In this document: in pieces, positions 1 to 34,043 of the stretch
Layout: each line of letters begins with the position of its first letter
Numbering within the stretch: the first letter of the stretch is position 1
From: a virus
Reading direction: 5' to 3' (one strand)
Virus record (IMG/VR): IMGVR_UViG_3300021961_007557
Location: 1-34,043 of that record
DNA: 34,043 nt
The notes under the pieces: generated by a model
What the model was told of the DNA's origin: nothing
The model's database searches: none
What the model saw: the letters and a program-made list of their open reading frames with translations, nothing else
Made by a program: the position numbers and the translations under genes

Positions 1-2
1 CC

Positions 3-31
3 TTGACAAAACCTAAATATTAACTTATTAT
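3..31 (+). promoter_or_regulatory. sigma70-type promoter running into a hairpin
   Basis: A TTGACA box at 3-8 and a TATTAT box at 26-31 are separated by exactly 17 nt, which fits a host sigma70 (phage early) promoter. The predicted start at about 38 coincides with the first base of the terminator hairpin at 38-60. The promoter may therefore drive read-through into the lysozyme gene, make a short RNA, or be fortuitous. No gene upstream is visible in the window. Confidence 0.4.
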
Positions 32-37
32 GGATAG

Positions 38-60
38 ACCCACCTAGATGGTGGGTTTTT
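38..60 (+). terminator. rho-independent terminator
   Basis: ACCCACC at 38-44 pairs perfectly with GGTGGGT at 50-56 around the loop TAGAT, and a T run follows. It probably ends transcription of a gene upstream of the window. Confidence 0.75.
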
Positions 61-160
61 CGTTATTAGTCCTTGATGTGACATTTAGAGCCGTGGAAAG
101 TGCCCTTTGAGAAAAGGGTGTACCCCCTTTCTATACGGATGTAGAGTTCAATCGATTTTA

Positions 161-814
161 ATGCAAAACTTCTTTACTGTAGCCCTGCCCCTTTTGGCAA
201 CGGTTACAACCAGTACGGCATCACTGCCTTTCTCTAGTTATAAACTGCAAGGTCCGCCTCCCCCAGTGGATGCAAAACCTTATTCAATCATTAAAGAGTT
301 TGAACCTGAGAAGACAGCAATCCTAGAGGTTGCACCACCAAAGCCAAAAGAGAAAAGGCTAATTTGTAAAGGGTGTAATGAATATGAGAATGCTACTCTG
401 GATTACTTCCAGAATCGTGGTATTAAAGACAGAAACGCCCTTGCTACTATCATGGGGAATATTAAGCAGGAATCTATGTTCGTGCCTAATATTTGCGAAG
501 GTGGTAGCAGAACCAGTTGGAGTAACTGCGGAGGCGGTTACGGACTGATTCAATGGACATCTGCCAACAGATATTATGGATTGGGTGATTTTGCTAAGAA
601 GTATGGTGGTTCACCATCAGCACTTCACACGCAACTTCGTTATCTAACGACTGAGGTTCAATGGCAACGTATTGAGGATAGGATGAAAACTCCTGGTAAG
701 TCCATCAATCGTTACATGAACTATGCGTATAGTTGGATTGGTTGGGGCATTCATGGTGCCCGCACTTCGTATGCTCATGAATATGCTTCCAAACTGATCA
801 CGGTAGAAGTTTGA
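161..814 (+). CDS. phage tail lysozyme-domain protein with N-terminal signal or anchor
   Basis: This 217-residue protein starts at the ATG at 161. The frame stays open back to a TTG at 107, but the ATG begins a hydrophobic leader (about residues 4-20) that looks like a signal peptide or anchor. A proline-rich linker (about 30-65) follows. Residues about 80-215 match the phage tail-lysozyme family: the stretch around GNIKQES places a catalytic-glutamate candidate at E104, followed by GYGLIQWT near 127-133. Such domains cut peptidoglycan at entry or exit. Cysteines near 69, 72, 112 and 123 could form disulfides. The domain is confident; whether it is virion-bound or lytic is inference. Confidence 0.72.
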   Translation: MQNFFTVALPLLATVTTSTASLPFSSYKLQGPPPPVDAKPYSIIKEFEPEKTAILEVAPPKPKEKRLICKGCNEYENATLDYFQNRGIKDRNALATIMGNIKQESMFVPNICEGGSRTSWSNCGGGYGLIQWTSANRYYGLGDFAKKYGGSPSALHTQLRYLTTEVQWQRIEDRMKTPGKSINRYMNYAYSWIGWGIHGARTSYAHEYASKLITVEV

Positions 815-838
815 TACAATAGAATATAAAACTGAATA

Positions 839-872
839 ATAAATATAGGGGAGTGTTGCTACTCCCTTTTTT
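839..872 (+). promoter_or_regulatory. late promoter overlapping a hairpin just before the next start codon
   Basis: The late motif ATAAATA lies at 839-845. A hairpin follows, GGGAGT (849-854) with ACTCCC (861-866), then six Ts directly abutting the ATG at 873. A late start expected near 851 falls inside the 5' arm. Read-through RNA from the lysozyme gene forms a terminator-like hairpin, while late RNA loses part of that arm. Confidence 0.55.
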
Positions 873-1277
873 ATGTTTCAGTTTAATTTCGGAAAGAAGA
901 GACCAGATAAAAGGCAAATAATAGTTACCAGTATAGTAGTAAGTGCTATAGTAGCAACACTTTCACAATGTACTGGAGTATCTGAAAATGGACTTTGGGA
1001 TTTACTGGATGAGATTCAAAGAAAATATTTCCCACAAACTATACTCAATGAGATTATTACTAAAGATCCTGACAAAATAGAAAGGAGAGTGCAAAGGGAC
1101 GTAACTAGAGCAATCGATGAAGTGATTCCAGAATATAATCGCTTAATCGAAGATGCAAATAAAAAGTATAAACCAAAGTATGTTGAGAAAGCATCGGATG
1201 GTAGTGAAGCACAAAAGATGCTTGGTGGGGAAATGAGGATCTGTGCTCCATGGGTTGACACCTGCCCTACAGACTGA
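873..1277 (+). CDS. membrane-anchored small protein, unknown function
   Basis: This protein has 134 residues. A basic N-terminus (about 1-15) is followed by one hydrophobic segment (about 16-32) that ends with a cysteine (LSQC), then a mostly helical, highly charged region. The topology is N-in with a long charged ectodomain. Its position right after the lysozyme-domain gene would suit a lysis accessory such as an inner-membrane spanin, but no diagnostic motif supports that. The lipobox is imperfect because Q, not G, A or S, precedes the cysteine. No Shine-Dalgarno is visible since the ATG directly follows the T tract of the hairpin. Confidence 0.55.
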   Translation: MFQFNFGKKRPDKRQIIVTSIVVSAIVATLSQCTGVSENGLWDLLDEIQRKYFPQTILNEIITKDPDKIERRVQRDVTRAIDEVIPEYNRLIEDANKKYKPKYVEKASDGSEAQKMLGGEMRICAPWVDTCPTD

Positions 1278-1283
1278 TATTAT
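1255..1283 (+). promoter_or_regulatory. sigma70-type early promoter
   Basis: TTGACA at 1255-1260 and TATTAT at 1278-1283 are spaced by 17 nt. The -35 lies in the last codons of the upstream gene. The predicted start near 1290 gives a leader of about 19 nt before the ATG at 1309 and could also feed the tRNA cluster. Confidence 0.6.
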
Positions 1284-1308
1284 GACGTGGTAATGATTCA
1301 CTTGCTTA

Positions 1309-1518
1309 ATGGAACCCTTTGTAACGGTTGTGAAAGAAGTTTACGAATGGTCAGTTGACAGAGTAGATTTTCTAAAGTACAATAACAAAGTTGGAGACGC
1401 TCTGGCTCTTTCTCAAGAGTTTAAAGAATGGATTCAAAGCGATTATGATGATGAGGAAGAAGTCGTAGTAATACAAAGACTTTCTGAGGATGATTATTTC
1501 CATCATATAAATGATTGA
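1309..1518 (+). CDS. small acidic protein, unknown
   Basis: This 69-residue protein has no membrane segment. Its C-terminal half is acidic (DYDDEEEVV). It sits behind a good early promoter and only 4 nt before the first tRNA, so it is probably co-transcribed with the tRNAs. I do not recognise the family. Confidence 0.5.
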   Translation: MEPFVTVVKEVYEWSVDRVDFLKYNNKVGDALALSQEFKEWIQSDYDDEEEVVVIQRLSEDDYFHHIND

Positions 1519-1522
1519 AAAT

Positions 1523-1604
1523 GGGTAGGTGTCCGAGTGGTTAATGGAGGCGGACTGTAAATCCGCTGGCTCTGCCTACGGGGGTTCAAATCCCTCCCTG
1601 CCCA
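1523..1604 (+). tRNA. tRNA-Tyr (GTA)
   Basis: The acceptor GGGTAGG pairs with CCTGCCC (one G-T pair), the discriminator is A, and the anticodon loop CTGTAAA puts GTA at 1557-1559. The long variable arm is the class II form usual for bacterial tRNA-Tyr. The T arm is GGGGG-TTCAAAT-CCCTC. CCA is only partly encoded (CC). Confidence 0.93.
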
Positions 1605-1608
1605 CCTT

Positions 1609-1697
1609 GGAGGATTGGCTGAGTGGCTTAAAGCGGGAACCTGCTAAGTTCTTGATCTCTGTAAAGGGATCCGTTGGTTCAAATCCAACATCCTCCG
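1609..1697 (+). tRNA. tRNA-Ser (GCT)
   Basis: This class II tRNA has the acceptor pair GGAGGAT/ATCCTCC, discriminator G and a genome-encoded CCA at 1698-1700. The loop CTGCTAA gives anticodon GCT at 1643-1645. It lies 4 nt after tRNA-Tyr and abuts tRNA-Ile. Confidence 0.93.
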
Positions 1698-1700
1698 CCA

Positions 1701-1772
1701 GGGAGATTAGCTCAGTGGTAGAGCAATGTGCTGATAACGCAGAGGTCGGTGGTTCAAATCCACCATTTCCCA
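1701..1772 (+). tRNA. tRNA-Ile (GAT)
   Basis: The acceptor GGGAGAT pairs with ATTTCCC (one G-T), and the discriminator is A. The loop CTGATAA gives anticodon GAT at 1733-1735. The T arm GGTGG-TTCAAAT-CCACC is intact. It starts right after the CCA of tRNA-Ser, so the three tRNAs are one transcript. Confidence 0.9.
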
Positions 1773-1773
1773 C

Positions 1774-1806
1774 TTGACAATCAAATCTAAAAATGGTATG
1801 ATTGTC
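1774..1806 (+). promoter_or_regulatory. sigma70-type promoter with a dyad across the -35 and -10
   Basis: TTGACA (1774-1779), a 17-nt spacer and TATGAT (1797-1802) lie between tRNA-Ile and tRNA-Arg; the predicted start near 1809 is just before tRNA-Arg. GACAATC (1776-1782) and GATTGTC (1800-1806) form a perfect dyad with one arm in each promoter box. That could be a repressor site or a hairpin in read-through RNA. Confidence 0.6.
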
Positions 1807-1810
1807 TCAT

Positions 1811-1884
<74 letters not shown>

Positions 1885-2042
1885 TTACCACTTGCGCTGG
1901 AAAGATAAACCAGAATGCCGTGGTAAGATAGAGGGCAAGTCACTGTTACATCCTTGAGGTGTATCACACTTGCTCCATCATTCATAAATAAAACAGGATC
2001 CTCATTTGGGGATCTATTGTTTTTTTAGGTCTTGGGTATATA
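1885..2042 (+). other. intergenic stretch with a bulged hairpin, a late motif and a terminator-like hairpin
   Basis: No ORF is supported here. TTACCAC (1885-1891) can pair with GTGGTAA (1920-1926). A two-part hairpin follows: GCAAGT (1935-1940) with ACTTGC (1968-1973) encloses TACATC (1947-1952) with GGTGTA (1958-1963). A late motif ATAAATA lies at 1984-1990. GATCCTC (1997-2003) pairs with GGGGATC (2008-2014), including one T-G pair, and is followed by a T run to 2026 before the ATP-grasp gene. Confidence 0.45.
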
Positions 2043-2933
2043 ATGAAAACCTGGATGCTTGCGAATCGTCGTACTAAAGATACATATGAGCGAGATCGTT
2101 TTATAGAAGTCGCAGAAAATATGGAGATTGATTTTTCTGTAGTATATGCAGATGAAGTTGATCTTATAGTTTCACGGGATGATCGCAACTCTATTAGGTA
2201 TAGAGACAATATAGTACCTCTGCCTGATGTAGTGATTGCTAGAACGGGAAGTTCTACAGGACACTTTAATCTTTCTGTACTAAGACAGTTTGAAAGGTTG
2301 AACGTCCCTACTTTACCAAACTCTGATGCTATCATAGCAGCAAAGGATAAAATGTATGCCAATCAAATTTTGGCGCAGCATGGCATCCCTATCCCAAAAA
2401 CAATGCTTACTCGTTTTCCAAGTAATCCTGATCTAGTTGAAAAACAAGTGGGATTTCCTTGTGTAGTAAAAGTTGTAACTGGATCATATGGAGCAGGAGT
2501 TTATCTTTGTCATGATAGGAAACAGTTTGAGGATTTATCTGAGTTAATCTCTGCCTTGGATTTTAAAAACTCTATGATTGTTCAAGAGTATGTTGAATAT
2601 TCAAGTGGTAAAGACTTGCGTGTTATCGTGATTGGTGGTAAAGTAGTAGGTGCGATGAAAAGAGAGTCTACGGATGGTTCTTTCAAAGCAAATATTACTC
2701 GTGGTGGAGTTGGAACTGCCTATGATGTTGATGATAAGATGGAACTACTTGCCATACAAACAGCAAAAGTTCTTGATTTAGACATCGCTGGCGTAGACTT
2801 GCTTTTTCACCCAGATGGGTATAGAGTATGTGAAGCAAACTCATCACCAGGATTTCGTGGATTTGAAAATGCTTTAGGTATTAACATACCACAAAAAATA
2901 TTTGAATATGCAAGTATTCGTATTCCACAATAG
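2043..2933 (+). CDS. RimK-family ATP-grasp amino-acid ligase
   Basis: This 296-residue protein is full length for the RimK/alpha-L-glutamate ligase family, which adds amino acids to protein or small-molecule carboxylates with ATP. An N-terminal pre-ATP-grasp domain (about 1-95) contains IARTGSS. The ATP-grasp core follows: the phosphate-binding loop VKVVTGSYGAGV (about 140-152), IVQEYVE (about 180-186), and the metal-binding end with GVDLLF and EANSSPGF (about 245-270). The substrate is unknown; ribosomal protein S6 modification is only the founding example. The stop codon TAG lies inside the following tRNA-Asn. Confidence 0.82.
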   Translation: MKTWMLANRRTKDTYERDRFIEVAENMEIDFSVVYADEVDLIVSRDDRNSIRYRDNIVPLPDVVIARTGSSTGHFNLSVLRQFERLNVPTLPNSDAIIAAKDKMYANQILAQHGIPIPKTMLTRFPSNPDLVEKQVGFPCVVKVVTGSYGAGVYLCHDRKQFEDLSELISALDFKNSMIVQEYVEYSSGKDLRVIVIGGKVVGAMKRESTDGSFKANITRGGVGTAYDVDDKMELLAIQTAKVLDLDIAGVDLLFHPDGYRVCEANSSPGFRGFENALGINIPQKIFEYASIRIPQ

Positions 2934-2995
2934 CTCAGCGGTAGAGCATTCGACTGTTAATCGACTGGTCCCTGGTTCGAATCCAGGTTGTGGAG
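2924..2995 (+). tRNA. tRNA-Asn (GTT)
   Basis: The acceptor TCCACAA pairs with TTGTGGA, and the discriminator is G. The anticodon GTT is at 2956-2958. The T arm CCTGG-TTCGAAT-CCAGG is intact. The first ten bases overlap the 3' end of the ATP-grasp gene, and T8-A9-G10 is its stop codon. Confidence 0.93.
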
Positions 2996-3021
2996 TTGGA
3001 TGGACTTAGGTTCTTCCATAC

Positions 3022-3046
3022 GAGTCGGGATCATCATATCCGACTC
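3022..3046 (+). other. intergenic hairpin between tRNAs
   Basis: GAGTCGG at 3022-3028 pairs perfectly with CCGACTC at 3040-3046 around an 11-nt loop. It lies in the 57-nt spacer between tRNA-Asn and the degenerate tRNA. There is no T run, so it is more likely a processing structure or tRNA remnant than a terminator. Confidence 0.45.
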
Positions 3047-3052
3047 ACCAAT

Positions 3053-3124
3053 CCTCTGGTAGTCTATTGGTAAGGACAGGCAGACAATGCACTTGGAAAC
3101 TGGGTTCGATTCCCAGACAGAGGT
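3053..3124 (+). pseudogene. degenerate tRNA-like sequence
   Basis: The T arm CTGGG-TTCGATT-CCCAG is perfect, the D arm (GTC...GAC) is recognisable, and the acceptor CCTCTGG pairs with ACAGAGG at six of seven positions. The 17 nt that should form the anticodon arm (3080-3096) make no stem, and no T33 is in register. It is probably a decayed tRNA or a tRNA mimic; the anticodon cannot be assigned. Confidence 0.55.
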
Positions 3125-3130
3125 AAACAA

Positions 3131-3202
3131 GGGCGATTAACTCAGCGGTAGAGTGGCCTCCTTACAAGTGGTAAGTCACTGGTTCGATTCCAGTATCGCC
3201 CA
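3131..3202 (+). tRNA. tRNA-Val (TAC)
   Basis: The acceptor GGGCGAT pairs with ATCGCCC, the discriminator is A, and the loop CTTACAA gives anticodon TAC at 3163-3165. The anticodon stem has one T-T mismatch. The T arm ACTGG-TTCGATT-CCAGT is intact. Confidence 0.88.
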
Positions 3203-3204
3203 TC

Positions 3205-3211
3205 ATAAATA
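3205..3211 (+). promoter_or_regulatory. T4-type late promoter
   Basis: ATAAATA lies 3 nt after the tRNA-Val discriminator base and 14 nt before the Dps-like start codon. A start near 3217 would leave an unusually short leader. Confidence 0.6.
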
Positions 3212-3224
3212 CTTAGAAAAAATA

Positions 3225-3662
3225 ATGGACGAGTTATATCAACTTCTTCATAGAACACAGACAAGTCTTTTCTGTTTAATGCAGAAGACTTGGGTTTATC
3301 ATTGGAATGTCGTAGGATCTGACTTTCATCAACTACATGCTCTTTTCGGAGAGCAGTATGTTGCGATGATTGCTGAGATTGATAGACTTACAGAAAACAT
3401 GCGATACCTTCGCATGAAAGCGATTGGACCTATTAGTAGAGTTGTACAAACTTCTATTATTCCAGAAGCTTCTGATAATCTGACTGATAAAACCATGATT
3501 AGTCAACTGTTAGCAGACAATAAAAAATTTATTGAAATGCTTACCAATGTTTCAGAAAAATCTGAAAGTTTAAATCAGTATGCAACGACTAATATTATTC
3601 AAGATCTTATGGAGTCTCATGGTAAATTCGTTTGGATGTTAAGATCTTTTTTAAAGGAATGA
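3225..3662 (+). CDS. Dps-like ferritin (DNA-starvation protection family)
   Basis: This 145-residue protein is helical throughout. Residues about 20-40 carry the Dps signature: WVYHWNVVG, then LHALFGEQY, with the following helix containing EIDRLTENMRYL. In Dps, H and D/E residues from these helices form the inter-subunit ferroxidase site that oxidises Fe2+ with peroxide. The ATG at 3225 was chosen because the longer frame (to 3153) runs through tRNA-Val. The late motif directly upstream predicts late expression. It may protect replicated phage DNA or make use of host iron. Confidence 0.8.
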   Translation: MDELYQLLHRTQTSLFCLMQKTWVYHWNVVGSDFHQLHALFGEQYVAMIAEIDRLTENMRYLRMKAIGPISRVVQTSIIPEASDNLTDKTMISQLLADNKKFIEMLTNVSEKSESLNQYATTNIIQDLMESHGKFVWMLRSFLKE

Positions 3663-3665
3663 GCA

Positions 3666-3917
3666 ATGATTTCTATAAGATGCAAAGAATGTAATAGAGA
3701 GTTAATCAGTCATCCATCAAAGACCACTTCTTGTGGTTGTCCTAATATGGCTACATTGAAGGGGGATACGATTACTGCTATTGACTTATCCAAAGTAATC
3801 ATGTTAAACTCTGTAAAAGAAGACAAAAGATCACCAATTTTGTCTGATTCAGATCTTGCATATCAAGAATCTAGAAGAACAAGAAAAGTTCGTAAGTTAG
3901 ATTTTGAAGTCCGATAA
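3666..3917 (+). CDS. small zinc-ribbon-like protein
   Basis: This 83-residue protein has an N-terminal CKEC (about 6-9) and a second CGC (about 23-25), suggesting a small metal-binding knuckle. A basic C-terminal tail follows (RRTRKVRK). It starts 3 nt after the Dps-like stop and is probably in the same transcript. I recognise no named family. Confidence 0.6.
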   Translation: MISIRCKECNRELISHPSKTTSCGCPNMATLKGDTITAIDLSKVIMLNSVKEDKRSPILSDSDLAYQESRRTRKVRKLDFEVR

Positions 3918-3918
3918 T

Positions 3919-4152
3919 ATGAAGAAAAAAAATATTTGGCGCTGGTGGGCAAAAGCACTAGGAGAAAAAGCATCTAAATGCGATAAAGAATCCGACACTA
4001 TTGCAATCATCAGAACCATTATTTTTTTGAGTTATCTAACTACAAACTTTTTTATCATTGCTGGTGTTATTAGACACTGGAATGATAACAACGATAAGGT
4101 GAGATGGCAGAGTCTGGCTTATTGCACCTGTCTTGAAAACAGGCATGGGTAA
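3919..4152 (+). CDS. single-pass membrane protein whose C-terminus is read from a tRNA gene
   Basis: The ATG at 3919 gives 77 residues; a TTG at 3904 would add five. A tryptophan- and lysine-rich head (NIWRWWAKALGEK) is followed by a hydrophobic segment (about 28-50) and a short polar tail. From about residue 60 the frame runs through the first 55 nt of tRNA-Ser(TGA) before reaching a stop. The head resembles small conserved cyanophage proteins, but the tail is unlikely to be selected as protein. Confidence 0.6.
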   Translation: MKKKNIWRWWAKALGEKASKCDKESDTIAIIRTIIFLSYLTTNFFIIAGVIRHWNDNNDKVRWQSLAYCTCLENRHG

Positions 4153-4184
4153 CACCATCGGGGGTTCAAATCCCTCTCTCACCG
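4098..4184 (+). tRNA. tRNA-Ser (TGA)
   Basis: This class II tRNA has acceptor GGTGAGA/TCTCACC and discriminator G. The anticodon stem CCTGT...ACAGG surrounds loop CTTGAAA, giving TGA at 4134-4136. The variable arm is long. The 5' half overlaps the preceding membrane-protein frame. Confidence 0.93.
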
Positions 4185-4297
4185 TTAATATTTTCTTAAT
4201 CACTTTCTGAGTTTCAACACATAGTAGTCATTTATACTTGCCAAAATGTGTAAATTTGGTAGCATTGAAATACATAGATTATATCGATTTTTCTTAC

Positions 4298-4525
4298 ATG
4301 AATGCATCGGTCATTAGTACCTACTTAACTCTTGTCATCATTCTTTTAATGATTGCGTATGCTGGTGTGGAGGGTACACTCCGTGTTTTCACGTATCTTG
4401 ATGTAACTATTCGTTTGCAGTTTATTAAGTTGCAAATGAAGTGGATGGGTTGGAAACTTAAAAGGCAACTTATTAAGGATACAACCGATTTCAAAAACTT
4501 CCTTAAGGAGTATAAAGATGATTGA
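4298..4525 (+). CDS. small membrane protein
   Basis: The ATG at 4298 gives 75 residues; an upstream frame open to 4238 lacks a better start. One strong hydrophobic helix (about 5-30) is followed by a basic amphipathic cytoplasmic tail (QMKWMGWKLKRQLIK). It overlaps the next gene by 8 nt. I recognise it only as the type of small membrane protein common in cyanomyoviruses. Confidence 0.65.
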   Translation: MNASVISTYLTLVIILLMIAYAGVEGTLRVFTYLDVTIRLQFIKLQMKWMGWKLKRQLIKDTTDFKNFLKEYKDD

Positions 4526-4763
4526 CAAAGAGCTGTCCGACCTCAAACTTGAGAGGAAGGAATGCCTTAAGTGTGGTGCTATCTGGATTAATAATGAGCA
4601 TTACTGGTCAGGAACAGGAAAAAAAGGAAATGAACTTGATCTTGCAGGACTAGTTTGTAACAATCATGGTGATGAAACCTGCATAAACCCATGCAAAGGA
4701 CAAGATGGTGGGGTAACATGGGAAAAGAGATTGACTGAACTTGGTGAGGATTTCCCAGAATGA
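4518..4763 (+). CDS. small cysteine-rich protein
   Basis: This 81-residue soluble protein has four or five cysteines, including CLKC near 17-20 and CINPC near 55-59, which could bind zinc. It is translationally coupled on both sides: it overlaps the previous gene by 8 nt, and its TGA overlaps the next ATG (ATGA). Confidence 0.6.
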   Translation: MIDKELSDLKLERKECLKCGAIWINNEHYWSGTGKKGNELDLAGLVCNNHGDETCINPCKGQDGGVTWEKRLTELGEDFPE

Positions 4764-4966
4764 TGCAACCACACGACGATGATTATGCAACTCATAGCGA
4801 AGTGCAGGAGATGATTGATGCTGCAATACGACGCCATAATCGTAATGCTTCGATTATCAGTATGTGTGTTGGTTGGGTTGTTCTTGCACTTTTTGCTGAG
4901 GGTCTGCTTAGACTCATTGGAGTAATACCGCCACTACTACCATGGCTCAACATTACCCTGAAATAA
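4760..4966 (+). CDS. small membrane protein with C-terminal helix
   Basis: This protein has 68 residues. An acidic and histidine-containing N-terminus (about 1-28) precedes a transmembrane segment (about 31-53). The start lies in an ATGATG overlapping the previous stop, and its end overlaps the next small gene by 25 nt. Confidence 0.6.
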   Translation: MMQPHDDDYATHSEVQEMIDAAIRRHNRNASIISMCVGWVVLALFAEGLLRLIGVIPPLLPWLNITLK

Positions 4967-5121
4967 TCGGTATCGTTTTCCTGTTAGTGTTTGCCGCTAC
5001 GATGTTCTATCAAGGCACATGTATTCTTAAAGGTCAACGTGGATATTCTTTGAGAGACTATCTTAAACAAGATAGTATAAACATGCGTAAAAGAGTAGAA
5101 GAACTTTTAAAAGACAAATGA
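4942..5121 (+). CDS. 59-residue membrane protein
   Basis: The ATG at 4942 opens a frame with a hydrophobic helix (about 8-22), then GTCILKGQRGYSLRDYL and a basic coiled tail ending in LLKDK. The start lies within the previous gene and the TGA overlaps the next ATG. Coupled spacing on both sides is the main support. Confidence 0.6.
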   Translation: MAQHYPEIIGIVFLLVFAATMFYQGTCILKGQRGYSLRDYLKQDSINMRKRVEELLKDK

Positions 5122-5234
5122 TATCTTTAACAGAAGAGGATCTCCAAGAACTAAGAGAAAGAGTCTTTCAAGCTAAAATGACAGAACTCTTTGAAGAACC
5201 ATCTACTTATGAAGATGAAGATGACTGTGACTGA
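5118..5234 (+). CDS. 38-residue acidic peptide
   Basis: This is a short charged helix-rich peptide starting MISLTEEDLQELRERV and ending in an acidic tail (EDEDDCD). The ATG overlaps the previous TGA (ATGA) and its end overlaps the next start by 14 nt. Support is positional only. Confidence 0.5.
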   Translation: MISLTEEDLQELRERVFQAKMTELFEEPSTYEDEDDCD

Positions 5235-5343
5235 TTGGTTAATTTTTATTCAGTTTGTGTCTCACATATTGTATATGTTCATAGCGTTTATGTGTGGACT
5301 AATAATAGGATACATTGTTGGATTTAGAAACGGAGGAATGTAA
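5221..5343 (+). CDS. 40-residue single-pass membrane peptide
   Basis: Nearly the whole peptide is hydrophobic (about 5-32), followed by GFRNGGM. It overlaps both neighbours. The embedded GGAGG at 5333-5337 would serve as ribosome-binding site for the next ORF. Confidence 0.5.
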   Translation: MTVTDWLIFIQFVSHILYMFIAFMCGLIIGYIVGFRNGGM

Positions 5344-5429
5344 TGAGAACTTTTCTTTCATCTATTTTACTTTTTTCTGCGATTGTGCTTTTTATTCAAT
5401 GGGGCATGAACAATGCATACCCGCATTAA
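5343..5429 (+). CDS. 28-residue membrane peptide
   Basis: The start overlaps the previous stop (TAATG) and is preceded by GGAGG with 5-nt spacing. The peptide is one hydrophobic helix (about 3-19) with a short polar end. It overlaps the next gene by 17 nt. Confidence 0.45.
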   Translation: MRTFLSSILLFSAIVLFIQWGMNNAYPH

Positions 5430-5607
5430 ACAGAGATATCATTTTGCAATGACTTGTTTTGTAAGAACTTATGGTAGAAGTGTTTTGAATGATGGGTATA
5501 TAAAACAGTTTTGTAAAGAATGGGCAGAGTGGGATGTAAATGCCCCTTTAGATAACACCGTAGACCAATATTTTCATCACGAATATAAGACATGGAGAGG
5601 AATGTAA
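5413..5607 (+). CDS. small soluble protein, unknown
   Basis: This 64-residue protein is rich in aromatic and charged residues, without membrane segments. Its end abuts the next ATG, with GGAGAGGA near the 3' end acting as the ribosome-binding site of the following gene. It shares a YGR...KQFCKEW-like layout with the next ORF (Y...EFCDHWV), so the two may be distant duplicates. Confidence 0.5.
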   Translation: MHTRIKQRYHFAMTCFVRTYGRSVLNDGYIKQFCKEWAEWDVNAPLDNTVDQYFHHEYKTWRGM

Positions 5608-5847
5608 ATGTTTAGAATGAACGATCACACAGACGATTTAAGAGATACTGATTGGAGATACAGTGAAGAAAGGATGCAACTTAGAGCAATGGTTTTTCAT
5701 GCATTGTCTCATCATCTTTATAATCACTGCAGACAAGTTTATGAGTTTTGTGATCACTGGGTAAGTCAAGGAAATAAGGGTATAGATAATATAGAATCAT
5801 TTTTTGAAGAGTACCTTGAACAACTTGACACTAAATGTAAAAAGTAA
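5608..5847 (+). CDS. small soluble protein, unknown
   Basis: This 79-residue protein is charged and histidine-rich (HALSHHLYNHC) and predicted helical. It starts directly after the previous stop with a good GGAGAGGA upstream. A strong early promoter overlaps its 3' end. No family is recognised. Confidence 0.55.
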   Translation: MFRMNDHTDDLRDTDWRYSEERMQLRAMVFHALSHHLYNHCRQVYEFCDHWVSQGNKGIDNIESFFEEYLEQLDTKCKK

Positions 5848-5853
5848 TATACT
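5825..5853 (+). promoter_or_regulatory. sigma70-type early promoter for the HNH gene
   Basis: TTGACA (5825-5830) and TATACT (5848-5853) are separated by 17 nt. The predicted start is near 5860, upstream of the late promoter at 5871, so early RNA from here includes the complete hairpin in front of the HNH start. Confidence 0.65.
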
Positions 5854-5870
5854 ATTTCTGATCTCTAAGT

Positions 5871-5905
5871 TATAAATATTTGGGAGTGCTTTTTTTCTTC
5901 CCAAA
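5871..5905 (+). promoter_or_regulatory. consensus late promoter plus start-codon-proximal hairpin
   Basis: An exact T4 late motif TATAAATA is at 5871-5878. TTTGGGA (5879-5885) pairs with TCCCAAA (5899-5905), which directly abuts the ATG at 5906. The late start expected near 5884 removes most of the 5' arm, whereas early RNA from 5860 keeps it. Confidence 0.65.
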
Positions 5906-6271
5906 ATGATAACTAGAACTTGTAAAGAATGTGGTGTAGTCCATTCCTTGACAGATTTTCCTCTTGCTGGTAATATTAAAGGAGTCAACTATTATAGGCA
6001 CAAATGCATTCAGTGTTACTCTAAGCAAAAAACTAAAGAAGCACAAAAACGCATGAGCAAATTTAGAGAGTATAAAAAAACTCTTAAATGCAATCGTTGT
6101 GGATATAACGATTATAGAGCACTTGAGTTTCATCACCCCATTGATGATAAAGAAGGTCAACCATGTATTATTGCTAGACAAAGATCTTGGAAAAATGTAT
6201 TGGAAGAACTAAATAAGTGCGAAGTTGTTTGTTCTAACTGTCATAGAATAGAACATTATAACGGGCATTAG
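5906..6271 (+). CDS. HNH endonuclease (free-standing, homing-type)
   Basis: This protein has 121 residues. An N-terminal zinc-binding module (CKECG, then HKCIQC near 33-38) precedes the nuclease part: CNRCGY (about 60-65), FHHPID (about 73-78) and CSNCHR (about 110-115). Together these give the ββα-metal HNH signature with structural cysteines. Such free-standing enzymes in T4-like phages cut homologous sites and spread themselves. Its TAG stop is formed by T8-A9-G10 of tRNA-Pro, so the gene is fused tightly to the tRNA. It has both early and late promoters with a hairpin switch. Confidence 0.82.
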   Translation: MITRTCKECGVVHSLTDFPLAGNIKGVNYYRHKCIQCYSKQKTKEAQKRMSKFREYKKTLKCNRCGYNDYRALEFHHPIDDKEGQPCIIARQRSWKNVLEELNKCEVVCSNCHRIEHYNGH

Positions 6272-6335
6272 CGCAGTTTGGTAGCGCGTTCCGTTTGGGG
6301 CGGAAAGGTCAAAGGTTCAAATCCTTTATGCCCGA
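6262..6335 (+). tRNA. tRNA-Pro (TGG)
   Basis: The acceptor CGGGCAT pairs with ATGCCCG, and the discriminator is A. The stem TTCCG/CGGAA surrounds the anticodon loop with TGG at 6296-6298. The T arm AAAGG-TTCAAAT-CCTTT is intact. Its first ten bases overlap the HNH gene. Confidence 0.93.
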
Positions 6336-6336
6336 C

Positions 6337-6355
6337 TCATAAATGTCATTTATGA
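6337..6355 (+). promoter_or_regulatory. perfect palindrome, candidate operator of the antitoxin gene
   Basis: TCATAAATGtCATTTATGA is a perfect 9+1+9 dyad ending 3 nt before the antitoxin ATG. Phd/YefM-family proteins repress their own genes by binding such palindromes. The left arm also resembles a late motif (ATAAATG). The operator role is inference. Confidence 0.55.
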
Positions 6356-6358
6356 ACC

Positions 6359-6568
6359 ATGATTAAAGACTTACTTAGCACAGATCTACTAGAGAAGTTT
6401 ACAGTGGAAGAATTTCAAGCAGACTTTGATAATCTGATGAATAGAGTTGAAGGAGGAGAATCTTTCGTGATAACAAGTGAGCATGGAAACGCAGTCATGG
6501 TTCCATATGACGAAGATATAAAAGAACTGATACGAATACACACCGAGTTAAACAACGAAGCACCCTGA
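6359..6568 (+). CDS. Phd/YefM-like antitoxin-type protein
   Basis: This 69-residue protein has the layout of the Phd/YefM fold. The key stretch is FQADFDNLMNRVEGGESF (about 19-36), then VITSEHGNAVMVPYDE, matching the family pattern of a helix followed by G-E-x-hydrophobic-T and the VMVP strand. No toxin partner (Doc, YoeB) lies beside it: the next features are tRNAs. It may neutralise a host toxin or act as a small repressor. A perfect palindrome lies directly upstream. Confidence 0.65.
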   Translation: MIKDLLSTDLLEKFTVEEFQADFDNLMNRVEGGESFVITSEHGNAVMVPYDEDIKELIRIHTELNNEAP

Positions 6569-6584
6569 TTTTTGGGGTTTACTT

Positions 6585-6675
6585 GGGGGCATAGTTCAAC
6601 GGTAGAACAGCGGTCTTATACTCCGTATTAGCGCCAGATTAGCGCGAGGTCTTGGTTCGAATCCAAGTGTCCCTA
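6585..6675 (+). tRNA. tRNA with loop anticodon TAT (Ile, AUA reading) and enlarged variable arm
   Basis: The acceptor GGGGGCA pairs with TGTCCCT (two G-T pairs). The D arm (GTTC...GAAC) and T arm CTTGG-TTCGAAT-CCAAG are good. The loop CTTATAC gives TAT at 6617-6619 with a T-T mismatch closing the stem. The variable region is 24 nt and contains a tandem near-repeat (ATTAGCGCCAG, ATTAGCGCGAG). A class II size with an Ile-type anticodon is unusual, so the identity is uncertain. Confidence 0.7.
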
Positions 6676-6680
6676 TTACT

Positions 6681-6704
6681 ATTCGCTATTTGCGAATAGC
6701 GAAT
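6681..6704 (+). other. perfect 10-bp hairpin between two tRNAs
   Basis: ATTCGCTATT (6681-6690) pairs with AATAGCGAAT (6695-6704) around TGCG. It lies immediately before tRNA-Met with no T run. It may direct processing of the dicistronic tRNA precursor. Confidence 0.6.
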
Positions 6705-6777
6705 GCTGGTTTAGCTATCTGGTGAAAGCACCCGACTCATAATCGGATATAGGTGGGTTCGATCCCCACAATCAGCA
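6705..6777 (+). tRNA. tRNA with CAT anticodon (Met or Ile2)
   Basis: The acceptor GCTGGTT pairs with AATCAGC, and the discriminator is A. The loop CTCATAA gives CAT at 6738-6740. The T arm GTGGG-TTCGATC-CCCAC is intact. The sequence alone does not separate elongator Met from lysidine-modified Ile2; the tRNA just upstream already has an AUA-type loop. Confidence 0.9.
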
Positions 6778-6801
6778 TGGACAGAATCAAAACTGTCCTA
6801 C

Positions 6802-6830
6802 TTGACTCTCAAACCTTATTCTCCTATAAT
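6802..6830 (+). promoter_or_regulatory. near-consensus sigma70 early promoter
   Basis: TTGACT (6802-6807), 17 nt and a perfect TATAAT (6825-6830) predict a start near 6837 and a 16-nt leader before the ATG at 6853. A small hairpin GGACAG/CTGTCC (6779-6798) precedes it. This is the best early promoter in the window. Confidence 0.75.
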
Positions 6831-6852
6831 AACAAGGTCAACAATCAAAACA

Positions 6853-7068
6853 ATGACTCTCACTTCTAAGTTCAAGAAAGATGTTCAAACTCTTCGTCAC
6901 GCCGCCGATGGAGAATTCTACCTTGATGTAAAGAATCCGAAACTTTATAAAAAGGTGCGCCGCTACTACGAAAACGAAGGAGTGGTGTTTTCTGGAGATC
7001 CTCTTGATGATTATGAAATGCTAATGGAGTTCATTGCTCAGGATCTTGAATCTGTCGAGGTTGTATGA
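6853..7068 (+). CDS. small early protein, unknown
   Basis: This 71-residue protein starts at the ATG after the early promoter; the longer frame to 6802 runs through the promoter boxes. The sequence is charged: a basic middle (KLYKKVRRYYENEG) and an acidic end (QDLESVEVV). It overlaps the next gene by 4 nt (ATGA). A strong early promoter suggests a host-takeover role, but no motif shows one. Confidence 0.65.
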   Translation: MTLTSKFKKDVQTLRHAADGEFYLDVKNPKLYKKVRRYYENEGVVFSGDPLDDYEMLMEFIAQDLESVEVV

Positions 7069-7298
7069 AACCTAAAGTTCTTCTTGAACGTGATGGATAC
7101 CGCTTTGTTGAAGTGGGTATCTTAGAGATTAATGGTAACCCAGACCTTCGTTTACAAAAACAAAATTACTACACGAAACGCTGGAACGACATTTATCTTT
7201 TTGATAATGGTATGCAATGTTCTCTAGCAATGGAAGATATTGAATATGCCAAATGGTTGGATCCTGATAGAGTTCCTTGTTATGTGAAAGACAACTAA
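7065..7298 (+). CDS. small protein, unknown
   Basis: This 77-residue soluble protein alternates predicted strands (RFVEVGILEI, DIYLFDNGMQCSL). It is coupled to the preceding early gene by ATGA overlap. No family is recognised. Confidence 0.6.
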   Translation: MKPKVLLERDGYRFVEVGILEINGNPDLRLQKQNYYTKRWNDIYLFDNGMQCSLAMEDIEYAKWLDPDRVPCYVKDN

Positions 7299-7300
7299 AA

Positions 7301-7307
7301 CTAAATA
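7301..7307 (+). promoter_or_regulatory. late promoter-like motif
   Basis: CTAAATA lies 3-9 nt after the previous stop codon, with predicted start near 7313 and a leader of about 19 nt before the ATG at 7332. Confidence 0.5.
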
Positions 7308-7331
7308 ACCTAGAAGTATTTTTTAAGTAAC

Positions 7332-7565
7332 ATGGCAACTTCACCTAAGGTAGCATCTGCTAAAGCATCCGCAGCAGAATCTGCAGAAAAGCAACCATAT
7401 ATGTCTGAATATGATAAGAGTGTTGAACTTCGTCTTCAAGCACTTGAATCTCAAACACATACTCCATGTAATGGAGGTGGTAGTGTAGATGTAGATAGAC
7501 TTGCTGCTCTTGAGGCAAAAGTTGAAGATCTAATGGATAGATTGGCAAGAAAAATGTCATTCTGA
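7332..7565 (+). CDS. small alanine-rich protein with C-terminal coiled coil
   Basis: This protein has 77 residues. An Ala/Ser/Lys-rich N-terminus (about 1-22) is followed by YMSEYDKSVELRLQALE (about 23-40), a CNGGGS linker, and a leucine-heptad coiled coil (LAALEAKVEDLMDRL, about 58-72). The late motif upstream and coiled coil suggest a minor structural or accessory protein; that is inference. Confidence 0.6.
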   Translation: MATSPKVASAKASAAESAEKQPYMSEYDKSVELRLQALESQTHTPCNGGGSVDVDRLAALEAKVEDLMDRLARKMSF

Positions 7566-7568
7566 TTT

Positions 7569-7822
7569 CCTGTTTTAAAATAAAACAGGTGGTGGAGTCA
7601 CCCCAAAATGCCCGTCTCGGACTGACGTTAAACGTGCCCTGGTCGGGAACCCCCCTTCACCCATAGAGTTTCCAATCTCTCTTCAAAGGATTGGTGGTGC
7701 GGATGGGAATCTCTCCCGCCTGGTTTCCATTTTCCAGTCAAAGAAATGGTGGTGCGTCATGGATCTCCTGTGTCCAGTTTCTTGCCTCTGGTCAAAGGGC
7801 AAGTGGTGGATCTAAACTACCC
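7569..7822 (+). repeat. array of hairpins with covarying stems followed by TGGTG
   Basis: This gene-free 305-nt gap (7566-7870) holds repeated hairpin units. Unit A pairs CCAATC (7672-7677) with GATTGG (7689-7694); unit B pairs CCATTT (7727-7732) with AAATGG (7744-7749); unit C pairs CTTGCC (7781-7786) with GGCAAG (7798-7803). Each has an 11-nt loop ending TCAAAG, and each is followed directly by TGGTGCGG, TGGTGCGT or TGGTGGAT. The period is 54-55 nt. An outlying unit pairs CCTGTTTTA (7569-7577) with TAAAACAGG (7581-7589), then TGGTGGAG. A second GC-rich hairpin follows each. Function is unknown; selection is for structure. Confidence 0.7.
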
Positions 7823-7870
7823 CTTTCGTAAGTTGTAAGTGTTATATATACTATAAAACTTCTTCTTACC

Positions 7871-8344
7871 ATGTCTAAATCTTTGTATCTTTCTCGTTAT
7901 TCTGTTGAGCAACTCCGTTTTTTGCTGTCTCAATCATTTACATTTTGGGAGTTCTGCCAGAAGGTTGGTTACACTAACAAATCTTCTGCTACTTATAGAT
8001 CAGCAAAAAACTATTTACAAAAGCAAGGTATCAAATTTGAGGAATACCCGCACGTATTCCGTCGTGTTGGCACCACAACCCGTAAATCTGATACTGATGT
8101 ATTTGTAAATGGTAAATATCATGATACAAGAAGTTTAAAAAAACGTCTTATTGATAGTGGAGTCGAATACAAATGTTCCTCTTGTGATATTAATAGTTGG
8201 ATGGGAAACTCTCTAACACTTCAAGTAGATCACATAAATGGAAATAATAAAGATAATAGAAAAGAAAACTTAAGATTTTTGTGTCCGAACTGTCATACTT
8301 TGACAGAGACATGGGGGTATAAAAATAAAACCCCTTCTGTGTGA
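7871..8344 (+). CDS. HNH endonuclease (homing-type) inside a structured RNA region
   Basis: This protein has 157 residues. The N-terminal part (about 1-60) is basic and helical and probably binds DNA. The nuclease part contains CSSC (about 97-100), VDHINGNNKDNRKENL (about 116-131) and CPNCHT (about 135-140), a complete HNH signature with zinc-binding cysteines. It is flanked on both sides by hairpins of the same architecture (7569-7822 and 8353-8386), so it may have inserted into that array. A TA-rich stretch (TATATACT at 7845-7852) upstream could be a -10, but the -35 is poor. Confidence 0.85.
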   Translation: MSKSLYLSRYSVEQLRFLLSQSFTFWEFCQKVGYTNKSSATYRSAKNYLQKQGIKFEEYPHVFRRVGTTTRKSDTDVFVNGKYHDTRSLKKRLIDSGVEYKCSSCDINSWMGNSLTLQVDHINGNNKDNRKENLRFLCPNCHTLTETWGYKNKTPSV

Positions 8345-8352
8345 GTTGGTTT

Positions 8353-8386
8353 CTTAGTTCCATCTGAATAAAACTAAGTGGCGGGC
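8353..8386 (+). repeat. further hairpin unit downstream of the HNH gene
   Basis: CTTAGTT (8353-8359) pairs with AACTAAG (8372-8378) and is followed by TGGCGGGC, the same order of elements as the array upstream. The preceding TTT also matches. The loop (12 nt) lacks TCAAAG. A small GGG...CCC hairpin comes next. Confidence 0.5.
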
Positions 8387-8399
8387 ATGTCCCTAATCA

Positions 8400-8426
8400 G
8401 GGTGGTTGCATAAACCATCCTTTTTT
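8400..8426 (+). terminator. rho-independent terminator
   Basis: GGGTGGTT (8400-8407) pairs with AACCATCC (8413-8420) around GCATA, followed by six Ts. It ends the HNH/hairpin transcript before the sugar operon. Confidence 0.8.
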
Positions 8427-8434
8427 GTTATACT
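8406..8434 (+). promoter_or_regulatory. sigma70-type promoter of the sugar operon, overlapping the terminator
   Basis: TTGCAT (8406-8411) and TATACT (8429-8434) are 17 nt apart, and the start is expected near 8441. The -35 lies in the stem end and loop of the terminator, so termination and initiation share the same bases. Confidence 0.6.
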
Positions 8435-8454
8435 AACATAAGTTGAATAGTAGT

Positions 8455-9462
8455 ATGAAAGTTGCACTGATTACTGGTATTACAGGTCAAGACGGTTCAT
8501 ACCTTGCAGAACTTCTCTTAGAGAAAGGATATGAAGTTCATGGTATTGTACGACGGTCTTCACTTATTAATACCGATAGGATTGATCATATTTACAAACA
8601 AATTAAACTTCATTATGGGGATTTGACTGACTCTACCAATGTGATTGGTGTGATTCAAAAGGTTCAACCTGATGAGATCTATAATCTTGGTGCTCAAAGT
8701 CATGTAAAGGTGTCTTTTGAGTTACCAGAATATACTGGTATGGTAGATGGTCTTGGAACTCTTCGTATTCTTGAAGCAGTTCGTCTTCTAGGAATAGAAA
8801 AGAAAACAAGAATCTATCAGGCATCTACTTCTGAGATGTTTGGTAAAGTTCAAGAAATACCTCAAAAAGAAACAACTCCATTTTATCCACGCTCACCTTA
8901 TGGTTGTGCAAAAGTATATGGATATTGGATTACTAAAAACTATCGTGAGTCGTACAATATGTACGCTGGTTCTGGTATTTTGTTCAATCACGAATCTCCA
9001 AGAAGAGGTGAGACTTTTGTTACTCGTAAGATTACGATTGCACTTAAAAATATCTCAGAGGGTAAATGGGACACACTTTACTTGGGTAACTTAAATGCTC
9101 TTAGAGATTGGGGACATGCTAAAGATTTTGTTGAAGCAATGTGGTTGATGCTACAACAGGAAGATGCGGATGATTATGTTGTTTCTACAAATGAACAGCA
9201 TTCTGTTCGTGAGTTTGTGGAAAAGTGTGCTCCATACTTTAATATGAATATTCAATGGGAAGGTGATGGACTTAATGAGATTGGTGTAGATGTTAAGACT
9301 GGTAAGACTATTGTAAGAGTGAGTGATAAGTATTTTCGTCCTGCTGAAGTGGATACTCTTCTTGGAGATTCTACAAAAGCAAGAACAAAACTTGGATGGT
9401 ATCCTAAGACATCTTTTGATCAACTCGTAGAGGATATGTGTAAAAATGAAAAAGGATTCTAG
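8455..9462 (+). CDS. gmd: GDP-mannose 4,6-dehydratase
   Basis: This 335-residue protein is full length for the family. It converts GDP-D-mannose to GDP-4-keto-6-deoxymannose, the first step to GDP-L-fucose. The NADP-binding loop [10 protein letters not shown] (about 7-16), [10 protein letters not shown] in the middle and the catalytic YGCAK motif of short-chain dehydrogenases are visible. The ATG at 8455 was preferred to a TTG at 8443. It overlaps the next gene, GDP-fucose synthase, by 17 nt and heads the operon. Confidence 0.96.
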
Positions 9463-10372
9463 AATTTTGATTGCTGGTGCCAACGGAATGGTTGGGTCAG
9501 CAATCGTGAGAAATCTTAAGAGTAAAGGATACACTAACATTATCAAAGGTACTCGTGATGATGTTGACTTTACAAATCAAGATGAAACTGAAAGATATTT
9601 TTGTTCAGAAGAACCTGAATATGTTTTTGTTGCTGCTGCCAAGGTCGGTGGTATTATGGCAAACAATAACTATAAGGCAGAGTTTCTGACTGAGAACTTA
9701 CAGATTCAAACTAATCTTATTCAACAGTCTTATAACTTTGGCGTCAAAAAACTTCTCTTTCTCGGTTCTTCCTGCATTTATCCTAAGTTTGCAACTCAAC
9801 CAATCACAGAAGACCAACTGATGACTGGTCCGTTAGAACCCACAAATGATGCCTATGCGATTGCTAAGATCACAGGTGTAAAGATGTGCCAAGCATATAA
9901 AGAGCAGTATGGATTTAATGCAATCTCTTTGATGCCTACAAATCTTTATGGTCCTAATGATAACTTTGATTTAAAAACATCTCATGTTCTTCCTGCATTG
10001 ATTGCAAAGTTTCATGATGCGTTAAAGAATGGTAATGTTCCATTGCTGTGGGGAGATGGTTCTGCGATGCGTGAGTTTTTACACGTCGATGATCTTGCAG
10101 AAGCATGTTATGTTTGTATGCAAAAGTATGATGAAGCAGGACATATCAATGTTGGCACAGGTGAGGATGTTAAGATTTGGGAACTTGCAAATATTATTGC
10201 TGGTGTTGTTGGTTATGATCGAGATATTCAATGGGACTTTACTAAACCAAATGGTACACCACGTAAAGTATTAAATGTTGATAAGATTAAATCTCTTGGA
10301 TGGGAACCTAAAATATCTCTTGAGGATGGAATCAAATCAACTTACGAATACTTTCTATCACATTACGGTTAA
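9446..10372 (+). CDS. fcl: GDP-L-fucose synthase
   Basis: This 308-residue protein is a bifunctional epimerase/reductase that finishes GDP-L-fucose. The Rossmann loop GANGMVGSA (about 10-18), [10 protein letters not shown] (about 64-73), SSCIYPK (about 107-113) and the catalytic YAIAK (about 135-139) are all present. It is coupled to gmd by overlap and followed by a terminator with an internal promoter. Two GT11 fucosyltransferases downstream would use the product. Confidence 0.96.
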
Positions 10373-10378
10373 TACTAC

Positions 10379-10402
10379 AGGGGTTGCAAAACCCCTTTTT
10401 TT
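10379..10402 (+). terminator. rho-independent terminator with GCAA loop
   Basis: AGGGGTT (10379-10385) pairs with AACCCCT (10390-10396) around the tetraloop GCAA, then a T run. It splits gmd-fcl from the rest of the island, although a promoter restarts transcription at once. Confidence 0.8.
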
Positions 10403-10417
10403 GTGCGATAATAAATA
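10384..10417 (+). promoter_or_regulatory. composite sigma70/late promoter
   Basis: TTGCAA (10384-10389), 17 nt and GATAAT (10407-10412) form a sigma70-type promoter. The last AT of the -10 begins the late motif ATAAATA (10411-10417). The -35 lies in the terminator loop. The same 34-nt geometry occurs before the porin, psbA and psbD. Confidence 0.6.
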
Positions 10418-10438
10418 TCGCTAGTGATTCGTTAAAGA

Positions 10439-11497
10439 ATGTCTGAGTTTAAAAAGACAGCACTTGTTCTTGGTGCTGGTGGATTTATTGGAAGTCATAT
10501 GGTAAAGCGTCTGGTATCTGAAGGATACTGGGTTCGTGGTGTTGATTTGAAGCGACCTGAATATTCAGCAACAGCAGCACATGAGTTTATTGTTGGTGAT
10601 CTTTGTGAATATGCATTTGTAGAAAAGGTACTTCAATATAAAGGTCCTTATAATAATTTCTATAACTTTGTTCCTAGTAAACATATTGATACCTTTGATG
10701 AAATCTATCAGTTTGCTGCTGATATGGGTGGAGCAGGATTCGTCTTTACTGGAGAAAATGATGCGGAAATCATGCACAACTCGTCACAGATTAACCTGAA
10801 TGTTCTTGAAGTTCAACGTAGACTGAATGATGCCAAACAGGTAAACAAAACTAAGATTTTCTATTCTTCTTCTGCCTGCATTTATCCTGAGTATAATCAA
10901 CTTGATCCAGAAAATCCTAACTGTAGTGAAGAATCGGCTTATCCTGCTGCTCCAGACTCTGAGTATGGATGGGAAAAACTTTTTTCAGAAAGACTGTATT
11001 TTGCCTATCATCGTAATCATGACATTCCAGTTAGGGTTGCTCGTTACCACAATATTTTCGGTCCAGAAGGAACCTGGGAAGGAGGAAGAGAAAAGTCTCC
11101 AGCTGCAATCTGTCGCAAGGTAGCATATCTTCCAGAACTAGGTGGTGCTATTGAAGTGTGGGGAGATGGTCTTCAAACACGTTCCTTCCTTTATGTCGAA
11201 GAGTGTGTTGAAGCAACTCGTCGTTTGATGGACTCCGATTTTATTGGACCAATCAACATTGGTTCTGAAGAAATGGTAACAATCAATCAACTTGTTGAAA
11301 CTGCTGCAAAAGTATCTGGTAAGGTAGTACAGAAGCAATACAAACTTGATGCTCCCCTGGGAGTTCGTGGTCGAAACTCTAATAATGATTTGATTCGTGA
11401 AAAACTGGGTTGGGATTATTCTCAGACTCTTGAAGAAGGTATTCGTAAGACATATGAATGGATTTGTGAACAAATCAAACTGAAAGGTGCAAAATGA
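10439..11497 (+). CDS. GDP-mannose 3,5-epimerase-like protein
   Basis: This 352-residue protein is an SDR-family nucleotide-sugar epimerase. Distinctive matches to GDP-mannose 3,5-epimerase are FAADMGGAGF (about 92-101), SSSACIYPEY (about 143-152), the catalytic YGWEK (176-180) and FGPEGTWEGGREKSPAA. That enzyme makes GDP-L-galactose from GDP-D-mannose, the same precursor used by gmd, so the operon would have two L-sugar donors. NAD-binding GAGGFIG lies near 12-18. It overlaps the next gene by 4 nt. Confidence 0.85.
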   Translation: MSEFKKTALVLGAGGFIGSHMVKRLVSEGYWVRGVDLKRPEYSATAAHEFIVGDLCEYAFVEKVLQYKGPYNNFYNFVPSKHIDTFDEIYQFAADMGGAGFVFTGENDAEIMHNSSQINLNVLEVQRRLNDAKQVNKTKIFYSSSACIYPEYNQLDPENPNCSEESAYPAAPDSEYGWEKLFSERLYFAYHRNHDIPVRVARYHNIFGPEGTWEGGREKSPAAICRKVAYLPELGGAIEVWGDGLQTRSFLYVEECVEATRRLMDSDFIGPINIGSEEMVTINQLVETAAKVSGKVVQKQYKLDAPLGVRGRNSNNDLIREKLGWDYSQTLEEGIRKTYEWICEQIKLKGAK

Positions 11498-12351
11498 CGA
11501 TTGGTTATAACCGACTTGGATCAAACGGTAGACTTGGTAATCAGATGTTTCAATATGCTGCACTTCGCGGCATTGCATCTCACCGTGGATACGACTTTGT
11601 GATTCCTCCTCCAGATGATAAGTATGAAGCAAACTATGGTTTGTTTGATTGCTTCAAAATGGAGAGTGTGAAGCAAGAAAACTTTGGGTTTGTTCCTCAT
11701 AAGTTTCCTTCATATAAACTTCCTGAGTTTAGATTCTATGAGGATTTCTTTAATGAATGTCCTGACGATTGTAATCTTGATGATTACTTTCAAAGTGAAA
11801 AGTGGTTTAAGAATGTAGAAGATCTGATTCGCTCAGACTTTACTTTTAAAGATGAGATTCTTGAACCATGTAAAGAGATGATCAAAGATGTTGGTGAGTG
11901 TATTGCTCTTCATGTTCGTAGAACAGACTATGTAAATCTGCAGAACTATCATCCAGTATGTTCTCTTGACTATTATGCTGCTGCTCTTGAGGAGTTTCCT
12001 GAAGACATGCCAGTTCTTGTTTTCTCTGACGATATTGAGTGGTGTGGTCAGCAAGAAATCTTCTCAAGTGATAGGTTCTTGCTTTCTCAAAATGAAGAGC
12101 GTTATAATCATCTACATAAAGATGCTGATGGTCAGATGCGTCATTCACTTGTTCCAAATACAGACTTGTGTTTAATGACTCTCTGTAGTCATAATATTAC
12201 TGCCAACTCTTCATTTTCTTGGTGGGGTGCATGGTTAAACAACAATCCAAATAAGAAAGTTGTTGCACCTGATCGTTGGTTTGGAGATGCGGCAAATATT
12301 CAAGACATCTCAGATCTTGTACCTTCTGAATGGATTAGAAAACCAATATGA
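11494..12351 (+). CDS. GT11-family alpha-1,2-fucosyltransferase
   Basis: This 285-residue protein carries the GT11 signatures: GNQMFQYAALRGIA near the N-terminus (about 16-29), LHVRRTDYV (about 140-148, the GDP-fucose-binding HxRRxD motif), and NSSFSWWGAWL (about 240-250). It would transfer L-fucose (or L-galactose) from GDP donors made upstream. It is coupled by ATGA to both neighbours and is followed by a paralogue. Confidence 0.9.
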   Translation: MTIGYNRLGSNGRLGNQMFQYAALRGIASHRGYDFVIPPPDDKYEANYGLFDCFKMESVKQENFGFVPHKFPSYKLPEFRFYEDFFNECPDDCNLDDYFQSEKWFKNVEDLIRSDFTFKDEILEPCKEMIKDVGECIALHVRRTDYVNLQNYHPVCSLDYYAAALEEFPEDMPVLVFSDDIEWCGQQEIFSSDRFLLSQNEERYNHLHKDADGQMRHSLVPNTDLCLMTLCSHNITANSSFSWWGAWLNNNPNKKVVAPDRWFGDAANIQDISDLVPSEWIRKPI

Positions 12352-13151
12352 TTTATCTTGACTATCTTGGTAAGATGGGGCAACTGGGCAATCAGATGTT
12401 CCAGTATGCCTCTCTAAGAGGCATTGCAAAGCATAAGGGGTATGACTTTGGTATTCCAGATCATGATGAGTTAATCGTCGATTTCTTGGGTAATAGACTT
12501 CGTATTGAACTCTATGCTCCCTTTAATCTACCTTACCTTAAGAACAAAGGAGTAACCTCTTCTGGACAAATTCTCCAGGAGAGATTTTTTAACTTTGATC
12601 AAGAGTTGTTTGATCAGTGTCCAGATGAGGTAAGTATTGCAGGATATTTTCAAACAGAAAAATACTTCTTGCATATCAGAGATGAGATTCTTGAGGATTT
12701 TTCTTTCAAAGAAAATATCATCAAAGAGTGTGAAGAAGTTCTAGAACTATGCGATGGTTCTGTAGCCCTACATATACGTAGAGGTGATTTTTTACGAAAT
12801 AGTGGTAATCACCATAACCTTTCTCTTGATTGGTATGCAAAGGCACTACAAGAATTTGATGAAGATCGGCAAGTAGTCATATTTTCTGATGATACAAAGT
12901 GGTGTAAGGAGCAAGACTTATTTGAGAGTGATCGTTTCTTAGTTTGTGAAACGAATAGTCCATATCATGATCTTTATTTGATGAGTCAATGTAAAGATTT
13001 TATTATTGCTAATAGCACCTTTAGTTGGTGGGGTGCATGGTTGTGTAGAAATAACGATAAAAAAGTTGTAGCACCATCAGTATGGTTTGGACCAAATAAT
13101 CAACATCACGATATCAAGGACTTGTTCCCTGAAACCTGGATAGTATTATGA
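12348..13151 (+). CDS. second GT11-family fucosyltransferase
   Basis: This 267-residue protein is a paralogue of the preceding gene. It has GQLGNQMFQYASLRGIA (about 11-27), LHIRRGDFL (about 142-150) and NSTFSWWGAWL (about 226-236). The two probably act at different linkages on one glycan. An ancient tandem duplication is the simplest origin; the copies have clearly diverged. Confidence 0.9.
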   Translation: MIYLDYLGKMGQLGNQMFQYASLRGIAKHKGYDFGIPDHDELIVDFLGNRLRIELYAPFNLPYLKNKGVTSSGQILQERFFNFDQELFDQCPDEVSIAGYFQTEKYFLHIRDEILEDFSFKENIIKECEEVLELCDGSVALHIRRGDFLRNSGNHHNLSLDWYAKALQEFDEDRQVVIFSDDTKWCKEQDLFESDRFLVCETNSPYHDLYLMSQCKDFIIANSTFSWWGAWLCRNNDKKVVAPSVWFGPNNQHHDIKDLFPETWIVL

Positions 13152-14041
13152 AACATGATTTAAAAAACGTAACATTTATTGTTCCCCTTCAGATTGAAAC
13201 AGATGATCGTCTGCGGAACGTAATCCTAACAACTGCTTTTCTTCTCAATACATTTGATACTCATGTGATTATCAAAGAAGTTGATGATGAACCTGTGTTC
13301 CAAGAATGGGCACTGCCAGTTCTTAAACGTATTGTTCCTGATCTAAGTGGATTGCAATATGTTTTTGAAAAGCACAGTCGGAATGATGATGCTTTTCATC
13401 GCACAAAAGTCTTAAACGACATGGTGATGATGGCAGATACAGAAATCGTAGTTAACTATGATACTGATATTGTACTTCCAGTTTCAAGTTATCTTGATGC
13501 GGTAGAAAAACTTAAGACATGTGATGTTGTTTATCCATATCGTTTTGGTGAGCGTGGAGAAAGAAAGGTAAAGTTGGAAACTAACTTTGAGCATGAGATT
13601 GCTATTCAGAATTTTGAACGGCACCCAGAAATAAAACTTTATATCGAATCTGGATTTGATGAAAGAGCACTTGATGGCAAGTATTTTTATTACCCTCATC
13701 AACAAGGTGAAGGATGGGCAGAGTACGGTATGTGCCAGTTCTTCAAGAAAGACGCATACTTAAGTGGTGGACTGGAGAATGAAGGTTTTATTGCTTATGC
13801 TCCAGAAGATCTTGAACGTCATCATCGTTGGCAAACTCTTGGATACAATATTCAAAGAGTTGATAACTATGCTTATCATTTTGAGCACAAGAGAACACCC
13901 AACTCATGGTTCAATAACCCACATATGAAGCACAACTTTGAGTTGTGGGAATATTTAAAAACCTTGTCAAAAGAACAACTCTTAGAGTATTATAAAAATC
14001 AAGATTACGTGAAGGAGCGTGGATTATGTCTTGGAATCTAG
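13148..14041 (+). CDS. galactosyltransferase-like glycosyltransferase
   Basis: This 297-residue protein starts with a GT-A type strand (NVTFIVPLQIETDDRLRN). A DxD-type metal site is visible in YDTDIVLP (about 105-112). A late acceptor-site stretch EDLERHHRW (about 222-230) resembles the C-terminal part of beta-1,4-galactosyltransferase-like enzymes. Donor and acceptor are unknown. It overlaps the next gene by 16 nt. Confidence 0.75.
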   Translation: MKHDLKNVTFIVPLQIETDDRLRNVILTTAFLLNTFDTHVIIKEVDDEPVFQEWALPVLKRIVPDLSGLQYVFEKHSRNDDAFHRTKVLNDMVMMADTEIVVNYDTDIVLPVSSYLDAVEKLKTCDVVYPYRFGERGERKVKLETNFEHEIAIQNFERHPEIKLYIESGFDERALDGKYFYYPHQQGEGWAEYGMCQFFKKDAYLSGGLENEGFIAYAPEDLERHHRWQTLGYNIQRVDNYAYHFEHKRTPNSWFNNPHMKHNFELWEYLKTLSKEQLLEYYKNQDYVKERGLCLGI

Positions 14042-14796
14042 TAACATTTGCAGATAAAAACTTTTATGATCGCCAGAATCTTCTTGGTGGTTATGCTAAA
14101 CAAAGGTGTAAGATGAATCTGCATCCCTACACTTGGGAAGATATTCAGAAAACTGATTTCTATACAGAGAATGAAGATATCTTTAAAGAAAGTATTGGTA
14201 AGGGATACTTTCTATGGAAACCTTACATCATTCTTGAGACCATGAATAAGTTGGATGATGGGGATCTTATCATGTATTGTGATACAAATGATATGTTCCA
14301 TCCTCAACTTTTAGAGGCAGTTCAAATGATGATGGGAGAAGATGAATGTCTTCTTCTTCTTGGTGGATTTCCCAATAAGAACTGGACAAAGAGAGACTGC
14401 TTTGTTTACATGGATTGTGATACTGAAGATTATTGGGATGTTACTCAGTTAGAAGCAGGAGTTTGTTTCTGGAGAGTATGTGAAAAGTCAAAGCAAGTTG
14501 TGAAAGAGTGGTTAGAATATTGCACAGATCGTCGGATTTTAACCGATGATCCCAATGTATCTGGACAAGAAAACTTTGATGGATTCCAAGAGCATCGTAG
14601 AGATCAAAGCATTCTTACTAACCTTGCTGTAAAACATGAACTCTCTGTTGTTGGACAAGAGATCCGTGGATATATTGAATGCAACTATGATTATTGGTAT
14701 GAGCGCAATCGTGAAAACGGGTTTACTCTGAATCGTCCTATTGATTTGTTCCTGAAGCAGATGGAAAAAGAACTGACGGAGGTTGCAAGTGCATAG
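14026..14796 (+). CDS. putative glycosyltransferase
   Basis: This 256-residue protein has GKGYFLWKPYII (about 58-69) and GDLIMYCDTND (about 79-89), a layout seen in a family of uncharacterised capsule/LPS transferases that carry a WKP motif before a DxD-like site. QSILTNL near 204-210 fits the same family. The reaction is unknown. The 3' end holds GGAGG that serves the next gene. Confidence 0.65.
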   Translation: MSWNLVTFADKNFYDRQNLLGGYAKQRCKMNLHPYTWEDIQKTDFYTENEDIFKESIGKGYFLWKPYIILETMNKLDDGDLIMYCDTNDMFHPQLLEAVQMMMGEDECLLLLGGFPNKNWTKRDCFVYMDCDTEDYWDVTQLEAGVCFWRVCEKSKQVVKEWLEYCTDRRILTDDPNVSGQENFDGFQEHRRDQSILTNLAVKHELSVVGQEIRGYIECNYDYWYERNRENGFTLNRPIDLFLKQMEKELTEVASA

Positions 14797-15598
14797 TATC
14801 ATTCTGACAGTTCATAATAAAGAGTGGTTAATCCAACAAGTCCTTGATGGTATTGTAAAATTTACTGAAGGTGATTATGAGTTGATCGTTGTACTTGATG
14901 GATGTACCGATAAATCTTTTAATATTGTAGAGGATTATTTTTACGGAAAACCCATTAAACATACTATCATTACAACCCCAGATGTTTTTGAGACAAAAGC
15001 AAACAACGTTGGTCTTAAAACAGCACAAGGAGAATATGTTATTATTGTTCAAGATGATATGATTATCAGAGAACAAGGATGGAACAAAAGGATGCAAAAA
15101 CCATTTGATGCATTCGACGATGTATTTGCAGTTACCTCACGAACTGCTCATAACTGGGTAATCAATCCTTACAGTGTTCATGTTCATATGGAAGAACATC
15201 TTGATAACTGTTGGTCTGATATTGTAATCCATACAGATCATGCTGAGAGGGGAAAGATTTCTAGAGATGTATTTGCAGTAAGGGCAAGTGTAAACAGAGG
15301 TCCTCTCATGATTAATCATGAAGATCTGAAGAAACTGAACTATCTTGATGAAGAGTTTTCCCCACAAGATATGGATGATCATGATCTGATGTATAGGATG
15401 CACAAAGAACTTGGAAAAGTTTGTGGATGCTATTGGATTGATTTTGAAACAAAAGATGAATGGGGTGGGACTCGTGTTGATGGTGGTCCAGCAGCATGGC
15501 TCTTGAGATCTAATCAAAAGAATGCTAAAATCTTTTATTCTAGGCACAAAGATCTGTTAGATTTAAAGTACGAAAACGAGGATAGATATCTACCATGA
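14789..15598 (+). CDS. GT2-family glycosyltransferase
   Basis: This 269-residue protein follows the GT2 pattern: SIILTVHNKEWL (about 3-14), LIVVLDGCTDKS (about 32-43), a variable loop, then VIIVQDDMII (about 87-96) with the DxD-like metal site. The start was set at GTG 14789, 7 nt after GGAGG (14778-14782); a TTG at 14783 is too close. It overlaps both neighbours. Confidence 0.85.
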   Translation: MHSIILTVHNKEWLIQQVLDGIVKFTEGDYELIVVLDGCTDKSFNIVEDYFYGKPIKHTIITTPDVFETKANNVGLKTAQGEYVIIVQDDMIIREQGWNKRMQKPFDAFDDVFAVTSRTAHNWVINPYSVHVHMEEHLDNCWSDIVIHTDHAERGKISRDVFAVRASVNRGPLMINHEDLKKLNYLDEEFSPQDMDDHDLMYRMHKELGKVCGCYWIDFETKDEWGGTRVDGGPAAWLLRSNQKNAKIFYSRHKDLLDLKYENEDRYLP

Positions 15599-16308
15599 AA
15601 AAAGATTTATTGAATATTGATTTGATCTCAATCAACTGTGTAAATCCACAAGCATCTGTTGCTGCACTTAATCATTGTCAAAAGTTTTTTAACTTTGGTA
15701 AGTCTATTTTAGTTTCTCATATTGAACCAACAGAGTATTACAATATTGAACTTCATCAACTTGAAGAGAAACTAGATTGGCATGGATATAATGATCAGAT
15801 TCTGAATCTGATTCAACATACTGATAATGATTATGTTCTGGTAGTTCAAGAAGATGGATATATTATCAATCCAAATCTTTGGGATGATGAGTTTTTGAAC
15901 TATGATTATATCGGAGCACCTTGGCCAACAGAAGAAAGTTGGATTCAACTACAACTTGCAGAACAACAACCATATCTAAGGAAAAATCTTCCTAAGAATC
16001 GCGTAGGTAATGGTGGTTTTTCTTTGCGTAGTCGTAAGTTTCTAGAGTTTGCAAATCAGTTTGATGAAACTGGTCCTCTTGGTGAAGATACTTTTTTATG
16101 CACTCGTAAGTATGATGAGGCAATCGAATATGGTATTAAGTTTGCCCCATTTGAACTTGCTGTAAAGTTTGCATATGAAAATCCATGTTTTGAATATGAT
16201 GGAAATCATTGGGATCAGTACATTGAGTTTGATCCTAATAAGCATTTTGGGTGGCATGGAAGTCAGTTTGCAAACAAACATTTACTCATGGGAGTGAAGT
16301 ATCAATGA
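15595..16308 (+). CDS. DUF5672-type glycosyltransferase
   Basis: This 237-residue protein has VVQEDGYIINPNLW (about 83-96), DYIGAPWP (about 104-111), GNGGFSLRSRKFL (about 141-153) and GEDTFLC, the consecutive motifs of the DUF5672 family. These are predicted GT-A transferases found in surface-polysaccharide loci. It is coupled by ATGA at both ends. Confidence 0.8.
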   Translation: MKKDLLNIDLISINCVNPQASVAALNHCQKFFNFGKSILVSHIEPTEYYNIELHQLEEKLDWHGYNDQILNLIQHTDNDYVLVVQEDGYIINPNLWDDEFLNYDYIGAPWPTEESWIQLQLAEQQPYLRKNLPKNRVGNGGFSLRSRKFLEFANQFDETGPLGEDTFLCTRKYDEAIEYGIKFAPFELAVKFAYENPCFEYDGNHWDQYIEFDPNKHFGWHGSQFANKHLLMGVKYQ

Positions 16309-17294
16309 AAATCTTTGTAACGGGATGTGCAGGTCTACTTGGATCAAACTACTCACGACATCTGATTGATCGAGGACATCATATAATTGGTATTGATAAT
16401 CTTTCTGGTGGGTACAAAGCTTTTGTTCCTAAAGGAGAAAACTTTAAGTTTGTGAAACTGAATATTGAAAACAGAAAAAAGATTGTAGAGTTATTTGAAG
16501 AACACAAACCAGATGTTTGTGTTCATTTTGCTGCTTATGCTGCAGAGGGTCTTTCTCCTTTTATTCGCAACTACAACTATAGAAACAATCTTGTATGTTC
16601 TGCTAACTTAATCAATGAGTGTATCACTCATGATGTAAAAATTATTTTTACATCTACGATGGCAGTTTATGGTGATCAAGAACCACCATTCACTGAACAG
16701 ATGACTCCTAGACCTATTGACCCCTATGGAGTAGCGAAGTATGGTGTAGAAGTTGACTTAGAACTTGCTAGAAAGCAGTTTGGTTTAAGGTACAATATTA
16801 TTAGACCTCATAATGTTCTTGGTAAGTATCAGAATATCTGGGATCGTTACAGAAATGTTATTGGTATTTTTATCCGTAAGACTTTGAATGGTCAACCTAT
16901 TCTTGTTTATGGTGATGGAGAGCAGACTCGTGCGTTCTCTGATATCAAATATTATATGGAACCATTTGATCGCTTGTTGACGGGGTATGACGGAGAAACA
17001 TTTAATATTGGTGCAGACAAATATTTCACTCTAAACGAGGTCGCAGAGACTGTACAAGCGATTGGAGCAAAGTATGGGTATCATGTGCCCATTGAATACG
17101 GAGAGGCACGACATGAGGCAAAACATGCTTACTGTGATCACACAAAAGCGAAGACACTTCTTGGATTCCAGGACAACACTAATCTTCAAGAACTGATTGA
17201 AGAAATGTTTGTATGGGCAATGAAGCAACCTAATCGTAAGGTTAAAGATATGCCTTATGAAATCACAAAAGACATTTATGATTATTGGAAGTAA
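16305..17294 (+). CDS. NAD-dependent sugar epimerase/dehydratase (UDP-glucose 4-epimerase-like)
   Basis: This 329-residue extended SDR has the NAD loop GCAGLLGSN (about 7-15), GIDNLSGGY, HFAAYAAEG, TSTMAVYG and the catalytic YGVAK (about 144-148). It resembles UDP-glucose 4-epimerase-type enzymes, but the exact substrate cannot be told from sequence. The ATG at 16305 overlaps the previous stop, and a longer frame to 16251 lies inside the previous gene. Confidence 0.82.
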   Translation: MKIFVTGCAGLLGSNYSRHLIDRGHHIIGIDNLSGGYKAFVPKGENFKFVKLNIENRKKIVELFEEHKPDVCVHFAAYAAEGLSPFIRNYNYRNNLVCSANLINECITHDVKIIFTSTMAVYGDQEPPFTEQMTPRPIDPYGVAKYGVEVDLELARKQFGLRYNIIRPHNVLGKYQNIWDRYRNVIGIFIRKTLNGQPILVYGDGEQTRAFSDIKYYMEPFDRLLTGYDGETFNIGADKYFTLNEVAETVQAIGAKYGYHVPIEYGEARHEAKHAYCDHTKAKTLLGFQDNTNLQELIEEMFVWAMKQPNRKVKDMPYEITKDIYDYWK

Positions 17295-18094
17295 TGAAAA
17301 CAGTAGGAGTTATTGGTAATGGATTTGTAGGTAATGCAATCTACGAAAACTTTAAAGAACGAGATGCAGCAGTAAAAGTTTTTGATGTTCTTCCTGAGAA
17401 AACTGTAGATTCTTATGATGATGTGATATCATCAGACTTTATTTTTGTTTGCTTACCAACTCCAATGATGAAAGATGGTAAGTGTGATATTTCTTATGTT
17501 ACTACTTTTTTTGAAGGGGTTCCTAAAAATCAAAAAGGATTGTTTGTTCTTAAGTCTACTGTTCCTATTGGGACAACAAAGAATATATCTAAAAGTAGAC
17601 CTGATTTAAGAATCGTACATAATCCAGAGTTTCTTACTGCTGTTAACGCAAAGAGTGATTTTCTAAACTGTGATAGAAATGTTTTCGGTGGTCAGCAAGA
17701 TGATTGCAAAGAACTTATTGATTTCTTATTTGAAGTATTCCCAGAGTGGATAACGTCTTCTTATTACGTTGTTTCTTCAGATGAATCTGAGACTATTAAG
17801 TATTTTTCAAACTGTTATTTGTCTGTAAAAATATCTTACTTTAACAATGTTTTTGAAACGTGTGAGAAACTTGGTATGGACTATGATACAGTTAGAAACG
17901 CTATAACTGATGATGTAAGGATTGGTAAATATCATACTAATGTTCCTGGTCCAGATGGTAAACTTGGATATGGCGGATATTGCTTTCCAAAAGATATTAA
18001 CGCTCTTATACATACCCTGAATGAAATGGGTGTAAACTCAGAACTACTCTCCTCTTCTTGGAGTTATAATCAAAAAATTAGAACAAATCTATGA
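17294..18094 (+). CDS. UDP-glucose/GDP-mannose dehydrogenase lacking the C-terminal domain
   Basis: This 266-residue protein has the N-terminal NAD domain (GVIGNGFVGNAI, about 5-16), the VKS/KSTVPIGTT region (about 87-95), and the central domain with the catalytic cysteine C230 in GYGGYCFPKD. Complete enzymes are about 400-450 residues; the nucleotide-binding C-terminal domain is missing, and the next gene follows by ATGA, so this is not a recent frameshift. It may oxidise a different sugar or need a partner. Confidence 0.82.
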   Translation: MKTVGVIGNGFVGNAIYENFKERDAAVKVFDVLPEKTVDSYDDVISSDFIFVCLPTPMMKDGKCDISYVTTFFEGVPKNQKGLFVLKSTVPIGTTKNISKSRPDLRIVHNPEFLTAVNAKSDFLNCDRNVFGGQQDDCKELIDFLFEVFPEWITSSYYVVSSDESETIKYFSNCYLSVKISYFNNVFETCEKLGMDYDTVRNAITDDVRIGKYHTNVPGPDGKLGYGGYCFPKDINALIHTLNEMGVNSELLSSSWSYNQKIRTNL

Positions 18095-18795
18095 AAAAGA
18101 TTCAAGTATTGATGCGACAGTGTTTCTATTCACCTAACACTGCTCTTGCAAATAGGAAAAGGCCAGATTGGTTTGATAAGATTAAAGTCTTTGAGAACTT
18201 TAAAAAAACGATCAATCCAGAGTTGGCTGACTATAAAATCATTTATGATGAGAAGTATGGATCAATCAATGAAACATTTCTTGCAAATGAACCTAATGTA
18301 GAGATTATTAACTATGGGTATGAGGCAGGAAGTTTTTCTAAGACGGTAGATATTGCAGTTGGACTTGATGCTCCTGATGATACTATCATTTATTTTCTTG
18401 AAGATGATTATCTCCATCGTCCTGGTTGGTGTGAGATTCTTTTAGAAGGGTTCACTCTTCCAACAAATTATGTCTCATTGTATGATCATCTGGACAAATA
18501 TATTGATAAAGGTTATGATGACCTTGTATCAAAAGTGATGGTTAGTGATTCTGTTCACTGGAGAACTGTTCCTTCTACTTGCAACACTTATGCTGCTAAG
18601 TTAGGAACTTTGAAACAAGATTATGGTATTCATAAACATTTCAGTGATGCATCTCCAGATGGTATTTCAATGGATCATGCTAAGTTTTGTCATCTTGGGA
18701 GTATGGGACGTAGACTTATTACTCCAATGCCAGGATACTCTACTCACTGCGATCTTCTTCATTCACCTACGATTGATTGGGAACAATACATATGA
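18091..18795 (+). CDS. putative glycosyltransferase
   Basis: This 234-residue protein has a GT-A-like metal site in YFLEDDYLHRPGW (about 101-113) and later conserved-looking CNTYAAKL and GRRLITPMPGYSTH. The family is not named with confidence, but length, motif order and neighbours indicate a transferase. Confidence 0.65.
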   Translation: MKKIQVLMRQCFYSPNTALANRKRPDWFDKIKVFENFKKTINPELADYKIIYDEKYGSINETFLANEPNVEIINYGYEAGSFSKTVDIAVGLDAPDDTIIYFLEDDYLHRPGWCEILLEGFTLPTNYVSLYDHLDKYIDKGYDDLVSKVMVSDSVHWRTVPSTCNTYAAKLGTLKQDYGIHKHFSDASPDGISMDHAKFCHLGSMGRRLITPMPGYSTHCDLLHSPTIDWEQYI

Positions 18796-19553
18796 GCGAT
18801 GTTTTGATTGCAGCTTATCATGGAGGACTGGGAGATAATCTCCAGTTCTCTACTTTGCCAGAACAGTTTGCAATACAGCAGGGTCGAGACACATATGTGT
18901 GGGACCGTGCTTTTTTTCGTAATCCAGAGATTGCACAACTTGTATGGGGAACTAATCCATTTATTAAAGGTATCAAAGGTGGTCACTGGAATGCTGGTGA
19001 TATTCCAGAGATTAAATTTGAGAATGTTGCTGGCAACTCTATTGCAAGTTGGGAACAACTCCATGGATTACATCCAGTAAGTAAGTATCCTAAGATATAT
19101 TATGAACCAAATAAAGTTGATTTGAAAGATGTAATCCTTGTTGATATTTCTACTATTACAAGAGACTATAATCATGAAAAACTTCTGAAAGTTTATGATG
19201 ATATTAGAAAAGAACACCCTGAAAAAGTGTTTGCAAAAGTTGAGTTTCAAAATGAGATTAACTCAAGAAAAGGAATCGATATTGCTCATGATGGAAAGCA
19301 TGTAACTTACCCTGTTCCAGTTGACGGTAAGATTCCTATTGTAAATATTTTTGCATATACTGATGCAATATCATCTGCTTTTGGATTAATATCTGTGCAT
19401 AGTGGTCAAAGTCATTTGAGTTCTGCAATCAAAAATCAATACAATCCAGACTTGCAAAGTTATTGTATTATGCCAGAGGATGATTATCAGTATCACATCA
19501 ACAAAGGTATTTTTATCTTTGATAACATTCAATACGCAACATATACACCATGA
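18792..19553 (+). CDS. GT9/heptosyltransferase-like protein
   Basis: This 253-residue protein begins with AAYHGGLGDNLQFSTLPEQF, like the GGxGD loop of GT-B heptosyltransferases. SVHSGQSHLSSAIK near 207-220 resembles their donor-binding H-x-G-x-S-H-L-A-A segment. It is shorter than classical WaaC/WaaF (about 320-350). It sits next to ADP-heptose biosynthesis genes, which supports but does not prove heptose transfer. Confidence 0.6.
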   Translation: MSDVLIAAYHGGLGDNLQFSTLPEQFAIQQGRDTYVWDRAFFRNPEIAQLVWGTNPFIKGIKGGHWNAGDIPEIKFENVAGNSIASWEQLHGLHPVSKYPKIYYEPNKVDLKDVILVDISTITRDYNHEKLLKVYDDIRKEHPEKVFAKVEFQNEINSRKGIDIAHDGKHVTYPVPVDGKIPIVNIFAYTDAISSAFGLISVHSGQSHLSSAIKNQYNPDLQSYCIMPEDDYQYHINKGIFIFDNIQYATYTP

Positions 19554-20356
19554 TCATACTCACTGGATATAATGGGTTTATTGGTAAAAACTTTTGTGAA
19601 TCACTTGACCTAGAGAATGTTTATAGAGTTGAAATGGATGGAGCATATCCATTTCTTAGAGAATATAAAGACTGGGATAAGGTAAAACTCATCCTCCATC
19701 AAGGTGCAATTTCTAGCACAGTAGAAACAGATATTAATAAAATACACAAGTATAATGTAGACTTCACTCTAAAGTTATTTGAGAAAGCAATAGAATATCA
19801 GATTCCAGTTAAATATGCTTCTTCAGCATCTGTTTATGGAAATACACTTACTTCTATAATGAATCCATTAAACTATTATGCAATCTCAAAGTTGCAAATC
19901 GATTATTGGGTTCAACAAAATGCTAGTAAATTTAAATCGATTCAAGGGTTTCGATACTTTAATGTTTTCGGTGATCATGAAACTCATAAGGTTAAGCAAA
20001 ATCAATCGAGTCCTGTAAGTAAGTTTGTTAACGATGTTAAAAATACTGGAAAGATCAGACTATTTGAAGGATCTGATAGGGTGGAAAGAGACTTTGTTTA
20101 TGTTAAAGATCTTGTAGATATTGTTTTAAACAGTGAGTTGCCAACTGGCATTTATGATTTAGGTACAGCAAAACCTGTTTCTTTTCAGCATGTAGCAGAT
20201 GTAATCATTGATAGACTGGGTGGAGAGATAGAATATATTCCTTTCCCTGATCATCTTAAAGGTAAGTATCAGTATTACACTTGTGCTAAGATGAACTATC
20301 TAGAAAACTATAACTTTACTACGGTGGAGGAATATGTCAAAAACTATATTCACTAA
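19550..20356 (+). CDS. hldD: ADP-L-glycero-D-manno-heptose 6-epimerase
   Basis: This 268-residue SDR protein has HldD-specific stretches: HQGAISSTVETD (about 47-58), YASSASVYG (about 87-95), the catalytic YYAISK (about 107-112), FRYFNVFGDHETHK, and the C-terminal IEYIPFPDHLKGKYQ (about 230-244), which closely follows E. coli RfaD. It makes ADP-L-glycero-beta-D-manno-heptose. It is slightly shorter than the bacterial enzyme (310). It is coupled to the neighbours. Confidence 0.9.
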   Translation: MIILTGYNGFIGKNFCESLDLENVYRVEMDGAYPFLREYKDWDKVKLILHQGAISSTVETDINKIHKYNVDFTLKLFEKAIEYQIPVKYASSASVYGNTLTSIMNPLNYYAISKLQIDYWVQQNASKFKSIQGFRYFNVFGDHETHKVKQNQSSPVSKFVNDVKNTGKIRLFEGSDRVERDFVYVKDLVDIVLNSELPTGIYDLGTAKPVSFQHVADVIIDRLGGEIEYIPFPDHLKGKYQYYTCAKMNYLENYNFTTVEEYVKNYIH

Positions 20357-20735
20357 TGGATGTTTTGATATTCTTCATCCTGGGCACATTGAGTTGTTTA
20401 AAGTAGGAAGATCTCTGGGTGACAAACTAATAGTTGCTATTGATAGTGATGAGAAGGTAAAAAAAGATAAAGGTTCAACCAGACCTATCAACAATCAACA
20501 TTTTCGTAAATCTATGCTAGAATCTATAAGATACATAGATTTGGTTCTGATTTTTAATACAAGAGAGGAACTGGAGCAGTTGATTGAACTATACGCTCCC
20601 GACACACTTTTGATTGGTGGTGATTGGAGAGGGCGAGAAGTTGTAGGAGAAAAGTATGCCAAAGAAGTTAAATTTTTCAACAGGGTCGGAAACTACTCAA
20701 CCACCAGAGTCTTGCAAAGTATTGCTGATCGGTGA
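20334..20735 (+). CDS. heptose-1-phosphate adenylyltransferase (HldE C-domain type)
   Basis: This 133-residue cytidylyltransferase-like protein has FTNGCFDILHPGHIEL (about 6-21, HxGH motif), DSDEKVKKDKG (about 37-47), RPI and the late YSTTR. It matches the C-terminal half of HldE/RfaE, which makes ADP-D-glycero-beta-D-manno-heptose. GGAGG precedes the ATG. In enterobacteria this domain is fused after the kinase; here it is a separate gene placed before it. Confidence 0.88.
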   Translation: MSKTIFTNGCFDILHPGHIELFKVGRSLGDKLIVAIDSDEKVKKDKGSTRPINNQHFRKSMLESIRYIDLVLIFNTREELEQLIELYAPDTLLIGGDWRGREVVGEKYAKEVKFFNRVGNYSTTRVLQSIADR

Positions 20736-21444
20736 TGGTTGTATAGATGAGTATGTCTATGGAAACTGTACTCGTCTAAATCCTGAAGCACCAGTTCCTG
20801 TGATGTCGTATGTCAGGACAGAATCAAAAGGTGGAATGGCGTGGAACGTTTTTAATAATCTTACTGCGTTTGGATTGAATGTAACTATTCATACTAATGA
20901 AGAAGTTGTATACAAAACAAGATATGTTGATGAAAAATCAAACCAACAGATTCTAAGAGTTGATAGAGAAGTTAATGTTGCTCCATACGACAAAAACGAT
21001 TATAGAAACTATGATATTATTGTAATATCTGATTATAATAAAGGTTATCTAACTCAAGGTAAACTTTTTGATATTGTTCAAACTGCAAAGTGTCCAGTCT
21101 TTATTGATAGCAAAAAAACAGAACTCCCAAGATATAACTGTATTATTAAAGTTAATGAGGGAGAGTTTAAAAAGTTATCTCATTATCATCAAAACGTGAT
21201 TGTCACACGAGGATCTAGTGGTGCTGAGTTTGCTGGACAACTATTCCCAGCAGAGAAAGTTAATGTACATGATGTTGTAGGCGCTGGAGATACCTTCATG
21301 GCAGCTCTTGTTTACTTTTATTTGTTGTATGGTAGAATAGAAGAAGCAATCCCATATGCCAATAAGGCAGCTGGTATTGCAGTTCAACAACCTGGAACTT
21401 ACGTTTTGACTAAGGATGACGTTAACTTATTGCGTAGACATTGA
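20656..21444 (+). CDS. heptose-7-phosphate kinase (HldE N-domain type, PfkB family)
   Basis: This 262-residue protein has the HldE kinase start VLLIGDGCIDEYVYG (about 22-36) with LNPEAPVPV, and the PfkB signature DVVGAGDTFMAAL (about 209-221) with its catalytic Asp. It phosphorylates D-manno-heptose-7-phosphate. It overlaps the upstream transferase gene by 80 nt in another frame; a downstream start would cut the nucleotide-sugar fold. It is somewhat shorter than the E. coli domain (about 318). Confidence 0.85.
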   Translation: MPKKLNFSTGSETTQPPESCKVLLIGDGCIDEYVYGNCTRLNPEAPVPVMSYVRTESKGGMAWNVFNNLTAFGLNVTIHTNEEVVYKTRYVDEKSNQQILRVDREVNVAPYDKNDYRNYDIIVISDYNKGYLTQGKLFDIVQTAKCPVFIDSKKTELPRYNCIIKVNEGEFKKLSHYHQNVIVTRGSSGAEFAGQLFPAEKVNVHDVVGAGDTFMAALVYFYLLYGRIEEAIPYANKAAGIAVQQPGTYVLTKDDVNLLRRH

Positions 21445-21760
21445 CGGAACAATTTGTGATAAAGATGTCTGCAGAGAAGATGGTAACTACGAAAGTAGTA
21501 TTCCAAAACTAGATCGAATCGCAGAAATAAATAGACTGTACGATCAAGGACATATCATTAAATATTTTACTGCTAGAGGAATGGGTAGACACAAGGATTC
21601 TAGGATTCTGGCACAAAGAGACTTTTATGATATTACTTACAACCAACTTGTTTCTTGGGGTTGTAAGTTTCATGATCTGATTTTAGGAAAACCATCGGCT
21701 GATTTTTATATCGATGACAAAGCTATTAACGACAAAGAGTTCTTCAAAGATTGTCCCTAA
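21416..21760 (+). CDS. HAD-family phosphatase
   Basis: This 114-residue protein has the HAD motif I VDIDGTI (D8, D10), motif II TARG (about 53-56), and the motif III/IV region GKPSADFYIDDKA with paired Asp. It belongs to the short capsule-associated HAD group. Next to hldE-type genes it could supply the heptose-bisphosphate phosphatase step (GmhB role), though its sequence is not that of GmhB. It overlaps both neighbours. Confidence 0.75.
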   Translation: MTLTYCVDIDGTICDKDVCREDGNYESSIPKLDRIAEINRLYDQGHIIKYFTARGMGRHKDSRILAQRDFYDITYNQLVSWGCKFHDLILGKPSADFYIDDKAINDKEFFKDCP

Positions 21761-22085
21761 GGGTTGGGGGCATGAAGTTTGGATTGTAAATAAAGAAGAG
21801 TATTGTGGAAAACTTCTCTTCATTAAAGAAGGTAAAAGATGCTCATGGCATTACCATAAAGTAAAAGATGAAACTTTTTATTTACAATCTGGAAAGATTC
21901 TGCTAAAGTTCTCAGGGAGTGATGATAGGGACTCCGCTGAGGAGGTTATTTTATCTCCTGGAGATACCTTTTATATTCCTATTGGTCTAAGGCATCAAAT
22001 GCTTGCCTTAGAAGACTCTGAACTCTTTGAGTTCTCAACACAACACTTTGATGAAGATAGTAACCGCGTGATTCCTGGAGACTGA
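21714..22085 (+). CDS. cupin-domain sugar isomerase/epimerase-like protein
   Basis: This 123-residue single cupin has motif 1 WHYHKVKDETFYLQSGK (about 41-57) with the metal-ligand histidines, and motif 2 LSPGDTFYIPIGLRHQ (about 79-95). It resembles the small cupins related to the C-domain of mannose-6-phosphate isomerase. It could feed GDP-mannose synthesis, but the reaction is not proven. It overlaps the previous gene by 47 nt. Confidence 0.7.
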   Translation: MTKLLTTKSSSKIVPKGWGHEVWIVNKEEYCGKLLFIKEGKRCSWHYHKVKDETFYLQSGKILLKFSGSDDRDSAEEVILSPGDTFYIPIGLRHQMLALEDSELFEFSTQHFDEDSNRVIPGD

Positions 22086-22873
22086 TGACTGCTACATTAA
22101 GAGATAAAAATAAATCAGCGTACAAACTTGAGGGGTTTGGACCTTTATATTTGATCAATCTAGATGGTCAACCAGAGCGTCTACAGTATATGCAAGACCA
22201 GTTTGACTACTGGGAGATTAAGGATTATACGAAGATCTCTGCATATGATGGTAGAAATGATGATCTGAGTGACATCATATATGGGCAATACCCAAATATT
22301 TCTTCAGGTGAGATTGGATGTGTTACATCTCATCTGAAAGCAATCAAACATTTTTATTATGAAACTGATGCTCCATATGCAATCATTATGGAAGATGATT
22401 GTGATTTGGAAACAGTTCGCTTTTGGCCATGGGACTGGAGAACCTTCATGGCAAAAACACCATATGATTTTGATGTGATTCAACTCGCAGTTATTAATCC
22501 TCGCAAGTTAGTTGCAAATATTCATCCTCGATATATTGATGATTTTTCAACTGCTTGCTATGTTATCACTCGTCATCATGCATCTAAACTAATTAAGTTT
22601 CATGTTCGTGGCGAAAAATATAAACTGGATAATGGAGTTCGTCCTCGTCCAGTTGCAGATGACTTGATCTACAATGCAGGTCGTTCATTTGCAATCCCTC
22701 TGCTTCTTTATAAGTTGGAAATGGGATCATCTATCCATCCAGAGCATGTTGATATTTTTCATCGTGGTCCTAGAGAAGCACTTTATGGATGGTGGTCAAA
22801 CGAATCTAACAAAGTTGATCCCGATTCCCTGCTGACCTGGGAAACTCATGCTCTTGATGCCCCAGACACTTGA
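22085..22873 (+). CDS. GT25-family glycosyltransferase
   Basis: This 262-residue protein has the GT25 start YLINLDGQPERLQYM (about 22-36), GEIGCVTSHLKAIKHF (about 75-90) and IIMEDDCDLE (about 100-109). These are the motifs of LPS beta-galactosyltransferases and related enzymes. It is the last gene of the island, and a porin promoter begins inside its 3' end. Confidence 0.88.
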   Translation: MTATLRDKNKSAYKLEGFGPLYLINLDGQPERLQYMQDQFDYWEIKDYTKISAYDGRNDDLSDIIYGQYPNISSGEIGCVTSHLKAIKHFYYETDAPYAIIMEDDCDLETVRFWPWDWRTFMAKTPYDFDVIQLAVINPRKLVANIHPRYIDDFSTACYVITRHHASKLIKFHVRGEKYKLDNGVRPRPVADDLIYNAGRSFAIPLLLYKLEMGSSIHPEHVDIFHRGPREALYGWWSNESNKVDPDSLLTWETHALDAPDT

Positions 22874-22903
22874 CAGAATCTAAAGAGACTGTTAAAATAA
22901 ATA
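22870..22903 (+). promoter_or_regulatory. composite sigma70/late promoter of the porin gene
   Basis: TTGACA (22870-22875), 17 nt and TAAAAT (22893-22898) are followed in register by ATAAATA (22897-22903). A leader hairpin CCGTGC (22915-22920) with GCACGG (22932-22937) lies downstream. The geometry is identical to that before psbA, psbD and the GDP-mannose 3,5-epimerase-like gene. Confidence 0.7.
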
Positions 22904-22976
22904 CCCTGACGTGTCCGTGCCGCAACTATTTGCACGGAAACTCAGTATGTCGTTTAGTACTAAAAAACAAACCTTT

Positions 22977-24449
22977 ATGAAAATCAAACAACTGATGCTT
23001 GCACCTGTTGCTTTGGGAATGGTTGCTCCTGTTGCTGCGAATGCGGCAGATCTTAATATGGCAGCAGTCAACCAATATGCTTCCGCTGAACAAGTTACAA
23101 GCATTACCCAACTGTCTGATGTCCAACCTACCGATTGGGCTTATCAAGCACTTAACAACCTCGTAAATCGTTATGGTTGTGTCGCTGGTTACCCTAATGG
23201 TACTTTTGGTGGTGGTCGTGCAATGACCCGTTATGAAGCAGCAGCACTGCTCAATGCATGTCTGGATCGTGTAACTGAAAACACTGATGAACTTCAACGT
23301 CTTGCTAATGAGTTCCGTGATGAACTAACCATTATTCAGGGTAAAGTTGCTAATCTGGAAACCAAAGTTGGTGCTCTGGAAGCAACTCAGTTCTCTACCA
23401 CCACTAAACTTAAGGGCGAAGCAAACTTTGTTCTTGGTGGTGTTCCTGGTGCAAAACTTACTAATGGAACTAACGTTGGTAATACTGCATTCAACTATGA
23501 TCTTCGCCTGAACTTTGATACATCATTCACTGGTAAAGATCTGCTCCGCACTCGTCTGCGTTCGGGTAACTTCTCCAGTCAACCTTTTGGTTCTTCATCT
23601 TCACTGTTCAAACTTGACAAAGCAGAGAGTACCGCAAATGCCGTTACTCTTGACCGACTATATTACCAGACCCCTGGACTTGTTAAGGGTGTAACTCTGA
23701 CTGCTGGACCTCTGGTTCGTAACACTGAGATGGCTTGGATTCCTTCTGCCTATCGTTCTGAAGTTCTTGACTTCTTTACTGTTGGCGGTGCTCCTGGTGT
23801 CTATAACAAGGCAACTGGTGCTGGTTTCGGTGCTCAGTACGCTGGTAAGAATGGTATTGTTGCTGGTCTGAACTATGTTGCTCAGAACGGTGCTGATTCT
23901 TCTACTGGTGTCTTCAATGAAGCAGGTGCTCTGAACGTTCTTGCACAACTTGGTTATCGTGCTCCTCAGTGGGGTGCTGCCTTCGGTTATCGTTATGGTA
24001 CTGCTGGCACTCGTGTCCGCACCTTTAATGGTGTTGCTGGCAATGGTGGCACTCTTGCTTCTAACCAGACCTCCAATGGTTATGCTCTGAATGCTTATTG
24101 GCAACCCAAGACCTCTGGTATCATTCCTTCCGTGAGTGGTGCTTATGGTTGGAACACTGTGAGTGGTCCTACAACTCCTAATGCTGCTACCAATAACCAA
24201 ACTTGGTTTGCTGGTCTTCAGTGGAGCGATGTGTTTGCTAAGGGTAACAGTGCTGGTGTTGCTTATGGTCAACCTGGTAATGCTTCTGGTCTCTCTGAGA
24301 AGGCACAAATGCTTGAGATCTTCTACAAGTATCGCGTGAGTGACAACATCAGCATCACTCCTGCTCTGCTGTATGTCACTAACAATCAGGCATTCCAAAA
24401 TGCATCTGACAACTGGGGTGGTGTAATCCAGACCAAGTTCACATTCTGA
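22977..24449 (+). CDS. SLH/OprB-type cyanobacterial porin
   Basis: This protein has 490 residues. The start at ATG 22977 gives a clean signal peptide (MKIKQLMLAPVALGM...ANAAD); ATG 22947 or GTG 22911 would lengthen it. An SLH domain follows (about 45-100: DVQPTDWAYQALNNLV, YGCVAGYPNGTF, MTRYEAAALL), then a coiled coil (about 105-145) and a long beta-barrel of alternating strands ending in aromatic F (TKFTF). This is the SomA/OprB class of cyanobacterial outer-membrane porins. Codon choice is richer in C/G endings than in the sugar island, suggesting acquisition from a host. Confidence 0.9.
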   Translation: MKIKQLMLAPVALGMVAPVAANAADLNMAAVNQYASAEQVTSITQLSDVQPTDWAYQALNNLVNRYGCVAGYPNGTFGGGRAMTRYEAAALLNACLDRVTENTDELQRLANEFRDELTIIQGKVANLETKVGALEATQFSTTTKLKGEANFVLGGVPGAKLTNGTNVGNTAFNYDLRLNFDTSFTGKDLLRTRLRSGNFSSQPFGSSSSLFKLDKAESTANAVTLDRLYYQTPGLVKGVTLTAGPLVRNTEMAWIPSAYRSEVLDFFTVGGAPGVYNKATGAGFGAQYAGKNGIVAGLNYVAQNGADSSTGVFNEAGALNVLAQLGYRAPQWGAAFGYRYGTAGTRVRTFNGVAGNGGTLASNQTSNGYALNAYWQPKTSGIIPSVSGAYGWNTVSGPTTPNAATNNQTWFAGLQWSDVFAKGNSAGVAYGQPGNASGLSEKAQMLEIFYKYRVSDNISITPALLYVTNNQAFQNASDNWGGVIQTKFTF

Positions 24450-24458
24450 TCGATTTAG

Positions 24459-24474
24459 TAAGTATTAATACTTA
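24459..24474. other. perfect 16-nt palindrome
   Basis: TAAGTATTAATACTTA lies 9 nt after the porin stop and before the terminator. It has no loop, so it is a better DNA-binding dyad than an RNA hairpin. Confidence 0.5.
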
Positions 24475-24492
24475 TTATTGTCATCATTCTCT

Positions 24493-24522
24493 AACAAGGG
24501 TGGGTTTCCCCCCTTGTTTTTT
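24493..24522 (+). terminator. rho-independent terminator of the porin gene
   Basis: AACAAGGG (24493-24500) pairs with CCCTTGTT (24511-24518), with an inner GGG-TTT-CCC, then a T run to 24522. Confidence 0.82.
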
Positions 24523-24542
24523 CTTTAAGTTTGCTATATACT
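24514..24542 (+). promoter_or_regulatory. promoter whose -35 lies in the terminator
   Basis: TTGTTT (24514-24519) and TATACT (24537-24542) are 17 nt apart. The -35 is formed by the 3' arm and T tract of the terminator. The start near 24549 gives a leader of about 21 nt for the hli gene. Confidence 0.5.
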
Positions 24543-24569
24543 GTTGTAACAGTTCTTTACAAAACTACA

Positions 24570-24764
24570 ATGACTGTAACTACTAATGATCGTGGACAGC
24601 AAAATATGTGGGCAAAAGAACCCACTATGTACTACGAAAACTATGGAATGCTAACTCCAAATGAAGTAAAGGAGAGGACTAATGGACGCTGGGCTATGGT
24701 CGGTGTTGTTGCTGGGTTCATTTCTTATGCTCTCACTGGTAACCTCTACTTCGGTATCTTCTGA
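24570..24764 (+). CDS. hli: high-light-inducible protein (Hli)
   Basis: This 64-residue protein is a single-helix chlorophyll a/b-binding-like protein. The conserved part is NEVKERTNGRWAMVGVVAGF (about 38-57), holding the E-x-x-N-G-R-x-A-M chlorophyll-binding motif, followed by ALTGNLYFGIF. Hli proteins protect photosystem assembly and dissipate excess energy in thylakoids. It is the first gene of a photosynthesis mini-operon and is coupled by TGATG to the next peptide. Confidence 0.93.
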   Translation: MTVTTNDRGQQNMWAKEPTMYYENYGMLTPNEVKERTNGRWAMVGVVAGFISYALTGNLYFGIF

Positions 24765-24850
24765 TGACTGAAGCACTTTGGACAATCACCACGGTTGCAT
24801 TTTTTGTGATCTTGGGTTATGCTGTTGATCAACTTTCAGAAACTTATTGA
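24764..24850 (+). CDS. 28-residue single-helix membrane peptide between hli and ferredoxin
   Basis: The ATG overlaps the hli stop (TGATG), and the stop TGA lies 1 nt before the ferredoxin ATG. The peptide has one hydrophobic helix (about 6-20) and a polar end (DQLSETY). In size it resembles small photosystem or cytochrome b6f subunits, but I cannot match it to one. Confidence 0.55.
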
Positions 24851-24851
24851 A

Positions 24852-25142
24852 ATGACATTTAACGTTACTCTTCGCTCCCCTGATGGATCCGAACAAACTA
24901 TCGAATGTGCTTCGGATCAATATATTCTCGACGCTGCTGAAGAAGCTGGTGTTGACCTTCCTTATTCCTGTCGTGCTGGTGCTTGTAGTTCTTGTGCTGG
25001 TAAACTAATCGAAGGAACTGTGGATAATGAGGACCAAACTTTCTTAGATGATGATCAAGTTGCAGATGGATTTATCTTGACCTGCACTGCATATCCTACT
25101 AGTGATTGTGTAATCCTTACTGAACAGGAAGAGAACCTGTGA
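24852..25142 (+). CDS. petF: plant-type [2Fe-2S] ferredoxin
   Basis: This 96-residue protein is full length for cyanobacterial ferredoxin. Cluster ligands C40, C45, C48 and C78 are in the canonical CxxxxCxxC...C layout ([13 protein letters not shown]). It accepts electrons from photosystem I and could supply ribonucleotide reductase or other phage-driven reduction. The ATG at 24852 was chosen over a longer frame to 24819, which lies in the preceding peptide. Confidence 0.95.
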
Positions 25143-25171
25143 TTGGAAATCTTGAACCAGAAGAAACTGTT

Positions 25172-25453
25172 ATGAGTAATAGTGCTGGTATGCTAGGGCA
25201 GTTTGCAATTGCCCTTGAAAAACTTGGATGGGATCGTGATGATGAACTATCTGTTGAGATTGGTGGAGTAGCAGTCACAGGAACTGCTACTCACCCAGAT
25301 GCAAATCCTAAATGGGCAAAACCTTTTGGAACTGTATCGTATCAGAACGATGCATTTATTGTAATCAAAAACAAATCAAGGAATCCTGTTATTCCTTCAC
25401 AACCAAACCCTGAACTTAAACAACATCACCCTTATCAAGGAGAAAAACAATGA
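25172..25453 (+). CDS. conserved-type small protein, unknown
   Basis: The ATG gives 93 residues; a GTG at 25139 overlapping the ferredoxin stop, with AGGA upstream, is an alternative (104). The core (LEKLGWDRDDELSVEIGGVAVTGTA) is predicted alpha/beta and the tail is proline- and histidine-rich. It sits between ferredoxin and hli and overlaps the latter by 4 nt, so a photosynthesis-related role is possible but unsupported. Confidence 0.6.
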   Translation: MSNSAGMLGQFAIALEKLGWDRDDELSVEIGGVAVTGTATHPDANPKWAKPFGTVSYQNDAFIVIKNKSRNPVIPSQPNPELKQHHPYQGEKQ

Positions 25454-25557
25454 ACGAAAAAGCAGAACGTATTAATGGTTGGGCAGCAATGATCGGTATT
25501 GTTGCTGCCATGGGCAGTTATGCCTTTACTGGACAAATTATTCCTGGTATTTGGTGA
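25450..25557 (+). CDS. hli: short high-light-inducible protein (Hli), W variant
   Basis: This 35-residue protein is almost only the Hli helix: AERINGWAAMIGIVAAMGSY and TGQIIPGIW. The usual Arg of NGRxAM is Trp here, as in the minimal Hli forms of cyanophages. It is coupled to the upstream gene by ATGA and lies 8 nt before the peroxiredoxin gene. Confidence 0.88.
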   Translation: MNEKAERINGWAAMIGIVAAMGSYAFTGQIIPGIW

Positions 25558-25565
25558 GGTAAAAA

Positions 25566-26069
25566 ATGATTAGAGTTCCTGCTATTGATTTTATTTTTCG
25601 TGAGAACGGAGAGTTTGTAACTCGTTCTTCTGCAGAACTTTTTGGTGGTAAAAGAGTTGTATTATTCTCTCTTCCTGGTGCTTTTACTCCCACCTGCTCT
25701 ACTTATCAACTTCCTGGTTACGATGAAAAATATCAGGAGTTCAAAGATTTAGGTATTGATGAAGTTTATTGTATCTCTGTTAATGATGCATTTGTCATGA
25801 ATGCTTGGTCTAAAGAACTTAACATTGAAAATGTAAAACTTATTCCAGATGGAAATGCCAAGTTCACTAGTTCTATTAATCAACTTGTGGAAAAATCTAA
25901 TCTTGGTTTCGGTTGGCGCTCTTGGCGCTATTCTGCTGTTGTTAATGATGGTGTTATTGAGATAATGTTTGAAGAGCCAGGAAAAGTTGGAAACTGTCCA
26001 ACTGATCCATATGAAGTCAGTGATCCTGATACCGTACTTAAATATCTTAGAAATAATTTTGTGAAGTAA
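25566..26069 (+). CDS. peroxiredoxin (AhpC/TSA, Prx5-like)
   Basis: This 167-residue protein has the peroxidatic site GAFTPTCSTYQLPG (about 38-51) with Cys44, SVNDAFVMNAW (about 76-86) and a late WRYSAVVNDG. This is the Prx5/type II peroxiredoxin pattern. It reduces hydrogen peroxide or alkyl peroxides with thiol donors. Placement behind hli and ferredoxin suggests control of oxidative stress from boosted photosynthetic electron flow. A terminator follows. Confidence 0.88.
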   Translation: MIRVPAIDFIFRENGEFVTRSSAELFGGKRVVLFSLPGAFTPTCSTYQLPGYDEKYQEFKDLGIDEVYCISVNDAFVMNAWSKELNIENVKLIPDGNAKFTSSINQLVEKSNLGFGWRSWRYSAVVNDGVIEIMFEEPGKVGNCPTDPYEVSDPDTVLKYLRNNFVK

Positions 26070-26098
26070 GTCTTATTATCCTAACAAACAAAAAAATC

Positions 26099-26140
26099 AA
26101 ACTCCACTCATGAGTAAATATCTTTGAGTGGAGTTTTTTT
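26099..26140 (+). terminator. terminator with a late promoter in its loop
   Basis: AAACTCCACTCA (26099-26110) pairs perfectly with TGAGTGGAGTTT (26125-26136), and a T run reaches the ATG at 26141. The 14-nt loop holds AGTAAATA (26113-26120), a late-like motif whose start (about 26126) lies in the 3' arm. Upstream RNA terminates; late RNA starts without the 5' arm. Confidence 0.7.
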
Positions 26141-26311
26141 ATGCCCAGGGGTTCTTTACATAAGATTGACATTCAAGCAAAGGTTTTAAGATTAAAGCAT
26201 CAACTTATTGTAGAAAAATCATTTCATCCAGAATGGAATGATTTTGAAAGAAATTCTGCTAATGTAACATTAAACAGAATATTAGATATTATTGATGAGT
26301 ATTCTAACTAA
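26141..26311 (+). CDS. small soluble protein, unknown
   Basis: This 56-residue protein is basic in the first half (IDIQAKVLRLKHQLIVEK) and predicted helical, with an acidic end (IIDEYSN). The ATG directly follows the terminator T tract, so no Shine-Dalgarno is present. The frame is supported by length, position behind a promoter and short spacing to the next gene. Confidence 0.5.
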   Translation: MPRGSLHKIDIQAKVLRLKHQLIVEKSFHPEWNDFERNSANVTLNRILDIIDEYSN

Positions 26312-26321
26312 GGAAAACAAA

Positions 26322-26435
26322 ATGGTTAGTATTGTTGAAACCCTACTAAACAATAAAATATTTCTAGGATTTCTTTGTTATGCTCTAGTGATGTTTCCGA
26401 TTATTGGAATAGCATATATACACAGAGAAAAATGA
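26322..26435 (+). CDS. 37-residue membrane peptide
   Basis: One hydrophobic helix (about 13-32) is flanked by short polar ends (HREK). AAGGAAAA lies upstream of the ATG and the TGA overlaps the next ATG. Confidence 0.5.
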   Translation: MVSIVETLLNNKIFLGFLCYALVMFPIIGIAYIHREK

Positions 26436-26647
26436 CAGGATCACCAGTTTGGAGTGTAATATTACTTCTTGTATTAGGATTAATCGGTGTAGGGTACATT
26501 ATTTTCTACATATTAAGACAAGCATACTTGGAGACACTAGAAGATGCTGAAGAAACTTCTAACGTTGAGCAGTGTATTATTTCTCACGATGACTTCAGTG
26601 AAAGCAGAATCAGTGATGAAGAAACAACCGACAGTTTCTCCATATAG
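26432..26647 (+). CDS. small membrane protein overlapping the metalloprotease gene
   Basis: This protein has 71 residues. A hydrophobic helix (about 6-28) is followed by an acidic tail (LETLEDAEETSN). The last 104 nt overlap the signal-peptide region of the next gene in another frame. It starts in an ATGA overlap. The first 40 residues look protein-like; the tail may be whatever the overlap allows. Confidence 0.5.
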   Translation: MTGSPVWSVILLLVLGLIGVGYIIFYILRQAYLETLEDAEETSNVEQCIISHDDFSESRISDEETTDSFSI

Positions 26648-27293
26648 TTTAGCAGCAATGGGATGTATGATCCTGTTAGAATGCACAGAAGGAGTAGAAC
26701 AACTTACACCACAATCAAAACTACTTGAAGATGCTAGTTTTGATCCTTTCCGAGAAGAGATCAAAGCAATCTTAACTGCTCTTGAAAAACTAAATGTACC
26801 AGTTTATGTTGGACCAGCACGTTACTTTACTCCAAGAACTGTAGGTTTATACAAACCAGAGTATAATAGGTTCTTTGTGAATGAAGAACTTGTTAAAGAT
26901 CCAAGAGAGTTCCTAGGAACGATGAGACATGAAGGATGGCACGTTGTTCAAGATTGTATGGGTGGTGGATTAAAAACATCTTTCATGGCACAGGTTCATC
27001 AAGATCATGAGATTCCTGCTTGGGTAATGAAAACTACTAGACTTGCTTATGAATCTATGGGGCAATCTCGTGCGATTCCATGGGAAGCAGATGCTAACTG
27101 GGCAGAAGAACAATCAAATGTGACTGCTGAAAAGTTGGAGATGTGTGCCAAAGGACCACTCTGGGAACAGATGAGACCAACACCAATGACTATGGATTGG
27201 TTGATTGGTTGTGGGTGGATGAAACCTCAAGAGGGTAAGTATCCATATCACCCAAACAAAAAATCAGAATATTGTGTGGAAGGAAAGTATTAA
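26544..27293 (+). CDS. secreted HEXXH metalloprotease candidate
   Basis: This protein has 249 residues. A signal peptide (about 1-21, ending VKA-ES) is followed by a domain with MRHEGWHVVQD: H129-E130-x-x-H133, the zinc-binding HEXXH of gluzincins. EADANWAEE (E181) downstream fits the third ligand motif. Six cysteines fit an exported fold. The target is unknown; cell-envelope protein processing or lysis are possible. The fold match is by motif only. Confidence 0.7.
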   Translation: MLKKLLTLSSVLFLTMTSVKAESVMKKQPTVSPYSLAAMGCMILLECTEGVEQLTPQSKLLEDASFDPFREEIKAILTALEKLNVPVYVGPARYFTPRTVGLYKPEYNRFFVNEELVKDPREFLGTMRHEGWHVVQDCMGGGLKTSFMAQVHQDHEIPAWVMKTTRLAYESMGQSRAIPWEADANWAEEQSNVTAEKLEMCAKGPLWEQMRPTPMTMDWLIGCGWMKPQEGKYPYHPNKKSEYCVEGKY

Positions 27294-27415
27294 TGCTATT
27301 GGGTAAACTTTTATTGATTGTAGTAGTTCCCTTTGTTCTAGCAACTTTATACTTTGGAACAAAGGGAGGTTACTATGATTCAGATAAATACGACGGAAAT
27401 GGTACTGCACATTAA
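27293..27415 (+). CDS. 40-residue membrane peptide
   Basis: A hydrophobic helix (about 2-21) is followed by a glycine/tyrosine/aspartate tail (GGYYDSDKYDGNGT). Start and stop overlap those of the neighbours by one or a few bases, indicating coupled translation. Confidence 0.5.
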   Translation: MLLGKLLLIVVVPFVLATLYFGTKGGYYDSDKYDGNGTAH

Positions 27416-27627
27416 TGAAAAATCTAGCAATCATTCTGTCAGCAACAAGTCTGGCGATTAGTGGAGCACTTTGTTATGGTGCTTATGTAACTTATAAAAA
27501 AGCAGAAGCAATACTCAACAATCCAGAAGAGTTTGTTGGTAAGGTTGTTGAGAATCAAGTTAATAAAGCGTTTGAAAAACTACCTATTCCTAAACTAAAT
27601 ACTGGGAGTTTTAAACTTCCATTCTAA
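27415..27627 (+). CDS. small membrane-anchored protein
   Basis: This protein has 70 residues: a hydrophobic N-terminal helix (about 4-26), then a charged helix (KKAEAILNNPEEFVGKVVENQ) and a PIPKLNTGSF end. Its stop overlaps the next start by one base (TAATG). No family is recognised. Confidence 0.6.
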   Translation: MKNLAIILSATSLAISGALCYGAYVTYKKAEAILNNPEEFVGKVVENQVNKAFEKLPIPKLNTGSFKLPF

Positions 27628-28040
27628 TGCAAGAAAAAGATCCTTACGTTTATCGAATTCGTGCTGTTCATAAGGTAGTTGACGGAGATACTATCGATGC
27701 TGACATTGATTTGGGTTTTGATATTTCTCTCACTAAGCGAATTCGCCTTGCTGGGGTTGATACTCCTGAGTCACGCACTTCAGATGCGAATGAAAAGAAA
27801 TATGGACTCGAATCAAAAGAATGGTTGAAGCATCATTTAGAAGGTGCCAAAGATATTATCATCCGTACAGAACTTCCAGATAGTACAGAAAAGTATGGTC
27901 GTATCATTGGTCACTTGTTTATTAATGGGGAAGAAACCTCTTTAAACAATCAAATGATCGCTGAAGGATATGCATGGGAATATGATGGTGGAACGAAGAA
28001 AAAAGATTTCAATGCTTTAAGCGCAAAGAGAAATGCGTAA
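27627..28040 (+). CDS. thermonuclease-like (SNase-domain) nuclease
   Basis: This 137-residue protein has the staphylococcal-nuclease pattern: VVDGDTIDADI (about 17-27), KRIRLAGVDTPESR (about 37-50) and YGRIIGHLFING (about 91-102), holding the catalytic Arg/Asp/Glu set. No signal peptide is evident, so it would act in the cytoplasm on DNA or RNA, for example in host nucleic-acid recycling. It overlaps the next gene by 8 nt. Confidence 0.85.
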   Translation: MQEKDPYVYRIRAVHKVVDGDTIDADIDLGFDISLTKRIRLAGVDTPESRTSDANEKKYGLESKEWLKHHLEGAKDIIIRTELPDSTEKYGRIIGHLFINGEETSLNNQMIAEGYAWEYDGGTKKKDFNALSAKRNA

Positions 28041-28260
28041 AATATTTTTGATAGTTAGATTATCTGCCCTTGCTTGGTCTGCTGCTATGTTGACTGCGAT
28101 TGACTCAGTTGGTATTATCAGTCAGGGTGACGTTGAGTTAGATAATAGTGCTAAACAAGTTTACAGTAATATTCTATGGGCAGCATTCTCTTCATTCTTA
28201 ACTGAAGCAGTGATTAAAAAGAAAGACGAAAAAGATGATTCTGAGTCTTTCAAAAACTAA
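28033..28260 (+). CDS. small membrane protein, paralogue of the next gene
   Basis: This protein has 75 residues. The N-terminal helix VRLSALAWSAAMLTAI (about 8-23) closely resembles VAILSWSAALLTAS of the next protein; a second hydrophobic stretch (about 45-60) and a K/D/E-rich tail follow. Two-helix topology with a charged C-terminal tail could suit a holin, but there is no proof. Confidence 0.6.
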   Translation: MRKIFLIVRLSALAWSAAMLTAIDSVGIISQGDVELDNSAKQVYSNILWAAFSSFLTEAVIKKKDEKDDSESFKN

Positions 28261-28263
28261 ATA
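28257..28263 (+). promoter_or_regulatory. late promoter-like motif
   Basis: CTAAATA overlaps the previous stop codon. The predicted start near 28269 lies 43 nt before the ATG at 28312. Confidence 0.4.
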
Positions 28264-28311
28264 AAGTGGACATCATCACTAGGACTGATGGAAGAAAAAA
28301 AAGGTAAATGT

Positions 28312-28629
28312 ATGAGTACTGTTATTCGTGTTGCTATTCTGAGTTGGTCTGCTGCTCTCTTGACTGCTAGTTATGCTGGTCTTCTTGCCAAGATGGACCC
28401 AACTTTTATTGCCACCGTATTTACAGCATCTGCTGCAACCTTTGGTATTAACACAATGAAGAAAGGCGGTGATGAAGATGAAAAAAAAGATGAACCAAAA
28501 AGAGAAGAGTTTGTAGTTACTCCTCCAGAACCACCAGCACCTGAAGTTGTTGCATCTGTCGAACCAACTCTTGAAGAAAGAGTAGAAGTTCTGGAAGGTC
28601 AAGTACAACCACGTACAGGTGGTGCATAA
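28312..28629 (+). CDS. small membrane protein with acidic proline-rich tail
   Basis: The ATG at 28312 gives 105 residues; ATG 28288 adds eight but has poor spacing to AGGA. Two hydrophobic segments (about 5-20, 30-48) precede a charged GGDEDEKKDEPKREE stretch, a PPEPPAPEV linker and a short coiled coil (LEERVEVLEGQV). It is a duplicate of the preceding protein with an extended tail. Holin-like topology is only a possibility. Confidence 0.62.
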   Translation: MSTVIRVAILSWSAALLTASYAGLLAKMDPTFIATVFTASAATFGINTMKKGGDEDEKKDEPKREEFVVTPPEPPAPEVVASVEPTLEERVEVLEGQVQPRTGGA

Positions 28630-28730
28630 TGGGCAAACCTAAAAATAAAAAAGGTAAGTCTGCAAACGCAAAGCAGAACTCTGGAAACGCAACTGCTAAG
28701 AAAGCAAAGAATGGAGGAAAGAAAAAGTGA
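28629..28730 (+). CDS. 33-residue lysine-rich peptide
   Basis: More than a third of the residues are Lys, with Asn, Ala and Gly making up most of the rest (GKPKNKKGKS, ends GGKKK). It overlaps the previous stop and the next GTG start. It may bind nucleic acid or an acidic partner. Support is positional. Confidence 0.45.
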   Translation: MGKPKNKKGKSANAKQNSGNATAKKAKNGGKKK

Positions 28731-28912
28731 AAAAGTACATCGCAAAAAAGATGGGTTATAACTCTGAATGGGATTACTTTCAAGACAACTATAACGACAG
28801 TCCTAAGTGGACCAGAGATAAGTCTAGAGCATTCTTATTCACAGACCCTCAAGTTGCGATGACTCAATCGAATCTGACAGGATTATATGATATTGTTTTA
28901 GAAGAAATCTGA
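28727..28912 (+). CDS. small soluble protein, GTG start
   Basis: This 61-residue protein starts at a GTG overlapping the previous TGA, with GGAGGAAAG upstream. It is rich in aromatic and acidic residues (WDYFQDNYNDSPKW). No family is recognised. Confidence 0.5.
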   Translation: MKKYIAKKMGYNSEWDYFQDNYNDSPKWTRDKSRAFLFTDPQVAMTQSNLTGLYDIVLEEI

Positions 28913-28924
28913 CTTCATAATACA

Positions 28925-29059
28925 ATGACTCAAATACCAGCAAAGAAAAAACGCAAGGAAGAAAGGGATAATATTTTTCTTGATATTCTCTATAATATGT
29001 TTGTTCAACTTCCTGTTATTGTTATTGCATGGATTATTTCTAAGTTTGATTGGGATTAA
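28925..29059 (+). CDS. 44-residue membrane peptide, convergent stop overlap
   Basis: A basic N-terminus (AKKKRKEER) precedes one hydrophobic helix (about 20-40). Its TAA (29057-29059) overlaps the TAA of the convergent minus-strand gene in the palindrome TTAA. Confidence 0.5.
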   Translation: MTQIPAKKKRKEERDNIFLDILYNMFVQLPVIVIAWIISKFDWD

Positions 29060-29916
29060 ATAGAAAACTTTGCTGATAATTTTTTAGCAATCTTTTTAGC
29101 AGGGGCAAAGAGAGATTTAAATCTCTGTTGCCCCTCTTTTGTAAACTTATCTGCTATAACATCATCAATAATAATCTTGTTATCAATTTCATAAAGTGCA
29201 TTGATTTCAACTTGGTCACGAATATATTGCTCTACGTTATCAACTTGATCAACGAGTCTTGTTCCATCTGCAGAATATTCAAACACATCTATGTGTCCTT
29301 TTTCTGCTAAGACATAGTGTAAAACTGGTTTAACTTGTTTGATTTTGATTTTAAATTTGTTCTTCGTTGCTTCTTTGATTAGTGGTTCCGCAGCATTTTT
29401 TAATGCATTAAGAACAGTTGTGGATGCAATAGTTGCAGCAGTTGTGACTACTGCGACAGCACCAGCCGTAGCAACAAGAGAAGGGTCAGGTAAATTAATA
29501 TCGATTCCACCGACAGTAAAGGTTGGTTGAGGTTTATTTTCTGCTGGTATTTCAGCAATGGGCGTTTGAGAGGGGGGGGTTTGAGAGACTTGAGGCAGTT
29601 GAGGAGGGGGGGTAGTATCTGGTAGTCCCCTAGTTTTACCTTCTTGCTCTTGTTGTTTTTGTTTTTCTGCTCTTACAGCAGCATCAAACTCTTCTTGAGT
29701 TGGAACATTAATGATTGGGTATTTAATAGAGGGATCTGGTGCTTGAAATACTGGTAGTGCCAGACCCCTCACGACTGGTACTTCTGTAGATCTAACTACA
29801 GGAGGATCTATTGTTGGGATTACACTAGGACCATTAATGCCAATGTTTGGTATTCCATTGGCATTTATTTGTACATTGGTAATTCCCTTGGCATTGATAG
29901 TTGGTATTTCATTCAT
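29056..29916 (-). CDS. proline-rich protein with central hydrophobic segment
   Basis: This protein has 286 residues. An N-terminal low-complexity part repeats I/P/N/G motifs (ITNVQINANGIPNIGINGP), a Gln/Pro-rich middle (about 85-130) follows, then an Ala/Thr/Val hydrophobic segment (about 148-172) and a lysine-rich alpha/beta C-terminal domain. There is no signal peptide, unlike its three upstream partners. Its start overlaps the previous stop by ATGA. Function is unknown. Confidence 0.7.
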   Translation of the reverse strand: MNEIPTINAKGITNVQINANGIPNIGINGPSVIPTIDPPVVRSTEVPVVRGLALPVFQAPDPSIKYPIINVPTQEEFDAAVRAEKQKQQEQEGKTRGLPDTTPPPQLPQVSQTPPSQTPIAEIPAENKPQPTFTVGGIDINLPDPSLVATAGAVAVVTTAATIASTTVLNALKNAAEPLIKEATKNKFKIKIKQVKPVLHYVLAEKGHIDVFEYSADGTRLVDQVDNVEQYIRDQVEINALYEIDNKIIIDDVIADKFTKEGQQRFKSLFAPAKKIAKKLSAKFSI

Positions 29917-30482
29917 TGTGCCGCTGCTTGCTTGACCGATGGATACTTCACAACAACATCAGCACAAATCTTATGATAAGGACTATCAGGATGAAAACTG
30001 ATGCCAGACTTTATTGCTTCACCACACTTGAGTAGTCTAACTAACTCAAAGTCAAGTCTTGCCTTATCTGCCTCAGCTTGCTGTCTTTGTATTTCGACTT
30101 TTGCTCTTGTTTTACAGATCTCTTGTAGTGATCCGTCAAGAGGAAAGTTAAATCCTAAACTTACACCGAAGTTTCCATTTTGAGTTTGGTATGTTGCAGG
30201 ATCTTGACTACTATTAAAGTTCCCTAACGCAAAGGGAGAAAGGCTCATTGTTGGTCCTTGACAACTAACTCCTCCCCCATATGTGTTGAGGGCAAACGGT
30301 CCCTGTAAGACTTGGACAGCTTGGTTAGTAACATTACCTGTAGCGGAAGCAGAAGGGCCAGCAATATTAGTATTGCTAGGAGCAGATTGAGCGTAAGCCG
30401 TGCCACTGAAGATAACTCCTATTGAGTAAAGACAGACACCGAGTTTGTGGTAGACTGAGTTTCTGTGGTGCGATCGATCCAT
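29913..30482 (-). CDS. exported protein, unknown
   Basis: The ATG at 30482 gives 189 residues; a GTG ten codons in would give a cleaner signal peptide (LGVCLYSIGVIFSGTAYA-QS). A Ser/Asn/Gly-rich domain is followed by GVSLGFNFPL and a charged coiled coil (KVEIQRQQAEADKARLDFEL, about 129-148) and cysteines near 80, 123, 153 and 171. It overlaps the preceding gene by 64 nt in another frame. Confidence 0.68.
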   Translation of the reverse strand: MDRSHHRNSVYHKLGVCLYSIGVIFSGTAYAQSAPSNTNIAGPSASATGNVTNQAVQVLQGPFALNTYGGGVSCQGPTMSLSPFALGNFNSSQDPATYQTQNGNFGVSLGFNFPLDGSLQEICKTRAKVEIQRQQAEADKARLDFELVRLLKCGEAIKSGISFHPDSPYHKICADVVVKYPSVKQAAAQ

Positions 30483-30784
30483 GTTTCTTTTGCTACTCCA
30501 GGTCCGAGATAGGTTTCACTGAACTGGAATGGAGCACCCTGTGTCATGATACTATAATTTGAATCCTGAGTTGGTCTTCCAGGAATGTTAATATTAGTTC
30601 CAGTCACAGTGTATGATGTGCCAGTTGTATACTCAACTTGACGAATCGTTTCTATGATTTTGGTTGTTGATTCTGTTGTTGCTGTAATCGTGCCTCTGGT
30701 AAAATTAGGCACAACACTTTCAGCATATGCGGGAGTACAGATGACTCCCGCTGCTAAAAGCAAAGCGGGAGTTAAATGTCTCAT
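30419..30784 (-). CDS. exported protein, unknown
   Basis: This protein has 121 residues. A clear signal peptide (about 1-21, ending AYA-ES) is followed by a Thr/Ser-rich beta region (TTESTTKIIETI, TGTSYTVTGTNI). The TSYTVTGTNI stretch matches GASYSASGTNI of the next upstream protein, and QGAPFQFSE matches GQAFSFSE, so the two are paralogues. It is probably assembled outside the inner membrane. Confidence 0.7.
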   Translation of the reverse strand: MRHLTPALLLAAGVICTPAYAESVVPNFTRGTITATTESTTKIIETIRQVEYTTGTSYTVTGTNINIPGRPTQDSNYSIMTQGAPFQFSETYLGPGVAKETWIDRTTETQSTTNSVSVFTQ

Positions 30785-31242
30785 TTGAATACGCTTAACT
30801 CAATCGATCTTTGAGCAGTTGCACTTGTACCTGCACCACCAGCAGTAACAGTTGGGACACCAGTTGGGGAAAGAGTACCTGCAAGAGTTCCTTTTTCACC
30901 ACCAACTTGGGTTACGCTATCTCCATAAAGATTTGGAGTTCCGATAACGCCATTCGTAACGGTTTGATCAGTTACAACAGCATCTGCAGCATTGATACTT
31001 TCTGAGAAAGAGAATGCTTGGCCTGGAGTATTGATATCGTAGGTTCCAGCACCACCTACACCACCAAACGATGTGGATTGGATATTAGTTCCTGAAGCGG
31101 AATATGAAGCACCGATTCGGGTTGATTGAACAGCAGCACCATCAACTTTCAATTGTACGGAGTCAGTGATTCTTGATGTGATTTCAGCAGCATTAACTGG
31201 GATTGCGAAGAATAACGAAAAGGCTAATAGAAGTCTTTTCAT
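30781..31242 (-). CDS. exported protein, first gene of the minus-strand operon
   Basis: The ATG at 31242 gives 153 residues; the longer frame to 31380 would put non-membrane sequence before the signal peptide (MKRLLLAFSLFFAIPVNAAE). The mature part is Gly/Thr/Ser-rich, beta-type and lacks cysteine. A late-like motif on this strand lies upstream. It shares repeats with the next gene and overlaps it by ATGA. Confidence 0.7.
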   Translation of the reverse strand: MKRLLLAFSLFFAIPVNAAEITSRITDSVQLKVDGAAVQSTRIGASYSASGTNIQSTSFGGVGGAGTYDINTPGQAFSFSESINAADAVVTDQTVTNGVIGTPNLYGDSVTQVGGEKGTLAGTLSPTGVPTVTAGGAGTSATAQRSIELSVFK

Positions 31243-31268
31243 TTTTCTTATGTGATAAACACTATTCT

Positions 31269-31275
31269 TATTTAG
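31269..31275 (-). promoter_or_regulatory. late promoter-like motif of the minus-strand operon
   Basis: Read on the minus strand this is CTAAATA, about 27 nt before the start codon at 31242. No sigma70 boxes fit in register. Confidence 0.5.
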
Positions 31276-31298
31276 TAGGACATCCTTGTTTAGGGGGC

Positions 31299-31332
31299 TT
31301 GACGGGGGCGGCAAACCGTAGTATGATAAATA
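31299..31332 (+). promoter_or_regulatory. composite sigma70/late promoter of psbA
   Basis: TTGACG (31299-31304), 17 nt and TATGAT (31322-31327) are followed in register by ATAAATA (31326-31332). Early start is expected near 31334 and late near 31338. It leaves a leader of about 165 nt. Confidence 0.75.
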
Positions 31333-31376
31333 GGTAAACAAATGTGACGGATCTCTAAGATTTGTAACATTGTTAA

Positions 31377-31480
31377 ACACCCATCAACCGAGACCTATGG
31401 GGTGTATAAAAACGTCTCTCATACCCACAGTGGAGGGTGCTGTGGGGAATAATCGTAACGGTTCGTCCCCCCGAACTTTT
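31377..31480 (+). other. structured psbA leader with three hairpins
   Basis: ACACCCAT (31377-31384) pairs with ATGGGGTGT (31397-31405, one bulge). CCCACAG (31424-31430) pairs with CTGTGGG (31440-31446). GTTCG (31461-31465) pairs with CGAAC (31472-31476), followed by TTTT. The leader is gene-free. These could control stability or translation of psbA RNA; the last could terminate some transcripts. Confidence 0.5.
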
Positions 31481-31499
31481 ATCTAACTCTCTTAAACAA

Positions 31500-32582
31500 A
31501 TGACTGCTACACTTTCACGTCAAAAATCACAATCGAATACTTGGGAACAGTTCTGCCAGTGGGTAACTTCAACCGATAACCGTCTTTATGTCGGTTGGTT
31601 CGGAACTCTGATGATTCCCTGCTTGCTTGCTGCTACCATTTGCTTCATTGTCGCATTCATCGCTGCTCCCCCTGTGGACATTGATGGAATCCGTGAACCC
31701 GTTGCTGGTTCTCTGATGTACGGAAACAACATCATCTCTGGTGCTGTTATCCCTTCGTCCAATGCTATTGGACTGCACTTTTACCCAATCTGGGAAGCTG
31801 CTTCCCTAGATGAGTGGCTCTACAACGGTGGACCTTTCCAACTGGTTGTATTCCACTTCCTGATCGGTATCTATGCTTACATGGGTCGTGAGTGGGAACT
31901 TTCCTACCGCCTGGGTATGCGTCCTTGGATCTGTGTTGCCTACTCGGCACCTGTTGCTGCTGCGAGTGCAGTGTTCCTGGTCTATCCTTTCGGTCAAGGT
32001 TCTTTCTCTGATGCAATGCCTCTGGGTATCTCTGGTACGTTCAACTACATGCTTGTGTTCCAGGCAGAGCACAACATCCTGATGCACCCCTTCCACATGC
32101 TTGGAGTTGCTGGTGTGTTCGGTGGTTCTCTGTTCAGTGCAATGCACGGTTCTCTGGTTACTTCCTCGCTGGTTCGTGAAACCACTGAGTCTGAATCACA
32201 GAACTATGGTTACAAGTTCGGTCAAGAAGAAGAGACTTATAACATTGTTGCTGCTCACGGTTATTTCGGACGCCTGATCTTCCAATATGCTTCCTTCAAC
32301 AACTCTCGTTCGCTACACTTCTTCCTTGCTGCTTGGCCTGTTGTCGGTATCTGGTTTACTGCCCTGGGCGTATCAACAATGGCGTTCAACCTCAACGGGT
32401 TCAACTTCAACCAGTCCATCGTTGATTCACAAGGTCGTGTCCTGAATACTTGGGCAGATGTACTTAACCGTGCTGGACTGGGGATGGAAGTTATGCATGA
32501 ACGTAACGCCCACAATTTTCCTTTGGATCTCGCTGCTGCTGAAGCAACTCCTGTTGCTCTGACTGCACCTACCATTGGTTGA
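31500..32582 (+). CDS. psbA: photosystem II D1 protein
   Basis: This 360-residue protein is full length. D1 is the reaction-centre subunit binding the Mn cluster and QB in the thylakoid. The ATG at 31500 begins MTATLSRQ; the frame upstream to 31437 is not conserved D1. The gene is uninterrupted (no intron). The residue after YMGR is Glu (E131 here, position 130 in the usual numbering), the high-light D1:2 type. The C-terminus keeps the processing region [12 protein letters not shown]-ending codons exceed those of neighbours. Confidence 0.98.
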
Positions 32583-32591
32583 TAAATAAAT

Positions 32592-32653
32592 CATTGTCGT
32601 GCAAAGGATCCTTCGGGATCCTTTTTTTTTATAAATAATAATGCACGACAATG
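32592..32653 (+). promoter_or_regulatory. 12-bp inverted repeat enclosing terminator and late promoter
   Basis: CATTGTCGTGCA (32592-32603) is the perfect complement of TGCACGACAATG (32642-32653), which ends 1 nt before the endonuclease ATG at 32655. Late motif ATAAATA (32631-32637) predicts a start near 32643, inside the 3' arm. psbA read-through RNA would pair the arms; late RNA cannot. Confidence 0.7.
32603..32630 (+). terminator. psbA terminator with TTCG loop
   Basis: AAAGGATCC (32603-32611) pairs with GGATCCTTT (32616-32624) around the stable TTCG loop, and a T run to 32630 follows. Confidence 0.88.
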
Positions 32654-32654
32654 C

Positions 32655-33107
32655 ATGAATACCATGGCAAAAACAACTCAAACCACTGGCACTAAAACTT
32701 GTAGTAAATGTGGTATAACTAAAGATATTAATGATTTCTACAAGAGGGGTGGTAAAACTTCTCCTAATACCAGACACAATCATTGTAAAGAATGCACTAA
32801 AAGTAGAGTTGCTAAAACTTATTGGAATGATCCAAGTGTTTATCAAAACAATCATCTAAAAAGAAATTACGGCATAACTCTCAATGAATATTCTCAGATG
32901 CTTGCAGAGCAAAACAACCAGTGTGCTGTGTGTCACACTACTGATCCTGGTGGTAAGCATGGAAAGTTTGTGGTAGATCACTGCCACACCACTGGTAAAG
33001 TTAGAGGGATACTTTGTAAACGATGTAACATTGCATTAGGGGAGGTTGGTGACAACATCAGCACCCTGGAAAAGATGATTGGTTACTTGAGCACAAACAC
33101 TCATTGA
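32655..33107 (+). CDS. endonuclease VII-type HNH homing endonuclease between psbA and psbD
   Basis: This protein has 150 residues (147 if ATG 32664 is used). An N-terminal zinc knuckle (C16, C19, C44, C47) is followed by the recombination endonuclease VII core: C90-x-x-C93, VDHCH (D108, H109, H111) and LCKRCN (C121, C124, N125). A free-standing HNH endonuclease just downstream of psbA is known in cyanophage S-PM2 (F-CphI), which targets psbA intron sites. This gene occupies the same place, so a homing role is likely. Confidence 0.88.
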   Translation: MNTMAKTTQTTGTKTCSKCGITKDINDFYKRGGKTSPNTRHNHCKECTKSRVAKTYWNDPSVYQNNHLKRNYGITLNEYSQMLAEQNNQCAVCHTTDPGGKHGKFVVDHCHTTGKVRGILCKRCNIALGEVGDNISTLEKMIGYLSTNTH

Positions 33108-33137
33108 CTTCTCTGTTAAGCAATGTTAAGATAAATA
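33104..33137 (+). promoter_or_regulatory. composite sigma70/late promoter of psbD
   Basis: TTGACT (33104-33109), 17 nt and TAAGAT (33127-33132) are followed in register by ATAAATA (33131-33137). The -35 overlaps the stop codon region of the endonuclease gene. The leader is about 15-20 nt with AGGAGG at 33151-33156. Confidence 0.72.
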
Positions 33138-33158
33138 TGAGAAATAACAAAGGAGGCT

Positions 33159-34043
33159 ATGACTTCTTCTACTCTTTCACAACCAATTTCACAAAGGGGG
33201 TGGTTTGATGTCCTTGATGACTGGGTTAAACGCGATCGCTTCATATTTGTGGGTTGGTCTGGACTACTACTTTTTCCCACTGCTTATCTTGCCCTTGGTG
33301 GCTGGCTTACTGGCACAACGTTTGTTACAAGCTGGTACACCCACGGGTTGGCGTCTAGTTATCTTGAAGGGGCTAATTTCCTTACGGCAGCTGTGTCAAC
33401 GCCTGCAGATTCTATGGGTCATTCTCTTCTTCTACTTTGGGGTCCTGAAGCTCAGGGAGATTTCGTCCGCTGGATCCAACTTGGGGGACTCTGGCCTTTT
33501 GTGGCACTTCACGGATCTTTCGCTCTGATCGGATTCATGCTTCGTCAGTTTGAGATTGCTCGATTGGTTGGTATTCGTCCTTATAATGCCATCGCATTCT
33601 CTGGTCCTATTGCAGTATTTGTTTCTGTGTTCTTGATGTACCCTCTGGGCCAATCTAGTTGGTTCTTTGCACCCTCGTTTGGTGTAGCAGCAATCTTCCG
33701 TTTTCTTCTTTTCCTGCAAGGATTCCATAACTGGACTCTCAACCCATTCCACATGATGGGTGTTGCAGGTATTCTTGGCGGTGCTCTGCTCTGTGCCATT
33801 CACGGTGCTACAGTAGAAAATACGCTGTATGAAGATGGAGAAAAAGCAAATACTTTTAAGGCTTTTGAACCTACGCAAGAGGAGGAAACTTACTCGATGG
33901 TTACTGCGAACCGTTACTGGTCACAGATCTTCGGTATTGCTTTTAGTAACAAGCGTTGGTTGCATTTCTTTATGCTCTTTGTTCCCGTCATGGGTCTCTG
34001 GACAAGTTCTATCGGTATTATTGGACTCGCTCTTAATCTTCGT
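33159..34043 (+). CDS. psbD: photosystem II D2 protein (partial, runs off the window)
   Basis: The 295 codons present cover most of D2 (about 352 residues). D2 is the partner of D1, binding QA and the pheophytin/chlorophyll of the inactive branch. Recognisable are [16 protein letters not shown] (about 21-36), [24 protein letters not shown] and the end ALNLR. AGGAGG lies 2 nt before the ATG, the strongest and closest ribosome-binding site in the window. The frame continues past 34043 without interruption. Confidence 0.97.

Follow-up and report, generated by a model that had tools for sequence, protein, structure and literature searches.

The T4 homing endonuclease I-TevI, a GIY-YIG enzyme encoded in the td group I intron, binds at its own late promoter an operator that is similar to its homing site but is cut about 100-fold less (PMC2988022). 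The homing-site-like sequence overlaps the late promoter, and a hairpin is present at the start region (PMC2988022). SegB of T4 and T6 is a free-standing homing endonuclease that resides in a tRNA cluster and cuts inside tRNA genes (PMC2988022, PMC13096335); phage homing enzymes thus do cut tRNA genes (PMC13096335). The segB gene also has a late promoter and a hairpin at its start (PMC2988022). The motif reported for this GIY-YIG enzyme is RAWTSGAAC, whose reverse complement resembles, by its letters, a T arm. The mobE gene of Aeromonas phage Aeh1 encodes a free-standing HNH enzyme and combines a late promoter with a hairpin that sequesters the ribosome-binding site (PMC2988022). In intron-borne homing systems, the anticodon region of a tRNA gene can be a homing target. 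Finally, the PeSL elements of T4-like phages, located in shuffled regions, associate an early promoter with a terminator stem-loop (PMC4503421).

The locus analyzed here lies in a virus sequence of 34,043 nucleotides (hereafter the window), which contains psbA and 11 tRNA genes and is cyanophage-like. A late promoter motif, an inverted repeat and an HNH gene are found in immediate succession at the 5' end of a tRNA-Pro gene (Table 1). As with I-TevI, a sequence resembling the target, here presumed to be the adjoining tRNA gene, is located at the late promoter; in contrast with I-TevI, the enzyme is a free-standing HNH protein and the sequence is present in two inverted copies. The locus shares its tRNA-cluster setting with segB, but neither the reported SegB motif nor the repeat of segB itself is an anticodon-loop sequence. 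It also differs from mobE, which sits in nrdA and for which the extract of PMC2988022 describes no link between hairpin and target, and from intron-borne systems, since the ORF runs into the 5' end of the tRNA and leaves it uninterrupted. Two assignments to known systems were tried and rejected. A PeSL cassette likewise joins a promoter to a stem-loop; here, however, the retained promoter is of the late type, no terminator-like site is called on the + strand and a single gene family is involved. T4 segB was considered as an earlier case of an operator that is also a target, but its 12-bp repeat does not contain the reported SegB motif. We found no description of an anticodon-loop operator in the literature searched, mostly at listing depth.

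Table 1. Features of the HNH/tRNA-Pro locus (window coordinates)
Feature	Position	Strand	Basis or remark
Sigma70-like early promoter, TTGACA-N17-TATACT	5825..5853	+	Score 11/12; TTGACA 5825-5830, TATACT 5848-5853
T4-type late promoter motif, TATAAATA	5871..5878	+	Sequence; recurs in relatives
Half-site 1, TTTGGGA, equal to a tRNA-Pro(UGG) anticodon-loop sequence	5879..5885	+	Sequence comparison
Half-site 2, TCCCAAA, inverted; 13 nt past half-site 1, abuts start codon	5899..5905	+	
Free-standing HNH endonuclease ORF, 121 aa; ATG at 5906, TAG stop within tRNA-Pro	5906..6271	+	phrog_2255, 3.4e-28
tRNA-Pro(UGG); first 10 nt double as HNH ORF end and TAG stop	6262..6336	+	
tRNA-Pro anticodon loop, TTTGGGG; 6/7 identical to half-site	6294..6300	+	

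The window protein carries the HNH catalytic motif and fits the profile of its family. Its relatives conserve two N-terminal CxxC pairs and the HNH core with little or no change: in 22 aligned rows, H77, N111 and H113 are invariant, while H76 and H117 are nearly invariant. Pfam gives no match for the window protein, and PF01844 matches weakly in seven of the 22 rows. The AlphaFold2 model is confident (pLDDT 89.5). Another HNH gene, at 7871-8344 of the window after tRNA-Met, belongs to a different family (phrog_10822). An Rfam search of the window returned only tRNAs plus one sub-threshold match to Plastid-ycf2 (6705-6778, minus strand), which lies opposite tRNA-Met and is probably an echo of it.

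The initial annotation had interpreted this arrangement as an expression switch: early RNA would carry a hairpin hiding the start codon, and late RNA, initiated within the hairpin, would lack most of its 5' arm. The early promoter, the late motif and the pairing of the two half-sites just before the ATG are all present in the sequence as it had described them. Yet the window holds two copies of TATAAATA, where 2.3 are expected by chance, and the RNA from 5860 to 5950 has an ordinary fold stability (z -1.3; 24 of 200 shuffles equally good), so that an observation made in this single sequence could be due to chance. The only other TATAAATA of the window, at 32630-32637, is located between psbA and an ORF at 32655. 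A late motif written NATAAATA has been reported in cyanophages (PMC2984593). The doubt is removed by comparison: a search for late motif, repeat and ATG in combination retrieved 35 viral contigs, and in 35 of 35 a member of the same HNH family follows directly. The search pattern itself prescribes the motif letters, so that their invariance in these contigs is built in. When relatives were collected by protein instead, late motif and repeat were found at the start in all eight close relatives (L001-L008, of which L001 is near-identical to the window), with differing sequence upstream; they are absent from nine distant ones (L009-L017), whose identity is 52% or lower. Columns upstream of the cassette are poorly conserved among relatives.

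The early promoter fares differently. The switch had included it as part of the unit, but a score of 11 or 12 is reached in about nine of the 28 different Pro loci of the main clade (10 of the 31 Pro rows scored, a set in which two rows repeat contigs of others). An equally good promoter, TTGACA-N17-TATAAT, is found in the lake Synechococcus phage DSL-LC03, which lacks the HNH gene, within the gene upstream of tRNA-Pro; such a promoter before tRNA-Pro therefore needs no HNH gene. Judging from these comparisons, the early promoter is no constant part of the HNH unit. In the window, it may serve the tRNA-Pro transcript, with the HNH gene lying in between, and a hairpin silencing HNH in this early RNA would be useful there.

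The same phage illustrates the mobility of the gene. DSL-LC03 has a tRNA-Pro with similar flanks, and the left flanks of twelve HNH-containing contigs are similar to its own; the HNH gene is thus absent from the same site in a related phage, as for a free-standing homing endonuclease. The HNH and tRNA-Pro pair is also present in the Synechococcus phage S-CAM3 (Kyanoviridae), and the cassette in viral contig L271. Of the 35 composite contigs, 31 contain the complete ORF (27 of them distinct), and every one of these has tRNA-Pro overlapping or adjoining the ORF end; the stop at tRNA nucleotide 10 recurs in relatives. In DSL-LC03 (L523), a small upstream gene (1699-1824) likewise runs 10 nt into tRNA-Pro and stops on the same TAG, hence ending on the TAG of the tRNA is not peculiar to the HNH gene. 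Wherever this upstream gene is recognisable in HNH-containing contigs, it stops just before the late motif, as expected if late motif, repeat and HNH gene were inserted between gene and tRNA.

Other junctions were observed. In L274 and L290, the cassette with its late motif is immediately preceded by a 5' piece of tRNA-Pro (CGGGGTGTAGCGCAG) that belongs to another allele, as though an earlier tRNA-Pro had been broken within its D arm. Relatives encoded in bacterial chromosomes (L373, L374 and L377, from cyanobacterial and Abditibacteriaceae contigs) end inside tRNA-Pro(UGG) and have no repeat. The HNH relatives at L375, L376 and L380 follow a complete tRNA-Pro(CGG); in the chromosomal L375 and L376, a scrap of tRNA 3' end comes after the ORF. 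HNH ORFs ending inside a tRNA, again with no repeat, are also found in the unrelated phages crAss001 (L516, Gly), KIL4 (L514, Gly), KoPa-4 (L292, Gly) and Klebsiella phage DP (L513, Lys).

The sequence of the repeat follows the anticodon loop of the tRNA that adjoins the gene. The loop of tRNA-Pro is TTTGGGA in many relatives, against TTTGGGG in the window, and half-sites next to other tRNAs match the respective loops: TTTGTAA for Thr, CTTCTAA for Arg, YTGCGAA for Arg(GCG) and CTTCCAA for Gly. We gathered HNH relatives by protein similarity and from phage records. Among 267 HNH ORFs, 91 have a tRNA at their 3' end, and removal of 13 duplicates left 78 distinct loci. A locus was scored as matching when its upstream region holds the loop of its own tRNA and an inverted copy 10-16 nt apart, with at least 12 of 14 positions identical. 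Such an own-loop repeat is found in 51 of the 78 loci and spans five tRNA species.

Because 27 of the 78 loci had been chosen by the motif itself, and are biased, they were excluded from the permutation test. In the 51 protein-selected loci, 24 matches are observed: 16 of 23 for Thr(UGU), 4 of 8 for Pro(UGG) (three of these four being contigs also found by motif), 2 of 2 for Arg(UCU), 1 of 1 for Arg(GCG), 1 of 4 for Gly(UCC) and 0 of 13 for other tRNAs. Reassigning the loops of other tRNA species 10,000 times yielded a mean of 1.6 and a maximum of 7 matches, and a base-shuffle control gave 53 matches in 10,200. Matching loci occur in 10 of 31 protein clusters at 70% identity (all 78 loci) and at six places in a tree of 77 HNH proteins, many forks of which are weak: the Pro clade, the Thr clade, an Arg(UCU) pair, L446, L400 and L440. 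When the 5' half-site is compared with the whole tRNA, the anticodon loop alone gives the best match at 38 of the 51 matching loci; at the remaining 13, all Pro, it ties for that rank.

Two loci scored as misses were kept as leads. The Thr locus L490 has a repeat, GGTTCGAA, around the late motif; it is T-arm-like, the T arm being the region that SegB seems to recognise, and matches its own tRNA at 6 of 8 positions only. At the Cys locus L449, a repeat of 8 bp with a spacer of 13 agrees with its own tRNA at 7 of 8 positions outside the anticodon loop. The KVP40-like Asn loci L518 and L520 have no match.

The geometry of the repeat is constant. The gap between half-sites is 13 nt in most loci and 12 nt in Arg(UCU), Gly and L440; it is identical in 35 of 35 Pro contigs although the search pattern allowed 5-25. 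Half-site centres are 20 bp apart, or about two helical turns. Spacer length is fixed while spacer sequence is variable. In a motif-first scan for the Thr type, which gave at least 120 matches, adjacent HNH genes were found, among the 80 matches listed, at 9 of 18 sites with a spacer of 13 and at 0 of 62 with other spacings; two of the matches listed, with a spacer of 9, have an HNH match within 1.2 kb, but with neither an adjacent HNH ORF nor a tRNA they were not counted as adjacent. What changes is the position of the repeat. The late motif comes just before it in the Pro clade and also before it in Gly, inside it in Thr and Arg(UCU), and after it in L446 and the Pro locus L440. Repeat and start codon are -1 to 1 nt apart in the main Pro clade, 5-16 nt in Thr and Arg(UCU) (a value of 8 for L394 and L395 reflecting a late-placed match start) and 21-25 nt in the other three (L446, L440 and Gly).

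These observations bear on whether the repeat acts as RNA or as DNA. In a T4-type RNA switch, the early read-through RNA folds over the start codon, whereas late transcription begins within the 5' arm and yields an RNA that is translated. The precedents cited for such a switch, gene e and I-TevI, do follow this logic in T4, as do segB and Aeh1 mobE (PMC2988022, PMC3014915), and the 12-bp repeat of T4 segB spans both late motif and start codon. In the window and in 35 of 35 pattern-found Pro contigs, there is a hairpin in the start region whose 5' arm adjoins the late promoter. Folding at the window locus gives a mean unpaired probability, over the 8 nt before the ATG, of 0.08 in RNA from 5860 against 0.41-0.51 in RNAs from 5882-5886. 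The region is thus more open in the predicted late RNA, if not fully so. Late RNA is expected to start about six bases past TATAAATA, and a start anywhere within GGGA keeps part of the stem. Nor is there a Shine-Dalgarno sequence within the 3' arm.

A hairpin over the ribosome-binding site or start codon is confined, across the family, to the main Pro clade. In the Thr, Arg and Gly types and L440 the repeat ends 5-25 nt upstream of the start codon, and in L446 and L440 even upstream of the late motif. The arms show no G-U pairs (0 in 217 cells for Pro, with five mismatches over seven pairs in 31 cassettes; 0 in 130 cells for the first ten Thr pairs, with eight mismatches in 13 cassettes), and neither this nor a fixed spacer of variable sequence is expected of an RNA switch, which also leaves unexplained why the arm always copies the loop of the particular tRNA next to the gene. 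In the Thr type, covariation is observed at pairs outside the half-site. An RNA hairpin predicts this covariation, but neither the tRNA match nor the changing position, whereas a symmetric DNA site predicts loop match, constant gap, changing position, absence of G-U pairs and covariation. The switch interpretation is thus partly supported; as an explanation of the repeat in the family it is unlikely, and it is probably not the main point of the locus, for which an operator is the better reading.

Two further explanations take the likeness to tRNA as their starting point. The mRNA might have a leader that senses tRNA: its 3' arm is complementary to the neighbouring tRNA loop in all matching types, so that free tRNA could melt the hairpin or mask the start region. 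We regard this as highly improbable, since the repeat of L446 and L440 precedes the late motif and is therefore missing from late RNA, and since no inverted pair at fixed spacing would be required. Alternatively, the repeat may be a functionless, duplicated tRNA scrap left by insertion into the anticodon loop, for which the tRNA-Pro fragments of L274 and L290 and the 3' scraps of L375 and L376 might speak. This too is very unlikely: two inverted copies are kept at constant distance across a divergent clade, and the HNH-less allele places the insertion at the 5' end of the tRNA, not in its loop.

We consider it probable, though far from certain, that the repeat at 5879-5905 serves as a DNA operator bound by the HNH protein itself, a candidate free-standing homing endonuclease recognising a tRNA anticodon loop. 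This reading is based on the match of the repeat to the loop of its own tRNA well beyond the reassigned controls, on a spacing that stays constant while position relative to promoter and start varies, on the I-TevI precedent and on the DSL-LC03 allele. The HNH protein would recognise the anticodon loop as encoded in a tRNA gene, that of tRNA-Pro(UGG) in the window, and would cleave this gene, at whose 5' end its own gene is placed. Two inverted 7-mer copies of this sequence overlap or abut the late promoter, so that, by analogy with I-TevI autoregulation, enzyme made in sufficient amount would bind the repeat and stop late transcription. The Pro-type repeat, which reaches the start codon, can also fold in early read-through RNA and may add a translational delay. 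That the operator should instead serve a different phage or host protein is the least probable explanation; inverted repeats at promoters are common operators in general, but this one follows in sequence the tRNA beside the HNH gene.

Several observations argue against the operator. A matching repeat is missing from 27 of the 51 loci selected by protein, among them L014, L373, L374 and L377 of the Pro type and seven Thr loci. HNH-containing genomes keep the anticodon loop of the tRNA, so self-cutting would need to be avoided. The loop of the window is one base off the half-site, and a tRNA holds one half-site copy against two in the operator. Covariation beyond the Thr half-site is also expected of an RNA hairpin. 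Finally, a fold search of solved structures gave no match at E 0.001, the best being Hpy99I (0.14).

To our knowledge, the targets of free-standing homing endonucleases are usually not known. If operator and target are the same sequence, the promoter alone predicts what the nuclease recognises, and such a copy is available in 51 of 78 distinct loci. We may further hypothesize, with about an even chance of being right, that a family of small HNH homing enzymes has moved from tRNA to tRNA, the operator being rewritten each time as two inverted copies of the new loop and thereby displaying the target, with nuclease specificity readable from the promoter. If true, I-TevI-style self-control would extend to free-standing HNH enzymes, and the restraint of a nuclease aimed at an anticodon loop would be explained. 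Enzyme and operator changing together would be a natural case of target switching, and cyanophage tRNA clusters would form a natural set for studying how such enzymes change specificity.

Follow-up and report, generated by a model that had tools for sequence, protein, structure and literature searches.

The hairpin array that begins at position 7569 of the window (the whole 34,043-nucleotide stretch analysed, IMG/VR record IMGVR_UViG_3300021961_007557) is, practically beyond doubt, wcaG RNA in an expanded form. Judging from the stop codon that lies just before the array and from a predicted terminator that also serves as promoter for the next gene, the array is most probably the 3' untranslated region of the transcript from an upstream early operon. 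More tentatively, wcaG RNA may be the known core of a larger element, built of two to six modules with several pseudoknots, that closes early cyanophage transcripts at their 3' end and is coupled to a composite terminator-promoter. Such an element would not be a 5'-leader riboswitch but a phage-specific RNA device that, where exchangeable gene blocks meet, sets both the ends and the stability of transcripts.

The search of the window with cmscan against Rfam returned a wcaG RNA (RF01761) match at 7664-7763 with 89.7 bits (E = 7.2e-16, gathering score 42) that spans all 98 model positions (1-98). In 2010 this RNA was put forward as a candidate riboswitch, found in marine metagenomes and T4-like cyanophages and lying near exopolysaccharide or high-light genes (PMC2864571). 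The core of the array was therefore already known, and the proposal of the earlier note that it is an undescribed phage RNA was rejected. In the later literature on wcaG RNA we found presence reports only and no test of riboswitch function. What is new is the modular extension, the measured covariation of the pseudoknots and the placement at a putative 3' end beside a terminator-promoter. The window copy shares with the described family the full-model match, the occurrence in marine T4-like cyanophages and the exopolysaccharide-type genes nearby; it adds a third full pseudoknot to the two covered by the model, a 5' hairpin module and a degenerate fourth unit, and it is interrupted by an ORF. 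These extra modules show that the RF01761 model covers less than the full element.

Related stretches were fetched by two sequence patterns anchored on the canonical module B or C, which under-sample diverged arrays, so that all counts below are among the matches listed and are not frequencies in nature. Related arrays were found in at least 125 phage records, all of which bear the name Synechococcus phage or cyanophage; S-SM2, S-SKS1 and S-SRM01 are among the array-bearing isolates. The two hairpins, the conserved linker hairpin and the GUGGYG tails of wcaG RNA are conserved in 20 arrays, and their occurrence in cyanophages and marine metagenomes is that of the published family. A host origin was rejected: 49 pattern matches in cellular genomes, about the chance number estimated for 17 fixed bases, were in no case followed by a UGGYG tail, and by one pattern the module together with its tail had no match in 84,980 cellular species genomes. 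A tRNA-like element was rejected as well, since ARAGORN placed tRNAs elsewhere in the window and none at the array. Among known elements, the STAXI motif likewise consists of a pseudoknot repeated two, usually three times (Weinberg 2010, PMC2864571), but it occurs in other taxa and beside other genes, and STAXI (RF01728 according to the table in PMC2864571) had no match in the window at its gathering score. EAR/epsC and JUMPstart are likewise found at exopolysaccharide operons but differ from the array in sequence and position, and neither had an Rfam match in the window.

The modules of the window follow each other in the order A, E-like element, pseudoknots 1, 2 and 3, an HNH ORF and a last unit, all on the plus strand, as are the terminator, promoter and genes described below. 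Module A (7569-7600) begins 3 nt past the stop codon of the ORF at 7332-7565 and consists of a 9-bp hairpin CCTGTTTTA/TAAAACAGG followed by TGGTGGAGTCA; the hairpin (7569-7589) and the TGGTGG after it had been noticed before. It was found in many related loci as a hairpin followed by GUGGUGGAGUCA and GACCC. Its stem covaries: 39 class-1 copies among the matches listed gave 30 cells changed on both sides, compared with a mean of 9.4 and a maximum of 18 in shuffles. No curated Rfam family matches module A, which reaches 15.6 bits against wcaG (7517-7603) where the gathering score is 42. The E-like element (7608-7649; putative pairing GCCCG..CGTC/GACG..GCCCTGGTCGGGA, with a possible pseudoknot CCCG/CGGG) resembles sequences that precede module B in loci L001, L017 and L112.

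Pseudoknots 1 (7665-7694) and 2 (7720-7749) lie within the Rfam match, the latter at its end, and are also supported by covariation. In pseudoknot 1 the flank AGAG (7665-7668) faces the loop CTCT (7679-7682) and the stem is 7672-7678/7688-7694; in pseudoknot 2 the flank is CTGG (7720-7723), the loop CCAG (7734-7737) and the stem 7727-7733/7743-7749. Between them lies the module B tail (7695-7719), which comprises TGGTGCGGA, the hairpin TGGGA-ATCTC-TCCCG of the Rfam consensus and a final C, and in which TGGTGCGGATGGG and CCGCC are invariant in 20 arrays. The second linker (7750-7773), read from the sequence and mostly outside the Rfam model, has TGGTGCGT and the hairpin CATGG-ATCTC-CTGTG, with the same 5-bp stem and 5-nt loop as the first; in both linkers the loop is AUCUC. 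Pseudoknot 3 (7774-7803; flank CCAG at 7774-7777, loop CTGG at 7788-7791, stem 7781-7787/7797-7803) is additional to the Rfam model and is supported by sequence and covariation. It corresponds to the D module, TGGTGGATC, which precedes module C in at least 11 distinct arrays of the forms EBDC and BDC (for example, L053 and L055). Its tail (7804-7835) reads TGGTGGATCTAAACTACCCCTTTCGTAAGTTG, comparable to TGGTGGATCCAAATGACCCCTTCCGTGTGGTTG in L053 and L173.

The array extends past 7811, where the earlier note had ended it, to a fourth unit (8346-8389), a degenerate module C with the flank TTGG, the stem CTTAGT/ACTAAG, the loop CCA forming a 3-bp pseudoknot, and then TGGCGGGCATG. This unit is the real part of a second, weak RF01761 match (8305-8392, 28.4 bits, below gathering). 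It is separated from pseudoknot 3 by an HNH endonuclease ORF (7871-8344; PHROG 10822, E = 1.3e-37). Loci L017 and L112, both close relatives, have neither pseudoknot 3 nor the HNH ORF but are otherwise alike on both sides: the last unit (identical in L017), the terminator and the start of gmd are nearly base-for-base common to the three loci. The HNH ORF is flanked on both sides by a similar sequence, ACCCCTT..GT..G. In S-SRM01 a homing endonuclease is located directly before gmd, and at least eight other loci have a small gene between modules A and B.

As described in the earlier note, the three central units, which start 55 and 54 nt apart, have the stems CCAATC/GATTGG, CCATTT/AAATGG and CTTGCC/GGCAAG, loops of 11 nt ending in TCAAAG, and TGGTG after every 3' arm; each stem is lengthened to 7 bp by a U.G pair. 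Each "hairpin" is an H-type pseudoknot, in which four bases of the loop are paired with the quartet just upstream of UUU, and the pattern NNNG-UUU-(7-nt arm)-CNNN-UCAAA-(7-nt arm)-UGGUG is repeated three times at 7665-7803, with 5-bp hairpins between the units. For the covariation analysis, units were selected by stem pairing and loop length, and flank:loop pairing played no part in the selection. In 55 distinct units among the matches listed, stem cells were paired in 100%, pseudoknot cells in 98.2% and all cells in 99.3% of cases, compared with 78.7% in shuffles and 34-54% in slid controls. Both-side changes were seen in nine of the eleven pairs (3/4 pseudoknot, 6/7 stem), and 140 cells were changed on both sides, compared with 38 in shuffles, although cell counts of this kind are inflated by sequence relatedness. 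The flank:loop helix is therefore itself a target of selection.

Folding energy computed for this sequence alone does not reach significance (z = -1.33), since the folding program cannot model pseudoknots; it is the comparison of related sequences that carries the case for a selected structure. In these phage loci the stems do covary, with compensatory changes, as would be expected from the selected RNA structure first suspected from three units. The companion idea of a constant loop presented to a partner was correct in part: four of the loop bases sit in the covarying pseudoknot, whereas UCAAA(G), the UUU linker and the UGGYG tail alone are constant. Four stretches are invariant across units: UUU, the UC that opens the loop, an AA inside it and the UGG.G behind the stem. 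A coding repeat was rejected, in agreement with the initial observation that no ORF explains the array: none of the six frames stays open through 7569-7811, and among relatives the spacing of the modules takes all three phases, leaving no conserved reading frame. In S-SRM01 (locus L002, 3775-3981) a hypothetical protein, PQC13_gp295, has been annotated on top of the wcaG array; a real gene is unlikely there.

The last unit is followed by a predicted intrinsic terminator (8399-8427; AGGGTGGTTGCATAAACCATCCT and a T tract) and by a predicted promoter (8406-8434; TTGCAT-17-TATACT) whose -35 box lies within the terminator hairpin. Terminators and promoters were predicted from sequence in all arrays. 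In 149 distinct arrays ending in module C among the matches listed, 112 had a predicted intrinsic terminator within about 60 nt past the array (shuffles, 1/744), and in 89 the terminator hairpin contained a predicted sigma70-type -35 box (shuffles, 0/744). Most arrays thus lie upstream of a terminator bearing the predicted promoter of the next gene. Conversely, 82 of the 95 composite terminator-promoters predicted in 1.26 Mb of array-bearing loci among the matches listed directly follow module C. On the upstream side, also among the matches listed, arrays almost always come after the stop codon of a small ORF read in their own direction: the longest ORF shares the strand of the array in 158 cases and has the opposite strand in 9, and the median distance from its stop codon to the first module anchor is 13 nt. 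In arrays starting with module A, the stop codon typically lies 4-12 nt before the module anchor, often inside hairpin A. Three downstream contexts were seen among the matches listed: terminator, promoter and gene (about 108), a tRNA gene (18), and an ATG within 45 nt (about 13, 10 of them without a terminator). The array stays after the upstream stop codon whichever of the three follows.

Composite promoter-terminator elements of T4-like phages, known as PeSL, were reportedly described by Arbiol in 2010 and Comeau in 2014. As cited in PMC4503421, PeSL elements combine a hairpin terminator with an early-type promoter and are located beside exchangeable genes; the predicted intrinsic terminator of the window overlaps a predicted early sigma70-type promoter in the same way (8399-8434), but an upstream pseudoknot array is outside the PeSL definition as it appears from titles and PMC4503421. 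Another composite terminator-promoter is predicted in the window at 10379-10412 (AGGGGTTGCAAAACCCCTTTTTTT, TTGCAA-17-GATAAT), directly 3' of the fucose-synthase-like gene and without an array.

The array lies between small phage genes and sugar-synthesis genes, namely GDP-mannose 4,6-dehydratase (gmd, 8455-9462; PF16363, E = 1.7e-148) and an NAD-dependent epimerase (the wcaG gene, 9446-10372; PF01370, E = 1.1e-63). The latter is probably GDP-L-fucose synthase, being syntenic with genes annotated as GDP-L-fucose synthase or nucleotide-sugar epimerase. Across arrays the downstream genes, as judged by reading sequence clusters and not by family search, mostly encode NAD-dependent nucleotide-sugar enzymes, followed by cytidylyltransferase-like, tail-fibre-like, glycosyltransferase-like and cupin isomerase-like proteins. 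At least 18 arrays have a tRNA gene in place of the sugar gene (including L003, L012, L036, L038 and L037), usually with a GGGG-TTGACC-CCCC-like hairpin before the tRNA gene. Elsewhere in the window there are eleven tRNA genes (1523-6778), interspersed with small ORFs and a ribosomal protein S6 modification-like gene (2043-2933), and a PhotoRC-II RNA (RF01717, 31365-31460; 79.9 bits, gathering 39), a known cyanophage psbA-associated element that overlaps the start of the photosystem II D1 ORF (31437-32582, PHROG 182).

The position of the terminator and promoter makes the label of 5'-leader riboswitch doubtful: the predicted promoter of the next gene is downstream of the array, which speaks against a simple 5' leader. 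In contrast to the 5' UTR label, the placement in the window points to a 3' end, and wcaG RNA looks more like the 3' end of the upstream transcript than the 5' leader of sugar genes. Taken as a whole, with identity, placement and protection together, the 3' end is the best explanation, although our confidence in it stops somewhat short of even. In this explanation the compact pseudoknots would act in cis on the upstream transcript as a folded 3'-end block, which would slow host 3'-to-5' exonucleases; a stable end of the RNA would then remain at the terminator or, where a tRNA gene follows, at the site of tRNA processing. Shielding of the upstream transcript from 3'-to-5' decay is the more speculative part of this explanation, and we regard it as possible. 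A folded 3'-end or intercistronic block fits all three downstream contexts. Against it, GUUU, UCAAA, UGGYG and GCGGAU..CCGCC are more constant than a plain block needs, and this constancy of unpaired sequences suggests a ligand, a protein or a specific tertiary fold. The ATG within 45 nt in about 13 arrays fits a leader, and the enrichment of nucleotide-sugar genes downstream is not explained by an element acting upstream.

Ligand sensing is a strong rival, given the marked constancy of the unpaired bases and the frequency of sugar genes downstream. As proposed in 2010 (PMC2864571), the ligand of the tandem pseudoknots would be a metabolite, perhaps a nucleotide sugar, whose binding would control either read-through of the terminator into the sugar genes or translation of the next gene. 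The free variation of the helices around constant unpaired sequence, the terminator a short distance past module C and the sharper response that tandem copies would give all agree with such a riboswitch or attenuator, which we nevertheless consider rather unlikely. Neither the array nor its tail shows complementarity to or covariation with either terminator arm beyond swapped controls, so there is no standard antiterminator, and a simple terminator/antiterminator switch was rejected; alternative pairing of the terminator arms with the aptamer was likewise not found, while other platforms are possible. Furthermore, the predicted promoter within the terminator means that the next gene can be made without the array, tRNA genes follow at least 18 arrays, and P-SSM2 has the syntenic gmd with no wcaG RNA.

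The remaining proposals are less probable still. The array and its terminator might be released as a stable sRNA, 3'-UTR-derived or stand-alone, whose constant segments would hold, like a sponge, a protein or RNA of the host or the phage; two or more repeated units share these segments, the array has its own terminator, and large phage records have one array each. We judge this improbable, as in about 13 arrays an ORF begins within 45 nt, and 10 of these lack a terminator. Structured nascent RNA directly before a terminator and an exopolysaccharide-type operon also recalls EAR and put RNA, and processive antitermination would have the nascent array make RNA polymerase read through the terminator directly downstream. 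EAR and put elements act on distant terminators within one operon, whereas here a promoter follows at once and contexts without a terminator exist, which makes this mechanism very unlikely. Finally, the array and composite terminator-promoter precede many different genes, and small genes or the HNH ORF are inserted within arrays, as might be expected of a PeSL-like recombination cassette that shuffles genes at the DNA level, with the RNA fold secondary. The strong compensatory change, including that in the pseudoknot, shows selection on the folded RNA, and we give this last idea hardly any weight.

The placement data provide a testable alternative to the published proposal, namely that wcaG RNA belongs to the upstream transcript. 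If this is true, choosing candidate ligands by the downstream gene is misguided from the outset, and the arrays would be a simple system in which to study the protection or ending of early phage RNAs in hosts that are the main photosynthetic bacteria of the ocean.
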